DNA from: Halothece sp. PCC 7418
Lineage (GTDB): Bacteria > Cyanobacteriota > Cyanobacteriia > Cyanobacteriales > Rubidibacteraceae
NCBI RefSeq assembly: GCF_000317635.1
Contig: NC_019779.1
Span: forward strand, 2,914,001-2,978,000
Reading direction: 5' to 3'
DNA length: 64,000 bases
A program made the position numbers and the translations under genes. Of the stretch, positions 1 to 64,000 are shown piece after piece; the first letter of the stretch is position 1; every line of letters begins with the position of its first letter. The notes under the pieces are model-generated. The model was not told where the DNA came from. It was given only the letters and a program-made list of their open reading frames with translations, and made no database searches.

Positions 1-1484
1 CGAATCTCCCTCCGTTAGGAAGTGCACCTATCATTTCTAATCCAGTAGTCGCTGAATCTCTTAATGCTGCAATCAGTGAATATAATGCTCTTCTTGATCC
101 TGAATTAGACAGTCTAGAAAGTGAATTAGGGATTGAAATCTATGAAATTGATTTAGAAGGAATCATCCAAGAAATTATCAATGATCCAGCAGCATTTGGC
201 TTAACTAACATCACTGATGCTGCTCTAAACCTCAATAATGGAAACCCTTATGCTGGGTTCAGTGAACCTAACTTAGTTCCTGACAGTTCAGACTTCAATA
301 TTGTTGAGAATCCCAATGAGTTCTTATTCTGGGATGACCTGCACCCAACCGCAACTGTTGGTGAAATTGTTGCTGAAAATGGGTTAGAAGTGATTCCAGA
401 AGGACTCGATCAATTAACCACAGGAGAAGCTGCACCTCTGATTCCTAATCTTGAAGGCTTAGATATTTATTATGGTGCTGATGGCACAGGTTATTTAGTT
501 GCAAACTCCCAAGGGGATTCTTCCTATGCTGTCTTCAGTCGTGAAGGAAGCAATGAATATCTCGGTAGCTTTGCTGTGGGAGATAATGGCGACATTGATC
601 AAGTCAATGAAAGTGATGGGCTTGATATTACTAACGTTAACTTGGGTTCAGCATTCCCTGAAGGGTTAGTTGTTTTCCAAGATGGGGTAAATGACCCACA
701 AAACCCAGTTCCTGATGAGGAAGAATTAGAAAATAACAGCACTAACTTTAAGTTTGTTCCTTGGGATGATATTGCCAACCGTTTTGATAATCCTTTAGAT
801 ATTGATCCCACCAGCTTTGATCCTCGTAATCCTGCCAATTTAATCAGCGAATCTGAACCAACCAATCTTCGCTTTGGTGGGTTAAGTGATGATGTTATTG
901 AAACGACTGGAGATAATGAAATTGCTTTCACCGGTGCTGGCAATGACTTAGTTGATGCTTCTGTTAGCAATGGTGGTAATCGTCTCTACGGTGGTGCTGA
1001 TAATGATGAGTTATTGGCCAGTAGCAATGACCGTCTCTATGGCGGGACAGGGGATGATCGTCTTGATGCAAGTGCGGGTGGCGGTGAAAATCGTCTCTAT
1101 GGTGGTTTAGGGAATGATGATTTCTTTGCGGGTAGCAATGACCGTCTCCTTGGAGGAGAAGGCAGCGATCGCGTTTTCATCTTTACTGGTGGTGATAACC
1201 TCATCACGGGTGGTGCAGATGCCGATCAATTCTGGATTGCCAATGCTCAATTCTCAGCAACTGCGAACACCATTACTGACTTTACCATCGGTGAAGATGT
1301 CCTTGGGATTGGTGGGATTAGCGACATTACTGAATTTGCTGATTTAACCCTGATTCAAGAGGGGACTCATACGCTTATTAGCAGTGGCGAAAACGAGTTA
1401 GCACAACTGTTAGGGATTAATGCCAGCGACTTGACTGCTGATCAATTTGTGATTCAAGATGAAGTTCTGGTTGCTTTATCTTAA
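1..1484 (+). CDS. secreted SGNH esterase / phytase-fragment / RTX protein (5' truncated)
   Basis: The reading frame is open from the first bases, so the N-terminus lies upstream of the window. The part seen has three blocks. Up to about nt 370 is the end of an SGNH/GDSL hydrolase, with the catalytic D-x-x-H block as FWDDLHPT (nt 327-350). About nt 450-835 resembles the last blades of a beta-propeller phytase of the Bacillus type (EGLDIYYGADGTGYLVA, GLDITNVNLG, FKFVPWDDIA), but only the C-terminal third of that fold is present. About nt 876-1230 holds RTX-like calcium-binding repeats (RLYGGADNDEL, RLYGGTGDDRL, RLYGGLGNDD). A C-terminal domain of the kind that serves as a type I secretion signal follows. 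The protein is probably exported and acts outside the cell on lipid or phosphate esters. Enzyme activity is inferred; the nucleophile Ser block is outside the window. Confidence 0.85.
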   Translation, partial: NLPPLGSAPIISNPVVAESLNAAISEYNALLDPELDSLESELGIEIYEIDLEGIIQEIINDPAAFGLTNITDAALNLNNGNPYAGFSEPNLVPDSSDFNIVENPNEFLFWDDLHPTATVGEIVAENGLEVIPEGLDQLTTGEAAPLIPNLEGLDIYYGADGTGYLVANSQGDSSYAVFSREGSNEYLGSFAVGDNGDIDQVNESDGLDITNVNLGSAFPEGLVVFQDGVNDPQNPVPDEEELENNSTNFKFVPWDDIANRFDNPLDIDPTSFDPRNPANLISESEPTNLRFGGLSDDVIETTGDNEIAFTGAGNDLVDASVSNGGNRLYGGADNDELLASSNDRLYGGTGDDRLDASAGGGENRLYGGLGNDDFFAGSNDRLLGGEGSDRVFIFTGGDNLITGGADADQFWIANAQFSATANTITDFTIGEDVLGIGGISDITEFADLTLIQEGTHTLISSGENELAQLLGINASDLTADQFVIQDEVLVALS

Positions 1485-1509
1485 GTTAGGGGTTAATTTT
1501 TGATGGTTG

Positions 1510-1536
1510 AACCCGCCCAGTGCGGGTTGTTTGTGT
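1510..1536 (+). terminator. terminator after the RTX protein
   Basis: Seven-base-pair hairpin AACCCGC / GCGGGTT with a 5-nt loop, followed by a T-rich run. It lies between two convergent genes, so it may also stop the FAD enzyme transcript from the other side. Confidence 0.6.
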
Positions 1537-1538
1537 TA

Positions 1539-3518
1539 TTAACGCCAATCTTCCCAATCATTATTAAAGATGGATGTTCTCGGAAATGCAGTGGGATTAC
1601 CGTTGGCTTCTAGCTGTTGGCGTAAGTCTTGTAACTGTTTTTCTTTAATCAGTTGTTCATCCACTAATTCGTAAGGAAAGAGATTATTTTCTAAAGCAAA
1701 GATTGCTGTTGTTCCCGCAGCAGCCCCCACTGACCATTCAAAGGAATGCACCCGATACGCAGCAGCAGCAATATGGCTAGTGGCAATACTTTTACCCGCA
1801 ACCAAAAAATTATCAATTTCTTGGGGAATTAACGCCCTGAGAGGGATTTGGAAGGGATAAGGGAGTCCTGCGCCTCGTCGTTCTCCTTCTCGTTCGGTAT
1901 TCCCTGGTTTTTCTGGCGGATGTTCCGTCATGCAGGGGTGAAAATCAATGGCATAGTGAGCAATGCCAACAGAATCAGGATAGATGCGCGATCGCGCTCT
2001 GTTTTTCCCTGTTTCCTCTCCCAACAACACCGCAAACGTCTCTCGTCCCGCAACTTCTTGCTGTAAATCCTGATATTCTTCTGGCGATAAAACTTCCTGA
2101 TAATACTCATCCGTATAATCTTTTTGAGAAATATCCACCTCCCACACGGTAAAGCCATCAGGATAACCATATCCAGACCGCCCAATAATCCGCCGTCCTT
2201 CCCGCATATAAGGATATTTAGACAAACCATGGACGGTTCCCATCGGAGAATCTAACCCACTTAAAAACTGATAATTGGGATGCGGTTGTTTTACCCCTTC
2301 TCCTAGTTGCGAATCCGTTGTTCCTGCGACTAGCCAATAGAAAAAGCCCCAAGCGTTTTCTTCTCCGTTGGCTAAGGTTTCCACGCGCAGTCCTCCTTCC
2401 CAGCCATCAGCAGATAACTGTCCATTGGCTTGTAATTGTTCTCGCGTATAGATTAAATTATCCTTAGCCGTTCCTGGACGATAATCATTCCCCCACGTCC
2501 AATTTTGCATGGCAATATCGCCCACGGTCGGTTTCGTAAAAGCAATCCCGCCAAACTTATCTTCTTCTCCTGTTTTCGGACTCCAGATCCGACGATAAGT
2601 GAACACTAAATCAAAACTGGCGAGACGTTCTAATTCATAACTGTAATACGGTTCATACTGTTCATAAAATGGCGGTTCTTCATGAAATTGCGGAGTTTCT
2701 GTTTTCTCCATCGCAAAAGTATAAGTAAACCCTTGCGTACAATAGGGGTCGCCCGTTTCACTTGCAGAAGTCGGTTCTTGGTAGGAACGGGGATCAATCC
2801 CTAAGCGATAGGGAACATCAGTTAAACCAATCAGTTCACCGGTTTCCGTTGCGTCGATAACATACCAAGTCTCATCTTTCGGAACAAACTGAATAACTGT
2901 TTTTTCAAACCGTTCCGAATCTTCGTAATCATACCAGTCCGCGATCGTTTCCGAGAGAGGATAAGTATTAAGCGGAGATCCACTCTCAGTCGGCTCGTGT
3001 TGAATGGCTGTCACTGTTTCAATAAGATTTCCCTGAGGATTTCGAGTGACATCTTTAATCACGGTCGAAGGAAACCATTTTAATGTTCCCTCTCCTTCTT
3101 TTTCCGCAGCAAGGAGTTGTTCTTTTAAGATTTTGTGAGCATCTGCGGGAATAAAACAAGATTCACTCACCCAACACTCTCCAGGGTTTAATTCGCCATA
3201 ATACTCTTCAATGCGGTTTCTCAATTCAAGATATCCTTTTGGAAAATATAACAAGCTGCGTTGCGTCGCCCGTTCATCCAGTGCGGAAGTTCCCTGTGAA
3301 GAAATTTGTCCCCCTAACCAGTCGGTTAACTCTGTAATGCAGACTGTTTTTCCGCCTAATAATCCTTCATAAGCTGTTGCTGCACCTGCTAAGCCTCCAC
3401 CAGCAACCAGTAAATCACAACTCACTGTTTCTTCTGGGGGAGGAGAAGCAAGAGTCGGAGTAGGACAATTGATAACTGTGAAAACAAGGGAGAAAACTGG
3501 GAGGAGACGGCGTAGCAT
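1539..3518 (-). CDS. secreted FAD-dependent oxidoreductase (FAD_oxidored family)
   Basis: About 659 residues. A signal peptide (about residues 1-25, hydrophobic core LLPVFSLVFTV ending near TLAS) is followed by a Rossmann FAD-binding motif AGGGLAGAATA (about residues 39-49) and the downstream motif LGGQISSQG typical of PF12831-type flavoproteins. The C-terminal part has FLVAGKSIATSHIA, the usual second FAD contact. An in-frame TTG lies six codons upstream, but the ATG at 3518 gives a normal signal peptide and was chosen. The substrate is unknown; relatives are annotated only as FAD-dependent oxidoreductases. It converges on the RTX protein gene across a shared terminator. Export implies work in the periplasm or outside. 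Confidence 0.8.
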   Translation of the reverse strand: MLRRLLPVFSLVFTVINCPTPTLASPPPEETVSCDLLVAGGGLAGAATAYEGLLGGKTVCITELTDWLGGQISSQGTSALDERATQRSLLYFPKGYLELRNRIEEYYGELNPGECWVSESCFIPADAHKILKEQLLAAEKEGEGTLKWFPSTVIKDVTRNPQGNLIETVTAIQHEPTESGSPLNTYPLSETIADWYDYEDSERFEKTVIQFVPKDETWYVIDATETGELIGLTDVPYRLGIDPRSYQEPTSASETGDPYCTQGFTYTFAMEKTETPQFHEEPPFYEQYEPYYSYELERLASFDLVFTYRRIWSPKTGEEDKFGGIAFTKPTVGDIAMQNWTWGNDYRPGTAKDNLIYTREQLQANGQLSADGWEGGLRVETLANGEENAWGFFYWLVAGTTDSQLGEGVKQPHPNYQFLSGLDSPMGTVHGLSKYPYMREGRRIIGRSGYGYPDGFTVWEVDISQKDYTDEYYQEVLSPEEYQDLQQEVAGRETFAVLLGEETGKNRARSRIYPDSVGIAHYAIDFHPCMTEHPPEKPGNTEREGERRGAGLPYPFQIPLRALIPQEIDNFLVAGKSIATSHIAAAAYRVHSFEWSVGAAAGTTAIFALENNLFPYELVDEQLIKEKQLQDLRQQLEANGNPTAFPRTSIFNNDWEDWR

Positions 3519-3688
3519 AGGACTCGTTGAAATCAAGTAAAATCAAAACTGATCATACAATACAACGATATGCCCTCTTGACTGAGAAAATAATCAAGGA
3601 ATTAGAAGATGCAACTGAGTGATCGCCATCTGATCAAAAAAACTCATCCCGATTGGGCCGAATGCGATACTCCCTTGTACATTAACTA

Positions 3689-3760
3689 AGCCCGTGACGA
3701 GACTTGAACTCGTGACCTCACCCTTACCAAGGGTGTGCTCTACCGCTGAGCTACACGGGC
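3689..3760 (-). tRNA. trnT: tRNA-Thr (GGT anticodon)
   Basis: On the minus strand it folds as a 72-nt cloverleaf. The acceptor stem is GCCCGTG / CACGGGC with U as discriminator, the D-arm is GCTC / GAGC, and the anticodon stem CACCC / GGGTG encloses loop TTGGTAA (anticodon GGT). The T-arm is ACGAG / CTCGT with loop TTCAAGT. CCA is not encoded. It lies 7 nt downstream of tRNA-Tyr and is probably cotranscribed with it. Confidence 0.95.
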
Positions 3761-3767
3761 GTGGGAA

Positions 3768-3849
3768 TGGGCCAGGTTGGATTTGAACCAACGTAGGCTT
3801 AGCCAGCGAATTTACAGTCCGCCCCCATTAACCACTCGGGCACTGACCC
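3768..3849 (-). tRNA. trnY: tRNA-Tyr (GTA anticodon)
   Basis: 82-nt class II tRNA with a long variable arm. The acceptor stem is GGGTCAG / CTGGCCC with one G-U pair and A as discriminator. The anticodon loop CTGTAAA gives GTA. The T-loop is TTCAAAT. CCA is not encoded. It is the upstream member of a Tyr-Thr tRNA pair on the minus strand. Confidence 0.95.
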
Positions 3850-3919
3850 TTTTTTCCACGCAATTATTAATCTTAGCACAGGGTTTTAGAAATGGGAAGG
3901 GGTAAGGAAAATTTTTTTC

Positions 3920-5083
<1,164 letters not shown>

Positions 5084-5156
5084 TTAATTAAGTCTGCTAG
5101 CGTTGGGAAAAACAAAGAACAAAAATGTAGAATGTACCTCATGAGTGTGAAAACTG

Positions 5157-5270
5157 TTATAGCAATCCTAGATTCAGTTGTAAATATCCCCCCTTCGCCC
5201 CCCTTGGAAAGGGGGGAAACAAGGAAGAGTAATTAATCAAGTTTTTATCAACCAATTAGAACTGCTATAG
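5157..5270. repeat. MITE-like dispersed repeat with terminal inverted repeats
   Basis: The left end TTATAGCAATCCTA and right end TAGAACTGCTATA are imperfect inverted copies of each other. Inside is a strong hairpin CCCCCCTT / AAGGGGGG (5198-5216). A related left end with the same C-rich stretch recurs at 51173-51220, and a left-end fragment at 39944-39956. No ORF is inside. The rest of the 239-nt gap 5072-5310 shows nothing else. Confidence 0.5.
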
Positions 5271-5310
5271 ATCGAAATTCATTATTATAATTATTATTCA
5301 ACTCTTGTCA

Positions 5311-7365
5311 TTATGAACCTAGCTTTGTATAAGGTGTACTCGTGTGAACTAAAGATAATAATATCCCATTTTGTTCCGTGCCATTAACATCTAAATCACT
5401 CTGACATAAGTAAACTTTTTCTTGCGCTCGATTTAATAAGTCTTTTAAGAGTCGTTGCAGATGTTCTTCTGATTCCATTTCTGAAGTTGTATTGTGATGA
5501 GTGTTTCGCAAAAAGACAGAAGACGCAAATAAATTTGCTGCTCCTTGTTTGAACCATAAGGGGGAGCCAATATCTAGCCAAAATTGCCAGGGATGAGTGG
5601 CGCGGTGAGAGCGATATTGGAAGATATTAGAGAGAGTAATTCCTGAGCGAAAAGCATTTTCAAAGACGGGTAATGGGTAAGGATTAGCTGTAATTGTTCC
5701 TTGTTTAATCAGTTGAATAAAGTTTGGCGTTTCTCCTTCTTGATTTTGGATTCGTTTTTGCACTTCTAGATAGTGTTGGGCGGTTTCAGTTAATTCTCTT
5801 AAGCTGGTCAAATCAGCCACAGGAAGATTGTTTCCTTTCCAAAGAAATTGTTGAATCGCTTGATTAAAAAAGCTGACCAAATGAATTGTTTTACCAGCGA
5901 TTTGTTGATTTTTATACTCTTGAATCCATTCTCGCAATTGATCATAAGCGGTTTGGGCTTCATAGCCAATGCGATCCCAACGGGGGAAAGTTTTAATATC
6001 CAGTAAACGGGGAGAACTGGGATCAGCTTGGTAACAAGAATCTGCAAGTAGTCCTGCTCGAATCGGGTCTATACTGTGAGAAGAATGTTCTGTTAAAACC
6101 ACTAACATTTCCGCGATCGCGCTGTTATCAATCCAACGTCCCAATTCAGGATAAACTAAACAAGTGAGGGTGAGCAGAGAACGAACTAAAGCAGAACTCA
6201 TCAGGGGGCGTTGTTCGTTGAGAGGAGAAACCGCAATTCCTGCTTGAGTAAAGAGTTTAATCAGCGTATAACGGGCGATTTCATCTAAACCAGGGGCGAT
6301 GATTGCAATGTCTTCTGGCTTGGCTTTCCCTGCGTTAATAGCTGCGATAATGATTTCGGCGGTTGTCCGCAACATTTGGGAACGCGCAATAATGGGAGGC
6401 GGAAGATGTTGAATACAATCAGGGAGTGGGGTAAACGCACTCGGGTCAACCACTTTTTCTAAAATCAGAGGAATTGCATCAGGTGGACGTTCTCTGCTGG
6501 AATGAGAAGGAGATGCGGATAGAGAAATGATTTCACAGTGACTCGCAAGACTTTCCCAAACATCAGGATCAGCACTGAGTCCAAACCGCACTTTTCCACT
6601 AGGGTTAAAAGTAAAGACAGCAGTTGCTTGATCCTCTATAAATAATTTTGCCAAATCCTGCGCGATCGCGGGATAATCATCCACATCATCCGCAAAAATC
6701 GCCCTATACCGTCGCTTCAAATGGTCTTGATAGATGGGATTAGGAAGTAAAACTTCTCCATAGAGATAATAAATTAAACCATAAGTCAGAAAACCATGTT
6801 CCAAACACCAGTCTCGCCACTGGAGAATGAGTTGAGTAATCACTTCAAAAATTGCTTCATCTTCACCCAAAGCTGCTTTTTCTTCCACAGAGAGGCGAGA
6901 ATGCAATAAACCTGAAATGTCCTTAAGCGGTGTTCCACTTGCTCCCGCCAGTTGTAAAATATCAAGAATACGGCGAACTAGCTGATTTTCCGCTTTCCCA
7001 CTCACAAGCCCCCATTCTAATAGCTTATTGTGCCACAGCGTTAACGCTAAATCTTGTTCCGTTTCCGATCTGAGTCTGAGGGGAAACTGTGCGTTTAAGT
7101 CGAGGCTTTCCCACCACAACGGTGAAAATAAAGTCACTTCATCTTCAATAAAACCGAGTGGCGTTTTCACCACCACTGGATAGCGCTCACCGATCGCGCG
7201 GAGCAATTGCTGAGTTAGTTGTCGGCGAGTGGTATGATTGGCAGCAAAGATGATGGCTGCAGATGACGGTTTTTGCTCAAGCCAATGCTGAAAGGCTTCC
7301 ACCAACTGTGTTGTTTTTCCCGTCCGCGCCTCACCTGTAATCCAAGTTTGAACGTCCCTTCCCAT
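5311..7365 (-). CDS. UvrD/AddB-like helicase-family ATPase, cyanobacterial type
   Basis: 684 residues, cytoplasmic. The N-terminus has a Walker A motif TGEARTGKTTQLVEAF (residues 10-25), followed by AAIIFAANHTTRRQL, resembling the first motifs of superfamily 1 DNA helicases. A Walker-B-like acidic stretch RAIFADDVDDYPAIAQDL lies near residue 226. The centre has a segment IAIIAPGLDEIARYTLIKLF, like the domain 2 region of AddB/RecB-type proteins. I do not see a clear C-terminal motif VI or a nuclease centre. Relatives in cyanobacteria carry vague names such as recombinase family protein. A role in DNA repair or recombination is a family-level inference. It is divergently oriented to pxcA. Confidence 0.6.
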   Translation of the reverse strand: MGRDVQTWITGEARTGKTTQLVEAFQHWLEQKPSSAAIIFAANHTTRRQLTQQLLRAIGERYPVVVKTPLGFIEDEVTLFSPLWWESLDLNAQFPLRLRSETEQDLALTLWHNKLLEWGLVSGKAENQLVRRILDILQLAGASGTPLKDISGLLHSRLSVEEKAALGEDEAIFEVITQLILQWRDWCLEHGFLTYGLIYYLYGEVLLPNPIYQDHLKRRYRAIFADDVDDYPAIAQDLAKLFIEDQATAVFTFNPSGKVRFGLSADPDVWESLASHCEIISLSASPSHSSRERPPDAIPLILEKVVDPSAFTPLPDCIQHLPPPIIARSQMLRTTAEIIIAAINAGKAKPEDIAIIAPGLDEIARYTLIKLFTQAGIAVSPLNEQRPLMSSALVRSLLTLTCLVYPELGRWIDNSAIAEMLVVLTEHSSHSIDPIRAGLLADSCYQADPSSPRLLDIKTFPRWDRIGYEAQTAYDQLREWIQEYKNQQIAGKTIHLVSFFNQAIQQFLWKGNNLPVADLTSLRELTETAQHYLEVQKRIQNQEGETPNFIQLIKQGTITANPYPLPVFENAFRSGITLSNIFQYRSHRATHPWQFWLDIGSPLWFKQGAANLFASSVFLRNTHHNTTSEMESEEHLQRLLKDLLNRAQEKVYLCQSDLDVNGTEQNGILLSLVHTSTPYTKLGS

Positions 7366-7511
7366 GGATGCGTGCTAGACTTCCCCCAAATGCAACTGCT
7401 CTCTAGCTTACCGTGAAAATAATAAGCCTTCCCCGCGAAAAGAAATGTTGAGGAAACAGAAGTTGCTTTTATTATAAATGAGTGTTGATTGATTGTAGGG
7501 AGCTTCCGAGC

Positions 7512-8825
7512 GTGTTTCGTACCGTAAAGCAATGGTTTTCTGATCCACCCGAGAAAATTTTAGAGCAAGCCTACCGCGCTGCTTTAATGATTAAAGTCAT
7601 TGAAGATGAATATTTTAATCAGCAACCTGTCAAGGGGGAGAATGCGTCTTATTCTGAACAAGTGGTTGCTTACTTTCAAAATGAAGTGAACCAAAACTTG
7701 GAGATTGCAAAAGCTAAGCTCAAACAGTTTAAAAATACCCGATCTTTTATTCAATGGTCATCACAAAACTTCCCGCGCAATAAATGCTTTAAAAATACGT
7801 CTGTTATTTTAGAAAAACTAAACTTTATTGAGTCAGTTATTTTTCATTATGAAGAACAACGCCAGCCTAAACAAAAGACAAAAGAGAAACCACCATTAAC
7901 AGTTGATGCTCAAGAGACACCGCGACGTTCCGTGAAGTTTTCTTATGAAGAAAAATTAGAAAAGAAAGCTGTCGGGGAAAAAGACTCAGAGAGACTGGAT
8001 GAAAATGGTAATATTTCTGACCAAACCAGCGTTTTACCGCGATCGCTGCTGAGAACTTTAAACCGAATTAAACGAGAAATTGATCCGAAATCTTCTGAAG
8101 CTGAAGAAGAAGTGGTTAAAACCTTTCGTACTTCTCGGGATAAAACTGCGATTTCTATCCGCTTTTTACTGATTTTAATTATTGTTCCCTTACTCACCCA
8201 CCAAATCACAAAAACCTTTGTTATCTCACCTGTTATTGAAAAATATTTTATTCATGAGGAAGAACAAGTTTTATTTATTAATCGGGATTTTGAAGAAGAA
8301 GCCCTCATGGAACTCCAGCATTTTGAAGAAACACTGCGCTTCAAAGAAATACTAGGAATGAAACCAGCAATGTCGGATGAGGAGATGGAAAAAAAGGTAA
8401 AAGAAAAAGCTGTAGAAATTGCCCATGAATATCGTCACCGTAGCACCAACGCCATTGAAAACATTATTGCTGATTTTTTGTCGGTCATTGCATTTGGGGC
8501 GGTAATTTATTTTAGTAAAGAACAGATTGCAGTTCTCAAATCATTTATTGATGAATTTATTTATGGCTTAAGTGATTCTGCGAAAGCGTTTATTATTATT
8601 CTTTCTACTGATATGTTCGTGGGGTATCACTCTCCTCATGGTTGGGAAGTAATCCTCGAAGAAATTGGACGACATTTCGGTTTACCTGAAAGCCGAGAAT
8701 TTAACTTTTTGTTTATTGCCACCTTTCCTGTTATTTTAGATACAATTTTCAAATATTGGATTTTCCGCTATCTCAATCGAATTTCTCCCTCTGCGGTTGC
8801 AACATATCGTAACATGAATGAGTGA
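7512..8825 (+). CDS. pxcA: proton extrusion protein PxcA (CemA family)
   Basis: 437 residues from the GTG at 7512, which has AGGGAG nine bases upstream and gives the family's usual N-terminus (FRTVKQWFSDPPEKILEQAY). A GTG 30 nt upstream is less likely. The N-terminal half is hydrophilic and charged. The C-terminal half has about four membrane segments with the CemA/PxcA signatures SVIAFGAVIYFSKEQI, STDMFVGYHSPHGWE and FPVILDTIFKYWIFRYLN. The family works in light-induced proton extrusion at the cytoplasmic membrane and helps carbon uptake and pH control. Family assignment is firm; the exact transport role is by analogy. Confidence 0.92.
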   Translation: MFRTVKQWFSDPPEKILEQAYRAALMIKVIEDEYFNQQPVKGENASYSEQVVAYFQNEVNQNLEIAKAKLKQFKNTRSFIQWSSQNFPRNKCFKNTSVILEKLNFIESVIFHYEEQRQPKQKTKEKPPLTVDAQETPRRSVKFSYEEKLEKKAVGEKDSERLDENGNISDQTSVLPRSLLRTLNRIKREIDPKSSEAEEEVVKTFRTSRDKTAISIRFLLILIIVPLLTHQITKTFVISPVIEKYFIHEEEQVLFINRDFEEEALMELQHFEETLRFKEILGMKPAMSDEEMEKKVKEKAVEIAHEYRHRSTNAIENIIADFLSVIAFGAVIYFSKEQIAVLKSFIDEFIYGLSDSAKAFIIILSTDMFVGYHSPHGWEVILEEIGRHFGLPESREFNFLFIATFPVILDTIFKYWIFRYLNRISPSAVATYRNMNE

Positions 8826-8885
8826 CATCCTGCCCAACAGCGCTGTTTCATTCTATTTTTTGTCTGTTCGGTGAGGTTATACCAC

Positions 8886-8914
8886 TTTTAACTCAGAAGC
8901 CCTGTGAGTTAAAA
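8886..8914. promoter_or_regulatory. 10-bp inverted repeat upstream of gshA
   Basis: Perfect inverted repeat TTTTAACTCA / TGAGTTAAAA with a 9-nt spacer, 42 nt before the gshA start. It could be an operator, or a weak terminator for pxcA. No U-run beyond the stem argues for the former. Confidence 0.35.
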
Positions 8915-8955
8915 CGTTAAGATAGAGTCTGAGTTTCAGTGAGCGAGGAAAAATT

Positions 8956-10107
8956 GTGCTACTCTGCAAAGGCTTTGAAGTTGAAATGTACACGGGAAGA
9001 CCAGATGGCACCATTGTCGGTCTTTCGGATCGGATTGTAAGAGATTTACAGGGGTTTGTGCGCGAACCAGATAGCCGAAACGTTGAATATACAACGGCTC
9101 CTTTGTGTTGTTATGATCGGCTTCTCTGTGCCTTAGTGCGTCCCCGTGTGCAGTTGCGCCAATACTTAAAAACGCAGGGGGATTACACGCTGATTCCGGG
9201 TAGTACATTAGCGTTAGGGGGCAGCGATCGCTTCTATCGCTCGGATCCGCAAAATCCCTATCATGAGTATATTGAAAAAACTTATGGGACAAAAGTGGTT
9301 ACCGCCAGCATTCATATTAATGTCGGGTTTGAAGATATGGAAAAACTGATGCAAGCCTGTCGCCTGATTCGCTTGGAAGCCCCCTTATATTTAGCTCTGA
9401 GTGCTTCTTCGCCGTTTCTTGATGGTAAACCCACAGGCTATCACTCGACGCGCTGGGCTGTGTTTCCCCAAACCCCGTCTTATGTTCCGTTGTTTGAAGA
9501 TCATGCTCATCATATCCGTTGGGTGAATCAGCAATTGGATCAAGAAACAATGCAGAATGTGCGTCACCTTTGGTTGTCGGTACGCCCCAATGGGGAACAT
9601 CGTCCTTACCATTTAAATCGGTTGGAGTTACGGATTTGTGATTTGATAGTGGATCCGATCGCGCTGCTTGCTGTAACCGCACTCTTAGAAGCCCGTTTAA
9701 CTCAAATGTTACTCACTCCCGATTTAGATCCCTTGCAACAAAGTCAGTTACCAGTCCAAACTCGTGCCGAAGATCTCGTCGCGATCGCGTATGAAAATGA
9801 ACAAGCAGTCGCCCGCAAAAGCCTCGCTGCGGAGTTGCGCCACTGGCAAGATGGACGACCGATTATTGCAGAAGACTGGATTAAAGATATTTATCACCAA
9901 GTGCATCCCATTGCCAAAGCCAAAGGATTTAGCTGTTTCCTCTCCCCGATTCAAAAGATCTTACGAGAAGGGAACACCGCTCAACAATGGCTGCGAGAAT
10001 ACGAAAAAGGTACAAGTGTAACAGATATTATCACCAAAGGGATTGAGAATATGACACAGGAAGAAGCCGAATTAGAAGATAAACTTTGTCAACCTCTGAC
10101 CGTATAA
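8956..10107 (+). CDS. gshA: glutamate-cysteine ligase, cyanobacterial type
   Basis: 383 residues, cytoplasmic. It makes gamma-glutamylcysteine, the first step of glutathione synthesis. The chain matches the cyanobacterial GCS2-type enzyme from end to end: KGFEVEMYTGRPDG at the start, then REPDSRNVEYTTAPLCCYDR, GSTLALGG, SDPQNPYHEYIE, KVVTASIHINVG, HLWLSVRPNG and NRLELRICD. Length is normal. The start is GTG, preceded by GAGG in the right place. Its stop overlaps the ATG of the next gene (TAATG), so the two are probably translated as a coupled pair. A perfect inverted repeat lies in its upstream region. Confidence 0.93.
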   Translation: MLLCKGFEVEMYTGRPDGTIVGLSDRIVRDLQGFVREPDSRNVEYTTAPLCCYDRLLCALVRPRVQLRQYLKTQGDYTLIPGSTLALGGSDRFYRSDPQNPYHEYIEKTYGTKVVTASIHINVGFEDMEKLMQACRLIRLEAPLYLALSASSPFLDGKPTGYHSTRWAVFPQTPSYVPLFEDHAHHIRWVNQQLDQETMQNVRHLWLSVRPNGEHRPYHLNRLELRICDLIVDPIALLAVTALLEARLTQMLLTPDLDPLQQSQLPVQTRAEDLVAIAYENEQAVARKSLAAELRHWQDGRPIIAEDWIKDIYHQVHPIAKAKGFSCFLSPIQKILREGNTAQQWLREYEKGTSVTDIITKGIENMTQEEAELEDKLCQPLTV

Positions 10108-11591
10108 TGCTGAATCGACTTGATTTATCCCTCTCTCTGGATCGCGCTGTCTATCGGGAAAAAATGGAGACTCTCATGCACCAGCTGCGATCGCTGCATA
10201 CGGAATGCTGGCAAAAACGCCTAACCTTAATCATTGTTTTGGAAGGTTGGGCAGCAGCGGGAAAAGGAACCATGGTCAAAAAACTTGCCACCTGTATGGA
10301 TCCTCGGGGCTTTGTCCTCCATCCCATTGTTGCCCCCACCCCCGAAGAAGAAAAATATCCTTTCTTATGGCGATTTTGGCAGCGCTTACCCCAGCAAGGG
10401 AATGTTGCGGTTTTCTACCATAGTTGGTACACCCATGTTTTAGAGGATCGCTTATTGCAAAAAGTTGCCCCAGAGCAAGTATATCCGCGCCTTGAGGCGA
10501 TTAATAGCTTTGAAAGAGAATTGAAGCGCGATCGCGTGGGAATTGCCAAATTTTGGATTCATCTCAGTCAAAAAGAACTGAAAAAACGCCTCAAAAAATG
10601 CGCGAACGATCCCCTCGATGCGTGGCGTGTCCGTCCAGAAGATTGGCAACAACACAAATATTACCAACAATATACGGCTCTTGCTGAAGAGATGATCAGC
10701 CATACTAGCACCAGTGCTGTTCCCTGGACACTGATTGCTGGAGACTGTAAACGTTGGGCGCGAGTGCAACTCCTAAGCGGAATTGCGGATCAATTAGCAT
10801 CACTATTAGACCATCAAGCCCTAACCCTTCCCTTTCAAATTCCTCCTCCCAATCTTCTTTCGGTTGCAGAAACCCCCAATTATCTCTCGCAAGTTGATCT
10901 GACGGAAAGTTTCTCCAAAAAAACCTATAAAAAGCAGTTAAAACAGCAACAAATTGAACTGCGTAAGTTACAACGTAGTATTTATGAAAACCAGCTTCCG
11001 GTTCTCGCCTTATTTGAAGGATGGGATGCTGCGGGGAAAGGAGGCGCAATTAAACGCTTCACTGAAGTTCTTGATCCGCGAAGTTATCAAGTCCATCCCT
11101 TTGCTGCACCGACAGACGAAGAAAACGCCCATCATTACCTCTGGCGATTTTGGCGGAAACTCCCTCCAGCAGGAACGATTGGTATTTTTGATCGCAGTTG
11201 GTATGGACGAGTGTTAGTGGAACGGGTCGAGGGATTTGCCAGTGACATAGAATGGCAACGGGCGTATGATGAAATCAACGAATTGGAAACGCAACTGATT
11301 GATCGCGGATATGTTTTGCTCAAATTTTGGTTACACATTGATCCCGATGAACAATTAAAGCGGTTTCAAAACCGACAAGCCGATCCCTTTAAGCAACACA
11401 AAATTACAGCAGAAGACTGGCGCAATCGAGAAAAATGGGATTTATATGAAACTGCGGTGAATCAAATGATTGCCCATACGGAAACCGCAGCCCCTTGGAC
11501 AATTATTCCTGCGAATGACAAATATTATGCCCGTGTGAAGGTGATTGAAACCTTAACCAGTGCTATCCAAGAGAAGCTGATTTCAGCCTAG
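10107..11591 (+). CDS. two-domain polyphosphate:AMP phosphotransferase (PPK2 class II)
   Basis: 494 residues made of two tandem PPK2 domains, residues about 10-235 and 265-494. Both carry Walker A (EGWAAAGKGTMVK; EGWDAAGKGGAIKR). The second has the full lid and Walker B region FDRSWYGRVLVERV; the first has FYHSWYTHVLEDRL, with the Asp-Arg replaced by Tyr-His. The first domain is therefore probably non-catalytic. Class II PPK2 enzymes transfer phosphate from polyphosphate to AMP, forming ADP. ATG 10107 overlaps the gshA stop by one base and was preferred to an upstream in-frame TTG. Translational coupling suggests expression with glutathione synthesis. Confidence 0.88.
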   Translation: MLNRLDLSLSLDRAVYREKMETLMHQLRSLHTECWQKRLTLIIVLEGWAAAGKGTMVKKLATCMDPRGFVLHPIVAPTPEEEKYPFLWRFWQRLPQQGNVAVFYHSWYTHVLEDRLLQKVAPEQVYPRLEAINSFERELKRDRVGIAKFWIHLSQKELKKRLKKCANDPLDAWRVRPEDWQQHKYYQQYTALAEEMISHTSTSAVPWTLIAGDCKRWARVQLLSGIADQLASLLDHQALTLPFQIPPPNLLSVAETPNYLSQVDLTESFSKKTYKKQLKQQQIELRKLQRSIYENQLPVLALFEGWDAAGKGGAIKRFTEVLDPRSYQVHPFAAPTDEENAHHYLWRFWRKLPPAGTIGIFDRSWYGRVLVERVEGFASDIEWQRAYDEINELETQLIDRGYVLLKFWLHIDPDEQLKRFQNRQADPFKQHKITAEDWRNREKWDLYETAVNQMIAHTETAAPWTIIPANDKYYARVKVIETLTSAIQEKLISA

Positions 11592-11601
11592 AGGGATCGG
11601 A

Positions 11602-12573
11602 TTACTGGGGATGGGTCAGAAAGGGAACTGCAATTACTTTGGCTTCTGCGTCTCCAATGTTTACGTTTAACCCTTCTCCTCCCGCTTTCGTGCGAATATA
11701 ACCTAAACCTTTCACCCCGTCCTCGGTTTCGAGAAGACGAGTGAGTTTTCCCACCTTTTTTCCGTCGAGAGTGATCGGGGTTTCTGGATCAACCGGTTGC
11801 GATAAATGGAGTCCCCATAGCCGTTGTTTGACCCCTTGATAGGTATGGAGACGCGCGATCGTTTCTTGACCAATGTAGCAGCCTTTATCAAAAGAAATCG
11901 CCTTCCAAAGTCCAGCTTCAAGGGGGTTATAATCTTCAGTGAGTTCGTAGTCGGGAAGGGGTCTTCCTTGTTCTAAACTGAGTTCATCCCAAACCGCTTC
12001 CGAAATCATCACAGCACCAGCTTCAGTTAAGGTTTCTTGCAACACTGACCCTTGTTCAGAAGCAACAATCAGCGTATATCCAACGATAGCAAGTTCTGTT
12101 CCCACAGCAACGCGAACTGGAATCTCATTAATCGTTGTCATTTCATGAGTTGCAAAAGGCTGATCAAGGTTAATCGTTGCTCCTAACTGTTCCATCAAAG
12201 CGGGGCTTTTTTCCCCCATGAGGCTAGACACGGAATAGACTTCAGAAACATTCTTTAAACTCACCCGATCCATAGGGAACAAATATCGATCCATCCATTC
12301 CATTAAAAATTGTGTCCGCGCAGCAGAAACCAGTAAGAAAATCTTTTCTTCGGTAACATAAACGGTAGCCAGATCCAGCGTTCGACCCGTAGAATTGACA
12401 AAAACGGCTTCGCACCCTTGACCCGCTTTTAAGTTTTTAATGTCATTTGTGGTTTGATTATGGAGAAACTGCAACCGATCTTCTCCAGTTAACTCAATAA
12501 TTCCACTGTGAGAGTGTGGATAAAGTCCTACGTTGTTTCGTGCAATGTGTTTTTCTTCTGAATGACGACTCAT
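11602..12573 (-). CDS. ygfZ: YgfZ/GcvT-like folate-binding protein
   Basis: 323 residues. It resembles the GcvT aminomethyltransferase fold but carries the YgfZ hallmark KGCYIGQETIARLHTYQG near residue 230, with the invariant Cys. YgfZ/IBA57 proteins bind tetrahydrofolate and help assemble or repair certain 4Fe-4S enzymes. It is the last gene of a tight minus-strand run after ftrC, a DUF309 gene and a small hypothetical (6-nt gap to the latter). That sits well with Fe-S or redox work, since FtrC is itself a 4Fe-4S protein. It converges on the PPK2 gene 10 nt away. Confidence 0.85.
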   Translation of the reverse strand: MSRHSEEKHIARNNVGLYPHSHSGIIELTGEDRLQFLHNQTTNDIKNLKAGQGCEAVFVNSTGRTLDLATVYVTEEKIFLLVSAARTQFLMEWMDRYLFPMDRVSLKNVSEVYSVSSLMGEKSPALMEQLGATINLDQPFATHEMTTINEIPVRVAVGTELAIVGYTLIVASEQGSVLQETLTEAGAVMISEAVWDELSLEQGRPLPDYELTEDYNPLEAGLWKAISFDKGCYIGQETIARLHTYQGVKQRLWGLHLSQPVDPETPITLDGKKVGKLTRLLETEDGVKGLGYIRTKAGGEGLNVNIGDAEAKVIAVPFLTHPQ

Positions 12574-12579
12574 ATTCCT

Positions 12580-12966
12580 CTACTGTTGTAAACTTGCAAA
12601 TAACTGTTCTACTTGATGTCTGGCTTTGGCATCTAATTTTTCCCAGTTCACTTCACCGGTTTCTGCATCTAACAAGGAAGTATCCACATCAACGTTTAAT
12701 TCTGAGTCAAGAGGAACACTTCCCCGTTGATAACCTTGAAAACAAACCTCGAAGCAGAGTTCCCATAAATTAACTTTGACCTCTTTGTCTTGAGAACTTA
12801 AACAGAGTTCATAACCAGGAATGGGGGTCTGGACTTCTTGATAGCTTTCTCGCCAAGCCGACTCTTCCAAGGCTTTTCGTAAGTTATCAACCACCCGAAT
12901 ATAAGCGGGTTGCATTAGCCTTTGAGTTTGTTCCCATGCTTGGGAATTAGTAATTTTAGGAATCAT
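12580..12966 (-). CDS. conserved cyanobacterial hypothetical protein
   Basis: 128 residues from the ATG at 12966 (MIPKITNSQAWEQ); an upstream extension runs deep into the neighbouring gene and is unlikely. The protein is soluble and acidic, with no signal peptide, membrane segment or known motif; it has PGYELCLSS and VNLWELCFEVCFQGY, with two close cysteines. It overlaps the 3' end of the DUF309 gene by 11 nt and is followed 6 nt later by ygfZ, so the three are likely cotranscribed. Function unknown. Confidence 0.75.
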   Translation of the reverse strand: MIPKITNSQAWEQTQRLMQPAYIRVVDNLRKALEESAWRESYQEVQTPIPGYELCLSSQDKEVKVNLWELCFEVCFQGYQRGSVPLDSELNVDVDTSLLDAETGEVNWEKLDAKARHQVEQLFASLQQ

Positions 12967-13351
12967 TATTTTCCCCTTGAATGGTAACAATTTTAGGTAA
13001 CGCTGTTGCTTGAAGATGATCAACCCATTGTGTTATTTTTTCTTGTCCAATACTTTGCAAGGTATCGAGTAAATGACTGCTTTGATCAATCAGTTGGCTA
13101 ACATCAATCTCTGAATAAACTGGTTCGTACTTCTCCAAGCGTCCTATCCCTTCTCCTAATAAAATGACTGCCCCTCGCCAGTTAGAATTACTGAGATGGT
13201 AGCAGCCAACAGCGATTTGCAACAGTCCTTGATAAAAAGCACGGTCAAACACCTCAGCCTCCATCCAGAGTTCCTCAAAGGTGTCGTGACAGGCGTAGAA
13301 CTGCTGCTGATTAAATTCTGCAATGCCTTGCCAAAAGGGAGATGATGGCAT
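12956..13351 (-). CDS. DUF309 family protein
   Basis: 131 residues, helical, cytoplasmic. The DUF309 signature is plain: FNQQQFYACHDTFEELWM near the N-terminus, then FYQGLLQIAVGCYHL and NWRGAVILLGEGI. The His/Glu pattern (CHDTFEELW) looks like a possible metal or active site, but no activity is established for the family that I can name. It lies 19 nt after ftrC and overlaps the next small gene by 11 nt. Cotranscription with ftrC and ygfZ is likely. Confidence 0.85.
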   Translation of the reverse strand: MPSSPFWQGIAEFNQQQFYACHDTFEELWMEAEVFDRAFYQGLLQIAVGCYHLSNSNWRGAVILLGEGIGRLEKYEPVYSEIDVSQLIDQSSHLLDTLQSIGQEKITQWVDHLQATALPKIVTIQGENNDS

Positions 13352-13370
13352 AATTAACTCAAGGGAATTA

Positions 13371-13757
13371 TTATCCCATCGTCTCGCGAACTTCTTTAAT
13401 GTAGTCTAAATCAATATCCTGTTGATCCCCTGCAAAGTCATGATCTTCGGTTAAAAAGAGCATACAGTGGCATTCTTTCCGTTCCCGCATGGGGACACAA
13501 GGACAGTTCCAATAGCCGTGCTTGGCTTCTGCTTCTTTATCTTCGTAGTGGCGACAAGGACACAAGGGCGCACCGAGTTCCTCCTTATGTTTCGCTAACC
13601 CTTCAATCACCACAGAAGTTACCGATAAGTCAGCGCAGAAATAAGTCCCTGTGCGCTTGGCATAGGTTTGAGAAAAGTTCCGCATAATGTTTAATGTGGA
13701 TTCTTGACTGACGTTAGGGTTTTGATTTTCAGTTTGGTTTTCGGTGTTGCTAGTCAT
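13371..13757 (-). CDS. ftrC: ferredoxin-thioredoxin reductase catalytic (beta) subunit
   Basis: 128 residues. It passes electrons from ferredoxin to thioredoxin through a 4Fe-4S cluster beside a redox-active disulfide, linking light to thiol regulation of carbon metabolism. The motifs are complete: TYFCADL, then PLCPCRHYE, NCPCVPMRE and ECHCMLFL, giving the family's seven conserved cysteines. About 20 residues precede the conserved core and are low complexity (MTSNTENQTENQNPN). The partner alpha subunit (ftrV) is not in the window. It is the first gene of the minus-strand run leading to ygfZ. Confidence 0.95.
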   Translation of the reverse strand: MTSNTENQTENQNPNVSQESTLNIMRNFSQTYAKRTGTYFCADLSVTSVVIEGLAKHKEELGAPLCPCRHYEDKEAEAKHGYWNCPCVPMRERKECHCMLFLTEDHDFAGDQQDIDLDYIKEVRETMG

Positions 13758-13999
13758 CTTCTTGTTTTTACAATGCCCTATAATTGATTGATTATTTTCT
13801 ATCTTGCCTTAGTTATGGTATTGAGATCAATCTAAGTCCTTAGTCAGAAGATTGACCGCCATAGCACTACGCGCTAGGGAAAGGGGAAAAGGGAAAGGTA
13901 AGTCATGAGTGGGTTTGTGGTTTTTTATGCGCTATAGCGAGGACAACCCAATTTCATCGTTTAGGATCTGAGGTAGTCAGTTAACTTGGAGAATGTTTG

Positions 14000-14362
14000 A
14001 TGAGTGCAACCTTTAAGCACGTCATGTTGATGGTCAATGACGTAACTGCTTCCGTTGAATTTTACTCGAAAGGTCTCGGTTTACCAGTCACCAAAAATAG
14101 TCCCGCTTGGGCGGAGTTAGATGCTGGAGGAACAACGATCGCGCTTCATGCAGCAGAAGGGGCAAGTGGCGGTAACTCTCCCATTCTTAGCTTTCAAGTT
14201 GAGGATGTGTATGAGAGTGTCCAAACCTTAGAATCCTTGGGAGCGTCTTTAGAAGGTCGCATTCGAGAACCTTCCTTTGGCAAAGTGGCAGCGATGCGCT
14301 CTCCTGACGGGCATTTAGTCAGTTTACTGCAACCCACCCCGAAAACTGAAGAAGCAACTTAG
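14000..14362 (+). CDS. VOC (glyoxalase/bleomycin resistance) family protein
   Basis: 120 residues forming one glyoxalase-like fold: KHVMLMVNDVTASVEFYSKG, the central WAELDAGGTTIALH, PILSFQVEDV, and an ending RSPDGHLVSLLQP. The start is ATG 14000 with GGAG eight bases upstream. The putative metal ligands are H at KHVML, H in IALHAAEG and H near GHLVS. Proteins of this size act as glyoxalases, dioxygenases or drug-binding proteins; the substrate cannot be told. It stands alone between ftrC (divergent) and the trmH gene (convergent). Confidence 0.8.
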   Translation: MSATFKHVMLMVNDVTASVEFYSKGLGLPVTKNSPAWAELDAGGTTIALHAAEGASGGNSPILSFQVEDVYESVQTLESLGASLEGRIREPSFGKVAAMRSPDGHLVSLLQPTPKTEEAT

Positions 14363-14435
14363 GAAGGCGTAATCTTTGACTCTCAGGCGGTGTCAAGGGG
14401 AGTTTAAAGTCTTTCTTTTTAGCAGGAGTTATTTC

Positions 14436-14458
14436 TAGGGTGGGCATTGCCCACCCTA
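14436..14458. repeat. GGGTGGGC palindrome, copy 1
   Basis: Perfect 10-bp hairpin TAGGGTGGGC / GCCCACCCTA with loop ATT, between two convergent genes. It may act as a bidirectional terminator. A near-identical palindrome lies at 62662-62686. Confidence 0.6.
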
Positions 14459-14503
14459 CTAAGAGACAACGATCGCGCAGCAGAAGGCAAAAATTGACTA
14501 AAC

Positions 14504-15280
14504 CTAGACTCCCCAACGCTGGCGTTTGGCTTCATATAAAAGCACAGATGCAGCGATCGCGACATTCAAAGATTCCACGCCCTCTGCTAAGGGAATTTGC
14601 ACCAATTCATCTGCTAAAGCAGCTAATTCTGAGGATAACCCTGCCCCTTCATTTCCCAATAAGATTAGAGTGGGTTGTTGAAAGTCCACGTCCCAATAGG
14701 TTTTCTCTGCATTGGGAAGAGTTGCCACCACCTGTCCCGAAAATTGTGCAAGCAAAGATTTGACATCAGTTTCTACTGCCATCGGAACACGAAACCACGC
14801 CCCGACAGAAGCCCGTAACACTTTCGGATGGTCAAATTCGACACTATCAGTTGTTGCCCCCAAATAATCGACACCTGTTGCAGCAGCCGTGCGGATAATC
14901 GTTCCCATATTACCAGGATCTTGCAGTTGTTCCACCAGTAATCCGAACTGGATGCTTGATAAATCTACAGGATTAAGTGACTTTCGAGGCGCGATCGCGC
15001 TGATGCCATCGGGGGTTTTCGTCAGCGCGATCGCGCTTAAAACTTCTGGGGAAACTAACTCAATACGTTGGGCTTGTTGCTGAAGTTTCACCCGCAGTTC
15101 GGGATGTTTTTCTTGCCAGTGAGCAGTATAGCAAACCACCTCTAGCGGATAATTCATTTCACAAGCAGCTTCGAGTAAGTTCGTTCCCTCTAACAAAAGA
15201 ACATTTTCTGCTTTGCGATACTTACCCTGATGGAGTTTACGAATTCGTTTAATTAAGGGGTTTTTAATACTCGTTAGCAC
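14504..15280 (-). CDS. TrmH-family (SpoU) RNA ribose methyltransferase
   Basis: 258 residues. The N-terminal substrate-binding part (SIKNPLIKRIRKLHQGKYR, LLLEGTNLLEAA) is of the kind seen in rRNA 2'-O-methyltransferases. The SPOUT domain has all three motifs: DPGNMGTIIRTAAATG, LLGNEGAGLS and IPLAEGVESLNVAIAAS. The knot Asn/Arg residues are present, so it should be active with S-adenosylmethionine on rRNA or tRNA; the target base is unknown. It starts 4 nt after lysS, so the two are probably cotranscribed, a sensible pairing of translation genes. Confidence 0.9.
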   Translation of the reverse strand: MLTSIKNPLIKRIRKLHQGKYRKAENVLLLEGTNLLEAACEMNYPLEVVCYTAHWQEKHPELRVKLQQQAQRIELVSPEVLSAIALTKTPDGISAIAPRKSLNPVDLSSIQFGLLVEQLQDPGNMGTIIRTAAATGVDYLGATTDSVEFDHPKVLRASVGAWFRVPMAVETDVKSLLAQFSGQVVATLPNAEKTYWDVDFQQPTLILLGNEGAGLSSELAALADELVQIPLAEGVESLNVAIAASVLLYEAKRQRWGV

Positions 15281-15284
15281 AAGT

Positions 15285-16844
15285 TTAGCCCTCTGTTTCG
15301 CTGTTAGCCTGACTCATTCCTTTCAGCAAGGGAAATGCAATCACATCACGAATACTAGGAGAATCTGTTAATAACATAACTAAACGATCAATCCCAATTC
15401 CTAAGCCTCCTGTTGGTGGCATTCCATATTCTAAAGCGGTCAAGAAATCTTCATCCACATTATGGGCTTCTAAATCTCCTGCTGCTTTTTTTGCTGCTTG
15501 TAATTCTAAACGTTCTCGCTGATCAATGGGATCAGTTAACTCCGAAAAACTATTTGCCATTTCTCGTCCCGCCACAAATAACTCAAACCGTTCTACTAAT
15601 CCTTCTTGGGAACGATGCGGTTTGGCTAAAGGCGAAATTTCTTTCGGAAAATCCAAAACAAATGTCGGCTGAATCAGTGTTTCTTCTACCTTCTGTTCAA
15701 AGGCTTCATTTAATAATTTACCAAGAGATTGACACTCTTCTGGCACATCAATTCCCGCTTCTGTTGCTGCTTTTTTTGCTGATTCAAAATCACTAAACTG
15801 ATTCAAATCAACACCTGTTTTTTCTTCTACTAATTCGTGCATAGTCGCCCGTTTCCAAGGCGAATTTAAATCAATGGTTTCTCCTTGATAGTACAGAATT
15901 AATGACCCTAAAACTTCATTGGCAGCACAAGTAATAATATTTTCCGTTAAGGTCATCATGTCATAATAATCTGCATAAGCCTGATAAACCTCAATGGAAG
16001 TAAACTCAGGATTATGCCGTGTGGAAATCCCTTCATTCCTAAAAATTCTTCCCAGTTCAAACACCCGTTCAAACCCACCCACAATTAACCGCTTGAGATG
16101 GAGTTCAGTAGCAATCCTGAGATACAAATCCATTTCTAGGGTATTATGATATGTTACAAATGGACGTGCATCTGCACCTCCCGCTTCACTCTGCAAAACA
16201 GGCGTTTCAATTTCTAAGAAATCATCTGCTTCTAAATAACGCCGAATTGCAGCAATAATTTTCGCTCGTTTGCGAAAGGTTTCCCGCACATTGGGATTCA
16301 CAATTAAATCAACATAACGTTGACGATATCGTTTCTCTGTATCCGTTAGCCCATGCCATTTATCAGGAAGTGGGAGTAAAGATTTGGTGAGAATTTCATA
16401 TTCACTAACATTCACTGAAAGTTCTCCCTTTTCCGTTCGTTTTAGCGTTCCTTTTACGCCTAAAAAGTCCCCAGCATCTGTTTGTTTTTTCAGAAGATTG
16501 AACGCATTCTCCAAATTTGGCATTCCTGCAGTAATCCGCTTTTTATCTAAATAAAGCTGAATTGTTCCTGTTTCATCCTGTAAGGTGAAAAAGGCAAGTT
16601 TACCAAAAACACGACGAGCAATAATTCGTCCTGCAATTGAGACTTTATTTTCGACTTCTTCCCCATTTTCTAAGTCAACATATTGCTGTTGTAATTCTCC
16701 CGCATGATGGGTTACTTCCCATTGATAAGCAAAGGGGTTGAGTCCTTCTTCTTTTAAGGTTTCTACTTTTTGAATGCGCGTTGCTCGAATATCTTTTAAA
16801 CTGGAAGCACTTTGTTGATTGTTGTTTTCTGGAGAGGAGGACAT
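15285..16844 (-). CDS. lysS: lysyl-tRNA synthetase, class II
   Basis: 519 residues from ATG 16844 ([11 protein letters not shown]); an in-frame TTG 11 codons upstream is unlikely. An N-terminal OB-fold anticodon-binding domain (about 65-170, [20 protein letters not shown]) is followed by the class II core with motif 2 ([20 protein letters not shown]) and motif 3 ([16 protein letters not shown]). This charges tRNA-Lys. Length is standard. The first 20 residues are a polar tail. It is followed at once by a TrmH-family gene. No T-box or other leader control was seen in the 128 nt upstream. Confidence 0.95.
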
Positions 16845-16972
16845 ATTAACTAATGAATAATAAACACTGAAAAACAAAAAAAGGCTAGTTTAATCGCCTA
16901 ACCATCAGACGGTACAGTCATCTGTTTTAATACTTAGACCGACACGACAGCACAGCCTATTATAGTAGATCC

Positions 16973-17662
16973 TTAGCCCTTTTCGTGGGATGACCTGAGG
17001 AGTCGTGCTTCATATCGAGGTAGAATGTTGCTTAGACCCTCTTGGGCATAACAGGAGTATCCCCAAAGTAAACCTGTAAGAACAATATATTTTAAGTCTG
17101 TTAAGTTGATTAGTTGCGCGGGTAAATTGGACACAAACGATTGTTGTTCTAGAAGAGAAGATAACTTAAAATGATTTGGGATTTTACTCTGGTCTAAATA
17201 ATCTTTTAAGGTAATTCCCATCTCTGGAACTAAGTTACACCAATTAACACCAATCCCGATGACAATGGCTTTCAATTGTTGATTGCGAATGCGAGTTTCT
17301 GTTAAGACTCCTCCCAACTTTTTTCCTTGTAGAAAGATATCGTTTAACCACTTAATCTGCACTGGAATCTGATAGCAACAAAGAAGTTCAGTTACTCCAA
17401 AAACACTGGTAATCGTCAGATGAGACGGTTGTTCTATACTCATCTCAGGGGCGAGTAACAACGATAAATATAGTCCGCCTTCTCCTGATGTCCATTGTCG
17501 TCCCCATTGACCTTTTCCCGCCGTTTGTCGATCAGCAGTAACGACAAAGGGAGGCGTGTATCCTTGTTCAAGTAGCGTCCAAGCGGTCTGGTTGGTTGAG
17601 CCTAACTCTTGGAAATGATAGCAAGGGATAACTTGCTCTTGCCAATAATAAGATTCCATCAT
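16973..17662 (-). CDS. birA: biotin-[acetyl-CoA-carboxylase] ligase (no repressor domain)
   Basis: 229 residues. It attaches biotin to the carrier subunit of acetyl-CoA carboxylase for fatty acid synthesis. The catalytic core is complete: STNQTAW, GKGQWGRQW with the biotinyl-AMP loop, GGLYLSLLL, and KWLNDIFLQGKKLGGVLTE. The N-terminal helix-turn-helix of the E. coli repressor form is absent, so it is the monofunctional type. ATG 17662 shares one base with the argH stop (TGATG), so it is translationally coupled to argH. The C-terminal domain is short and less conserved. Confidence 0.9.
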   Translation of the reverse strand: MMESYYWQEQVIPCYHFQELGSTNQTAWTLLEQGYTPPFVVTADRQTAGKGQWGRQWTSGEGGLYLSLLLAPEMSIEQPSHLTITSVFGVTELLCCYQIPVQIKWLNDIFLQGKKLGGVLTETRIRNQQLKAIVIGIGVNWCNLVPEMGITLKDYLDQSKIPNHFKLSSLLEQQSFVSNLPAQLINLTDLKYIVLTGLLWGYSCYAQEGLSNILPRYEARLLRSSHEKG

Positions 17663-19050
17663 CAATTTTCGTTCATCAGTGACTGGGCTTGACTGAGGGC
17701 GTAACGCACTTGTTGAAACCCAGTTCCACCTTCGCTATTCCGTGCGGAAACGACTTGTTGAGGAGTAATGGCGGTATAAATATCTTCTTCAAAAGCGGGA
17801 TGGATCGCTTTCCATTCTTCTAAAGTCAGGTCTTTTAAGAGTTTCCCTGCTGCGAGACTGGTTTTAACGACTTTTCCGACTAAGTTATAGGCTTCTCGGA
17901 AAGGAATCCCTTTGTTAGCAAGATAATCCGCAACATCGGTGGCGTTAGAAAAGTCTTCTGCGACGGCTTCTTGTAAGCGTTGACGGCGAAACTCAATCCC
18001 TTCTGATAATAAAATTGTCATCGCTTCTAAACTGGCTTGTGTCGTTTTTACTGCGTCAAAGAGTCCTTCTTTATCTTCTTGTAAGTCTTTGTTATAGGCT
18101 AAGGGTAAGCCTTTCATCAGCAGGAAGAGGGCTTGTAAATGTCCACAAACCCGCCCTGTTTTTCCTCGCACTAATTCGGGAATATCGGGGTTTTTCTTTT
18201 GGGGCATAATACTTGACCCTGTGGCGCAGCTATCTTTAAGGGTGACAAAGCTAAATTCTTGCGAGGCCCAAAGGATAATTTCTTCACTAAGCCGAGATAA
18301 ATGTACCATAATTAAGCTGGCTGCATTGATAAATTCAATGGCAAAATCGCGATCGCTGACGGCATCTAAACTGTTGCGATAGATATCGGTAAAGCCTAAT
18401 TCTTTTGCTGTATATTGACGGTCAATGGGAAAGGTTGTCCCTGCTAAGGCTCCGCAACCGAGGGGAGAAACATTCGTTCGTTTTGCGACATCTCCTAAAC
18501 GTTCCCAGTCTCGCTGCGCCATTTCCCAATAGGCGAGTAAGTGATGGGCGAGACTAATCGGTTGCGCTCGTTGCAGATGAGTATAACCTGGAATCAGGGT
18601 TTCAACATGATTTTCGGCTAAATTTAAGAGAGCGCGTTGATATTGACGTAAATCCTCCCGAATTTTATTAATTTTATCTCGTAAATACAAGCGGATGTCT
18701 GTTCCCACTTGATCGTTGCGCGATCGCGCGGTATGTAATTTTTTTCCCACCTCACCCACAATCTCAGTTAGGCGATGTTCAACGGCAAAATGGACATCTT
18801 CTTCTTCTACCCCTGGTTGAAAGTCTCCATTTTCATACTCTCTTAAAACTTGTTCTAAGCCTTGCACTAACTGTTGTGCTTCTGCTTGTGTAATAATTCC
18901 CGTTTGGGCGAGCATTTTGGCATGAGTAATTGACCCTTGAATATCGTAGGGTAAAAGTTCAAGATCAAAGCCGATGCTGGCATTAAATTGCGCGATCGCG
19001 GGATGTAACGCTGTCTCAAAACGATCACTCCAAGTATTTCCTTGTGTCAC
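17662..19050 (-). CDS. argH: argininosuccinate lyase
   Basis: 462 residues, the usual length. It splits argininosuccinate into arginine and fumarate, the last step of arginine synthesis. Landmarks are [28 protein letters not shown]-like [12 protein letters not shown], and the fumarase/ASL superfamily signature [12 protein letters not shown] with the catalytic Ser on its mobile loop. The C-terminus ([15 protein letters not shown]) is normal. It overlaps birA by one base. Downstream of the preceding small membrane-protein gene there is a strong terminator, so argH most likely has its own promoter. Confidence 0.96.
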
Positions 19051-19074
19051 GGTGGCTGTTGAGTCTCCTGTTGC

Positions 19075-19103
19075 AAAAAAAATAATCTCACCAAAGGTGA
19101 GAC
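19075..19103 (-). terminator. rho-independent terminator (minus strand)
   Basis: Read on the minus strand: TCTCACC / GGTGAGA with a 3-nt loop, followed by TTATTTTTTTT. It ends the small membrane-protein gene upstream of argH. Confidence 0.8.
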
Positions 19104-19132
19104 TAACCTATAATTGGGGATTTGAGAAGTCT

Positions 19133-19339
19133 TTAAGAAATAAAGGTGCGGAATAAATAGCCCAAAAACAGACCAATGAGTAAAGCCCAAACCTGTCCCG
19201 ACTCAATAAAATTATTCCAACCGTCTTCAATTTGTTTTAAAACTTCTGGGTCGCGAACGCTTTGGGCGAGAACGACGGTATTATCATATTGAGAGAAATT
19301 AACGGAGGAATTGGGAGAAAAGGGAATCATTTCCGACAT
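19133..19339 (-). CDS. small single-span membrane protein, unknown
   Basis: 68 residues from ATG 19339 (MSEMIPFSPNSS). The N-terminal 45 residues are polar (DNTVVLAQSVRDPEVLKQIEDGW). One C-terminal membrane helix, VWALLIGLFLGYLFRTFI, ends the protein. A GLFLGYLFR-type tail occurs in many small cyanobacterial proteins, but I cannot name a family. A good terminator follows it on the same strand, which supports it as a real gene. The 152 nt between it and the divergent SpoIID-like gene should hold both promoters. Confidence 0.6.
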   Translation of the reverse strand: MSEMIPFSPNSSVNFSQYDNTVVLAQSVRDPEVLKQIEDGWNNFIESGQVWALLIGLFLGYLFRTFIS

Positions 19340-19491
19340 AATTAACAATTAAAACCATATTAACAAGACTGATTTGGAGTTAATCATAGTTAACTGCTAA
19401 AGTCAAGCTGATCTGAGATCAAAAATTTTGAACAAATTTCAATTAAAAATCGACAATATCAATTAACCATAACAATTGAGTGAGGAGTGCA

Positions 19492-20637
19492 ATGGTAGCC
19501 ATATCTTCTGTGAGACAGTTTTTACGCGCCCCGATTAAACCTTTATTACCGAGTTTATTATTGTGGTTGCTCCTGTTTGCCCCAGCCCAAGCAGCGACCG
19601 CCCTGAGAGTGGTTTTAAAGGAAGATGTAAAACAAGTGGCTGTGGGGAGCTCAAGCAATGCCGTGATCCGCGATCGCGCTGGTAATGTCTTGGGAGAGGT
19701 AAAAGGCATGAGTGGGTTTCGCGCGGAAAGTGGTAATGACAAAGTCCGCTTAGGACAATGGCAAAGTCGTCAGTTAGAAATTGATCCCAAAGGAGAAGGC
19801 TATGTTTGGATCGGCGATCGCTGGTATCGGGGAGAAACGAAGTTAATCCATGATGGCTCAGATTTAACAGTTATTAATGAAGTGAATGTTGAAGATTATC
19901 TCTATAGTGTTGTCGGCGGGGAAATGGTGGCAACTTGGCCCCTCGAAGCCCTGAAAGCACAAGCGGTTGCAGCGCGATCCTATGCTCTCCACAAACAACA
20001 GCACTCTGGCAGTCGGCTCTATGATGTCAAGAGTACCACTGCCTCGCAGGTGTATAAAGGGATTAAAAGTGAAACCCCGCGAACAGTAGAAGCAGTAAAC
20101 ACGACTCAAGGACAAGTCCTGACTCATGGCGGTCGTCCGATTTTAGCGGTGTTTCATTCTTCTTCTGGGGGACATACGGAAAATGTGGAAGACATTTGGA
20201 CTCGCCCTCTCCCCTATCTCAGAGGAGTTGTTGACTATGATCAAACTGCACCCGTCTATGAGTGGGAAAAAATAGTCTCCAACAGTGAAATGGCACGCCG
20301 TCTCGGAAACTTAGGGACGATTCGCTCTTTAATTCCTCAACAAACCACACCCCAAGGACGGATTGTAAAATTGAAAGTGGTCGGCGATCGCGCAACCGAA
20401 ACCATTAGTGGGAATGAGTTTCGCAAGGCTCTGAACTTACGCAGTACGCTGTTTCAAGTGAATTCGACTCCACAAGGCTTTCTGATTTCTGGACGGGGCT
20501 TTGGTCATGGTGTGGGTTTAAGCCAATGGGGGGCGTATTATTTGGCGCAGCAAGGGGCAAACTACCGCCAAATTCTCGGACATTACTACAAACAGGTCAA
20601 ACTTGCTCTGATTAATACCCGAGTGGCTAGAAATTAG
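19492..20637 (+). CDS. SpoIID/LytB-domain protein, exported
   Basis: 381 residues from ATG 19492, which has GAGGAG a few bases upstream. The signal peptide is LLPSLLLWLLLFAPAQAATA (cleavage near AQA). The SpoIID domain covers about residues 130-375: YLYSVVGGEMVATWPLEALK, AVAARSYALH, VFHSSSGGHTEN, and a C-terminal GRGFGHGVGLSQWGAYYLA. SpoIID is a lytic transglycosylase acting on peptidoglycan; in non-sporulating cyanobacteria the role is cell-wall remodelling by inference. The catalytic Glu is in GGEMV. Its last 11 nt overlap the 3' end of the convergent NIL-ferredoxin gene. Confidence 0.87.
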   Translation: MVAISSVRQFLRAPIKPLLPSLLLWLLLFAPAQAATALRVVLKEDVKQVAVGSSSNAVIRDRAGNVLGEVKGMSGFRAESGNDKVRLGQWQSRQLEIDPKGEGYVWIGDRWYRGETKLIHDGSDLTVINEVNVEDYLYSVVGGEMVATWPLEALKAQAVAARSYALHKQQHSGSRLYDVKSTTASQVYKGIKSETPRTVEAVNTTQGQVLTHGGRPILAVFHSSSGGHTENVEDIWTRPLPYLRGVVDYDQTAPVYEWEKIVSNSEMARRLGNLGTIRSLIPQQTTPQGRIVKLKVVGDRATETISGNEFRKALNLRSTLFQVNSTPQGFLISGRGFGHGVGLSQWGAYYLAQQGANYRQILGHYYKQVKLALINTRVARN

Positions 20638-21031
20638 TGGAAATCGCTTGTACAGGACAAGTGGGAATACATTGTTCACAAACCACACAGCGCGATCGCG
20701 TAAAGTTGAGCTTAAAGGTTTCTGGATCTAGCGTTAACGCCTGTGTGGGACACACGCCCGTACATAAACCACAATCAACACAACTGTCTTCATCAATGAT
20801 AATTTCTCGACTGGCGAGGGAAACCGTAATATTTTGCAGTCCCATCCACTCGATCGCAGCTTCGATTTCATCAATATCCCCCAATAACTCCACCACTAGC
20901 TTACTGGTCCGATTGGGGGCAACTTGAGCGCGGATAATATTAGTGGCGACATTAAAGTCTTTTGCTAAACGATACGTCACGGGCATCGGCACTCGATTTT
21001 TCGGGAAGGTTAGCGTTACTCGTTTTTTCAT
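20627..21031 (-). CDS. NIL-domain 4Fe-4S ferredoxin-like protein
   Basis: 134 residues. Residues 1-75 form an NIL domain, the small ACT-like ligand-binding fold also found at the end of methionine ABC transporter ATPases. Residues 76-134 form a two-cluster ferredoxin, with CVDCGLCTGVCP and CVVCEQCIPTCP, each supplying CxxCxxCxxxCP. It is a likely electron carrier, or a sensor that couples amino-acid or sulfur metabolite binding to redox state. Similar fusions occur across cyanobacteria, where a role in methionine or homocysteine synthesis has been proposed for related proteins; that is not shown here. Confidence 0.88.
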   Translation of the reverse strand: MKKRVTLTFPKNRVPMPVTYRLAKDFNVATNIIRAQVAPNRTSKLVVELLGDIDEIEAAIEWMGLQNITVSLASREIIIDEDSCVDCGLCTGVCPTQALTLDPETFKLNFTRSRCVVCEQCIPTCPVQAISTNF

Positions 21032-21181
21032 CTTGCTTGGCTATGCTGGAGTCTTTAGGGTCAAGCTATCACTCTGAGTTGAATATTGTCTGTTGATCTT
21101 GACCTGAAAAATCTCAATCAGCGCGGGAACTGTTACCTTATAGGCAATCGTAAACGTAAATAAATGTAAAGTAATCTGAAA

Positions 21182-21748
21182 ATGACAAACAATTGGTCAG
21201 AAACGACTACCCTAAGCACTCGCATTCGGAATGTTTTAATTGCCTTTGCTGCTGTTGCCATCAGCCTTACCGTCTTCTTAGGCTTACAAGCCGATACCCC
21301 TTCCCTATCCCTGGAAAGCCAAGCGGAAGAAGCAACCCCCCTAGAAGTGGCTCTCAGTAATAACCAACCCACATTTCTAGAGTTTTATGCGAACTGGTGT
21401 ACCAGTTGCCAAGCCATGGCAAAAGAGATTGCCGAACTTAAACAGAAGTATAGCGGGAAGATTAACTTTGTCATGTTGAATGTGGATAACGATAAATGGT
21501 TACCTGAGATGCTGCAATATAACGTGGATAGCATCCCTCACTTTGCCTTTCTTTCTAGAGAAGGAAGCGCGATCGCGTCTGTGATCGGCGAACAACCTCA
21601 ATCGGTTTTAGACAGCAATTTACAGGCTCTAGCAGCAGATGAGAGTCTCCCTTATGCCAGTAAACAAGGGCAGCGATCGCGCGTGGGATCGCCAGAACCT
21701 CGTCAAAACCCTAATGCTGACGTTCAGCCCCGCAGTCATGCCCGCTAA
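21182..21748 (+). CDS. txlA: membrane-anchored thioredoxin-like protein TxlA/HCF164
   Basis: 188 residues. One N-terminal membrane anchor (about residues 17-36, LIAFAAVAISLTVFLGL) is followed by a thioredoxin fold with active site YANWCTSCQAMAKE (WCxxC) and the cis-Pro region SIPHFAFL. The TxlA/HCF164 family brings reducing power across the thylakoid membrane for cytochrome b6f and photosystem assembly. The C-terminal 30 residues are low complexity and basic (RSRVGSPEPRQNP). It lies 134 nt upstream of psbA, which has its own promoter. Family placement is good; the gene name is by homology. Confidence 0.85.
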   Translation: MTNNWSETTTLSTRIRNVLIAFAAVAISLTVFLGLQADTPSLSLESQAEEATPLEVALSNNQPTFLEFYANWCTSCQAMAKEIAELKQKYSGKINFVMLNVDNDKWLPEMLQYNVDSIPHFAFLSREGSAIASVIGEQPQSVLDSNLQALAADESLPYASKQGQRSRVGSPEPRQNPNADVQPRSHAR

Positions 21749-21785
21749 TCTCTCTATCGCGAGGATTAATTTTTTGTGAATCCTC

Positions 21786-21814
21786 TTTACAAAACGCAAT
21801 CTATTGTTTATATT
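21786..21814 (+). promoter_or_regulatory. sigma-70 promoter of psbA
   Basis: -35 TTTACA (21786-21791), 17-nt spacer and -10 TATATT (21809-21814), the usual psbA arrangement. Transcription should start near 21821, leaving a leader of about 60 nt with a short AGCAG / CTGCT hairpin. Confidence 0.7.
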
Positions 21815-21882
21815 ATTAATCAGCAGTCAACAGGCTGCTATTTTCTTAAAGCACAATCAGTGTTCAAAGCAATCATATAACT

Positions 21883-22965
21883 ATGACAACCACTTTACAG
21901 CAACAACAAAGCCAGAATATCTGGGAACGGTTTTGCCAGTGGGTCACCAGCACCGACAACCGCCTTTACATTGGCTGGTTCGGCGTTCTCATGATCCCCA
22001 CCCTCTTAACCGCAACCACCTGCTTCATTATCGCGTTCATCGCAGCGCCTCCCGTTGACATCGACGGTATCCGTGAGCCTGTCGCTGGTTCTTTACTCTA
22101 CGGAAACAACATCATCTCTGGTGCAGTTGTTCCCTCCTCCAACGCGATCGGACTTCACTTCTATCCCATCTGGGAAGCAGCATCCTTAGACGAATGGCTC
22201 TACAACGGTGGACCTTACCAGTTAATCGCATTCCACTTCTTAATCGGAGTCTTCTGCTACCTCGGACGTGAGTGGGAACTTTCCTACCGTCTCGGAATGC
22301 GTCCTTGGATCTGTGTTGCGTTCTCCGCACCTGTAGCTGCTGCGACTGCTGTCTTCTTAATCTATCCCATCGGACAAGGTTCTTTCTCCGACGGAATGCC
22401 CTTAGGAATCAGTGGTACTTTCAACTTCATGTTCGTGTTCCAAGCTGAGCACAACATCCTCATGCACCCCTTCCACATGCTCGGTGTAGCAGGTGTCTTC
22501 GGTGGCGCATTATTCTCCGCCATGCACGGTTCTCTCGTCACTTCCAGCTTAGTTCGCGAGACCACAGAAAACGAAAGCCAAAACAACGGCTACAAATTCG
22601 GACAAGAAGAAGAAACTTACAACATTGTTGCAGCCCACGGCTACTTCGGTCGTCTCATCTTCCAATATGCGAGCTTCAACAACAGCCGTAGCTTACACTT
22701 CTTCTTAGCAGCATGGCCCGTGGTTGGCATCTGGTTCACTGCTTTAGGAATCAGCACCATGGCATTTAACCTCAACGGATTCAACTTCAACCAGTCCATC
22801 TTAGATAGCCAAGGTCGTGTCATCAACACTTGGGCGGACGTATTAAACCGCGCTAACTTAGGATTTGAAGTCATGCACGAACGTAACGCGCACAACTTCC
22901 CCTTAGACTTAGCTGCTGGTGAAGCGACTCCCGTTGCGATGCAAGCACCTGAAATCAACGGCTAA
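21883..22965 (+). CDS. psbA: photosystem II D1 protein, E130 (high-light type)
   Basis: 360 residues with five membrane helices; reaction-centre core of photosystem II in the thylakoid. All key residues are in place: Y161, D170, E189, H190, H198, H215, H332, E333, D342 and A344, with a 16-residue C-terminal extension to be cut off after A344. Residue 130 is Glu (YLGREW), the form usual in high-light D1; G80, F158 and T286 mark standard D1. It has a clear promoter, no strong ribosome-binding site, and its own terminator. It is about 80-85% identical by eye to the second copy at 26792, which carries a different set of marker residues. Confidence 0.98.
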
Positions 22966-22993
22966 TTTCTCTCAAAAAATCAGCTAGATTTCT

Positions 22994-23023
22994 CCCCCTT
23001 CTTCCGAGAAGGGGGATTTTTTG
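22994..23023 (+). terminator. terminator of psbA
   Basis: Nine-base-pair hairpin CCCCCTTCT / AGAAGGGGG with loop TCCG, followed by GATTTTTT. It starts 29 nt after the psbA stop. Confidence 0.9.
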
Positions 23024-23490
23024 GTTCACCTTCATATTAGGCAAGTTTTTCTGGTCAAAAAATATGTTTGAATTAGAAGTAAGGGTGAGTGATCAAACCG
23101 CTCGTTAAAAGCTAGACATTAATTGACATAGTTCGATTTTTGTTGACCTAGAAAGGTACGAGCGTGCAGACTCAGGTATAAGTCCTAAAACACAAGGCTA
23201 CCTACCTTCTTTTCGTGATCACACCTTTCGGTGAACGCCAGCCGTTAGCTACTGTGGTCTGTAATTAAACTAAGTACCGATGCTTTATAAGGTCGTGTTA
23301 CAGATGTAAAAAGCGATTAGAAGTTTGTCGAGGCACACTTTACTGAGAAGTCAGATTGGCTTAAGAAGCCGTTTAGGAAAGGAAAATGGGTCTTAGCCAT
23401 TTCCCTTTCCACTAAAAAGTAAAGCTAAGTCAAAAAATGTACAATAATTTACCTACTAGGAGTTAACCCAAACGGGTTAAGGAGACTCTA
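23024..23490 (+). other. unexplained intergenic region, possible non-coding RNA
   Basis: 467 nt without a plausible gene. It holds a 7-bp inverted repeat CGCTCGT (23099-23105) / ACGAGCG (23158-23164), two TTGACA/TTGACC hexamers (23123, 23143), a 14-bp hairpin with one mismatch at 23376-23410 (loop GTCTTAG), and a hairpin at 23463-23480 beside the next start. Stable pairing and spacing suggest a leader or small RNA, but I recognise no known family; it does not match tmRNA, RNase P RNA or SRP RNA landmarks. Confidence 0.4.
23460..23490 (+). promoter_or_regulatory. hairpin enclosing the ribosome-binding site of the SSADH gene
   Basis: TTAACCC (23463-23469) pairs with GGGTTAA (23474-23480) directly against the Shine-Dalgarno AAGGAG (23479-23484). 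An outer GAG / CTC pair could close around it, leaving GGAG in a bulge. The start ATG is at 23491. Confidence 0.4.
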
Positions 23491-24855
23491 ATGTCAATCG
23501 CCACAATCAATCCTGCGACTGGAAAAACCATCAAGCATTTTCAAAACCTGACCACGGAAGAAATAGAGAAGAAACTGACAAGAGCAGAGGCAACCTTTAG
23601 TCATTTTCGGAAAACGAGCTTTTCCCAACGAAAACAATGGTTAGAAAATGCAGCAGCAATTTTAGAGGGGGATGCAGAAAAGTTTGCAGAAATTATGACA
23701 ACGGAAATGGGAAAAACCTTCCCCAGTGCAGTTGCAGAAGTGAAAAAATGTGCTTTAGTTTGTCGTTATTATGCTGAGCATGGTGAAGAATTCCTAGCAG
23801 ATGAATATACGGAAACAGATGCCAGCAAAAGTTATATTTCTTATCAACCATTGGGCGTTATTTTAGCTGTCATGCCTTGGAATTTTCCCTTCTGGCAAGT
23901 CTTTCGTTTTGCTGCTCCCACTTTGATGGCGGGGAATGTTGGTGTCCTGAAACACGCCTCGAATGTCCCTGAATGTGCTTTAGCCATAGAAGCGATTCTC
24001 GAAAGTGCTGGTTTTCCAAAAGGGGTTTTTCAAACGTTATTGATTACTTCTTCCCAAGTGAAACAGGTGATTCAAGATGAGCGGGTGAAAGGAGCAACTC
24101 TTACAGGAAGTGAAGCTGCAGGAGCAAATTTAGCGTCTTTAGCGGGGCGGGACATTAAACCAACTCTATTGGAGTTGGGTGGGAGTGATCCTTTTATTGT
24201 CTTCCCGTCAGCAGATTGGGAGGAAGCGGTGAAAGTAGGGACATTTGCGCGAACCATGAATAATGGTCAGTCTTGTATTGCTGCCAAACGATTTATTCTT
24301 CATGAGTCGATCGCGCCAGAATTTTTAGAAAAATTGCGCCTCGAATTTGCCAGTTTGAAAGTGGGCAAGCCAATGTCACCCGAAACGGATGTTGGTCCGT
24401 TAGCCAGTGCATCTGCTTTAACCGCGATCGCGCAACAAGTGGAGCAAGCGGTGGCCCTCGGGGCAAAAGTGATCATTGGCGGTGAAAAGCTCGATCATCC
24501 AGGTTATTTTTATCCACCGACAATCTTGACAGATTTACCAACTGATGCACCATTAATGCAAGAAGAATTTTTCGCACCTGTGGCGTTAGTCTTTACCGTC
24601 AAAGACATTGAGAGCGCGATCGCGCTGGCTAATAATATTCCTTTTGGACTCGGTAGTAGTGTCTGGACAAATAACGCGGAAGAACAAACTCAGTTTATCC
24701 AAAATATCGAAGCTGGGGCTGTCTTTATCAATGGTCTTGTCAAGTCCGATCCGCGTTTGCCTTTCGGCGGTATTAAACGATCTGGTTATGGTCGCGAGTT
24801 AGGAAAACCAGGCATTCGTGCATTTGTTAATGCGAAAACGGTTTGGATTCAATAA
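23491..24855 (+). CDS. gabD: succinate-semialdehyde dehydrogenase (TCA bypass)
   Basis: 454 residues, aldehyde dehydrogenase superfamily. It oxidises succinic semialdehyde to succinate with NAD(P)+. Motifs: AVMPWNFPFWQVFR, the catalytic Glu in LLELGGSDPF, the catalytic Cys in NNGQSCIAAKRF, and PFGGIKRSGYGRELG at the end. The next gene is 2-oxoglutarate decarboxylase, and the same pair in Synechococcus sp. PCC 7002 is known to replace 2-oxoglutarate dehydrogenase. That context makes succinic semialdehyde the likely substrate. The start has AAGGAG six bases upstream, beside a hairpin. The gap to the decarboxylase gene is 82 nt. Confidence 0.9.
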   Translation: MSIATINPATGKTIKHFQNLTTEEIEKKLTRAEATFSHFRKTSFSQRKQWLENAAAILEGDAEKFAEIMTTEMGKTFPSAVAEVKKCALVCRYYAEHGEEFLADEYTETDASKSYISYQPLGVILAVMPWNFPFWQVFRFAAPTLMAGNVGVLKHASNVPECALAIEAILESAGFPKGVFQTLLITSSQVKQVIQDERVKGATLTGSEAAGANLASLAGRDIKPTLLELGGSDPFIVFPSADWEEAVKVGTFARTMNNGQSCIAAKRFILHESIAPEFLEKLRLEFASLKVGKPMSPETDVGPLASASALTAIAQQVEQAVALGAKVIIGGEKLDHPGYFYPPTILTDLPTDAPLMQEEFFAPVALVFTVKDIESAIALANNIPFGLGSSVWTNNAEEQTQFIQNIEAGAVFINGLVKSDPRLPFGGIKRSGYGRELGKPGIRAFVNAKTVWIQ

Positions 24856-24861
24856 GAACGT

Positions 24862-24895
24862 TGGTTATTGGTTATTAATCACTGATTACTGATTT
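24862..24895. repeat. heptamer tandem tract, short
   Basis: Degenerate 7-nt units (GGTTATT, GGTTATT, AATCACT, GATTACT) between the two TCA-bypass genes. The unit type resembles the tract at 56719-56770. Confidence 0.4.
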
Positions 24896-24937
24896 CCCGC
24901 TTCACTCTCATCAACTAAAAAACATAGGTCAATTGAT

Positions 24938-26575
24938 ATGAATACTGCTGAATTATTAGTCAAATGCTTAGAAAATGAAGGCGTAGAATATATTTTTGGA
25001 CTGCCTGGAGAAGAAAATCTTGATCTCCTCGAAGCCCTAAAAGACTCTTCCATCCAGTTTATTACTGTCCGCCATGAACAGGGAGCAGCCTTCATGGCAG
25101 ATGTTTATGGACGACTCACAGGAAAAGCAGGAGTTTGTCTATCAACATTGGGACCCGGTGCAACCAACTTAATGACAGGAGTTGCTGATGCGAATCTCGA
25201 TGGGGCTCCCCTGATTGCGATTACGGGTCAAGTGGGAACGGATCGGATGCACATTGAATCTCATCAATATCTTGATTTAGTTGCGATGTTTGCACCAGTT
25301 ACAAAATGGAACAAGCAAATCGTCCGACCCAATACAACCCCAGAATTACTCCGTCGTGCCTTTAAAATTGCTCAGCAAGAAAAACCTGGTGCGGTTCATA
25401 TCGATTTACCAGAAAATATTGCAGCGATGCCTGCTGAGGGGCTTCCCCTCGCTAAAGATGGACGAGAACAAATTTATGCCTCTTCTGGCAGTATTGAAAA
25501 AGCAGCAGAGGTCATCAGTAAGGCAGATAATCCAGTGATTCTCGCTGGCAATGGCGTGATTCGTTCCCAAGCAGCCCAACAACTGACCACATTCGCCACT
25601 CGTTTAAATATTCCTGTTGTCAATACCTTTATGGGAAAAGGAGCAATTCCTTATACCCATCCCCTTTCCCTATGGACAGTGGGCTTACAACAACGAGACT
25701 TTATTAGTTGTGCTTTTGAACAAAGCGATTTAGTGATTGCCATCGGATATGACTTAATCGAATACTCGCCAAAGCGTTGGAATCCTAACGGCACAACTCC
25801 AATTTTACATATTGCTGAAACTGCCTCAGAAATTGACAGTAGCTATATTCCATTGGGTGAAGTCGTCGGTGATATTGGCAATTCTCTGGATCAGATTATA
25901 GAACAAGTGCATCGAGACGGAAAACCGCTTCCCATTTTTGCTAATGTCCGCTCCGAAATTCGTGCTGATTATGAGTTTTATGCCCATGACGAGGAGTTTC
26001 CGATTAAGCCCCAAAAAATCATTTATGATCTGCGACAAGTGATGGGAGCGCAAGATATTGTGATTTCTGATGTGGGGGCTCATAAAATGTGGATGGCACG
26101 ACATTATCACTGTGAATCCCCCAATACTTGCCTCATTTCCAACGGTTTTGCAGCAATGGGAATTAGCATTCCAGGCGCATTAGCAGCCAAACTGTTATAT
26201 CCCGAGCAGAATGTGGTGGCAGTAACGGGAGATGGAGGCTTTATGATGAATTGCCAAGAACTAGAAACGGCGTTACGAGTGGGTACTAATTTTGTCACTC
26301 TTATATTTAACGACAGTGGCTATGGTTTAATTGGCTGGAAACAAATGAATCATTTCGGAGCGTCTTCTTTTATTGAATTTGGTAATCCTGATTTTGTCAA
26401 ATTTGCAGACAGTATGGGCTTAAAAGGCTATCGCGTGGAATCAGTTGCTGATTTGATCCCAACTTTAAAGGAAGCCCAATCGCAAAATGTCCCCACAGTC
26501 ATTGATTGTCCCGTCGATTACAGGGAAAATGTGAAATTTTCTAAAAAAGCAGGGGAACTGATCTGTCGCATTTGA
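24938..26575 (+). CDS. 2-oxoglutarate decarboxylase (acetolactate-synthase-like)
   Basis: 545 residues, thiamine diphosphate enzyme. It converts 2-oxoglutarate to succinic semialdehyde and CO2; the SSADH gene just upstream finishes the step to succinate. The TPP fold is complete: FGLPGEENLDLLEAL, catalytic Glu in VRHEQGAAFMADVYGR, central domain PVILAGNGVIRS, and the cofactor motif VTGDGGFMMNCQELETAL with NDSGYGLI. The sequence would be called acetolactate synthase on similarity alone. The specific assignment rests on its pairing with SSADH, as in the characterised PCC 7002 pair (A2770/A2771). Confidence 0.85.
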   Translation: MNTAELLVKCLENEGVEYIFGLPGEENLDLLEALKDSSIQFITVRHEQGAAFMADVYGRLTGKAGVCLSTLGPGATNLMTGVADANLDGAPLIAITGQVGTDRMHIESHQYLDLVAMFAPVTKWNKQIVRPNTTPELLRRAFKIAQQEKPGAVHIDLPENIAAMPAEGLPLAKDGREQIYASSGSIEKAAEVISKADNPVILAGNGVIRSQAAQQLTTFATRLNIPVVNTFMGKGAIPYTHPLSLWTVGLQQRDFISCAFEQSDLVIAIGYDLIEYSPKRWNPNGTTPILHIAETASEIDSSYIPLGEVVGDIGNSLDQIIEQVHRDGKPLPIFANVRSEIRADYEFYAHDEEFPIKPQKIIYDLRQVMGAQDIVISDVGAHKMWMARHYHCESPNTCLISNGFAAMGISIPGALAAKLLYPEQNVVAVTGDGGFMMNCQELETALRVGTNFVTLIFNDSGYGLIGWKQMNHFGASSFIEFGNPDFVKFADSMGLKGYRVESVADLIPTLKEAQSQNVPTVIDCPVDYRENVKFSKKAGELICRI

Positions 26576-26702
26576 TTCCTATGGCCCCTTAACACTCCCA
26601 CGGCGACAGAATGCCCCTGACCATCTCACTTGCTCACACAGGGCTTATCGAATCGACTTGAAGCGCGATCGCGCATTTCCCTAATTTTTTTGGCTCAACC
26701 CC

Positions 26703-26731
26703 TTGCATTATTAACTAAATAGTTATATAGT
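26703..26731 (+). promoter_or_regulatory. likely promoter of the second psbA
   Basis: TTGCAT (26703-26708), 17-nt spacer, TATAGT (26726-26731), about 60 nt before the start codon. A CGGAG ribosome-binding site follows shortly before ATG 26792. The copy at 21883 lacks such a site. Confidence 0.5.
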
Positions 26732-26791
26732 GAATATGTACTCTTGATTAGACAACATCTTTTGTATTGGATTCAACGGAGTGATTAAAGT

Positions 26792-27874
26792 ATGACAACC
26801 ACCTTTCAACAACAGCAAAGCCAGAATCTCTGGGAACGATTTTGTCAATGGGTCACCAGCACCGAAAACCGCCTTTATATCGGTTGGTTTGGTATTCTGA
26901 TGATTCCGACGATCTTAACTGCAACCACCTGCTTCATCATTGCGTTTATTGCAGCCCCTCCCGTAGATATTGATGGCGTGCGCGAACCAGTTGCGGGTTC
27001 TCTCCTTTACGGAAATAACATCATCACGGCTGCTGTTGTCCCAACTTCCAATGCCATTGGCTTACACTTCTATCCCATCTGGGAAGCGACAACTTTGGAA
27101 GAATGGCTTTATAACGGTGGTCCTTACCAACTCATCATCTTCCACTTCTTAATTGGAATTTTTGCTTATCTGGGACGGGAATGGGAACTGTCCTATCGTC
27201 TCGGAATGCGTCCTTGGATTGCAGTTGCCTTTTCTGCTCCCGTTGCTGCTGCAACTGCTGTCTTATTCGTCTATTCCATTGGACAAGGATCATTCTCTGA
27301 TGGTTTACCCTTAGGCATTAGTGGGACATTCAACTTCATGTTTGTATTGCAAGCTGAGCACAATGTCTTAATGCACCCCTTCCACATGATTGGAGTTGCT
27401 GGTGTCTTTGGCGGTGCGCTTTTCTCCGCCATGCACGGTTCTCTCGTCACTTCCAGCTTAGTTCGTGAAACCACCGAAAACGAAAGTCAAAACAACGGCT
27501 ACAAATTCGGACAAGAAGAAGAAACCTATAACATTGTTGCAGCACACGGCTACTTTGGTCGCCTAATCTTCCAATATGCCAGCTTCAACAACAGCCGTAG
27601 CCTCCACTTCTTCCTCGCTGCTTGGCCCGTAATTGGCATCTGGTTTGCTGCCATGGCAGTTTCCTCTTTCGCCTTTAATATCAACGGCTTTAACTTCAAC
27701 CAGTCTGTTTTAGATAGCCAAGGTCGTGTTCTTCAGACTTGGGCTGATGTCCTCAACCGCGCTAACTTAGGAATTGAAGTGATGCACGAGCGTAACGTCC
27801 ACAACTTCCCCTTAGACTTAGCTGCTGGTGAAGCCACCCCAGTTGCCATGAAAGCACCTGAAATCAACAGTTAA
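26792..27874 (+). CDS. psbA: photosystem II D1' protein (low-oxygen type)
   Basis: 360 residues, same fold and length as the first D1. It carries the three residues reported as diagnostic for D1', the form induced at low oxygen: A80 (ITAAVV), L158 (AVLFVY) and A286 (WFAAMA). It also has A144 for Cys and S162 for Pro next to Y161. E130 is kept. All Mn-cluster and pigment ligands (D170, E189, H198, H215, H332, E333, D342, A344) remain, so it should support water oxidation, unlike rogue D1 forms. It has its own promoter and terminator and follows the TCA-bypass genes by 216 nt. Low-oxygen induction is inferred from the family. Confidence 0.93.
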
Positions 27875-27901
27875 TTTTCACTGATCCATCACTGAAAAAT
27901 T

Positions 27902-27934
27902 TTCCCTCTTCCTTGGAAGGAAGGGGGAATTTTT
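27902..27934 (+). terminator. terminator of the second psbA
   Basis: Eleven-pair hairpin TTCCCTCTTCC / GGAAGGGGGAA (one G-U) with loop TTGGAA, then TTTTTG. Confidence 0.88.
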
Positions 27935-28053
27935 GTTTGAAATTAGTTCTTGATTGCCTTAGCTTAGCAGATGAAAAAAGCAACATCTTCTTACCTTCCA
28001 CAACCAAGCGATAATAGAGTTATGTCTCGATCGCGCCACAGAAACTTTCAATC

Positions 28054-28812
28054 ATGAATCAAAATCACTCTTCCTCCCAACAAGCCTTACAATTTGCCGA
28101 ATATACTGCATTAGCTGCCTCTGTCGCTGGAAGCATCGTTGCTATTGCGTCCCAAAAACTCATCTGGGCTGTCACTCCCTTGAGTGCTACAGTGATTCTC
28201 AATTTACTCAATCGACAACAACAGTTACACCATCTCAAACATCTCCAACAGACTCAATTGGAACAAGTGCAAACTCAACAAGAAGATGGGACTCAAACTC
28301 TAGACTCAGTAGCTTCTCAACTTCAACAACAAGCAACTGTGGTGCAAAATTTAGCAGAAACCATAGGGAAACTGGATCAACGCTTACAAGAACATTCTGA
28401 GATGCTGTATAACTTCACCAGTCAACTTTCTACAATTGCTTTAGAAGTGAACACGCATCAAGAAACTTATCAAAAACAGGTGAAAACCTTTAAAGACCAA
28501 CTCACCGCCCATACTCACCAAATTGCCAGTTTATCAGAACAACTCGGGGAAACCCGAGCGAAACTTCATCAGGAATATCAGCAAACCGCCCAATTACTGA
28601 GTGAACGTCTCTCTAGTGTGGAAGATAGCTGCGATCCCAATAGCATCCAGACAACATTACAACATCTTCAAAGTGAATATGAACAGTTAGTTCATACCTT
28701 TCCTCAACTGGAAGACCATCTTGCTAGTGTCAGTGATGAACAAGCAGAGTGGAAAACCAGTCTGACTCACCTCAAACAACGAGTCTCTCAGTTAGAAGAC
28801 AAGTTAAGCTAG
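28054..28812 (+). CDS. membrane-anchored coiled-coil protein, unknown
   Basis: 252 residues. Residues about 15-50 are hydrophobic, with one or two short membrane segments (YTALAASVAGSIVAIAS, AVTPLSATVILNLL). The rest, about 51-252, is a long Gln/Leu-rich coiled coil with heptads (LHHLKHLQQTQLEQVQTQ; SEQLGETRAKLHQEY). No enzyme motif is seen. Similar proteins of unknown role are frequent in cyanobacteria. Its stop abuts the stop of the convergent phosphosugar mutase gene with no gap. Confidence 0.75.
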   Translation: MNQNHSSSQQALQFAEYTALAASVAGSIVAIASQKLIWAVTPLSATVILNLLNRQQQLHHLKHLQQTQLEQVQTQQEDGTQTLDSVASQLQQQATVVQNLAETIGKLDQRLQEHSEMLYNFTSQLSTIALEVNTHQETYQKQVKTFKDQLTAHTHQIASLSEQLGETRAKLHQEYQQTAQLLSERLSSVEDSCDPNSIQTTLQHLQSEYEQLVHTFPQLEDHLASVSDEQAEWKTSLTHLKQRVSQLEDKLS

Positions 28813-30258
28813 TTAAAGCGAACTTGCCCATTGTTTTGCCCAATTTAAGATGGTGCGCACACTTGGCTGATCGGTTGCTTCACAGTAAAGTCTGAGCAGG
28901 GGTTCTGTACCACTAAAGCGCACTAATAACCAACTGTTATCTTCGAGACGGAATTTATAACCATCAACGGTTTGACAGCTTGTTACGGTTCGTTCTGCAA
29001 TTTGATTGGGGGGATCAGCGTCGAGCATTGTTTGTACTCGTTGTTTGGCTTCTTCGTTGGCTAGGGGCAAATCAATGCGATCATAAGCAGAAGAGAATCT
29101 CACTTGGGCTTGTAGATCTTGATAAAGCCTTCCTAAATCTTTTTCCGCAACCACAACCGCTTCGATCGCGTACAATGCTGATAAAAGGGCATCTCGCTCT
29201 GGAATATGCGTTCCGTAACCAATGCCTCCAGACTCTTCTCCTCCCACTAGCACAGGGGTTTCTAACATCCGTTCCGCAATATATTTATAGCCAATGGGGG
29301 TTTCGTAGAGCGGTTGTTGATACTGTTGAGCAATGAGGGGAATTAAATCCGAGCCACTAACCGTTTTGACGACTTCTCCACTAAAGCCATGATGCTGCAC
29401 CAGATGCTGAATTAAAATCGGGATCAGCACTTGAGAGCTTAAAAAGTTTCCTTCCCCATCAACAGCAGCAACGCGATCGCTGTCGCCATCAAAAACTAAT
29501 CCTACTCGTAGCGGATATTGATTACGTTGTTTGGCCTGATTAATTGCTCGGAATAAGTCTGGAATATAAGCGGGAAGCGGTTCTGGGGGATTACCTCCAA
29601 ACAACGGATCACGATCTCCGTTAATTTCTATGACACCTTCTCCCAGAAAACGAGATAACCCTCCTGCTGCTGCACCGTGCATCACATCCGCAAAAATCCC
29701 CAATTTCCCTTGTTTGATTGCATCTTGAATGCGATCAAGATCCACCTTGGAAGCGAGAACTTGAGCATAACTATCCCAAGGGTTAAACCTTTCTAACTCG
29801 CCTTGGGTTTCTGTGCTCGGGGTTTCTGAAGAGAGCAAACGAGATTCAATTTTCGCTGTTAATTCCCGCGTCACCGATCCGCCAAAAGCTCCCTTTACCT
29901 TCAATCCTAAATATTCAGCAGGATTATGGCTCGCAGTTAAGACTAACGCCCCCAGTGCTGAATTGGCTTTCACCGCCCAACTCAGAGCAGGAGTTGGGGC
30001 ATAGGTGTTGGCAAGATAGACATCAAATCCCGCAGCTTGCACCGCTTCTGCCGCAGCTTGAGCAAACTGTTCCGCGAGGAAACGGCGATCATACCCAACA
30101 ATGACTAGGCGATTTTCTGCTAAGTGACTGTAAGATTCTGATAAGACTTGCGCTGCAATCGGGGCTAAGTGGCAAACTCTGGCAAAAGTGAAATCGGCAG
30201 CAATGACACCGCGCCAGCCATCAGTACCAAATTGAATCGGAGCAGGGGTAAACGGCAT
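28813..30258 (-). CDS. phosphoglucomutase/phosphomannomutase family protein
   Basis: 481 residues, alpha-D-phosphohexomutase superfamily. The four domains each show their motif: active-site phosphoserine loop LTASHNPAEYLGLK, Mg2+ loop FDGDSDRVAAVD, sugar-specificity loop GGEESGGIGY and phosphate-binding loop RFSGTEPLLRLY. It moves phosphate between C1 and C6 of a hexose for glycogen or exopolysaccharide precursors. The GEESG loop fits glucose/mannose rather than glucosamine. The exact substrate is not decidable from the sequence. Confidence 0.92.
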   Translation of the reverse strand: MPFTPAPIQFGTDGWRGVIAADFTFARVCHLAPIAAQVLSESYSHLAENRLVIVGYDRRFLAEQFAQAAAEAVQAAGFDVYLANTYAPTPALSWAVKANSALGALVLTASHNPAEYLGLKVKGAFGGSVTRELTAKIESRLLSSETPSTETQGELERFNPWDSYAQVLASKVDLDRIQDAIKQGKLGIFADVMHGAAAGGLSRFLGEGVIEINGDRDPLFGGNPPEPLPAYIPDLFRAINQAKQRNQYPLRVGLVFDGDSDRVAAVDGEGNFLSSQVLIPILIQHLVQHHGFSGEVVKTVSGSDLIPLIAQQYQQPLYETPIGYKYIAERMLETPVLVGGEESGGIGYGTHIPERDALLSALYAIEAVVVAEKDLGRLYQDLQAQVRFSSAYDRIDLPLANEEAKQRVQTMLDADPPNQIAERTVTSCQTVDGYKFRLEDNSWLLVRFSGTEPLLRLYCEATDQPSVRTILNWAKQWASSL

Positions 30259-30297
30259 AACTATTCAAAATTAGGAGAAGTGCCAATCATTGCTATC

Positions 30298-30633
30298 CTA
30301 CCATGATTCATCTTGCCATGAAGAAGGGTCTGGCGGGGATTTCTCCTCACTCAGTTCTAAATGAATCAGCAGCGATCGCAGCTTCATCCGTTCAATATAG
30401 GGCCAGCCTCCATTTTCTTCAATATCGCGCAGAAGTTGATACAATTCATTGCGAGTATCGGGAAGCGCAGGATGAAATAATCTTTCCCTGATTTGCCAAT
30501 GAACCTGTTCTAAAACCCGTAATAGCATCAACAAAGCCAAGCAGTCTTCCTTATACTCTTGAGCGGTTTCTAAAATGAGTCCTTTGACGCGGTCTGCGTC
30601 CTCAGTTAACTTTTGATTTGTCTGATCATCCAT
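30298..30633 (-). CDS. conserved cyanobacterial hypothetical protein
   Basis: 111 residues, acidic, probably all helical and cytoplasmic (ADRVKGLILETAQEYKEDCLALLMLL; QLLRDIEENGGWPYIERMKLR). No known motif, signal or membrane segment. Codon use and HIP1 content are like the neighbours. It lies 39 nt upstream of the mutase gene on the same strand, so the two may be cotranscribed. Confidence 0.7.
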   Translation of the reverse strand: MDDQTNQKLTEDADRVKGLILETAQEYKEDCLALLMLLRVLEQVHWQIRERLFHPALPDTRNELYQLLRDIEENGGWPYIERMKLRSLLIHLELSEEKSPPDPSSWQDESW

Positions 30634-30985
30634 CTCTTAATTAATTTACAAAACTTAATATTAAAGGGCCTTCGACACTTTCCTTGCGAGGAAAAGCAAC
30701 TCTAGAGTGTACAATGCCTAATTGGATGTTCAATGAGTTTTTTGGTTATCGTAAGATTTTGGCGATACTCCTCTGAATCTCATTGGCAACAAACACGGGC
30801 ACAAATGCGCCCTCGTGTTAATTCAAACTTACCATCATCTGATCCAGATGAGGATTTGACCGAGAAAAGATAAGAAAAATAAAGATCAAGCATCATGCTT
30901 TGTCTTTACTCTGAAATTGCCAATGGGGCGCAACTTTCAAATTGCTGTAGCGGAGAGTTTTTCAAGAAAGGAATCAAGACAAATT
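30634..30985 (+). promoter_or_regulatory. psbO upstream region
   Basis: 352 nt without a gene, between divergent genes. A plausible psbO promoter is TTGACC (30856-30861) with TAAAGA (30880-30885), spacing 18. An AAGCAT / ATGCTT hairpin follows in the leader. The remainder shows no recognisable structure. Confidence 0.4.
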
Positions 30986-31831
30986 ATGAGATATCGTTCA
31001 ATTATTGCCACTGTCCTGGCGCTGTGTTTAGGTTTATTAACGGCTTGCGCGGAAGAGCCGAGCGAATATGTTGATAAAAGCCAACTGACTTATGATCAGG
31101 TTTTAGGAACGGGATTAGCAAATAAATGTCCTCGCCTTGCTTCCAGCAGACGCGGGACGATTGAGGTCAGTACAGATACGACCTATAAAATTAAAGATAT
31201 GTGTCTGCAACCGACAGAGTTTTATGTCAAAGAAGAACCCGAAAATAAACGTCGTGAAGCAGAATTTGTTCCTGGGAAATTGCTCACTCGTTCAACATCA
31301 AGTTTGGATCAAATTATTGCCAATTTGAAGTTTACTGAAGACGGACAATTTTTGTTCCAAGAAATTGACGGGATTGATTTTCAACCAATTACAGTACAAC
31401 TTCCTGGGGGTGAACAGATTCCTTTCTTGTTCACAGTGAAAGGATTAACCGCTCAAACTGAACGCGGTCTAGAAAATATCAATACCTCTACTGATTTTGA
31501 GGGTGACTTTAAAGTTCCTTCTTATCGCGGTGCGCTGTTCCTTGATCCAAAAGGACGGGGGGTTGCAAGCGGTTATGACAACGCGATCGCGCTTCCCGCC
31601 CAAGCGGATGATGAAGACTATGAAAGAGCGAATAAGAAAAGCGTGAGTCGCTTCTCAGAAGAAAAAGGTCACATTTCTTTACAAATCGAAAAAGTAGATG
31701 AAGTCACAGGTGAAATCGCAGGAACGTTTGAAAGTGAGCAGCCCTCAGATACTGATTTAGGGGCGCAAGAACCGGAAGACGTTAAAATTCGCGGTATCTT
31801 CTACGGACGGGTGGAAACAACCACCAGCTAG
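30986..31831 (+). CDS. psbO: photosystem II manganese-stabilising protein PsbO
   Basis: 281 residues from ATG 30986; an in-frame ATG 69 nt upstream is rejected because the signal peptide MRYRSIIATVLALCLGLL starts here. The mature extrinsic protein sits on the lumenal face of photosystem II and stabilises the Mn4CaO5 cluster. Family motifs include LTYDQVLGTGLANKCP, the conserved Cys pair (NKCPRL and KDMCLQ), EEPENKRREAEFVPGKL and DFEGDFKVPSYRG. The signal peptide ends LLTACAEEP, leaving a Cys that could be lipidated, though family members are normally cleaved by signal peptidase I. Confidence 0.96.
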   Translation: MRYRSIIATVLALCLGLLTACAEEPSEYVDKSQLTYDQVLGTGLANKCPRLASSRRGTIEVSTDTTYKIKDMCLQPTEFYVKEEPENKRREAEFVPGKLLTRSTSSLDQIIANLKFTEDGQFLFQEIDGIDFQPITVQLPGGEQIPFLFTVKGLTAQTERGLENINTSTDFEGDFKVPSYRGALFLDPKGRGVASGYDNAIALPAQADDEDYERANKKSVSRFSEEKGHISLQIEKVDEVTGEIAGTFESEQPSDTDLGAQEPEDVKIRGIFYGRVETTTS

Positions 31832-31967
31832 TCTCTCTTGAGAGGGAGTTAGGGAGAGGGAGAGTTGGGGAGAAGCCTTACTGACCAACGGTCACGCCCA
31901 AGCACCTTCCGTTTTGAGTTAACCTCCTCACATTTGCCTCCAGTTTCCTTGTTTCCCTCTCCCTCGG

Positions 31968-33062
31968 TCATCTTCTCTCCTGTTGTTCTCGTTCAATGGC
32001 TGCGAAGAGAGCGCGGAAATTTCCCTCTCCAAACCCTTGAGCGCGATCGCGCCGTTCAATTAATTCAAAAAAGAAGGTCGGTTCTGCAAAAATAGGTTGT
32101 GTAAAAATCTGTAAGAGTAATGGTCTTCGCGAGGAATCTAAATTCGAGGAATCTTCCTCTTGCGCTTCACAATCCACTAAAACTTGAGCCTTTTGAAGAT
32201 GGGCCCATTCCGACTCCGAAAAAGGCAATTCCCGAAATCTTTCTTGTAATTCCCGATAATAGGTTTCTGGGACTCTTAAAAATGAGACCCCTTGCTGTTT
32301 GAGTTTTAGGGTCACCGCCGTTATATTCGGCGTACTCAGGGCAATATGTTGAATGCCAGCGCCACGATTAAAGTCAAGAAATTCTTGAATTTGGGAGTGA
32401 TCAGAACTGGGTTCGTTAATGGGAAACTGCACAGCACCGTTTGGTGAGACCAAAACCTGCGAATGCAAGCCCGATCGCGCTGTTGCAATAGAAAAGGCTT
32501 GTTTACGCTGCCAACCAAAGATCCGTTCATACCACTCAACCGTTGGCTTTAATTCCCCCTGAGGAACATTCAACACCAAATGATCAATCCCTGTAAAATA
32601 GCATCCTCGTGCTGAAGTCACTGGAGATTTTTGCAGCCAGTGCGGACGGGAAGGCAATAGTGGCGTTTTTCCCGTCCGTTCCACTAAGGTATGAATTAGC
32701 CCTGTCATCCCTGAAATTTGACACCATTTCAGGCAACCCAGGTCTGTTTGAATGGTTTGTAGAGGTTGCAGAAAGGTAACATGGGAGCGCAGTCCTTGAG
32801 AAAGATAGTCTTCAAGTTGAGAAACAGCAAAGGTAATGGCTGCGACTCCTGGAGGGTGATGTTTCAGGTAATCCGCAACTGGGCTTTTGTCATTTTGCGG
32901 GGAGTACAGCAAGAATTCTGCAGCCCCGCTTTTAACCACTTCCACAAGGGTGTTGGGGTCGCTGTTTCCAGACGCAATGGCTTCAAACCCCATCTGAGCA
33001 ATAAACCAATCGCGCCACTGGGAAGCGTTGTCCAGATAAAAGTGAATCTGATCAATCTGCAT
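31968..33062 (-). CDS. hppD: 4-hydroxyphenylpyruvate dioxygenase
   Basis: 364 residues, two VOC domains. It turns 4-hydroxyphenylpyruvate into homogentisate, the head group precursor of tocopherol and the key step of tyrosine breakdown. The iron-binding triad is visible: H in GIDHLVLNV (about residue 163), H in GIQHIALST (about 245) and E in FFFELIERRD (about 339). The C-terminal helix GFGEGNFRALFAAIE gates the active site as in known HPPDs. The cyanobacterial form is normal in length. The next gene on this strand upstream is an SDR, 54 nt away. Confidence 0.92.
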   Translation of the reverse strand: MQIDQIHFYLDNASQWRDWFIAQMGFEAIASGNSDPNTLVEVVKSGAAEFLLYSPQNDKSPVADYLKHHPPGVAAITFAVSQLEDYLSQGLRSHVTFLQPLQTIQTDLGCLKWCQISGMTGLIHTLVERTGKTPLLPSRPHWLQKSPVTSARGCYFTGIDHLVLNVPQGELKPTVEWYERIFGWQRKQAFSIATARSGLHSQVLVSPNGAVQFPINEPSSDHSQIQEFLDFNRGAGIQHIALSTPNITAVTLKLKQQGVSFLRVPETYYRELQERFRELPFSESEWAHLQKAQVLVDCEAQEEDSSNLDSSRRPLLLQIFTQPIFAEPTFFFELIERRDRAQGFGEGNFRALFAAIEREQQERR

Positions 33063-33116
33063 TGATGTGAAGCCTCAGTTTTTTTTGATCTCCCTCCGGA
33101 TAGGATACAGGTTTTC

Positions 33117-33827
33117 CTAGAAAAATAAATGATTATCAGGTTGGATGTTTATTTCTGTGGGAACTGCATTGGGTTCGGCTTGCAGCGCAAATAAAATCGC
33201 TTGTGCTGCGGTGTCTGCACTCAGCATTTTTTCCCGATCCACTTTTAAGCCAGCTTGATCCCAAAACGGCGTATTCACGCCACCAAAGTAGAATAAGGTC
33301 ATTTTAACCCCATAGCGTTTGAGTTCTTCCGCGAGACATTTACTAAAGCCCACAGCCCCAAATTTAGAGGCACAGTAAGCACTTCCCATCGCCATGGGGT
33401 GTTTCCCTAAAATGCCAATGATATTACAAATTTGCCCTGATTTTTGCTGGCGCATGACATCTGCTGCTGCTTGGGAGGTGTAGAAACTCCCTTTTAAGTT
33501 TAGATCCAGCATTTGATCAAGATCGCTGGGTTCAATTTTTTGATGAGGTTTGAGAATCCCTGCGCCTGCTGCATTGACAAGGACATCAATTTGACCAAAC
33601 TGCGCGATCGTCTTTTCCATTAAGGTTTTCACTTGTTCTGGATCAGTGATATCAGTGGGGACACTCAACACTCTTTCCGCTACGGATAACTGAGAGACTA
33701 ATGCGGATAACTTGGCACTCTCTTTTGCTGCTAAAACCAGATTTGCCCCAGTTTCTGAGAGATAATGAGTCAGGGTTGAGCCAATTCCGCCTGTTGCCCC
33801 AACGATAACAATAACTTTGCCTTCCAT
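33117..33827 (-). CDS. short-chain dehydrogenase/reductase, atypical catalytic site
   Basis: 236 residues, classical SDR. The NAD(P) motif is GATGGIGSTL (residues 10-19), with NAAGAG in the next strand and the catalytic YCASK present. At the position of the catalytic Ser (usually N-x-S-S) the chain reads CNIIGILGKH, so Ser looks replaced by Gly. The N-terminus (VIVIVGATGGIG) points to cofactor binding. Substrate unknown. It is transcribed towards hppD with a 54-nt gap and may be cotranscribed with it. Confidence 0.85.
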   Translation of the reverse strand: MEGKVIVIVGATGGIGSTLTHYLSETGANLVLAAKESAKLSALVSQLSVAERVLSVPTDITDPEQVKTLMEKTIAQFGQIDVLVNAAGAGILKPHQKIEPSDLDQMLDLNLKGSFYTSQAAADVMRQQKSGQICNIIGILGKHPMAMGSAYCASKFGAVGFSKCLAEELKRYGVKMTLFYFGGVNTPFWDQAGLKVDREKMLSADTAAQAILFALQAEPNAVPTEINIQPDNHLFF

Positions 33828-34001
33828 TTTCGTTACATTTCTTTACATCTTCATCTATCTTAACGAGAAGTTTTGACATTGGTGCTTACCATCCTCGTTG
33901 GAGAAGTGAAACCTGACGCTTAACATAGATAATGAGTAGGAAACATCTTTGTTCGTTGTCCTGCTCCTTTTGTTGGAAACTACTGATTTTGGAAACCCAA
34001 T

Positions 34002-34376
34002 ATGTCCATTGAAAACTTAAAACCGGTTGGCAGAGAAGCAGTTATTCCCTATAGTCCTTATGCTCCAAAAGAGAAAAGCTGGTTACCTTTAGCGATTAGT
34101 TTATATAAGGAGGGAAGATTAGAAGGACAACGACCGATTGAAGGTGGCAAACCGATTCCATTTGTTTCCACATGGACGATTTCTTCTCTTCCCTTAGAAC
34201 AAACTCGCTTTCGCCTACAGTTTAATGGCAGTGCTGAACTCAGTTATGAAATTGCGCTCCAAAATGCCGATTTTATCTGTCATTTAATCACAGTGATTAA
34301 AACCTATCATAAAGAAGGAATTGTGGACTATCCCAAAGAGTTATATCGGGAATTGCTGAAAATTCCCGTTAGTTAA
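34002..34376 (+). CDS. conserved cyanobacterial hypothetical protein
   Basis: 124 residues, soluble. It has PYSPYAPKEKSWLPLAISLY near the start and a C-terminal helix-rich part (NADFICHLITVIKTYHKEG, YPKELYRELLKI). No motif, signal or membrane segment was recognised. The C-terminus meets the convergent thrS stop 4 nt away. Function unknown. Confidence 0.7.
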   Translation: MSIENLKPVGREAVIPYSPYAPKEKSWLPLAISLYKEGRLEGQRPIEGGKPIPFVSTWTISSLPLEQTRFRLQFNGSAELSYEIALQNADFICHLITVIKTYHKEGIVDYPKELYRELLKIPVS

Positions 34377-34380
34377 TCCC

Positions 34381-36210
34381 CTAGAAATCTTCATAAGACG
34401 CGATCGCGCTTTGTAGTTTCGCGGTCACTTCTGCAACGTCCATACCTCCTAACTCACCAGAAGCCCGAGTGCGGACACTCAAACTATTTCCTTCTACTTC
34501 TTTCGCACCGACAACCGCCATCACAGGAACTTTTTGCTTCTCAGCATTGCGGATTAACTTTCCTAAGCGTTCTCCACTGAGATCCGCTTGGGCTCGAATG
34601 CCAGCTTGCTGCATTTGCGTTGCGACTTGTTGCACAAACTCATACTGTTCCTGACTAACTGGTAATAACCGCACTTGTTCGGGGGCTAACCACAACGGGA
34701 AATCACCCGCATACTGTTCGATTAAAATCCCAATCAAGCGTTCCACGGAACCAAAGGGGGCGCGATGAATCATAACAGGACGCTTTCTTGTCCCATCTTC
34801 TGCCATATAGGTCAAATCGAAGCGTTCAGGGAGGTTATAATCCACTTGTACCGTTCCCAGTTGCCATTCCCGTTCCAGAACATCTTGGAAAATAAAATCC
34901 AGTTTCGGACCATAAAACGCTGCTTCCCCAATGCCTTCAAAATAGTCCATTCCTAATTTTTCAACCGCACGGCGAATGGCCTTTTCTGCCTTATTCCAGG
35001 CTTCATCTGAACCAATATATTTGTCCGATTCGGGATCGCGGAAACTTAATCGCGCCTTGAAATTCTTTAAATGGAGACGATTAAATACAGAGAGAATTAA
35101 ATCCACCACCTCAAGAAACTCATTATCAAGTTGTTCTGGGGTTACAAACAAATGCGAGTCATCAACCGTAAAGCCTCGGACACGAGTTAATCCGCCTAAC
35201 TCTCCAGATTGTTCGTAACGATAAACCGTTCCAAACTCAGCCAGACGAATGGGAAGATCGCGATAGGAATGGAGGTCGTTTTTATAGATTTGAATATGAA
35301 ACGGACAATTCATGGGTTTGAGAACAAACCCTTGTTCCTCTGCTGCTGCTTGTTCGTTTTCCGCCATTAACGGAAACATATCCTCATGATAATTTTGCCA
35401 GTGTCCCGAAGTTTTGAATAAATCCACTCTGGCAATATGGGGAGTCACAACAGGAGAATAACCGCGTTTGAGTTGTTCTTGCTTCAGAAAGTCCTCTAAC
35501 AGCGTCCGTAACATGGTTCCTTTCGGAGTCCATAACGGTAAACCTGGACCCACGGTATCATTAAATAAAAACAGTCCCAGTTCTTTCCCCAGACGACGAT
35601 GATCCCGTCTCAGGGCTTCTTCTTTCCGTCGTTTATATTCAGCAAGCTGTTCTGGGGTTTCCCAAGCGGTGCCATAAATCCGTTGCAGTTGGGGATTATT
35701 TTCATCTCCACGCCAATACGCCCCAGCGACACTTTCAATATCAATCGCTTTCGGATTAATCTCCCCTGTGGTTTCCACGTGAGGTCCCGCGCACAAATCC
35801 CACCATTGGTCTCCTAAGTGATAGATACTGATCGGAGCACCTTCAATATCACTGAGAATTTCCAGTTTGTAGGGTTCTTGCAATTGTTCAATCCGTTTTT
35901 GGGCTTCTTCACGACTGACTTCTTCCCGAATCACAGGTAATTTCTTTTTGATGATTTTCACCATCTCTTTTTTGATGGCTTTTAAGTCTTGTTCGGTAAA
36001 GGGTTCGGGTTTATCAAAGTCATAGTAGAATCCATTCTCCGTCCAAGGACCAATGGTCACTTGTGCATCCGGAAACAGCCGTTGCACCGCCATCGCCATC
36101 ACGTGAGAAGCTGTGTGGCGAATCCGCTTCAGTTGGTCTGACTCGCTCGTTTTTGGCAGTTTAATGGGTTCAGATTGTTCCAGGCTTACAGGAGATTCTA
36201 CACTAGACAT
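34381..36210 (-). CDS. thrS: threonyl-tRNA synthetase (no TGS domain)
   Basis: 609 residues. It charges tRNA-Thr. The N-terminal TGS/N1 domain of E. coli ThrS is missing, as is normal in cyanobacteria; the chain starts near the N2 editing domain (HTASHVMAMAVQRLFP with the HxxxH zinc-like pair, and DLCAGPHVETTG). The class II core has MNCPFHIQIYKNDL (zinc Cys), YRYEQSGELGGLTRVRGF (motif 2) and HRAPFGSVERLIGILIE (motif 3), then an anticodon-binding domain (VRLLPVSQEQYEFVQQ). A tRNA-Thr gene sits at 3689, unlinked. The 268 nt upstream show no clear leader control. Confidence 0.95.
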   Translation of the reverse strand: MSSVESPVSLEQSEPIKLPKTSESDQLKRIRHTASHVMAMAVQRLFPDAQVTIGPWTENGFYYDFDKPEPFTEQDLKAIKKEMVKIIKKKLPVIREEVSREEAQKRIEQLQEPYKLEILSDIEGAPISIYHLGDQWWDLCAGPHVETTGEINPKAIDIESVAGAYWRGDENNPQLQRIYGTAWETPEQLAEYKRRKEEALRRDHRRLGKELGLFLFNDTVGPGLPLWTPKGTMLRTLLEDFLKQEQLKRGYSPVVTPHIARVDLFKTSGHWQNYHEDMFPLMAENEQAAAEEQGFVLKPMNCPFHIQIYKNDLHSYRDLPIRLAEFGTVYRYEQSGELGGLTRVRGFTVDDSHLFVTPEQLDNEFLEVVDLILSVFNRLHLKNFKARLSFRDPESDKYIGSDEAWNKAEKAIRRAVEKLGMDYFEGIGEAAFYGPKLDFIFQDVLEREWQLGTVQVDYNLPERFDLTYMAEDGTRKRPVMIHRAPFGSVERLIGILIEQYAGDFPLWLAPEQVRLLPVSQEQYEFVQQVATQMQQAGIRAQADLSGERLGKLIRNAEKQKVPVMAVVGAKEVEGNSLSVRTRASGELGGMDVAEVTAKLQSAIASYEDF

Positions 36211-36478
36211 TTTAATTTTTCGTTTAGATTAGGTTTGACAACGAGTGCTAGGAGTCTTGAGAAAAATCTAATTGGCTTTTCCTTGCTGATTGGCGAGAAC
36301 AACCAACATCAAAGCAATCACTCGCGGTTATATTTTAGCTTCTAAGACGATCCCATTCTAGCGGAGAGTCGAGATCAGATCTTGGTGCGACTCGGTTAAG
36401 AAAAAAAAGAAAATTCGCGCCAATTCATTCTAGATCTGGTAAAATGACAAAGGTCAATCTAGGCAAGTGTAAGCGTCT

Positions 36479-36985
36479 TTGACTCAATCGACTACTGAAC
36501 CCATCCAACTCGACACCCTAACCCAAGAACTGGCAGCTATCCAACAAACTGGTTCTAAACGAATCGCTATTCTTGGTTCTCGTCATGTTCCTATAACTCA
36601 TCAACAACTGATTGAAATGATGAGTTATGCCTTAGTTTTAGGCGGAAATCGCCTCGTCACCTCGGGTGCAACAGGAACAAATTCTGCTGTGATTAAGGGG
36701 GCAATGCGTGCTGATCCAAACCTCTTAACGGTGATTCTTCCGCAAAGCCTGAAGCAGCAACCGAAGGAGTCCCGAGATCAACTTGAGCAAGTGATTCATT
36801 TAGTAGAAAACCCAGAACAAGATGAACTCTCTCTGGGGGAAGCCAGTGCTTTATGTAACCGAGAAATAATTTCTCGCTGTCAGCAATTGATCTGTTTCGC
36901 CTTTCATGACAGCCACACGCTGCTTAAAACTTGTGAAGAAGCAGAAGAAGACCGTAAACTGGTGACGTTATTCTATTTCGATTAA
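36479..36985 (+). CDS. SLOG/DprA-like Rossmann-fold protein
   Basis: 168 residues. The central part has KRIAILGSRHVPITHQQL and NRLVTSGATGTNSAVIKGA, the nucleotide-binding pattern of the SLOG superfamily (DprA, LOG lysine-decarboxylase-like proteins). No in-frame ATG precedes this; the TTG at 36479 is the only reasonable start and its ribosome-binding site is weak. It lies 5 nt before a MAPEG gene. Binding of a nucleotide-derived ligand is inferred. A role in DNA uptake is possible but unsupported, since the rest of DprA is missing. Confidence 0.7.
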   Translation: MTQSTTEPIQLDTLTQELAAIQQTGSKRIAILGSRHVPITHQQLIEMMSYALVLGGNRLVTSGATGTNSAVIKGAMRADPNLLTVILPQSLKQQPKESRDQLEQVIHLVENPEQDELSLGEASALCNREIISRCQQLICFAFHDSHTLLKTCEEAEEDRKLVTLFYFD

Positions 36986-36990
36986 CTTTA

Positions 36991-37410
36991 ATGATGGTAA
37001 CTTCCACTCAGGCTGTGCTCCTTTATTCTCTTGCAGGCGGGGCAGTTTTGATTTATTTTCCATACTTAGTTGTGGTGTGGGGGCGTTTGCAAATCGGGTA
37101 TGATTACCAAGCCCCCCGTGCCATGTTTGAGAAATTACCCTCTTATGCGCAACGGGCAACTTGGGCGCACCAAAATGCCTTTGAATCCTTTACGTTTTAC
37201 GCTCCAGCAGCAATTATGGCTTATGTGACGGCGGTTGACTCTCAATTGGCTTTTTGGGCTGGTGTTGCCTATTTAGTGGGGCGTTTCTTCTATCCCATGT
37301 TTTATATTGCCAATATTGCCCTAGCGCGATCGTTCATGTTTGCTTTAGGTTCACTCAGTAGCCTAGTTTTATATGGGCTGAGTATTCTCGAAATTAACGC
37401 CTCAATTTAA
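36991..37410 (+). CDS. MAPEG family membrane protein
   Basis: 139 residues, about four membrane helices ([77 protein letters not shown]). The MAPEG pattern [20 protein letters not shown] and the region [12 protein letters not shown] are clear. The family includes microsomal glutathione transferases, but bacterial members are mostly unassigned. The start overlaps nothing and follows the SLOG gene by 5 nt, so both are probably on one transcript with yajQ 32 nt later. Confidence 0.85.
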
Positions 37411-37442
37411 TTTCTTTTTGTAGATTTACCCTCACTTGTGTT

Positions 37443-37934
37443 ATGGCTTCTAACTACACCTTTGATATTGTCAGCGACTTTGATCATCAAGAAATGGTTA
37501 ATGCAGTTGATCAAGCGCGGAGAGAAATTGAAAATCGCTATGATCTGAAAGATTCTCAAACCAGTCTTGAACTGAGGGAGGATGCAGTGACAGTGAATAC
37601 TGATAGTGAATTTACTCTCGATACCGTTCACGATATTCTGCGGAATAAAGCAGCCAAACGCAATCTTTCCCAAAAAATCTTTGACTATGGCACGGTTGAA
37701 TCTGCAAGCGGGAATCGGGTGCGTCAAGTGATTACTTTGAAGCGGGGAATTGATAAAGAACTCGCTAAAGAAATTACCAAAAAAATTAAAAACGAATTTA
37801 AAAAAGTTCAGCCTTCTATCCAAGGGGATAGTGTTCGCGTTTCCAGTAAATCTAAAGATGATTTGCAACAGGTGATTCAATGGCTTAAACAAACTGATTA
37901 TTCAGTTCCTTTGCAAATTACGAACTATCGTTAG
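37443..37934 (+). CDS. yajQ: YajQ family nucleotide-binding protein
   Basis: 163 residues, the family's standard length. The sequence matches YajQ throughout: [34 protein letters not shown]-like [13 protein letters not shown], and the end [19 protein letters not shown]. YajQ proteins bind nucleotides or RNA, and in Xanthomonas a homologue binds cyclic di-GMP. Cytoplasmic; the role in cyanobacteria is not known. Confidence 0.92.
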
Positions 37935-37979
37935 AATAAAATTAAGGCGTAGCCATTCATTGGAAAACGGGAGTGAGTT

Positions 37980-38192
37980 ATGGGCGAGTCAAAACGTCGC
38001 AAAGATGCTTTAGGGGACAAGTACGGTCAAGAGAAAAAGTTAATGCCTTGGTTGGGAATTAGCAAAAAAGATGGAGAACGCTTTGTAAGTTGGACGACTC
38101 GCGGGGCGTGGATTGGCATTGGCGTTTTAGTTGTCTATTGGGTTACGATTCGACTAGTCGGTCCTGCCTTTGGTTGGTGGGAAGTCAACTAG
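37980..38192 (+). CDS. DUF2839 small membrane protein
   Basis: 70 residues. The N-terminus MGESKRRKDALGDKYGQEKK is highly basic and matches DUF2839. One membrane helix, AWIGIGVLVVYWVTIRLVG, follows. GGGAG lies 8 nt upstream of the ATG. The family is found in cyanobacteria and its function is unknown. Confidence 0.8.
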   Translation: MGESKRRKDALGDKYGQEKKLMPWLGISKKDGERFVSWTTRGAWIGIGVLVVYWVTIRLVGPAFGWWEVN

Positions 38193-38271
38193 TCTCCTCA
38201 TGATTTCAAAGTAGCCCAACTAGAGTCTGATCGCGCTGTGGATTAATGATGTTAAATCGATCAAGATAACG

Positions 38272-38547
38272 ATGGGAATTATTACTTGGGCAATTTTAGG
38301 ACTGATCGCCGGCGCGATCGCGAAAGCCATTTATCCAGGGGAACAAAATACTGGACTCATCGGGACAATGGCATTAGGGATTCTGGGTTCTTTAGTGGGC
38401 GGTTGGATTGGTGAAAAACTGCAAGACTTTTTAGACATTCCCAGTCCCGCCGTTGGGAGTTTTAGCTTATCGGGGATTGTGACCGCAGTTCTGGGCGCGA
38501 TCGCGATTATCTTTATTTGGGGTTTACTAACCAAACCGAGTCGTTAA
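38272..38547 (+). CDS. GlsB/YeaQ/YmgE family stress membrane protein
   Basis: 91 residues, three membrane helices (IITWAILGLIAGAIAKAIY; GLIGTMALGILGSLVGGWIG; SGIVTAVLGAIAIIFIWGLL) with Gly-rich packing typical of transglycosylase-associated proteins. These small proteins are often induced by stress. The HIP1 octamer occurs twice inside the gene, in the codons for GAIAKA and GAIAII. Confidence 0.88.
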   Translation: MGIITWAILGLIAGAIAKAIYPGEQNTGLIGTMALGILGSLVGGWIGEKLQDFLDIPSPAVGSFSLSGIVTAVLGAIAIIFIWGLLTKPSR

Positions 38548-38577
38548 TCGATTCATGCGCCTTCTAAAATCGGTTTT

Positions 38578-39816
38578 TTACCCCAGACTTAATAGATGGT
38601 CTGCAATACGAGAGGCAGCGCCAGGTTTTCCCATACGCTGTTTCCCATTATCAGCGATGAGTTGTAAGCGATCAGGGTCTGTGAATAATTCCTGAAAGAC
38701 ATCAGCAGCTTGGGATGGCTTTTTCACAAGAATCACCGATGCACCCAGTAAGCGAGTTTGCGCTTCAGCAAAAGCAGGGGTATATTGGGGGCCATTTCCA
38801 GGAAAGGTGATAACAGGCTTCCCTAGACCGACAAACTGTTCCGTTGCCGTTCCTGCCATGGCAATGGCAAGATCAGAAGCCAGTAAGCAGCTATGATAAG
38901 CATTTTGTGTCAAAAGTAATGGTGTAACGCCTTGCTGGAAGGCTAAGCCTTGTTGATCTTGAATCACGGTTGCAGTGGAGGGATTCGGATTAGGATGCCA
39001 TCCTCGGGCTTGTAATGCTTCACAAAACGGATCTAAATTTAGGCTAGGCGCGATCGCGCTGAAAAAAGATAAGCGACGCTTACCTTCTCGTCGGATCATA
39101 CTTTCCACTGCATCTAAAATCAGTTCCCAGTTTCGTTCTGCTTCGGGAGATCGTGAACCGGGAAGGAGTAAAATCCGCAGCGATCGCTGCCAATCGGATT
39201 GTTCAGTCATGGGGGATTCTGGGACAATCCCATCCATCATCGCATTGCCAAAATCATAAGCGGGAATCTTAAACTGTTGCAAGACTTGTGTGGTTAACCT
39301 ATCCCGAGGAAAGACTCCACGACAACGGCGAGTTTTCATCAAGCAGCGTTCCCACGGGAGATACACTGAACCCAATTTTCGTTCAAAATTAGAGGTTTTC
39401 GGTAACCAGCCCACCTCATCCCGTAAATAATACTCAGATTTCGCTGTTCCCACAAAAATGTAATCTGTTCCACTCAACCAAGCAAATAATAAGGGAACAA
39501 TGTCTCCCACCGCAAGAATGATTCCTCCTTGTTTCGCCCACCGTCGGACAGCTTTCAGTTGTGCTAAGGTAAGAGCAATCAGCCCACCGCGAACATCTCG
39601 CCAAAGTTCTTTCGCATCCATGTAAATAAACCCGCCAGAGGGCATGGTTTTGCCAGGGGTAATTAACTGAATGCGCGATCGGTGATAGGCGGATCCGTTG
39701 CCAACAATGGGTAAAGCAGCAATTTCTACGGATGGGTCTTGCTGACGTAACGCGGTAAGAATACGAACTGCGATAACATCTTCACCATGACCATTGCTGA
39801 GACAGAGGAGTTTCAA
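38578..39816 (-). CDS. lipid-A-disaccharide synthase-related glycosyltransferase
   Basis: 412 residues. It belongs to the cyanobacterial/plastid family related to LpxB (TIGR03492-type). Features: an N-terminal LCLSNGHGEDVIAVRIL, and a C-terminal nucleotide-sugar binding half with LLPGSRSPEAERNWELIL and DLAIAMAGTATEQFVGLGKPV. The start is TTG (39816), as no ATG fits; the first residues KLLCLSNGHGED are the conserved N-terminus, which supports it. It probably handles a UDP-sugar at the cytoplasmic membrane face; the acceptor is unknown, and it should not be called LpxB itself. Confidence 0.8.
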   Translation of the reverse strand: MKLLCLSNGHGEDVIAVRILTALRQQDPSVEIAALPIVGNGSAYHRSRIQLITPGKTMPSGGFIYMDAKELWRDVRGGLIALTLAQLKAVRRWAKQGGIILAVGDIVPLLFAWLSGTDYIFVGTAKSEYYLRDEVGWLPKTSNFERKLGSVYLPWERCLMKTRRCRGVFPRDRLTTQVLQQFKIPAYDFGNAMMDGIVPESPMTEQSDWQRSLRILLLPGSRSPEAERNWELILDAVESMIRREGKRRLSFFSAIAPSLNLDPFCEALQARGWHPNPNPSTATVIQDQQGLAFQQGVTPLLLTQNAYHSCLLASDLAIAMAGTATEQFVGLGKPVITFPGNGPQYTPAFAEAQTRLLGASVILVKKPSQAADVFQELFTDPDRLQLIADNGKQRMGKPGAASRIADHLLSLG

Positions 39817-39943
39817 GATTGGATGATTTTCTTTTAGACTGATATTTCCTTTTTAAACTACCATTCTTCTGAAAAATGAGTCATCAGTCATTCGTTATTT
39901 AGTCTTTTTCTCAACCGCCATCTTTCAATATTTAGAATTGGTA

Positions 39944-39956
39944 TATAGCAATCCTA
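39944..39956. repeat. left-end fragment of the MITE-like repeat
   Basis: TATAGCAATCCTA matches the left end at 5159-5171 exactly. It lies just after the rimM stop (minus strand) in a 153-nt gap that holds nothing else I recognise. Confidence 0.35.
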
Positions 39957-39969
39957 CTAGCTCGTAGCC

Positions 39970-40542
39970 CTATAACGCTAATAAACCAGGAGGAAGGGTT
40001 ACTTCTAATTCTCCTTCAGGAAGATCAACAACGGGAACAATATCGGTGACAAAGGGAATTAAAACCTGGCTTTTTTCGGGTGACTTGTCTGGGAAATGTT
40101 GGGCTAGAAATTCAGTTTCTAAATCAACCACTAACAAATCATTACCTGCGGGATAAATATCCACGATCTGACCTATTTTTCCCCTCGTTTCTTGGTCAAT
40201 CACAGCTAAACCGATCAAGTCATCCACATGATATTCATTTTCTTCCAACTGAGGTCGATCGCGCTTTTCTACAAATAACTTACTTTTTTTTAATTCCTCA
40301 GCTTGATTGCGATCTGTAATTTCTTCAAACCTAACCACATAAAGTTTCTTACCTGGCAAATAATAACCGCGCTTGATTGTCACCCAATCCAATTTTGTCT
40401 GATTAGGGCGTTGCAATAAACGTTTTCCAGGCTTCTCAAAGCGTTCTGGAAAATCAGAATCAGTATAAACTTTTACCTCTCCTTTAATGCCGTGTGCGGA
40501 GACAATTGTTCCAATTTCAATTAAATCGTCTTTTGCCATCAT
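39970..40542 (-). CDS. rimM: 16S rRNA processing protein RimM
   Basis: 190 residues. It helps the 30S head domain to mature, acting with protein S19. The N-terminal barrel starts IEIGTIVSAHGIKGEVKVYT, and a PRC-barrel C-terminal half follows (YHVDDLIGLAVI, GNDLLVVDLE, LIPFVTDIVPVVDL). Two adjacent ATGs could serve as start. It follows the ABC permease gene by 7 nt on the same strand, so they may share a transcript. The usual rimM partners (trmD, rpsP, rplS) are not nearby. Confidence 0.93.
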   Translation of the reverse strand: MMAKDDLIEIGTIVSAHGIKGEVKVYTDSDFPERFEKPGKRLLQRPNQTKLDWVTIKRGYYLPGKKLYVVRFEEITDRNQAEELKKSKLFVEKRDRPQLEENEYHVDDLIGLAVIDQETRGKIGQIVDIYPAGNDLLVVDLETEFLAQHFPDKSPEKSQVLIPFVTDIVPVVDLPEGELEVTLPPGLLAL

Positions 40543-40549
40543 TAAATAA

Positions 40550-41440
40550 TTAATTCTCTTCTCCCCAACTGCGAAGTTGGAAATAAACTAACAATAACGT
40601 CACCATTAATAACACCGTTGCTGCTGCTGCTGCATAACCAAAATCAAAACGAGCAAAGGCTTCCTGATAAATATAATAAACTAAAAGATTAGTTGAATTA
40701 AGCGGACCTCCGCCAGTAACCACATAAACTTGTTCAAAACTACGCAATGTGAAAATTAATGTGGTGATGGTTGTAAAAACTAAAGTAGGACGTAAACCGG
40801 GTAATGTCACATACCAAAATTTTGCCAAGCCGTCAGCCCCATCTAACTCCGCTGCTTCATATCGCATTTGCGGAATGGCTTGTAATCCTGCTAAAAATAC
40901 AACCATATTAAACCCAATTTGCTGCCAGGTACTAAGAATAATTAAAACAGGCATGGCCCAGAGGGTACTATTGAGCCAAGGAATCGGATCAAAACCGAGT
41001 GTAATTAATAGCTCATTGACGGGACCTTGATTTTGAAATAGCCAACGAAACCCTAAACCAACCGCTACTAAAGAGGTAATGGAAGGAAGAAAATAAGCAG
41101 TCCTTAAAAGAGCTCGCAACGCAACGGATTGATTGAGTAAGACTGCAATTATTAAGGGTAAAATTAAACTGGGAATAACGGTTGCGATGGTGAAATAAAC
41201 AGTATTGCCAATGACTTGCCAAAAATCAGGATTGACAACCAAACGGAGATAGTTTCTGATCCCAATCCATTCTGTGCCTTCTCTCGTAAAACTCCCCGTT
41301 GTGAAACTTAAATACAACAAGTAGCCAATGGGATAAAAGACAAAAATCGTGAGTAAAATTAAAGCTGGGGCAAGGAATAACCAAGCGGTTAGGGTCTCTT
41401 GTTGTAACTGGAGAAAAGGATTAATCTTCTGAGTTTTCAT
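40550..41440 (-). CDS. sugar ABC transporter permease (MalF/UgpA type)
   Basis: 296 residues, six membrane helices. The permease EAA loop is EAAELDGADGLAKFWYVTLP (about residues 197-216), the contact site for the ATPase. The N-terminus (LTAWLFLAPALILLTIFVFYPIG) and IPWLNST region are those of carbohydrate (CUT1) importers. The partner permease, binding protein and ATPase are not in the window, so the sugar cannot be named. Its start lies 20 nt inside the 3' end of the M48 protease gene, and rimM follows 7 nt later. In cyanobacteria such genes are often dispersed. Confidence 0.9.
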   Translation of the reverse strand: MKTQKINPFLQLQQETLTAWLFLAPALILLTIFVFYPIGYLLYLSFTTGSFTREGTEWIGIRNYLRLVVNPDFWQVIGNTVYFTIATVIPSLILPLIIAVLLNQSVALRALLRTAYFLPSITSLVAVGLGFRWLFQNQGPVNELLITLGFDPIPWLNSTLWAMPVLIILSTWQQIGFNMVVFLAGLQAIPQMRYEAAELDGADGLAKFWYVTLPGLRPTLVFTTITTLIFTLRSFEQVYVVTGGGPLNSTNLLVYYIYQEAFARFDFGYAAAAATVLLMVTLLLVYFQLRSWGEEN

Positions 41441-42938
41441 CGCCTTCTTGAGCTTGATATTCAGCTAATAATTCTGCGGTTTTTTCTTGGATTTGTAAAT
41501 GGCGGGCGATGCCTTCATACCGATAGCGATCATAACCATTCTCTAGAATTTGTGTTTTGATGTTCTCCACTCTTTCCTTTGTGTTGGGGTGAGTGGATAG
41601 CCAGACTGGGGGACGTGATTGGTCTTGATATTCTTTTTCTAAAGCAACCATCAAGTTATAAACCCCATCGGCTGCATACTTGCTACTAGCTAAGAGGCGA
41701 GTCCCCAAGGCATCGGCTTGTCGCTCCATTTTCCGACTATAATTGAGAACAATTAAGTTGGCTGCTGTTCCCCCATAAGGAACAAACTGACTGACATTGG
41801 CTAAAACATTCCCTTCGGTCACTAACTGAAAGCCATGAGAAAGGACAGCGTGAGCAATTTCATGAGCAATTAATCCTGCTAATTCTGCTTCGGACTCAGT
41901 CTTTAAAATTGCACCTGCATTGATGAAAACTTTACCACCAGGAAGGGCAAACGCATTTAAGTTTTCATCCATAATGATATGAAATTCATAGTCAAAACTA
42001 TCTCGTCCTGAATATTGAGTGACAGTTTTCCCAATCTCGGTTACATATTCCTTGACTTCCTCATCTTCGAGTAAGGGGAGGTTTTCTTCGAGACGATTGG
42101 AGATCCGATCCCCGACGGCTGACTCTCCTTGTAAAAGCAAAGCAGTGGTCTCAATTGCGGAGAGAGGACCAGCTAAACTCCCCGTTAAAGCAAAGCCTAA
42201 AGCCCCTGTAATGATGCTAGCAAAGGCATTTTCCCGTAAACTGATTCTTAAGTTCCTTTCATAGGTTTCTAAATGCTGATCAGCAAGGGTGCTGTAGTAA
42301 TCGGCTTTAGAATGTTCTGCATTGAGTAAAGCAAATTGACGGGCGGTGAGAGAGGCGTTTAACCATTGTTCATTTTCTTCATAGAGGGGAAGGAGAGCTT
42401 CGACTAAGGTTAATTGTTGAGGATAACGAGAAACTGCACTTTCGAGATGCTCAATCCCTGCTTCAGTTTGGTCAAAATAAACTAACGCTTCTGCATAACG
42501 AAGATGACCTGGCATAAAGCTGGGATGTTTTTCGACGAGTAAGGCTAAAGGTGCAAGGGTTTTGCTTTTCAGTTTAGGATTAAATTCGGCTTCCCCATAT
42601 CTCCAATACACTTTTCCATCGGGAGGGAGGTCAGAAACATCAGTGTAAGCCTGGCGGGAAGAGTTATTGGTTTGGGAGGGGAAAGGGGGTTTTACTTTTT
42701 GATAAAGCGCGATCGCGCTGTCTTTTTTTCCCGCTTGATAGAGTTGATCGGCTTTCATTAAGGTTGCCAAATAATCATACTCTTCTCCTGTCAAATCAGG
42801 AAGTAATTCATTGTCTTCTACCACTGTTATTTCTGGTTTCTCTTGTGGAGAAGACTCTTCCGTGGCTTCACTCCAAGCAACAGTGGGGATAAAAGCGAGG
42901 CTTAAACTCAGCAACCAAACATTCCAAGGGCGTTTCAT
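41421..42938 (-). CDS. M48-family metalloprotease, exported
   Basis: 505 residues from ATG 42938 (MKRPWNVWLLSLSLAFIPTVAWSEA, a clear signal peptide); an upstream TTG is rejected. The zinc motif is LIAHEIAHAVLSHG (HExxH) with the third ligand expected in the RQADALGTRLL segment. Before the protease domain are TPR-like repeats (about residues 80-240; KSKTLAPLALLVEKHPSFMP; RYPQQLTLVEALLPLYEEN). This is a BepA/LoiP-type periplasmic layout, so a role in envelope protein quality control is likely but not shown. It overlaps the downstream permease gene by 20 nt. Confidence 0.88.
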   Translation of the reverse strand: MKRPWNVWLLSLSLAFIPTVAWSEATEESSPQEKPEITVVEDNELLPDLTGEEYDYLATLMKADQLYQAGKKDSAIALYQKVKPPFPSQTNNSSRQAYTDVSDLPPDGKVYWRYGEAEFNPKLKSKTLAPLALLVEKHPSFMPGHLRYAEALVYFDQTEAGIEHLESAVSRYPQQLTLVEALLPLYEENEQWLNASLTARQFALLNAEHSKADYYSTLADQHLETYERNLRISLRENAFASIITGALGFALTGSLAGPLSAIETTALLLQGESAVGDRISNRLEENLPLLEDEEVKEYVTEIGKTVTQYSGRDSFDYEFHIIMDENLNAFALPGGKVFINAGAILKTESEAELAGLIAHEIAHAVLSHGFQLVTEGNVLANVSQFVPYGGTAANLIVLNYSRKMERQADALGTRLLASSKYAADGVYNLMVALEKEYQDQSRPPVWLSTHPNTKERVENIKTQILENGYDRYRYEGIARHLQIQEKTAELLAEYQAQEGDENSED

Positions 42939-43058
42939 AATCAAGACTTTCCATATTTGCTTTTTGGTGAATGAGGCAATGAGATTGAATGCCACTTTCA
43001 ATCTAACCAACAGATGATGATCGCTGCTTTGACCTCCTCATCCCACTCAGCTTGACGG

Positions 43059-46000
43059 TTATAGCGCAAGTGTAGTGCTATAGTATTTAATTTTAGTGAT
43101 GAGGGCTTTCTCAACCTGTTTACTTTCTTCTTTTAAGGCTTCGATTAATTGGGAATCTGGGAGGTTTCCCATTTTGATGATCCTTTCGATTTCTTGACAA
43201 TAATCCCGTAAGCCCAACGCGCCCATGGTTGCACTTGTCCCTTTCAGGGTATGAACTGCGTTTTGTAAGGCTAAGGAATCTTCTGCTTCTGTTGTTTCTA
43301 GAATCCTCTCAATTAACTGTGTGAGATTTTCCTCAAATTCCTGTAAAATTTCTAAAATGATTTCGGAATCATCTTCTCCGACAGCGTTTAAAAGTTCTTG
43401 AAATGCTTTCGGATCAAGGGCAGGGGTTTCATGCTCGGTTAACCATTGTTCTAAGACTGCCTTGACCTGTTCCACAGCAATCGGTTTACTGACATAATCA
43501 TTCATTCCTGCTGCTAAACATTTCTCTTTGTCTCCTACCATTGCATAAGCCGTCATCGCAATAATCGGAATCGTTTGATTGTGTTTACCCGCTCGAATTT
43601 GACGAGTAGCTTCATAACCATCCATGTTGGGCATCTGACAATCCATGAACACCAGATCGTAATGGGATTTTTGTAGCATCACTAAGGCTTCCAAACCATC
43701 ATGAGCAATTTGAACCTGCAAGGGGTATTTTTTGAGCATCCCTTGGATCACCAATTGATTGACACGATTATCTTCGACAACGAGCACACAGGAGTTTGAT
43801 TTGAGTTGAGGGGATGGGATGACTGTTTGCGAAGTAGAAACGGGTTGAGTCAGGGTTGTTTGATTTTCAGATAACTGGGTTAAAACCTGCCATAACTGAG
43901 AAGGGACAACTGGTTTGGTTACTGTTGCTCTCATCCCGAGATGGGTTAATGAGTGAGACTGGTTAACCTGATTAATTGCCATCATCATCACAATTGCCAT
44001 GCTCTGTAAACGGGAATCGGCTTGCCACTGTTGGATCAAATCCTGTACTTCTAAATCAGGAAGATTGGAGTCCAATATGGCAATTGCAAAGGGTGGAGTT
44101 TCCCTAAATTGAGAACATAAGGAAAGCGCGGTTGCAGAATCGGAAGCAGTGCTGACGGTTGCGCCCCATGCTTGCAGTTGACGGGAAAGTGCTTGTTGGG
44201 TTGCCCCATTTTCAGCGACCACTAAAATGCTTAAGCCTTGCAGATCCCTTGTGAGTGTGGGTTGGGCGGTGCTAGCTTCTAGGGTGACAGTAAAGGTGAA
44301 ACAACTGCCTTCATCAAGTTTACTTTCCAGCGCGATCGCGCCATCCATTAAATCACAGAGTCTTTTTACAATCGCAAGCCCTAAACCTGTTCCCCCATAT
44401 TGGCGTGTGGTACTCGCATCTGCTTGGGTAAAGGGGTCAAATAAACTCCCTTGCTTGTCTTCTGGGATTCCCATTCCCGTATCTTTAACGATTCCGATCA
44501 GTCTGAGTTGTTCGCCTACGGTTTCCAGATAACATTTGATTAAGATTTCCCCTGCTTGGGTAAATTTAATAGCATTACTGACAAGGTTGGTGAAAATTTG
44601 CCGTAACCGTGAGGGATCGCCTTTGACAACAGGCTGTTGAATCTGACTAACATCTAAGATCAGTTCTAAGTCTTTCTCTTGAGCGGGAAGTGCCATGGTT
44701 TTGGCAAAGTCTTCTAAGAGTGCAATCAAATCAAACTCTACCGTTTCTAATTTCAAATTGCCAGAATCAACTTTTGAGAAATCGAGAATGTCATTAATAA
44801 TTCCGAGTAGGGACGTTGCACTCGATTGAGCAATCTCAAGCTGCGATCGCTGCTGAAATGTCAGTTCAGTATCTTGTAAAAGGTGTAACATTCCAATCAC
44901 ACCATTGATCGGCGTGCGAATTTCATGACTCATGGTGGCAAGAAACTCACTTTTAGTCTGAGCAGCCATTTCTGCGGTTTCTTTAGCAGCCCTGAGTTCA
45001 GCTTCGACTTCTTTACGCTCCGTGATCTCTCTCGCTGCAGAATAAATTAAGTTCCCTGAGGGGACGGCTCGCCACTCAATCCAACAATAAGATCCATCTT
45101 GGCACAGATAGCGATTAACAAAGTTGATAATTTCTCCCCCTTCTTTTAAATGATTAAGGGCTGCAAGGGTACTGTCTAAGTCATCGGGATGAACATAATT
45201 TGCAAATCGTGCGCCTTCTAACTCTGATAAAGAATAGCCGAGGGTTTGTTCCCATTGACGATTTAAACGCAGGAAATAGCCATCAGTGTTCGCAATACAG
45301 AGGAGATCTAAAGCGAGGGAGAAAAAGCGATCTAACTCTTGTGTTTTGGTTTCTAACTTAATTTCGGCTTGTTTGCGTTCCGTAACATCCTGCGCGATCG
45401 CGCAAAATTTAGCTGCTTCCCCTTCCTCATTAATAATCGGAAATAAGATCGACTCAAAGATGATCTGATTTCCATTAGCGCTGATCACTTCATCTTCCAC
45501 TTGTAGCGGTTGCTGAGTTTCCATCAGGGTTTGGATGCGAGACTGAAAGAGCCTCACCGTTGCTTCTGGGAAAAAATCGGCAAAGGTTTTCCCAATTATC
45601 TCAGACTGGGGAACACCGAGCACCTGAGCCACAGCAGGATTCACTCGTAAATAACACCCATTCGCATCGAAAAGACTAACTGTTGCTGGGGCGTTGTCTA
45701 GGAGGGCTTCTAGTTCCTTTGTGGTTTCTTGTAGAGCCATTTCCGCTTCTTGACGGGCGGTGATGTCAGTAATCATTGCATAGTAGCCATCAACGTTTCC
45801 CGTCGGATCAAAATTCGGGACTAACACCTCAAATACATAGCGGGTTTCTCCATTCTGAAACGTTAACTCTGCTTCATAACTCACAGTTTCTCCCGCAAGA
45901 GCGCGTTTCACATCAGATTCGACACGATGATAAGCATCCAGACCAATTACATCAGGAATCCTGCGTCCGATAATATCCTCTTTGCGACAGTCAAACCAAT

Positions 46001-47495
46001 CCTCATAGGTTTGATTCACAAACTGATAGCGTAGAGAAGAATCCGTATAAGAAATACAACCTGGAATCGAGTCCGTAATAATTTCCAATTGCGCTTTCTT
46101 TTCTTTCAGTGCTGCTGTTTTATTCTCAATCTGTTGTTCTAAAATTTGTTCATACTGATCACGGAATGCTTTTGCCATTTGTAGTGAGTATGCCATTTGG
46201 CGAAAAGAAACCGATAGTCCTTCCACTTCTGCGATCTGACTGGAAGGAAACGAAGTCTGAAAATTCCCTTGTGCAATGTCTTGACTTGCCTGATTTAATG
46301 CACGCAGCGATCGCGCGATCCGTCGCAAACTCCACCAGCCAAACCCTAACGACCCCACTAAAGCCAAACCACACAAACCAGCAGTCCGTTGAACATTAGC
46401 ATCAATCGCCCCCATAAAGTCTGATTCTGGAACAACGGTAACAATCAGCCAATCTAAGCCATAATCATCTTGATAGGGAACAACTTCTAGAAAATGCCGT
46501 TCTTCACTGGTTCTAGACTGATTAATCTCAACCTCTACTTCTTGTGAGGATGCAATCTCTGTCAGACTCCCTAATTGCTGCTTTAATTGCTGAGTTACAC
46601 TTTGGATAACAGCATTAGAACTTTCCTCAGCAGATAGGCGACGGAACTTAATATTTCCAGGCTGATTGAGACTAGAATCTACTTGAGAAGAAATATAAGA
46701 AGATTCCCCAACCGAATTCGCAACCAACAAACCATTACGTTCGACAATAAAAACTTGTCCACTTTTTCCAACGGATAAACTCTCCAGAAAGTGACTGAAA
46801 GTTTCCAGACTGACATTGACTGAAAAAACTCCTCTTAAATCTTGTGAGGCGTTATAAAACGGAGCGTAAGCATTGATTGTCAGGAGATTGGATGCGCCAA
46901 TTTGAAACGGGTCACTCCATCCAGGCGTTGCTGTTTCTGCTGCACGACGATACCAAGGACGCTGACGGACATCAAGATTTTCAATGCTGTTTAAATATCT
47001 CGTTATTTCTCCAGTTTGATTAATACTGTAAAGATTTAATCGCGCCAGATCATCGGGATCAGAACGTCCAACTTCAAAAGGCAGATCTGTCGGTTTAATT
47101 TTTGTCAATCCCGCTTCCACTTCCGCAGGGCTGACCCGATGAACCACTAAAAACTCGCCCGCAGGCGTACCCAAATGAAGACTGGTTATTTCTGGTAATT
47201 CTTGATGTTGTGCAATTAGGTGGCGGTGGAGCGCATCTAAGTCATTCACATTAATCGTACCAGACTCTAACGCAGCAATATTCAGTTGATTGACCCGATG
47301 AGTAAGACCCAGATAATGATCTAATTCATTGGTCACTCGCTGTCCCGTTTCGCGAGTCAATTGATACGCCATTTCTTCCACTGCTTTTTGTCCACTGCGA
47401 TAAGACCAATACCCCACCAAACCCACAATCCCTAAAACTTGTAGCGTAAAGGGAACAGCAAAAGCAAGATAAAGGGGGATTTTTTTGAGTCTCAT
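43059..47495 (-). CDS. hybrid sensor histidine kinase (Cache-HAMP-PASx3-HK-RECx2-Hpt)
   Basis: 1478 residues. In order: a membrane helix near residue 15, an outside dCache sensor (about 35-355), a second membrane helix and HAMP (about 365-440), three PAS domains (about 470-845), HisKA with EFLATMSHEIRTPING, and HATPase (NLVSNAIKFTQAGE, DTGMGIPEDKQG, GTGLGLAIVKRL). REC1 (about 1087-1235) is degenerate: ILVVAENG has lost one of the two acidic residues, though D and K remain. REC2 (about 1236-1360, LVVEDNRVNQ, FMDCQMPNMDGYE, VSKPI) is complete. Hpt (about 1361-1478) carries AVHTLKGTSATMG. It is a full phosphorelay in one chain; the stimulus is unknown, and no partner regulator is adjacent. Confidence 0.92.
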   Translation of the reverse strand: MRLKKIPLYLAFAVPFTLQVLGIVGLVGYWSYRSGQKAVEEMAYQLTRETGQRVTNELDHYLGLTHRVNQLNIAALESGTINVNDLDALHRHLIAQHQELPEITSLHLGTPAGEFLVVHRVSPAEVEAGLTKIKPTDLPFEVGRSDPDDLARLNLYSINQTGEITRYLNSIENLDVRQRPWYRRAAETATPGWSDPFQIGASNLLTINAYAPFYNASQDLRGVFSVNVSLETFSHFLESLSVGKSGQVFIVERNGLLVANSVGESSYISSQVDSSLNQPGNIKFRRLSAEESSNAVIQSVTQQLKQQLGSLTEIASSQEVEVEINQSRTSEERHFLEVVPYQDDYGLDWLIVTVVPESDFMGAIDANVQRTAGLCGLALVGSLGFGWWSLRRIARSLRALNQASQDIAQGNFQTSFPSSQIAEVEGLSVSFRQMAYSLQMAKAFRDQYEQILEQQIENKTAALKEKKAQLEIITDSIPGCISYTDSSLRYQFVNQTYEDWFDCRKEDIIGRRIPDVIGLDAYHRVESDVKRALAGETVSYEAELTFQNGETRYVFEVLVPNFDPTGNVDGYYAMITDITARQEAEMALQETTKELEALLDNAPATVSLFDANGCYLRVNPAVAQVLGVPQSEIIGKTFADFFPEATVRLFQSRIQTLMETQQPLQVEDEVISANGNQIIFESILFPIINEEGEAAKFCAIAQDVTERKQAEIKLETKTQELDRFFSLALDLLCIANTDGYFLRLNRQWEQTLGYSLSELEGARFANYVHPDDLDSTLAALNHLKEGGEIINFVNRYLCQDGSYCWIEWRAVPSGNLIYSAAREITERKEVEAELRAAKETAEMAAQTKSEFLATMSHEIRTPINGVIGMLHLLQDTELTFQQRSQLEIAQSSATSLLGIINDILDFSKVDSGNLKLETVEFDLIALLEDFAKTMALPAQEKDLELILDVSQIQQPVVKGDPSRLRQIFTNLVSNAIKFTQAGEILIKCYLETVGEQLRLIGIVKDTGMGIPEDKQGSLFDPFTQADASTTRQYGGTGLGLAIVKRLCDLMDGAIALESKLDEGSCFTFTVTLEASTAQPTLTRDLQGLSILVVAENGATQQALSRQLQAWGATVSTASDSATALSLCSQFRETPPFAIAILDSNLPDLEVQDLIQQWQADSRLQSMAIVMMMAINQVNQSHSLTHLGMRATVTKPVVPSQLWQVLTQLSENQTTLTQPVSTSQTVIPSPQLKSNSCVLVVEDNRVNQLVIQGMLKKYPLQVQIAHDGLEALVMLQKSHYDLVFMDCQMPNMDGYEATRQIRAGKHNQTIPIIAMTAYAMVGDKEKCLAAGMNDYVSKPIAVEQVKAVLEQWLTEHETPALDPKAFQELLNAVGEDDSEIILEILQEFEENLTQLIERILETTEAEDSLALQNAVHTLKGTSATMGALGLRDYCQEIERIIKMGNLPDSQLIEALKEESKQVEKALITKIKYYSTTLAL

Positions 47496-47532
47496 GTCAT
47501 ATCAAATGGGTGGATGTTCGCGACATAATGAA

Positions 47533-47573
47533 GGGGTAAGCGGTGACCCTTAAGGGCGAACGGTTGTTGCCCT
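47533..47573. repeat. paired palindromes upstream of the TnpB element
   Basis: Two hairpins in a row: a GGGT / ACCC stem and AGGGC / GCCCT around GAACGGTTGTT. The second resembles the GGGCGAACGGCC-type palindrome iterated in other cyanobacteria. Confidence 0.35.
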
Positions 47574-47684
47574 AATAACGGTTACTAAGTGAGTAATGAT
47601 TGTATGGCTAGTCAAAATTAATCAGTTTCTAATCCATTATTACAGTAATTCAGTCAGAAAGCCCTCGATTTCAAATTGAGGGAC

Positions 47685-47725
47685 GGGGCTTTCAAGGTGC
47701 GGAGGAAACCTCCGCACACAGCCCC
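47685..47725 (-). repeat. 41-nt terminal hairpin, left copy (inverted)
   Basis: GGGGCT / AGCCCC outer stem and GTGCGGAGG / CCTCCGCAC tip, loop AAA. It overlaps the stop of the RHH gene. The right copy at 49240-49280 is its inverted match, differing in the tip stem. Confidence 0.8.
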
Positions 47726-47904
47726 TCATGAATGACACATTGGAGCTTTAGCTCCCTGTGTCCTCTTTTGATTGTGGAAGCAAAGCGTGTATCAATCCAG
47801 TCTTCAACTAGTTGGGTCATAGTTTTTCGTTTATACCTTGCGTATAGTCGTAGCTTTTCGATTCTAGAGACTTCTACTCGCATACTCAGTCTTTGCTTTT
47901 GCAT
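47692..47904 (-). CDS. ribbon-helix-helix DNA-binding protein of the TnpB element
   Basis: 70 residues from ATG 47904; a GTG two codons earlier is possible. Residues about 3-40 form a ribbon-helix-helix (CopG/MetJ-like) fold: QRLSMRVEVSRIEKLRLYAR as strand and first helix, KRKTMTQLVEDWIDTRF as second. The tail (HRELKLQCVIHEGLCAEVS) is encoded by the left terminal hairpin, and its stop lies inside it. The gene is divergent from tnpB across 57 nt, so it could repress both promoters. This is an inference from fold and position. Confidence 0.7.
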   Translation of the reverse strand: MQKQRLSMRVEVSRIEKLRLYARYKRKTMTQLVEDWIDTRFASTIKRGHRELKLQCVIHEGLCAEVSSAP

Positions 47905-47961
47905 TGTCACCCGTTGGATTCATTTATGCTACAATAATTCTAACCGATTAAATGATATATC

Positions 47962-49254
47962 ATGTACGGATGCCAACAGGATCGAGTTAAATCTAATTCA
48001 AATATAATACCTGTCCTTGAACATATCTGCCTCACCGCCAACAATCTAACAAATTGTGGAATCTATTATGCCCGTCAAACTTTCTTTAATGAAAGTCGGA
48101 TCATTGGAAAATATGAACCAGAAGAAGTCCTAAAACAACAAGTTAACTTCAAAGCCCTCTACTCTCAATGCGCTCAACAGGTTCTTAGAAGCGTCGCAGA
48201 ATCTTTTAAGTCCTATAAGGGTTTGAGAAAAGCCTTTTTTAAGGGAGAAATTAGTAATCATCCTAAACTTCCCAATTATAGAAATAAAGGAGGAATGGCG
48301 GTTGCTTCCTACCCAAAACAAGCTCTGAAGTTAAAGAGTGGTCAAGTTAGAGTTCCTTTAGGGAAAACAATTAAAGCATGGTTTGGTCTCTCAGAATTTT
48401 TTGTTCCTTTTCCTTCTAATTTAGAATGGGAGAGCATTAAAGAGTTAAGAATCCTTCCTAGAAACCGAGAGTTTTATATCGAATGGGTGTATGAAAGACC
48501 TGAAGTCAAAACTACAGTTAATTCTACCGAAGCACTAGGGGTTGATCCAGGTTTGGATAATTGGTTAACTTGTGTTTCCACCATTGGAGAGTCTTTCATC
48601 ATTGATGGGAAAAAAGTTAAATCTCTAAATCAAAATTATCACCGTCGAGTCTCTTCTCTCAAGAAAGGAAAGCCTCAAGGTTATTGGGATGGTGAGTTAG
48701 CGAGAATCACAGAAAAAAGAAATCGTCAAATTAGAGATGCTGTAAATAAAGCGGCGAAAATGGTTGTTAACTACTGTCTTAATAAGGATATAGGGATCAT
48801 CGTTTTCGGTTGGAATAAAGGTCAGCGTCAAGGAGTCAATATAGGGAAGAAAAACAATCAGAACTTTGTCCAGATTCCCACTGCTAAATTAAAAAATCGG
48901 ATTCAGCAGTTAGCAAAGGAACACGGTATTGAGTTTGTAGAAACTGAAGAATCTTATACCTCAAAAGCCTCTTTTCTAGATCGTGATTTGCTACCGACCT
49001 TCGGTGAAAAACCCGAAAGGTGGCAACCGTCAGGAAAGCGAGTAACGAGAGGATGCTATCAAGATTCTCAGGGAAGAATCGTTAATGCTGATGCCCAAGC
49101 CGCGGCAAACATTCTGAGAAAAGTAGAGATACAGCTAGGCTTAGTCCTAGCCAAGGTCAGTAGAGCAGCTTTGAACCTGCCCCAGAGATTTTATCTTTGG
49201 AACTCCAAACGAAAAGCGCGAAGCATTATGGCTTTAGGAGGGGCTGTGTGCTGA
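47962..49254 (+). CDS. tnpB: TnpB RNA-guided nuclease family protein, no zinc ribbon
   Basis: 430 residues, cyanobacterial MYGCQQ-type TnpB. The RuvC triad is present: D in ALGVDPGLDNWLT (about residue 194), E in EFVETEESYTSKAS (about 329) and D in IVNADAQAAANIL (about 376). The usual CxxC...CxxC zinc ribbon between E and the last D is missing and is replaced by FLDRDLLPTFGEKPERWQPS. TnpB proteins use an omega RNA made from the 3' end of the gene and its flank; here the stop codon lies inside the right terminal hairpin. The ORF looks intact. Nuclease activity is inferred. Confidence 0.88.
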   Translation: MYGCQQDRVKSNSNIIPVLEHICLTANNLTNCGIYYARQTFFNESRIIGKYEPEEVLKQQVNFKALYSQCAQQVLRSVAESFKSYKGLRKAFFKGEISNHPKLPNYRNKGGMAVASYPKQALKLKSGQVRVPLGKTIKAWFGLSEFFVPFPSNLEWESIKELRILPRNREFYIEWVYERPEVKTTVNSTEALGVDPGLDNWLTCVSTIGESFIIDGKKVKSLNQNYHRRVSSLKKGKPQGYWDGELARITEKRNRQIRDAVNKAAKMVVNYCLNKDIGIIVFGWNKGQRQGVNIGKKNNQNFVQIPTAKLKNRIQQLAKEHGIEFVETEESYTSKASFLDRDLLPTFGEKPERWQPSGKRVTRGCYQDSQGRIVNADAQAAANILRKVEIQLGLVLAKVSRAALNLPQRFYLWNSKRKARSIMALGGAVC

Positions 49255-49280
49255 ATTCATTTCAGCACCCTGAAAGCCCC
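49240..49280 (+). repeat. 41-nt terminal hairpin, right copy
   Basis: GGGGCT / AGCCCC outer stem and GTGCTGAA / TTCAGCAC tip, loop TTCAT. It contains the tnpB stop codon and would lie within an omega RNA. It is the inverted partner of 47685-47725. Confidence 0.8.
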
Positions 49281-49394
49281 GTCTATCATGCGAAGCAACG
49301 TTTGGAATCCACGCGATTTTAATCCGTGGAGAGTTCAAATGAGGATTGAAATGAGTAGAAGTTAGGGTTTGCTATACTATTTGAGCGTTGATTC

Positions 49395-50252
49395 ATGGGA
49401 TTGGCAAAGGATATGCTAATTAGTATTCGTGGCGTTGATCATTATTATGAATGGGTTTGTCAGCCCAGTGCGGGAGAGAAAAAACCTGTCTTAGTCTTTA
49501 TACATGGTTGGGGCGGATCAGGACGATATTGGAAAAGCACCGCTACCGCACTCAGCGATCAATTTGATTGCTTAGTTTATGATATTAGGGGGTTTGGTCG
49601 ATCGCGCTTACCTGAAACTCATTCTACTTCCTTTGATATGGAAGAATATGCGGAAGATTTAGTCCTTCTTTTAGACCAATTAAACCTAGAAAAAGTTTAT
49701 CTCAATGCTCATTCTATGGGTGCATCCTTAGCGACTTTATTTATTGCTCGTTATCCTGAAAAAGTCGAAAAAGCAATTCTCACCTGTAGTGGCATTTTTA
49801 ACTATAATCCCATCACGTTTAAACTCTTTCATTTTGCTGGCACGTATGTGGTTAAACTCCGCTTTAATTGGTTATCCAAACTGCCAACAATGGATCGATT
49901 ATTTACCGCCAGATTTCTCCATCGTCCCATTCCCGCAGCCGAAAGAAAAGCCTTTTTAGAAGACTATTTATTAGCAGATGAAGCAGCAGCAGCAGGAACA
50001 ATCTACACTGCGGTTAGTAAACACGCTGCAACAGTTATGCCTGATGCGTTTGCCCAAGTTTCTGTTCCCATCTTACTCGTTGCTGGCGAAAAAGATATTA
50101 TTATTCCTACCCGTTTAGCTCAACAAGCAGCCAGTCTCAACCGCGAGAAAATTGAGTATTTTGAGTTACCAAAAACGGCTCATTTCCCGATGCTAGAAGA
50201 TGCTCCCAATTATTTAGATAAAGTCCGAACCTTTTTCAGCAGTCCTTATTAA
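49395..50252 (+). CDS. alpha/beta-fold hydrolase
   Basis: 285 residues. The catalytic triad is visible: nucleophile Ser in LNAHSMGASLATL, Asp in VAGEKDIIIPTRL, and His in PKTAHFPMLEDAP. The oxyanion motif is FIHGWGGSGRYW. This is a single-domain soluble esterase/hydrolase of unknown substrate. ATG 49395 lacks a good ribosome-binding site; ATG 49413 is an alternative. It lies just right of the TnpB element and is followed 17 nt later by a PhzF-family gene. Confidence 0.87.
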   Translation: MGLAKDMLISIRGVDHYYEWVCQPSAGEKKPVLVFIHGWGGSGRYWKSTATALSDQFDCLVYDIRGFGRSRLPETHSTSFDMEEYAEDLVLLLDQLNLEKVYLNAHSMGASLATLFIARYPEKVEKAILTCSGIFNYNPITFKLFHFAGTYVVKLRFNWLSKLPTMDRLFTARFLHRPIPAAERKAFLEDYLLADEAAAAGTIYTAVSKHAATVMPDAFAQVSVPILLVAGEKDIIIPTRLAQQAASLNREKIEYFELPKTAHFPMLEDAPNYLDKVRTFFSSPY

Positions 50253-50269
50253 TTCTGACCCTCTCCTAT

Positions 50270-51160
50270 ATGAATTATCCGTTTTATATTGTTGATGTTT
50301 TTGCCATTGATCGCTATACGGGAAACCAATTAGCGGTTTTTCCAGAAGCCAGTCAAATGCGCGATCGCGCGATGCAAGAATTAGCAAAAGAAATCAATTT
50401 CTCGGAAACAACTTTTATCACCCGTTCTGCTGATTCTGATAATAGTTACGATGTCCGCATTTTTACGCCAAATCAAGAGCTTCCCTTTGCAGGTCATCCC
50501 ACTTTAGGAACAGCTTATATTATCCGAGAAACCTTAATGTCTTCCTCGGAAAAAGAAAGGTTTAATCAAGTGACACTTAACTTAAAAGCAGGGAAAATTC
50601 CAGTCACTTGGGAAACCACAGCAAAAGGAGAAGAAGTCCTCTGGATGCAACAAAACGCTCCCCAGTTTGGTGAGATAGTTTCTCCTGATCAGATCGCACC
50701 TGTTTTAAACATTTCTGAAGCAGAAATTGACTCTAATTTTCCCATTCAAGAAGTTTCAACGGGACTAGAATTTTTAATTGTTCCTGTTAAAAGTCTAGCC
50801 ACATTAAAGAAGATTCAAGTTAATTTAGAAGCCTATTATCAACTGATTGCATCCTTACAAGCGAAAAGTCTTTTTGTTTTTTGTCCTGAAACCCATTCCC
50901 CTGAAAATGATTTGTGTGCGCGAATGTTTTCCGATTATTTAGGTGTTCCCGAAGACCCAGCAACGGGAAGTGCGAATGGTTGCTTAGCTGCTTATCTAGT
51001 AAAACAGAACTTTTTTTCTAATGAAGAAAACATGAGACAAGTGAGAGTAGAACAAGGATATGAAATCAACCGTCCTTCTCTCCTTTTATTAAAAACAAAT
51101 AGCGATCAGATCCAAGTGGGAGGACAAGTAAAAACGATCGCGCAAGGTCATTTTTTATGA
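50270..51160 (+). CDS. PhzF family isomerase-like protein
   Basis: 296 residues, two similar halves. Motifs of PhzF: YIVDVFAIDRYTGNQLAVF, the catalytic Glu in NFSETTFIT, ELPFAGHPTLGTA and EDPATGSANGCLAAYL. PhzF itself isomerises a phenazine precursor, but most homologues act on other small molecules. No phenazine genes are nearby, so the name should not imply that pathway. Start ATG 50270 is 17 nt after the hydrolase stop; likely one transcript. Confidence 0.88.
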   Translation: MNYPFYIVDVFAIDRYTGNQLAVFPEASQMRDRAMQELAKEINFSETTFITRSADSDNSYDVRIFTPNQELPFAGHPTLGTAYIIRETLMSSSEKERFNQVTLNLKAGKIPVTWETTAKGEEVLWMQQNAPQFGEIVSPDQIAPVLNISEAEIDSNFPIQEVSTGLEFLIVPVKSLATLKKIQVNLEAYYQLIASLQAKSLFVFCPETHSPENDLCARMFSDYLGVPEDPATGSANGCLAAYLVKQNFFSNEENMRQVRVEQGYEINRPSLLLLKTNSDQIQVGGQVKTIAQGHFL

Positions 51161-51170
51161 TTTTGTGATC

Positions 51171-51235
51171 TGTTATAGTAATCCTAAATCAATTGCAAAT
51201 TATCCCCCTAGCCCCCCTTTGTAAGGCGAGAAAGG
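51171..51235. repeat. second copy (left part) of the MITE-like repeat
   Basis: TGTTATAGTAATCCTAAAT followed by a C-rich stretch (CCCCCTAGCCCCCC) parallels 5155-5203. The right half seems lost, and the DUF3288 stop follows directly. Confidence 0.45.
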
Positions 51236-51237
51236 AA

Positions 51238-51513
51238 TCAACTCCAATCTTCTTCTTCCATTCCGCCAGCATTATAAACTCTTCTTTTTTGATGGATTTC
51301 CCGAGTTTTTTCAAATAAGGCTTCTTCTGTTAACTCCCATTGCTGTAGGAGTAAATCTAAATCTTTTTGTAAGGACTTCGCCCCAGGAAAATTTTTATAA
51401 CGAATGCGTAAACGGGCAAGTTCTGCTAAATTATGATCAGTGATTGCTTCTTGAAAAAGCTGTTCAAGAATTTCTCGGTCTTGTTTTTCTCGGGGATGTT
51501 TTTGTTCTGGCAT
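51238..51513 (-). CDS. DUF3288 family protein
   Basis: 91 residues, helical, cytoplasmic. The family pattern is clear: HPREKQDREILEQLF, LAELARLRIRYKNFPGAKSL, QQWELTEEALFEKTREIHQ and the final EEEDWS. It is cyanobacteria-specific and of unknown function. It converges on the PhzF gene, separated by a repeat. Confidence 0.8.
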   Translation of the reverse strand: MPEQKHPREKQDREILEQLFQEAITDHNLAELARLRIRYKNFPGAKSLQKDLDLLLQQWELTEEALFEKTREIHQKRRVYNAGGMEEEDWS

Positions 51514-51596
51514 TTGACTGATCTTTTGAGAGTGGGTTTGAGTATTTCAATTAAAAGTTTATCTAAGAAACAGCAAAATTACTAGAGTAATTAATT

Positions 51597-52463
51597 ATGT
51601 CTAACTGTGGTTTATTTGTGGGAATAACAACCCTCGATTTAATTTATCTCGCCCCACATCTTCCAGAAGCCAATGAAAAATTAAGTGCAGTAGATAGTAC
51701 CCTTTCTGCTGGGGGACCTGCTACAAACGCTAGTGTTGCTTTTAGTTATTTAGGGAATCATTCGCGACTCTTATCTGTGTTAGGAAATCATCCCATTACG
51801 AATTTAATTAAAGCCGATTTAGACCAGCAGCAAATTGAACATCAAGACTTACAACCGAACTGGAACGAAACGCCACCCACATCTTCAATTATTGTAACTG
51901 AAACGAGCGGCGATCGCGCGGTTATTTCTCTCAATGCAGTTCGTTGTCAAGCTGAAGCTAATCAAATTCCTCATCATATTTTATCAGGAGTTGATTTAGT
52001 TTTAATTGATGGTCATCAGATGGCGGTGAGTGCGATTATCGCGCAACAAGCCCAAGCCAAAAAGATTCCCGTTGTGGTCGATGGAGGAAGCTGGAAAACA
52101 GGATTTGAAACGGTTTTACCTGATACTAATTATGCTATTTGTTCGGCTAATTTTTACCCGCCCAACTGTCAAAATCAAGGGGATGTTTTTGACTATCTAA
52201 AAGAGATTGGTGTCTCTTATGCTGCAATTACGCAAGGAGAAAAACCGATTCTTTATCAAACCCCAGAAAGCCAAGGAGAAATCCCAGTCCCAAAAATTTC
52301 TGCGGTTGATACTTTAGGCGCAGGAGATATTTTTCATGGGGCATTTTGTCACTATATTTTACAAGAAAACTTCGAGAGCGCGATCGCGTCTGCTTCCAAA
52401 ATTGCAGCCCAAGCCTGTCAATCATTTGGGACAAGAAATTGGATGAAAACGAAGCAAAATTAG
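51597..52463 (+). CDS. PfkB-family sugar kinase
   Basis: 288 residues, ribokinase fold. The two PfkB signatures are GGPATNASVAFSYLGNHS near residue 40 and the ATP/catalytic motif VDTLGAGDIFHGAF near 240 with the catalytic Asp. It starts directly with the first strand (CGLFVGITTLDLIYLAPHLP). The substrate (a sugar, nucleoside or adduct) cannot be told. An upstream gene on the other strand (DUF3288) is divergent. Confidence 0.85.
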   Translation: MSNCGLFVGITTLDLIYLAPHLPEANEKLSAVDSTLSAGGPATNASVAFSYLGNHSRLLSVLGNHPITNLIKADLDQQQIEHQDLQPNWNETPPTSSIIVTETSGDRAVISLNAVRCQAEANQIPHHILSGVDLVLIDGHQMAVSAIIAQQAQAKKIPVVVDGGSWKTGFETVLPDTNYAICSANFYPPNCQNQGDVFDYLKEIGVSYAAITQGEKPILYQTPESQGEIPVPKISAVDTLGAGDIFHGAFCHYILQENFESAIASASKIAAQACQSFGTRNWMKTKQN

Positions 52464-52486
52464 CCTTTAACTGACGTGAGCGGGAA

Positions 52487-52516
52487 TTCCCCCACCTCAA
52501 CGAAGTAGGTGGGGAA
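52487..52516. terminator. hairpin between convergent genes
   Basis: TTCCCCCACCT / AGGTGGGGAA stem with one bulged C and a 9-nt loop. It sits between the PfkB and DUF2256 stops and has no T-run on the plus strand. Confidence 0.45.
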
Positions 52517-52523
52517 GATCGAT

Positions 52524-52673
52524 CTATACTTTCCCTTTGTTTCGTCGGCAGCGTTGAGAGCAATATTTCACCTCATCCCAACAATCAGCCCATTTTTTGC
52601 GCCAAGTAAACGGACGACCGCAGACAACACAAGTTTTTGTGGGTAAATCAGATTTTTTGCGTTGACGTGCCAT
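52524..52673 (-). CDS. DUF2256 small zinc-finger-like protein
   Basis: 49 residues, found by reading the minus strand. Four cysteines make a zinc-ribbon: [10 protein letters not shown] and [10 protein letters not shown], with [13 protein letters not shown] between. This is the DUF2256 pattern. The protein is strongly basic at both ends, so nucleic-acid binding is possible. Function is not established. Confidence 0.8.
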
Positions 52674-52820
52674 AGCGATTACTTAATTAATGCTGTTCAT
52701 CAATCGAACCTTGCAAAGATGCTTATTGACAAGGAGAGCATATCAGTCCCAATTGCCGTTACGATCAGTTTAAATAGATTGATCAAAAGTTAACCCGTTG
52801 AAATCAAAAACGAGCCAGCA

Positions 52821-53882
52821 ATGACAGATACCAATACAATTTTAGAAGCACTGCGCCCAGTTCAAGATCCAGAACTGCAAAAAAGTCTGGTAGAACTGAA
52901 CATGATCCGCAATATTAACCTAGATAATGGAGCATTGAGTTTTACCCTCGTTTTAACGACTCCCGCTTGTCCGCTCAAAGAAATGATTGTGGATGATTGT
53001 AAAAAAGCAGTGCAGGATTTACCTGGAATAGAAAGCGTGGAGGTGGATGTCACTTCAGAAACCCCGCAACAGAAGTCGCTTCCTGATCGAGAAGCCGTGC
53101 CTGGAGTGAAAAATATTGTTGCTGTTTCTAGCGGTAAAGGCGGTGTTGGGAAAAGTTCCGTTGCGGTGAATGTAGCCGTGTCTCTAGCGCAGACAGGAGC
53201 AAAAGTGGGTTTGCTCGATGCCGATATTTATGGCCCCAATGCGCCGAGTATGCTGGGGTTAGCAGAAGCAAAAGTGCGAGTGCAAGAATCGCCCCAAGGA
53301 GAAGTGTTAGAGCCAGCGTTTAATCATGGGGTGAAGTTAGTCTCTATGGGATTTTTGATTGACCCTGATCAGCCTGTGGTTTGGCGCGGGCCCATGCTTA
53401 ACGGCATTATTCGTCAGTTTCTCTATCAAGTGAATTGGGGCGAGTTAGATTACTTAGTGGTGGATTTACCCCCCGGTACAGGCGATGCACAATTGACCCT
53501 CGCGCAAGCGGTTCCCATGTCTGGTGCAGTAATTGTTACGACCCCTCAAGATGTCTCGTTAATGGATGCACGAAGAGGGCTAAAAATGTTTGAGCAACTG
53601 AATGTGAATGTGTTAGGGCTGGTGGAGAATATGAGTTATTTTATCCCCCCCGATATGCCTGATCGTCGCTATGATTTATTTGGCTCTGGTGGCGGTGAGA
53701 AAGCAGCTAAAGAACTGAATGTGCCTTTAATTGGCTGTATTCCTTTAGAGATTTCTTTGCGAGAAGGGGGCGATCGCGGAATTCCCATTGTGATTTCCCA
53801 TCCCAACTCCGCATCGGCCCAAGCTCTGCGCGCGATCGCGCAACAAGTGGCTGCTAAAATTTCTGTGGTCGCTTTAACCTAA
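52821..53882 (+). CDS. Mrp/ApbC-type P-loop ATPase, Fe-S carrier family
   Basis: 353 residues. An N-terminal MIP18/DUF59 domain (about residues 5-75, ALRPVQDPELQKSLVELNMI) is followed by an ATPase with deviant Walker A SSGKGGVGKSSVAVN, VDLPPGTGDAQLTL and VENMSYF. The usual CxxC that binds the 4Fe-4S cluster is replaced: the chain reads SYFIPPDMPDRRYDLFG. Cyanobacterial Mrp proteins commonly lack this pair, so any cluster transfer must use other residues. Cytoplasmic. rodA follows 10 nt later. Confidence 0.9.
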   Translation: MTDTNTILEALRPVQDPELQKSLVELNMIRNINLDNGALSFTLVLTTPACPLKEMIVDDCKKAVQDLPGIESVEVDVTSETPQQKSLPDREAVPGVKNIVAVSSGKGGVGKSSVAVNVAVSLAQTGAKVGLLDADIYGPNAPSMLGLAEAKVRVQESPQGEVLEPAFNHGVKLVSMGFLIDPDQPVVWRGPMLNGIIRQFLYQVNWGELDYLVVDLPPGTGDAQLTLAQAVPMSGAVIVTTPQDVSLMDARRGLKMFEQLNVNVLGLVENMSYFIPPDMPDRRYDLFGSGGGEKAAKELNVPLIGCIPLEISLREGGDRGIPIVISHPNSASAQALRAIAQQVAAKISVVALT

Positions 53883-53892
53883 TCCCTCAACC

Positions 53893-55152
53893 ATGGCTCA
53901 GCAGTCTCTCAAAAAGTTCAGTTTGCGGCAGTTAATCAGCCCTTGGCTGGAAATGGACTGGTTTTTACTTTTCCTCATTATGGGAATTACCTTCTGGGGT
54001 GGCTTAATGATTGCCAGTACGCAACTCAACGAAAGCAGCAATAATGCCCTACAGCACTGGGTCATGGGAGGAATTGGCGTGGCAATTGTTCTTTTCCTTG
54101 CTCGTTGGCGTTATGAAAAACTCTTGTCTTACGTCTGGGTGGTCTATGGCTTCACCAATCTCTCCTTGCTTGCGGTTTTGGTCATTGGCGTTGCTGCAAA
54201 AGGGGCGCAACGGTGGATCACCATCGGTGGGTTTAATTTACAGCCCTCGGAATTTGCCAAATTGGGAGTTATTATCACTCTGGCAGCCATCCTCCATCGT
54301 CGTCCCGCCGAGACCTTACCAGCAATGTTGCGAGCGTTACTGGTGGTGGCTGTGCCTTGGGGATTGGTCTTTTTACAACCCGATTTAGGAACATCCTTAG
54401 TCTTTGGCGCGATCGCGCTGGGAATGCTGTATTGGGCGAATGCGAATTTCGGTTGGTTGCTACTGTTAGTCTCTCCTGCGGTCGCTGCTCTCTTATTTAA
54501 TCTCTATATTCCCGCGTGGCTGGGTTGGGCGGGATTGATGTTTGTGATTGCCTGGCGCACCTTACCTGGCGGATTATTATCGGGATGTGGCGCGATCGCG
54601 CTCAATTTTATCTCTGGGGGCTTAGGAAACTTATTTTGGAACTTACTCAAAGATTACCAAAAAGACCGTCTGATCCTCTTTTTAGACCCGAATCAAGACC
54701 CCCTTGGCGGAGGCTATCATTTAATTCAATCCCGCATCGCGATCGGAGCCGGGGAACTTTGGGGACGAGGACTGCATCAAGGAACACAAACCCAACTCGA
54801 TTTTATTCCCGAACAGCATACCGACTTTATTTTTAGTGCAGTCGGGGAAGAATTAGGGTTTATGGGTAGTTTTGGGCTGGTGCTGGCGTTTTGGCTGGTT
54901 TGTGTGCGCTTACTGGTGATTGCGCTGAAGGCAAAAGATAATTTTGGCTCTCTGCTCGCGATCGGAGTTCTTTCTATGATTATCTTTCAAGTCCTTGTTA
55001 ACATTGGGATGACGATTGGACTAGCTCCTGTAACAGGACTCCCACTTCCCTGGATGAGTTATGGTCGCTCTGCGATTTTAATGAATTTTATGGCGATCGG
55101 TTTAGTAGAATCAGTGGCAAACTACAAACAACGGACAACCTTTTTTAGCTAG
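53893..55152 (+). CDS. rodA: rod-shape SEDS glycosyltransferase RodA
   Basis: 419 residues, about ten membrane helices. SEDS-family landmarks are GAQRWITIGGFNLQPSEFAKL (with the conserved QPSEF), VFLQPDLGTSLVF, and the C-terminal LPLPWMSYGRSAILMNF. RodA polymerises peptidoglycan strands for lateral wall growth together with a class B PBP. The length and IGGFNLQPSE pattern favour RodA over FtsW. It follows the Mrp gene by 10 nt. The HIP1 octamer appears inside several alanine codons (FGAIALG, CGAIALN). Confidence 0.9.
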   Translation: MAQQSLKKFSLRQLISPWLEMDWFLLFLIMGITFWGGLMIASTQLNESSNNALQHWVMGGIGVAIVLFLARWRYEKLLSYVWVVYGFTNLSLLAVLVIGVAAKGAQRWITIGGFNLQPSEFAKLGVIITLAAILHRRPAETLPAMLRALLVVAVPWGLVFLQPDLGTSLVFGAIALGMLYWANANFGWLLLLVSPAVAALLFNLYIPAWLGWAGLMFVIAWRTLPGGLLSGCGAIALNFISGGLGNLFWNLLKDYQKDRLILFLDPNQDPLGGGYHLIQSRIAIGAGELWGRGLHQGTQTQLDFIPEQHTDFIFSAVGEELGFMGSFGLVLAFWLVCVRLLVIALKAKDNFGSLLAIGVLSMIIFQVLVNIGMTIGLAPVTGLPLPWMSYGRSAILMNFMAIGLVESVANYKQRTTFFS

Positions 55153-55191
55153 TCAGATGATCCGCAATCAACGGCTTGCGCTTGCGATTAA

Positions 55192-55216
55192 CCCCCTTTC
55201 GCCGTCAAAATGGGGG
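55192..55216 (+). terminator. possible terminator of rodA
   Basis: CCCCC / GGGGG hairpin with partial TTT / AAA extension, downstream of rodA; no T-run after it. It could instead be a dispersed C-rich repeat. Confidence 0.3.
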
Positions 55217-55273
55217 AAAGAAACAATCGACTAACTTAAACTCAGGTTACGTTTAACTTTTTCAACTCCAACA

Positions 55274-55801
55274 ATGGCAGCAACCGATCCTTCCACTGCT
55301 ATCTCAAAACGATTCGCTGATAGTTATTATGGGCGTTTAGGATTGCATCCTTCCGCCTCGGCTTTAGAAATTCGACGAGCTTATCGAGAACTGAGTAAAC
55401 AGTACCATCCAGACACCACCGAATTACCCCAAGATGTGGCAAAAGCAAAATTTCAAGCCCTCAATGAAGCCTATGCGACCTTGAGTAACCCCCAACTCCG
55501 CGCCCTCTACGATCATCAAATTGGTTATTCTCGCTTAAACGTGATCCAATCGCCACTTCACTTTCAGGCGCGTGAGAAAAGTCCTCGTAAAATAGTAGAT
55601 AGCGCTTATCTCGACAGCAGCGATCGCCCCCTTTCTTCTGGGGAAATTTTTGTCTTACTCATTCTAGGCGTGACCTTCCTCGGTTGTATCCTCTTAGTAA
55701 TTATCATTGGTCTTACTCGTGGCGAAGGTGCGTTTCGAGTGCCTCAAATTTCTGAAACCTCGACTCTGATTAAACCTTACTTATCTTTACTCAACTTATG
55801 A
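55274..55801 (+). CDS. J-domain protein with membrane anchor
   Basis: 175 residues. An N-terminal J domain (about residues 17-85) holds the HPD motif in RELSKQYHPDTTELP and AKFQALNEAYATLSNPQ, so it should call on an Hsp70 (DnaK). After a linker comes one membrane helix near the C-terminus (FVLLILGVTFLGCILLVIII). No zinc finger or substrate domain, so it is a class III J-protein tied to a membrane. It overlaps the next gene by 4 nt (ATGA). Confidence 0.88.
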   Translation: MAATDPSTAISKRFADSYYGRLGLHPSASALEIRRAYRELSKQYHPDTTELPQDVAKAKFQALNEAYATLSNPQLRALYDHQIGYSRLNVIQSPLHFQAREKSPRKIVDSAYLDSSDRPLSSGEIFVLLILGVTFLGCILLVIIIGLTRGEGAFRVPQISETSTLIKPYLSLLNL

Positions 55802-56070
55802 ATTTTCCCTCTGCCGATACTCCGTTATATAATCATCCCTTACCACTGATTGAAGAATGGTTAGATAATCTCGGTTGTAAACAAGATCCAGAAGAATTAC
55901 ACTGTTGGTCTATTGAAACGCCTCAATGGCAAGCAAAAATTGCTTTAGACGTAGAAGAAATTACAGTTTCTTATCTTAATGCAGGAGACAATAATGGAGA
56001 CTTAACTCGTTCTTTTCCCTACTCCTTAAGTCGTGAAGATATTGAAGCAGCAGTCTTTTCAGGTCCCTAA
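55798..56070 (+). CDS. DUF3143 family protein
   Basis: 90 residues, soluble. The pattern SADTPLYNHPLPLIEEWLDN, then WSIETPQWQAKIALDVEEIT and FPYSLSREDIEAAVFSGP matches DUF3143, a cyanobacteria/plastid family of unknown role. Its ATG overlaps the J-protein stop (ATGA), so the two are translationally coupled, hinting at a joint task. Confidence 0.85.
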   Translation: MNFPSADTPLYNHPLPLIEEWLDNLGCKQDPEELHCWSIETPQWQAKIALDVEEITVSYLNAGDNNGDLTRSFPYSLSREDIEAAVFSGP

Positions 56071-56126
56071 ACTGACCCGTGTTCCCGATTGATCTGTAGA
56101 AACCATTACCTCACTGAATTTGAAAC

Positions 56127-56723
56127 ATGACGCGCTATCAGGATACAAAAGGAACTGTCGAAGAATTTAAACAGCAACTGACCATTTTATTCGGACTCTT
56201 AACTGTTTTTTGGTTAGTAGAATTAATTGATTTATTCCTCCTCCAGTCTTACTCTTTAGATCACTTTGGTATTGCCCCCCGTCAGGTTTTAGGGTTACGG
56301 GGGATTTTATTTGCCCCCTTTTTACACGGAAATTTACCCCATTTAATTGCTAATACCGTCCCTTTTTTGACTTTGGGTTGGCTGGTGATGTTGCAGGAAA
56401 CCAAAGATTTTTGGCGCGTAACGGGCGTAACGATGCTGGTAGGGGGGTTTGGGGTTTGGTTAATTGGTCAGCGTGGTTCGATTCATATTGGGGCGAGTAT
56501 TTTAATTTTTGGTTACTTAGGGTTTTTACTCTTTCGCGGGTATTTTCAGCGCAATGCCCCTTCGATCGCGCTTTCGATTATTGTTAGTATCTTTTACGGT
56601 AGTTTCATCTGGGGAGTCCTCCCGACACAAGCAGGGATTTCTTGGGAAGGACATTTATTCGGTTTCTTAGGGGGTGTCATTGCAGCCCGTTGGATTGGGA
56701 AATCAAGGCGTAATGGTTATTAG
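56127..56723 (+). CDS. rhomboid-family intramembrane protease
   Basis: 198 residues, about six membrane helices. The catalytic region reads HIGASILIFGYLGF, with Ser in a G-A-S motif, and the partner His is in GHLFGFLGGVIAARW. The rhomboid loop has PFLHGNLPHLIANTVPFLTLG with the HxxxN. The canonical GxSG is GASI here, so activity is likely but not sure. The N-terminal 25 residues are cytoplasmic. It is followed by heptamer repeats and a convergent gene. Confidence 0.85.
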   Translation: MTRYQDTKGTVEEFKQQLTILFGLLTVFWLVELIDLFLLQSYSLDHFGIAPRQVLGLRGILFAPFLHGNLPHLIANTVPFLTLGWLVMLQETKDFWRVTGVTMLVGGFGVWLIGQRGSIHIGASILIFGYLGFLLFRGYFQRNAPSIALSIIVSIFYGSFIWGVLPTQAGISWEGHLFGFLGGVIAARWIGKSRRNGY

Positions 56724-56770
56724 TCATTAGTCATTGGTCACTGGTCACTGATCACTGATCACTGGTCACT
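56719..56770. repeat. heptamer tandem repeat tract
   Basis: About seven consecutive 7-nt units of the type TAGTCAT, GGTCACT and GATCACT, between two convergent genes. A shorter tract of the same kind is at 24862-24895. Such heptamers are typical cyanobacterial short tandem repeats. Confidence 0.7.
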
Positions 56771-56771
56771 T

Positions 56772-57488
56772 TTAAAAATTAACCTTTGCCGTCACTTGCA
56801 TCAACCAAGGATGGGCTAACCAGAGTCCATAAGTAAATAAAGCAACACCAAGATAAGCGGGACGGAGAAATTCTTGTAACTTTAAGGTTTGACGACCTTG
56901 CAGAATCGCTAAAAAAGGAATGACCGAAGTCCGTTGTTTGGCTTCTGTAAAGGCAGTCCCGTAACGAGATGCGAGGCGACGATCACCGTGCCAAACGGCA
57001 AATAAATGATGAGCAATTAATCCCAAGGAGGTGAGTAAGGTAAAAGACGTTCCGATCCAGAGGGTATGAGCAATACACCAAATCACCTGTCCGACCATTT
57101 GGGGGTGACGGGTGATGCGAATAATCCCTGTTTCATAAAGATGAACTTGCGGTTTATCAATCGCTGCAATTTCTAATAAGTTAAAGGTAGCAGGATAGAG
57201 AAACAGAAAGGAAATGGCTGAGAGCACCCAAACTGTGGTAAAAATGCCAGGCTGACCTTGCACTTGCCATAATTGCAAGCCATCATACCGATGATTGAAG
57301 AAGTAAACAATTAAAATAACAGCTAAGGGAAGACTAACCAAGGCAAATCCGACTCGGTATAACCGCGCCCCGATGATTTTTTCGCCCCAAGGGCGGAGTG
57401 CAGCTAAACCGCTATGAGCGATTGCAAATCCTAATAGTAACCCTAACATGATCCAATGACTTGTTGTGAACCAGTGTTCTCCATTCAT
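56772..57488 (-). CDS. NnrU / zeta-carotene isomerase (Z-ISO)-like membrane protein
   Basis: 238 residues, about six membrane helices. NnrU-family marks: GLLLGFAIAHSGLAALRPWG near the start, and RITRHPQMVGQVIWCIAHTL with WHGDRRLASRYG. Plant Z-ISO, which isomerises 9,15,9'-tri-cis-zeta-carotene with a heme, is a homologue, and a His in AIAHS and one in TRHPQ are candidate heme ligands. In cyanobacteria this role is plausible but not settled for NnrU proteins. The gene is divergent from rbcR over a 180-nt gap. Confidence 0.75.
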   Translation of the reverse strand: MNGEHWFTTSHWIMLGLLLGFAIAHSGLAALRPWGEKIIGARLYRVGFALVSLPLAVILIVYFFNHRYDGLQLWQVQGQPGIFTTVWVLSAISFLFLYPATFNLLEIAAIDKPQVHLYETGIIRITRHPQMVGQVIWCIAHTLWIGTSFTLLTSLGLIAHHLFAVWHGDRRLASRYGTAFTEAKQRTSVIPFLAILQGRQTLKLQEFLRPAYLGVALFTYGLWLAHPWLMQVTAKVNF

Positions 57489-57668
57489 GTCTTAAAAACC
57501 AGAGTTTTGCCTTGTTTTCTTATCCTAGCCGATTCTTCGTCAGTCTTCCTGCTAAAACCGTTGTGATTTCGTGTTACTGTCAATTCAGAAGAGATTATTA
57601 TCCTCTTTGTTGAAAACGTTCCTTTATTTCTTAATTAATCCTTGTATTCTCCTCTCTTTGGCGAAAAG

Positions 57669-58697
57669 ATGTCAGACATACCGTTTTCTCTCGATCAACT
57701 GCGAATTTTAAAAGCGATCGCTGCTGAAGGTAGCTTCAAACGAGCAGCAGATACACTGTATGTATCCCAACCTGCCATTAGCCTTCAGGTGCAAAATTTA
57801 GAACGACAGATGAATGTACCCTTATTTGATCGAGGAGGACGACGCGCCCAACTGACAGAAGCAGGACAACTGTTACTGACCTATGGCGAGAAAATCCTCT
57901 CTTTGTGTCAAGAAACTTGTCGCGCCATTGAAGACCTGCAAAACTTACAAGGGGGGACACTATTAATTGGGGCTTCGCAAACGACGGGAACTTATCTTCT
58001 CCCGCGAATGTTGGGCTTATTTCGACAAAAATATTCCGATGTTTCGGTACAGTTGCAAGTGCATTCCACTCGTCGCACCTCTTGGAGTGTGGCAAATGGA
58101 CAAGTGGATCTCGCCATTATTGGCGGGGAAGTGCCCACAGAATTACATGATACCCTGCAAATTTTTCCCTACGCGGAAGATGAACTGGCGTTGATTATGG
58201 GTAGTTCCCATCCCATGGCAAAAGAAGAAGCCATTCCCAAGGAAGATCTCTACAAACTCAATTTTATTACCCTCGATTCTCAATCCACGATTCGGAAAGT
58301 GATTGACCAAGTTTTAACGCGATCGAGCATTAACCCGAAACGTCTCAACATAGAGATGGAATTAAATTCGATTGAAGCGATCAAAAATGCCGTTCAATCT
58401 GGGTTAGGGGTTGCCTTTGCTTCCGTCTCCGCGATCGAAAAAGAACTGCAAATGGGAACACTTTATCGTATTAATATTGAAGAAGTTGTGGTGAAACGAA
58501 CCCTCTCTTTAATTATTAATCCCAATCGTTATCGTTCTAAGGCAGCAGAAGCATTTATTAAGGAAATTTTGCCTCAATTTTGTACCAATGGCTGGTTTAC
58601 TGGCGATGAACTCACTCCTCCACCAGGACATTATCCTCGACAACGCCCCTTACCCACATCGGACATTGAAAATTCTCCGCCTTCTGAAATAAGCTAA
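57669..58697 (+). CDS. rbcR: LysR-type regulator RbcR
   Basis: 342 residues from ATG 57669 ([15 protein letters not shown]). An in-frame TTG nine codons upstream is rejected. The N-terminal helix-turn-helix is [20 protein letters not shown] with [20 protein letters not shown]. The effector domain has [18 protein letters not shown] and [20 protein letters not shown], both diagnostic of the RbcR/CmpR group that governs RuBisCO and carbon-concentrating genes. The core is near identical in pattern to RbcR of other cyanobacteria. The last 35 residues are Pro-rich ([13 protein letters not shown]). The rbc operon is not in the window. Confidence 0.88.
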
Positions 58698-58723
58698 TTA
58701 GAAATTATGATTTCATCCGTCCC

Positions 58724-60448
58724 ATGGAAACTTACTGCACGCGCCCAGACTGTTCCCAACCTATTAATCATTTTTCAGAACTAGATGATCGGTCTGAGTT
58801 ACAAACTGCTCAACAAAAATACTGTAACGCTTGTGGAATGCCCCAAATTTTAGCGGGACGCTATATTCCACAAAAGCTGTTAGGAAAAGGCGGTTTTGGC
58901 GCAGCTTATCTTGCCTGTGATCGCCATACAACTAAACTTCGACAATGTGTGGTTAAGCAATTTCAACCGTCTAATAGTTTTGATGAAAAAACTTTGAAGA
59001 TTGCCCAAGATTTGTTTGCCCGAGAAGCAGAAGTTTTAGAAACCTTGGGGAACGAACACCCCCAAATTCCTGATTTATATGCGTTTTTCCCCTTAATTTT
59101 GCCTGAAGAAGGATCAGGGGAAAAACAGTTTTTTTATATTGTTCAAGAATATATTAATGGCGAAACCCTCTCTCAAGAAGTGGCGAGAAAAGGAAAATTG
59201 AGTGAGGAAGAAGTGCGAGACGTTTTAGAAAATATGTTGCAGGTGTTGCAATTTGTTCATGAACATAATTCAATTCATCGGGATATTAAGCCTTCCAATA
59301 TTATGCGCGATCGCGCTGGAAGATTATATCTCCTTGATTTTGGAGCAGTAAAACGAGTCACGGGAGCAAGTACCAGTAATTACTCCACTGGGATTTATTC
59401 GATGGGATTCGCCCCACCGGAACAAATGCAAGGACGACAGGTTTATCCTTCCACTGATTTATATGCCCTAGCAGCGACTTGTGTTCGTTTACTCACTGGA
59501 AAACCCATCCAAGAATTATACGATTCTTATCACAATCAATGGACATGGCGTAAAGAGGTTGAGATCAGTCAATCACTAGCTGCTCTCTTGGATCGGATGC
59601 TATTATCGACCCCCAAAGACCGACTTCCTTCAGCAAAAGCGGTTCTAAAAATCTTACAGCGTCAGTCCCATCAACAGACTAGGCAAGGATCTCATCTGGA
59701 GGCTCTCGTCAGAAAATATGATTCCCTAAAAAACAATCCCGATCAAGACAGTGGACAAGAAACGATCGAGATTGATCCCGCAGAGGATGAAGTCTTTAGT
59801 CAACCCGCAGATTGGCATTCACTACTCTCTCTGTCTGTGGAAAACACACAACCCCTCAATCAGCAAAATTGGGAATCGGACTCTTCTCCCGTGGAAGCAT
59901 CGGAAGAAATCCCCGCTCGGTCAACGCAAGAATCCACTGTAGTTCAATCCGAAAACGAAAAACCGATCGCGCCTCCTGATCCAGAAGCCTCTCCCGCCAC
60001 TCCCCTTGAAGTGGAAACATCCCTCAAAGAAGACAACATCGCTGTTGCGGAAACACCAGCCTCATCAGAAGCGACTGATCGAGATCTTCAACCGAGAACG
60101 AAAACACCTCACTTTGCTTTATGGGAACTGCTGGCGACGGCGGGCTTTACAGGCTTAGAAGGGGCGCTGTTATTAATTGCTTTTAGTAGTCTTTTTTCTC
60201 TACCCAGTATTAGTGTCGGGCTTTGGGGAATGAGTATGGGGGGCTTGATTTACGCCCAGTGGAAACGGTTGATTGAAAAGTTTGATTTTCTCATTATTGG
60301 GGGGATTACCCTGGCTGTGGTCTTATTCATTCCGCCTCTCCATAATCTTCCCAGCGCGATCGTTCTTGTTATTGCGCTTGTCGCCAGTGCTGGGGCAATT
60401 TCAGTTACCGCCCTCATTCGCCTTCTTTATAAACTATTTTCCCAGTAA
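58724..60448 (+). CDS. Ser/Thr protein kinase with N-terminal Cys motif
   Basis: 574 residues. The N-terminus holds a four-Cys zinc-finger-like module (YCTRPDCSQPIN...QKYCNACGMP, residues 4-39), seen in SpkB-type cyanobacterial kinases. The kinase domain (about 47-310) is complete: LGKGGFGAAYLACD, VVKQFQPS, IHRDIKPSNIM, LLDFGAVKRV and APPEQM. A disordered acidic stretch (about 330-460) links to two or three membrane helices at the C-terminus. The substrate is unknown. The family is eukaryotic-type and may sense redox through the Cys cluster. Confidence 0.88.
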   Translation: METYCTRPDCSQPINHFSELDDRSELQTAQQKYCNACGMPQILAGRYIPQKLLGKGGFGAAYLACDRHTTKLRQCVVKQFQPSNSFDEKTLKIAQDLFAREAEVLETLGNEHPQIPDLYAFFPLILPEEGSGEKQFFYIVQEYINGETLSQEVARKGKLSEEEVRDVLENMLQVLQFVHEHNSIHRDIKPSNIMRDRAGRLYLLDFGAVKRVTGASTSNYSTGIYSMGFAPPEQMQGRQVYPSTDLYALAATCVRLLTGKPIQELYDSYHNQWTWRKEVEISQSLAALLDRMLLSTPKDRLPSAKAVLKILQRQSHQQTRQGSHLEALVRKYDSLKNNPDQDSGQETIEIDPAEDEVFSQPADWHSLLSLSVENTQPLNQQNWESDSSPVEASEEIPARSTQESTVVQSENEKPIAPPDPEASPATPLEVETSLKEDNIAVAETPASSEATDRDLQPRTKTPHFALWELLATAGFTGLEGALLLIAFSSLFSLPSISVGLWGMSMGGLIYAQWKRLIEKFDFLIIGGITLAVVLFIPPLHNLPSAIVLVIALVASAGAISVTALIRLLYKLFSQ

Positions 60449-60518
60449 ACTAGATTTCAATTTTCAGTCAAAAACTCCGCTAAAATCAGGGAGGATTCAA
60501 TCAGCCCCCTGTGTAACT

Positions 60519-60929
60519 ATGCAACAAGAAGTGGATCATTCCAAACGCTTACTTAAAATCTTAATTGGTGCAGCTTGGATTGATGGTAAATTTTTACCCG
60601 AAGAACGTCAGTATTTAATCAAAACCGCAGAGAAACATGAACTCGCTGATGATCCCGAAATTCGGGCTTTACTCTACGAATTAAAAACAGTCCGACCTGA
60701 AGAATGTTATCAGTGGTTAGAAGAATACTTTGGAGGATATCCCAGCCAGCAAGCATACGAAGATCTAATCGAAGCCATTAGCGGATTAATTTATAGTGAC
60801 GGGGAAATGGCAAATGAAGAAGCCAAACTCCTAACGCAAGTGCAGCAATACGATCCAGCAAATACGTCTTCTCTAGATAAAGTGTTAAAAACTGTGCAAA
60901 AACTTTATCAGCGTTATGTGACAAGTTAA
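60519..60929 (+). CDS. TerB-like protein
   Basis: 136 residues from ATG 60519; the frame opens earlier inside the kinase gene but that extension is unlikely. Features of the TerB fold: LKILIGAAWIDGKFLPEERQYLIKTAE, then LIEAISGLIYSDGEMANEEAKLL, two repeats with the Asp/Glu pattern (WIDGKFLPEE, YSDGEMANEE) thought to bind metals. A link to tellurite resistance is not implied; no other ter genes are here. It lies between the kinase and the sugar-acid kinase genes. Confidence 0.8.
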   Translation: MQQEVDHSKRLLKILIGAAWIDGKFLPEERQYLIKTAEKHELADDPEIRALLYELKTVRPEECYQWLEEYFGGYPSQQAYEDLIEAISGLIYSDGEMANEEAKLLTQVQQYDPANTSSLDKVLKTVQKLYQRYVTS

Positions 60930-60962
60930 TGTAGTAATGGTATTGCCATGAATTAACAGACC

Positions 60963-62285
60963 ATGACCACGGAATCTAAAATTATAGTCCTTGATGATGA
61001 CCCCACTGGTTCTCAAACCGTACACAGTTGTTTATTGTTAATGCAGTGGGATGTGGAAACTCTACGCCTTGGACTGCAAGATGACGTTTCTATTTTCTTT
61101 GTCTTGACCAATACTCGGGCTTTATCTCCTGAAAATGCAGCGCAGCGATCGCGAGAAGTCTGTCAAAATCTCAAAAAGGCACTGAATGCGGAAAATATCA
61201 CAGATTTCCTAGTCGTGAGTCGGTCTGACTCTACCTTACGCGGACATTATCCCTTAGAAACCGATGTTATCGCTGAAGAATTAGGTCCCTTTGATGCCCA
61301 TTTTCTCACCCCTGCCTTTTTTGAAGGGGGACGCATTACCAGAGATAGCATTCACTACATTGTTTCAGATGAGGGAGAAATTCCTGTTCATGAAACTGAA
61401 TTTGCAAAAGATTCTGTCTTTGGTTACTCCTATAGCTATCTTCCCAATTATGTAGAAGAGAAAACTCATGGCAAAATTAAAGCAGAACAGGTGGAACGTT
61501 TTACAATCGCTGAGATCCGTCAGGGATCAAATAAAGACCGATTACTCGCCCTCAAAAATAATCAGTGTGTGGCGGTGGATAGCGAAACGCAAAACGACTT
61601 AGATCAGTTCGCATCGGATGTTCTCGCAGCAACCCACGCTGGAAAACGCTTTTTATTCCGCAGTGCAGCCAGTTTATTAACGTCTCTAGCTAAACTGGGA
61701 CCGCAGCCCATTCCCGCCGAAGAAATGGGACAATATGATGCCACACCAAAGCCAGGGGTGGTTTTAGTAGGGTCTCATGTGAAAAAATCAACCGCCCAAC
61801 TTTACGCCCTTTTAGAAGAGTCTGGTGTGACAGGAATTGAAGTTGATGTCAAAGCGTTGCGCGATTCTCCAGAAACGAGAGAGGAACAATTAACCGCAGT
61901 TCTCAATCAAATTAAAACAACCCACGAACAACAGCAAACTCCCGTTATTTATACCAGTCGGGAAGAATTACAATTTAAAAATACCCAAGAACGTCTTGAG
62001 TTTGGGGTGAAAGTTTCTTCCTTTTTGATGGATATTGTGCGCGGACTTCCCCAAGAGATTAGTTTCTTGATTAGTAAAGGGGGCATTACCTCTAATGATG
62101 TCTTGAGTGATGGTTTAAACTTACAATCAGCGCGACTTCTAGGACAAATTTTGCCAGGTTGTTCTTTGGTTCGCACCCCAGACAGTCATCCCCAGTTTCC
62201 CAGTCTTCCCGTAGTCTTATTCCCTGGCAATGTGGGAGACAATCAAGGGCTAGCTACTGTTTATCGTCGTCTCAATAAACATTAA
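60963..62285 (+). CDS. four-carbon acid sugar kinase family protein (DUF1537/OtnK)
   Basis: 440 residues. The N-terminal substrate half starts KIIVLDDDPTGSQTVHSCLL (DDDPTGSQ), followed by SRSDSTLRGHYPLETD. The C-terminal half carries FLISKGGITSNDVLSDGL and FPGNVGD, an ATP-binding pattern of the family. Characterised members phosphorylate four-carbon acid sugars such as D-threonate or L-erythronate in catabolic operons. Here no partner dehydrogenase or aldolase is adjacent, so the substrate stays open. A DUF4870 gene starts 10 nt later. Confidence 0.85.
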   Translation: MTTESKIIVLDDDPTGSQTVHSCLLLMQWDVETLRLGLQDDVSIFFVLTNTRALSPENAAQRSREVCQNLKKALNAENITDFLVVSRSDSTLRGHYPLETDVIAEELGPFDAHFLTPAFFEGGRITRDSIHYIVSDEGEIPVHETEFAKDSVFGYSYSYLPNYVEEKTHGKIKAEQVERFTIAEIRQGSNKDRLLALKNNQCVAVDSETQNDLDQFASDVLAATHAGKRFLFRSAASLLTSLAKLGPQPIPAEEMGQYDATPKPGVVLVGSHVKKSTAQLYALLEESGVTGIEVDVKALRDSPETREEQLTAVLNQIKTTHEQQQTPVIYTSREELQFKNTQERLEFGVKVSSFLMDIVRGLPQEISFLISKGGITSNDVLSDGLNLQSARLLGQILPGCSLVRTPDSHPQFPSLPVVLFPGNVGDNQGLATVYRRLNKH

Positions 62286-62295
62286 ATTCAAGATC

Positions 62296-62634
62296 ATGGC
62301 TGAAGATATCGATAAGCGCAAACTTCTCTCTGCACTTGCCCACGGTTCCATCTTTTTTAGTGCTTTAGTGGTTTCTATTGGCATTCCCATTGTTATTATT
62401 CTGATTACGGAAGATGAAATTGCGAAAGAAAACGCAAAAGAAGCTCTGAACTTCCAATTGAATCTATTGATTTATGGAATCATTTTTAGTATTTTAACTT
62501 TAGTTTTAATTGGCTGGATACTTTTAGGAATTTTAGGTTTAGTTAATTTGATTATGCCTATTATTGGTATTTTGCAAGTATTGACCAATCCTTATAAGAC
62601 TTATAAATACCCTTTTATTTTCCGAATTATCTAG
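62296..62634 (+). CDS. DUF4870 membrane protein
   Basis: 112 residues, three membrane helices (FFSALVVSIGIPIVIILIT; QLNLLIYGIIFSILTLVLIG; LLGILGLVNLIMPIIGIL). The DUF4870 pattern NAKEALNFQLNLLIYG and the ending PYKTYKYPFIFRII are clear. Function unknown. It is 10 nt after the sugar-acid kinase and probably on its transcript. Confidence 0.85.
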   Translation: MAEDIDKRKLLSALAHGSIFFSALVVSIGIPIVIILITEDEIAKENAKEALNFQLNLLIYGIIFSILTLVLIGWILLGILGLVNLIMPIIGILQVLTNPYKTYKYPFIFRII

Positions 62635-62661
62635 AAAGGAGTTCCCAATTTATACGATGCA

Positions 62662-62686
62662 GTAGGGTGGGCAATGCCCAACCTAC
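62662..62686. repeat. GGGTGGGC palindrome, copy 2
   Basis: GTAGGGTGGGC / GCCCAACCTAC, 11-bp hairpin with one mismatch and loop AAT. Same core as 14436-14458. A TTAGCACTGCTATA stretch (62724-62737) nearby resembles the right end of the MITE-like repeat at 5257-5269. Confidence 0.6.
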
Positions 62687-62752
62687 TACAATGGTATTCG
62701 AGATGGAATTATTATTAATAAGAATTAGCACTGCTATAGAAGAGCCGCTCTT

Positions 62753-63232
62753 ATGAAATGGCAAGAAGTAATTGAACATCCTAGTTTACAAGATTTGCCC
62801 TTCAAAATTGAGTTGAATGAATATGGCAAAATTGAAATGAGCCCCGCATCTAATCGTCATGGAAGGCTATGCAATAAGATCAGTTTAATATTCGTTGAGT
62901 CTGGGAAAGAGGGAGAGATTTATTTGCGATGTTCAATTGATACCAGAAAAGGGGTAAAAGTTGCAGATGTGGCTTGGAGTTACCCCACTTTTTTTGCAGA
63001 ATATGGAGAAATGACACCGTTACCAGTTGCACCAGAAATTTGTGTGGAAATTCTTTCTCCCTCTGATTCTGAACGAGAAATGGCAGAAAAAATTGATATT
63101 TATTTGGCTAAGGGGGCGCAAGAAGTGTGGCTTTGCGATGATGATGGAAATCTAAGATTTTACGCCCCTCAAGGAAGAATTGAATCATCTTGTATTTTCC
63201 CAAATTTCCCAAGAAATATACTCAAAAACTAA
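62753..63232 (+). CDS. Uma2 family (DUF820) putative endonuclease
   Basis: 159 residues, restriction-nuclease-like fold. The PD-(D/E)XK core is visible: ADVAWSYPTFF (D), then EICVEILSPSDSEREMAEKI (E-x-lysine side) and YLAKGAQEVWLCD. The start is ATG 62753. It is shorter than the usual 180-200 residues of the family. Uma2 proteins are very numerous in cyanobacteria and their role is unknown; a relation to mobile elements is often assumed. Confidence 0.85.
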   Translation: MKWQEVIEHPSLQDLPFKIELNEYGKIEMSPASNRHGRLCNKISLIFVESGKEGEIYLRCSIDTRKGVKVADVAWSYPTFFAEYGEMTPLPVAPEICVEILSPSDSEREMAEKIDIYLAKGAQEVWLCDDDGNLRFYAPQGRIESSCIFPNFPRNILKN

Positions 63233-63466
63233 TTTGGCTTATCAATTTGTAGTTGAGGTTACAATTCAGGAATTGGCTAAGTGCTGAACTCAGCGCATAA
63301 CTCACTACGCTAAGATGAAAATAAAGCAGAGTTACTGTAATTCCAGTTTTCCACTGATTAAGCTGTTTTAAAATTGAACATTAAGTTTCTTCAGACTGTA
63401 TTAGCTAAGTTTTGGTAACTGGGATAACGCGAACCTTTAAACTGGAAACCTTGGGAGTGGAAAAAA

Positions 63467-64000
63467 ATGTCTGGTAAAATTGTCCCTCAAAGAAGTTATC
63501 CGACAGCGTATGCGTTGTGGTGTTTTTGTTTCCTGTCCGTGTGTGGGATTCACCGCTTATATGCAAGGCGATACTTTTCGGGGTTTTTCTATTTAATTAC
63601 ATTGGGCTTTTTTGGAATTGGTCAATTTCTTGATTTGTTTTTAATTCCTGGCATGATCGATGAAGAAAATTTGAAAATTAAAGCGCTTTACGGATATCAA
63701 CCGAATGAAGCAAGTTTTTATCAAACACCAGAAAGTATTGTGGTTAATCTACCAAAAAGTAACGCACCGCAAGCGAATCTTGAAAGTAAAGAGAAGAAGC
63801 CCTTAACGGATAAAGATGTCGATCGCGCGATTTTAAGAACTTGCAAAGAAACTCAGGGCGCAACCTTAGCTGAAATCTTTCTCGAAGTAGATGAAGAGTA
63901 CGAAAAAATTGAAAGTCGGGTTCAGTATTTAATGCAAAAGAATCTGCTAACGATCGATAACCGTGCTGATGATGGCGCAGTGATCTACAAGATTAGCTAA
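63467..64000 (+). CDS. TM2-domain membrane protein
   Basis: 177 residues, complete; its TAA stop ends exactly at the window's end. Residues 12-66 form a TM2 domain: AYALWCFCFLSVCGIHRLYA, then YFSGFFYLITLGFFGIGQFL, two helices with a polar turn. Residues 67-177 are soluble: a linker (PNEASFYQTPESIVVNLPK), then a small helical domain (VDRAILRTCKETQGATLAEI; YLMQKNLLTIDNR) that looks like a winged helix. Function unknown. Confidence 0.8.
   Translation: MSGKIVPQRSYPTAYALWCFCFLSVCGIHRLYARRYFSGFFYLITLGFFGIGQFLDLFLIPGMIDEENLKIKALYGYQPNEASFYQTPESIVVNLPKSNAPQANLESKEKKPLTDKDVDRAILRTCKETQGATLAEIFLEVDEEYEKIESRVQYLMQKNLLTIDNRADDGAVIYKIS

What the first reader, a model, noticed from the sequence alone, without database searches (positions are those of the whole stretch)
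47657..49329. TnpB element whose two divergent genes end in inverted, covarying 41-nt hairpins
The 41-nt blocks at 47685-47725 and 49240-49280 are inverted matches outside the tip stem. The tip stem differs on both sides in a paired way (GTGCGGAGG/CCTCCGCAC versus GTGCTGAA/TTCAGCAC), which suggests selection for structure rather than sequence. One block contains the stop of tnpB, the other the stop of a ribbon-helix-helix gene, in different reading frames, so protein conservation cannot explain it. A left 21-nt hairpin (47662-47682) and a right one (49309-49329) lie in direct orientation, as in IS200/IS605 ends. The element may make two structured RNAs, one from each end, only one of them expected from known tnpB omega RNA.
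Basis: partly seen in the sequence, partly recalled or inferred. Interest (0 to 1): 0.75.

Follow-up and report, generated by a model that had tools for sequence, protein, structure and literature searches.

The report
Tiny mobile hairpin inserted twice
The two matching hairpins at the ends of this cyanobacterial transposon are two separate copies of one 45-letter mobile DNA hairpin that also inserts into other transposons and into ordinary genes, so they look like passengers rather than two guide RNAs.

Summary
Left 47683-47727 and right 49238-49282 are inverted copies (36 of 45 identical) of one hairpin with different but paired tips. The explanation changes: both are copies of a dispersed 45-nt palindrome, 5'-ACGGGGCTT..tip..ACAGCCCCTC-3'. 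The same sites occur filled and empty in four contexts: the left end of this family (6 of 9 own-genome copies filled), its right end (9 of 9 filled here; empty at five loci in three related genomes), a DDE_3 transposase gene (25 filled, 6 empty copies in one genome) and a histidine kinase gene (filled in 2 genomes, empty in 3 others plus a paralogue). Clean insertions are 45 nt (46 for one tip type) and share no target duplication. The own genome has about 50 copies. The tips covary strongly over 45 versions, but G-T pairs are no commoner than A-C mismatches, which suggests DNA-level pairing. The two-RNA idea is not supported; the right copy adds an optional hairpin where omega RNA is expected. 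Closest kind: very small mobile palindromes (cyanobacterial SDRs, REPs, Rickettsia palindromic elements). I found no description of this family, but the main SDR paper was not held. How it moves is unknown.

The parts
47640..49338 (+). IS200/IS605-type element, tnpB-bearing, no tnpA: TTAC 47640-47643 precedes the left end, TCAA (49335-49338) closes the right end
   Evidence: by eye in the alignments, all nine own-genome copies have TTAC before and TCAA at the end of the shared part; no syntenic empty chromosomal site found in 9 genomes of the family
47662..47682 (+). IP-L, left-end hairpin
   Evidence: kept in copies with and without the insert
47683..47727 (+). left copy of the 45-nt mobile hairpin (tip GTGCGGAGG/CCTCCGCAC)
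   Evidence: clean empty version GAGGG|ATGAATGAC in L006 (own genome) and L308; empty also in L285/L300 (one locus), L301, L314; model R1 72.2 bits
47742..47755 (+). third small hairpin GGAGC-TTTA-GCTCC; its stem varies in a paired way between copies
   Evidence: seen by eye; not counted statistically
   Evidence: Pfam DUF6364 E=1e-4, below the curated cut-off; no NCBIfam match
47962..49254 (+). tnpB, RNA-guided nuclease family, 430 aa
   Evidence: PF01385 57.8 bits, PF07282 23.8 bits (below its cut-off of 26.3); NF040570 guided_TnpB 165.7 bits
49238..49282 (-). right copy of the 45-nt mobile hairpin, opposite orientation, in the presumed omega-RNA region; it supplies the last codons and the stop of tnpB
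   Evidence: empty TTTAA|CCCGTT in L308, L314 against filled L008, clean to the base; absent also from L301, L302, L307, whose 3' flank differs slightly from the window; filled in window, L003, L008, L300; model R1 52.7 bits
49308..49330 (+). IP-R, right-end hairpin

Best explanation
The two covarying blocks are separate insertions of one very small mobile palindrome (45 nt, 5'-ACGGGGCTT-internal loop-tip stem-ACAGCCCCTC-3') into an IS608-like tnpB element, one in the 3' arm of the left-end hairpin and one, inverted, at the 3' end of tnpB. SHOWN: same arms and same unit at both ends; filled and empty versions of the same site in four unrelated contexts; no shared target duplication; insertions in two host genes that keep the frame; many copies per genome; tips hypervariable but paired. 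INFERRED: the unit moves as a folded single strand, most simply in trans by a Y1 (HUH) transposase such as those of the IS200/IS605 elements it lives in; its tip is kept paired at least partly by copying one arm from the other during replication rather than by selection on an RNA; the right copy is carried as an optional extra hairpin in the omega RNA scaffold.
For: Histidine kinase gene: five empty loci (L257 G135; L258 and L266 G237; L259 G174; paralogue L267 G206) and two filled ones (L255 G019, L256 G206) differing by exactly 45 nt; the open frame is 455 aa in empty L257 and 470 aa in filled L255, both with HisKA and HATPase_c. DDE_3 transposase in G083: 25 copies filled, the 25 model matches lying in the 25 full-length copies; 6 empty (four at 94-96% identity, two at 75%). 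Left end: L006 and L308 empty, L001-L005 and L007 filled. Right end: L301, L302, L307, L308, L314 empty; window, L003, L008, L300 filled. L006 and L300 have an empty left and a filled right site. A unit apparently inside another unit in L170 (by eye). Own genome: 54 model matches, 50 of them at E <= 3.3e-5. 97 of 123 distinct-context copies are exactly 45 nt. Covariation over 45 versions: 122 cells changed on both sides against 40.4 +/- 4.4 in shuffles, score 0.484 against 0.133 shuffled and at most 0.112 when slid. G-T against A-C cells in the tips: 0 and 6 of 683, 2 and 4 of 256, 8 and 7 of 358. In L103, L116, L123 and L245 the asymmetric internal loop has become self-complementary. The own genome has 9 Y1 transposase matches.
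Against: I did not search systematically for an autonomous parent, a transposase gene flanked by copies. The insertion target is not constant beyond a usual G on the 5' side. A duplication of 1-3 nt cannot be excluded at single sites. Gain rather than loss is by parsimony; precise loss is possible for some left ends. A left-filled, right-empty copy was not seen. Many copies in my sample sit at tnpB left ends (76 of 123 are followed by ATGAA), partly because searched with that flank. In L272 the host-gene insertion is 72 nt, the unit plus other sequence. The unit is 46 nt in L005 and in short derivatives with the same tip. L008/L009 read CTGAATG in place of ATGAATG at the left site. In one search two of five measures (pairs with a double change, 8 against 7.6; pair types, 23 against 22.2) do not exceed shuffles.
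Confidence: 0.9

Rival explanations
1. One reading: the element makes two structured RNAs, the omega RNA on the right and a second RNA from the left, and the hairpins are conserved for binding TnpB or another partner.
For: Strong covariation; the right block lies where the omega RNA is expected; the left block is kept in 6 of 9 copies.
Against: Copies without left, without right or without both exist in the same family; the unit occurs in unrelated genes; the tnpB promoter probably lies downstream of the left block (by eye, 47911-47961; no promoter scan was run); G-T pairs are no commoner than A-C mismatches; no Rfam match at gathering, and only two matches with E above 9 in the relaxed search.
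Confidence: 0.05
2. A conserved single-stranded DNA module of the left end recognised by the Y1 transposase, ancestral to tnpB elements and lost in some.
For: The unit stands upstream of tnpB, on the same strand and next to IP-L: 7 of 7 scanned downstream ORFs have TnpB domains (L082, L084, L085, L088, L089, L116, L119); variable stems with constant arms.
Against: Block-free left ends that are long perfect hairpins also stand upstream of tnpB (4 of 4 scanned: L284, L288, L290, L298); the same unit, inverted, sits at right ends and in unrelated genes.
Confidence: 0.1
3. Internal duplication or inversion of one end of the element onto the other, followed by drift.
For: The two blocks are inverted relative to each other.
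Against: The left site can be empty while the right is filled (L006, L300), empty sites lack just the unit, and the unit occurs far from this element.
Confidence: 0.02
4. The unit moves through an RNA intermediate, as was proposed for cyanobacterial SDRs (recalled from the abstract), not as single-stranded DNA.
For: Structured, no shared target duplication, many copies.
Against: No excess of G-T over A-C cells that would mark one strand as RNA; no link to a reverse transcriptase was examined.
Confidence: 0.2

Closest known systems
Small dispersed repeats (SDR) of Nostoc, Elhai et al. 2008, Genome Res 18:1484
   Same: Cyanobacterial, very small, mobile, compensatory changes, nested, found in minitransposons (abstract recalled; paper not held; passages citing it seen in PMC4390886, PMC2884548 and PMC3116915)
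   Different: SDRs are 21-27 nt (recalled); this unit is 45 nt with constant GGGGCT/AGCCCC arms, and I saw it inserted in frame in host genes
REP elements, GTAG and CGTC super-families (Di Nocera 2013, PMC3733652; parts 1-2 of the text and passages seen)
   Same: Short dispersed palindromes with changing, paired stems; some inside genes; R. conorii RPE-4/6 belong to the CGTC group
   Different: No GTAG tag; CGTC stems are 8-9 bp with AT pairs first, loop 4-5, mostly a CCA tail. The results section names five phyla for CGTC repeats without Cyanobacteria, although the abstract speaks of both super-families in phyla such as Cyanobacteria. GT pairs were often seen in GTAG repeats, few here
Rickettsia palindromic elements
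   Same: In-frame insertion in host coding genes
   Different: About 150 bp with ten families (PMC10969869, passages seen)
IS200/IS605 (IS608-like) tnpB elements and their short derivatives
   Same: Carrier of both copies: TTAC/TCAA borders, direct IP-L and IP-R, tnpB
   Different: The 45-nt unit is not a part of the carrier, as empty carriers show

Membership tests
IS200/IS605 element (carrier) | tnpB/OrfB protein | tested here: met
IS200/IS605 element (carrier) | subterminal hairpins in direct orientation, TTAC / TCAA borders (IS608 values recalled) | tested here: met
   9 of 9 aligned copies by eye
IS200/IS605 element (carrier) | Y1 transposase in the element | tested here: not met
   no PF01797 match in the element (its coordinates are absent from the 9 matches); some tnpB-only elements of this family lack it too (recalled)
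omega RNA hairpin | present in all copies of the tnpB family | tested here: not met
   right block absent in L301, L302, L307, L308, L314
SDR | mobile: filled and empty sites | tested here: met
SDR | compensatory changes in the stem | tested here: met
SDR | length 21-27 nt (recalled) | tested here: not met
   97 of 123 copies are 45 nt, the rest 43-49
SDR | sequence match to a named SDR family | not testable with these tools
   paper not held
CGTC REP | unpaired CGTC tag, 8-9 bp stem starting with AT pairs, 4-5 nt loop, mostly a CCA tail | tested here: not met
   on the minus strand the unit ends ..GCCCCGT, but the C is paired and the arms are GGGGCT/AGCCCC (definition)
GTAG REP | terminal GTAG | tested here: not met
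   no GTAG at either end of the two window copies
Rickettsia palindromic element | in-frame insertion in host genes | tested here: met
   L255/L256 (45 nt) and L272 (72 nt composite)
Rickettsia palindromic element | about 150 bp | tested here: not met
MITE | terminal inverted repeats with target-site duplication | tested here: not met
   no duplication shared by the clean junctions; 1-3 nt at single sites cannot be excluded

The most novel reading that the evidence does not exclude
A previously undescribed family of 45-nt single-strand-mobile hairpins in cyanobacteria, moved in trans by Y1 transposases, whose tip stem is rewritten by template switching, and which remodels omega RNAs, transposase genes and host proteins by in-frame insertion.
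Probability: 0.35. Interest if true: 0.7.

Novelty: new member of a known kind. Interest (0 to 1): 0.5.

Why it matters
How hairpins of a few dozen bases spread is an open question, and this family gives clean material for it: filled and empty copies of one site, in four unrelated contexts, one of them within a single genome 25 to 6. It also warns that covariation plus conserved arms at a tnpB end, easily read as a functional RNA, can come from a mobile palindrome, and that the 3' region of tnpB, where omega RNA is expected, can gain such a hairpin.

Tried and rejected
Rfam: nothing in the element at gathering thresholds, two matches with E above 9 in the relaxed search, taken as chance. Two functional RNAs: rejected, see rivals. 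Inversion of one end: rejected. Early readings of my own that I dropped: that the left block is a conserved left-end module of tnpB elements (after), corrected by the transposase and kinase copies; that L006/L008/L009 keep a GCTC footprint (written in the notebook), a misreading of the alignment: L006 is cleanly empty and L008/L009 read CTGAATG; that the 5' arm AGAAAGCC was copied from the block, left open because block-free left ends carry it too. Intrinsic terminator: no T run after either hairpin, by eye only. Chromosomal empty site of the whole IS: not found in 9 genomes of the family. Plasmid records: 13 with tnpB-like matches at 60-80% identity, none covering 80% of the query; not followed up. 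Literature searches (open-licence PubMed Central papers only) that would have shown this family or a tnpB with a ribbon-helix-helix partner; listings only, nothing in them describes it.

Rows dropped and limits: 3 of 48 distinct blocks (one of 47 nt, two of 66 nt) were left out of alignment A1. Sampling for A1 fixed the arms by pattern, so the arms' conservation, and the 100% pairing of the 6 arm pairs that lifts the total to 93.9% of 628 cells, is by construction; the tip helices alone pair at 91.9% and 85.2%. One search used 80 of 88 distinct element strings and chose the pairing offset that maximises Watson-Crick pairs; one search counts without that choice, on an alignment in which rows of other lengths are partly out of register. 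Genome searches sampled 291 and 386 (stricter filters) genomes of larger groups. Copy counts come only from fetched loci. That the DDE_3 transposase is of the IS630 type is recalled.

Full report
WHAT IS IN THE WINDOW. The window lies in a complete genome of 4,179,170 bases in one contig. One genome placed in the same genus (G145) has its two pattern matches at the same coordinates as a contig titled Halothece sp. MAG, so this is a Halothece-like cyanobacterium. At 47640-49338 sits a tnpB-bearing IS200/IS605-type element: TnpB 430 aa, a divergent 72-aa ORF, subterminal hairpins in direct orientation, and, by eye, TTAC before and TCAA at the end of the shared part in all nine aligned copies. 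The finding's blocks are real: 45-nt inverted copies of one another, 36 of 45 identical, folding far better than shuffles on either strand.

COPIES IN THE SAME GENOME. The element has nine near-complete copies (L001-L009). The right block is present in 9 of 9; the left block in 6 of 9. L006 has a clean empty left site (GAGGG|ATGAATGAC against GAGGG[45 nt]ATGAATGAC); L008 and L009 are empty with CTGAATG. One filled copy (L005) has a different tip and a 46-nt unit. Short derivatives with the left end, part of the tnpB 3' region and the right end also occur, with or without the block.

A FAMILY WITH CONSTANT ARMS AND A HYPERVARIABLE, PAIRED TIP. A pattern fixing only the arms and 3' flank matched 17 of 291 genomes of the order, with 0 matches of the reversed control pattern, and 41 stretches in a collection of 84,980 species genomes, 38 with cyanobacterial titles and 3 titled Gracilibacteria metagenome bins. 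On 45 distinct versions each of the 8 tip pairs shows changes on both sides; the tip helices pair at 91.9% and 85.2% of cells; 122 cells are changed on both sides against 40.4 +/- 4.4 in shuffles; sliding the partner lowers the score from 0.484 to at most 0.112. Two of the five measures (number of pairs with a double change, number of pair types) do not exceed shuffles. A model built from these finds 54 matches in the own genome, 50 at E <= 3.3e-5, including the right block of this finding at 52.7 bits, and matches in 18 of 386 genomes of the phylum, own genome included.

THE UNIT IS MOBILE. Four unrelated contexts show the same site with and without it. (1) A sensor histidine kinase gene: five empty loci in four genomes and two filled ones, 45 nt; the open frame is 455 aa empty (L257) and 470 aa filled (L255), with HisKA and HATPase_c in both. 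(2) A DDE_3 transposase gene (IS630 type, recalled): in G083, 25 filled copies and 6 empty ones, four close and two diverged; filled relatives occur in G201 and G210. (3) The left-end hairpin of this tnpB family: empty in L006, L285/L300 (one locus), L301, L308, L314. (4) The right end: empty in L301, L302, L307, L308, L314 (five loci in G012, G040 and G082), filled in the window, L003, L008 and L300; L308/L314 against L008 is clean to the base, the others differ slightly in the 3' flank. The clean junctions fit insertion of 5'-ACGGGGC...GCCCCTC-3' with no shared target duplication. L300 holds a further, different palindromic insertion inside its right block, and L170 seems to show one unit inside another. 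A second host gene (L272; its empty homologue L344 in G120 has AAA_35 and CHASE2 domains) has a 72-nt in-frame insertion containing the unit. Of 123 distinct contexts in fetched loci 97 have exactly 45 nt. Being a multiple of three, it can keep a reading frame; in the G083 transposase, though, the tip brings a stop codon.

WHY THE TIPS COVARY. RNA made from one strand should leave G-U pairs on that strand and no A-C mismatches. Counts of G-T and A-C cells are 0 and 6 of 683, 2 and 4 of 256, and 8 and 7 of 358: few, and no excess of G-T. In L103, L116, L123 and L245 the asymmetric internal loop has become self-complementary, giving longer near-perfect palindromes. Both fit copying of one arm from the other at the DNA level. 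Selection for a folded DNA strand, or for an RNA, is not excluded; related copies are not independent, and no tree was used.

WHAT THE TWO COPIES DO HERE. The right copy replaces the tnpB end GCA TAA of an empty relative by GGA GGG GCT GTG TGC TGA, a few extra residues, and adds a hairpin between tnpB and IP-R, where omega RNA is expected; whether TnpB tolerates it is untested. The left copy interrupts the 3' side of the left end. The divergent ORF ends in it only in L001 and L002 among the nine uncut versions found, so the two stops are coincidence. In two other elements of this genome a Y1 transposase match lies beside the left end, in the place of this ORF (2653109-2653459 and 3849408-3849758), so the carrier is probably moved in trans.

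NOVELTY. It works like, and best fits, the loose class of very small mobile palindromes. It fails the length of SDRs (recalled), the tags and stems of REPs (definition seen in PMC3733652) and the size of Rickettsia palindromic elements (PMC10969869). Eight literature searches of open-licence papers listed nothing that describes it, but the main SDR paper was not held, so it may be described there.

CHANGES AFTER CHECKING.

Noticed in passing
L146, L160, L235-L242 (genome G083): A DDE_3 (IS630-type) transposon whose transposase gene holds the 45-nt unit, with a stop codon in its tip, has 25 near-identical copies beside 6 uninterrupted ones: it seems to have multiplied although interrupted.
   Followed up: partly
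L300, right end: A different palindromic insertion of about 52 nt sits inside the right block: perhaps a second family of small mobile palindromes.
   Followed up: no
own genome, e.g. 521065-521450, 1745025-1745405, 3656635-3657085: Short non-autonomous derivatives keep the left end, a piece of the tnpB 3' region and the right end, with or without the 45-nt unit.
   Followed up: partly
L284-L298: Block-free left ends upstream of tnpB can be long perfect hairpins ATTCATCC..GGATGAAT; other block-free copies have AGAAAGCC as the 5' arm instead. What switches the arm is unclear.
   Followed up: partly
47742-47755: Third small hairpin with a TTTA loop whose stem changes in a paired way between copies and short derivatives.
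   Followed up: no
L245, L103, L116, L123: Copies in which the internal loop has become self-complementary, turning the unit into a longer near-perfect palindrome.
   Followed up: partly
own genome 2653109-2653459 and 3849408-3849758: Y1 transposase matches lie beside the left ends of related elements, in the place that the small divergent ORF has in this element.
   Followed up: no
L276, L279 (G046); L164 (G042): The unit also lies inside other sequences that look like dispersed repeats: L276 and L279 share the flanks ttcaacgcg[unit]ggaaacccgcgcaacg; L164 reads gggggtttcc[unit]cccatgagcg.
   Followed up: no
window 3689-3849: Two tRNA genes side by side on the minus strand.
   Followed up: no
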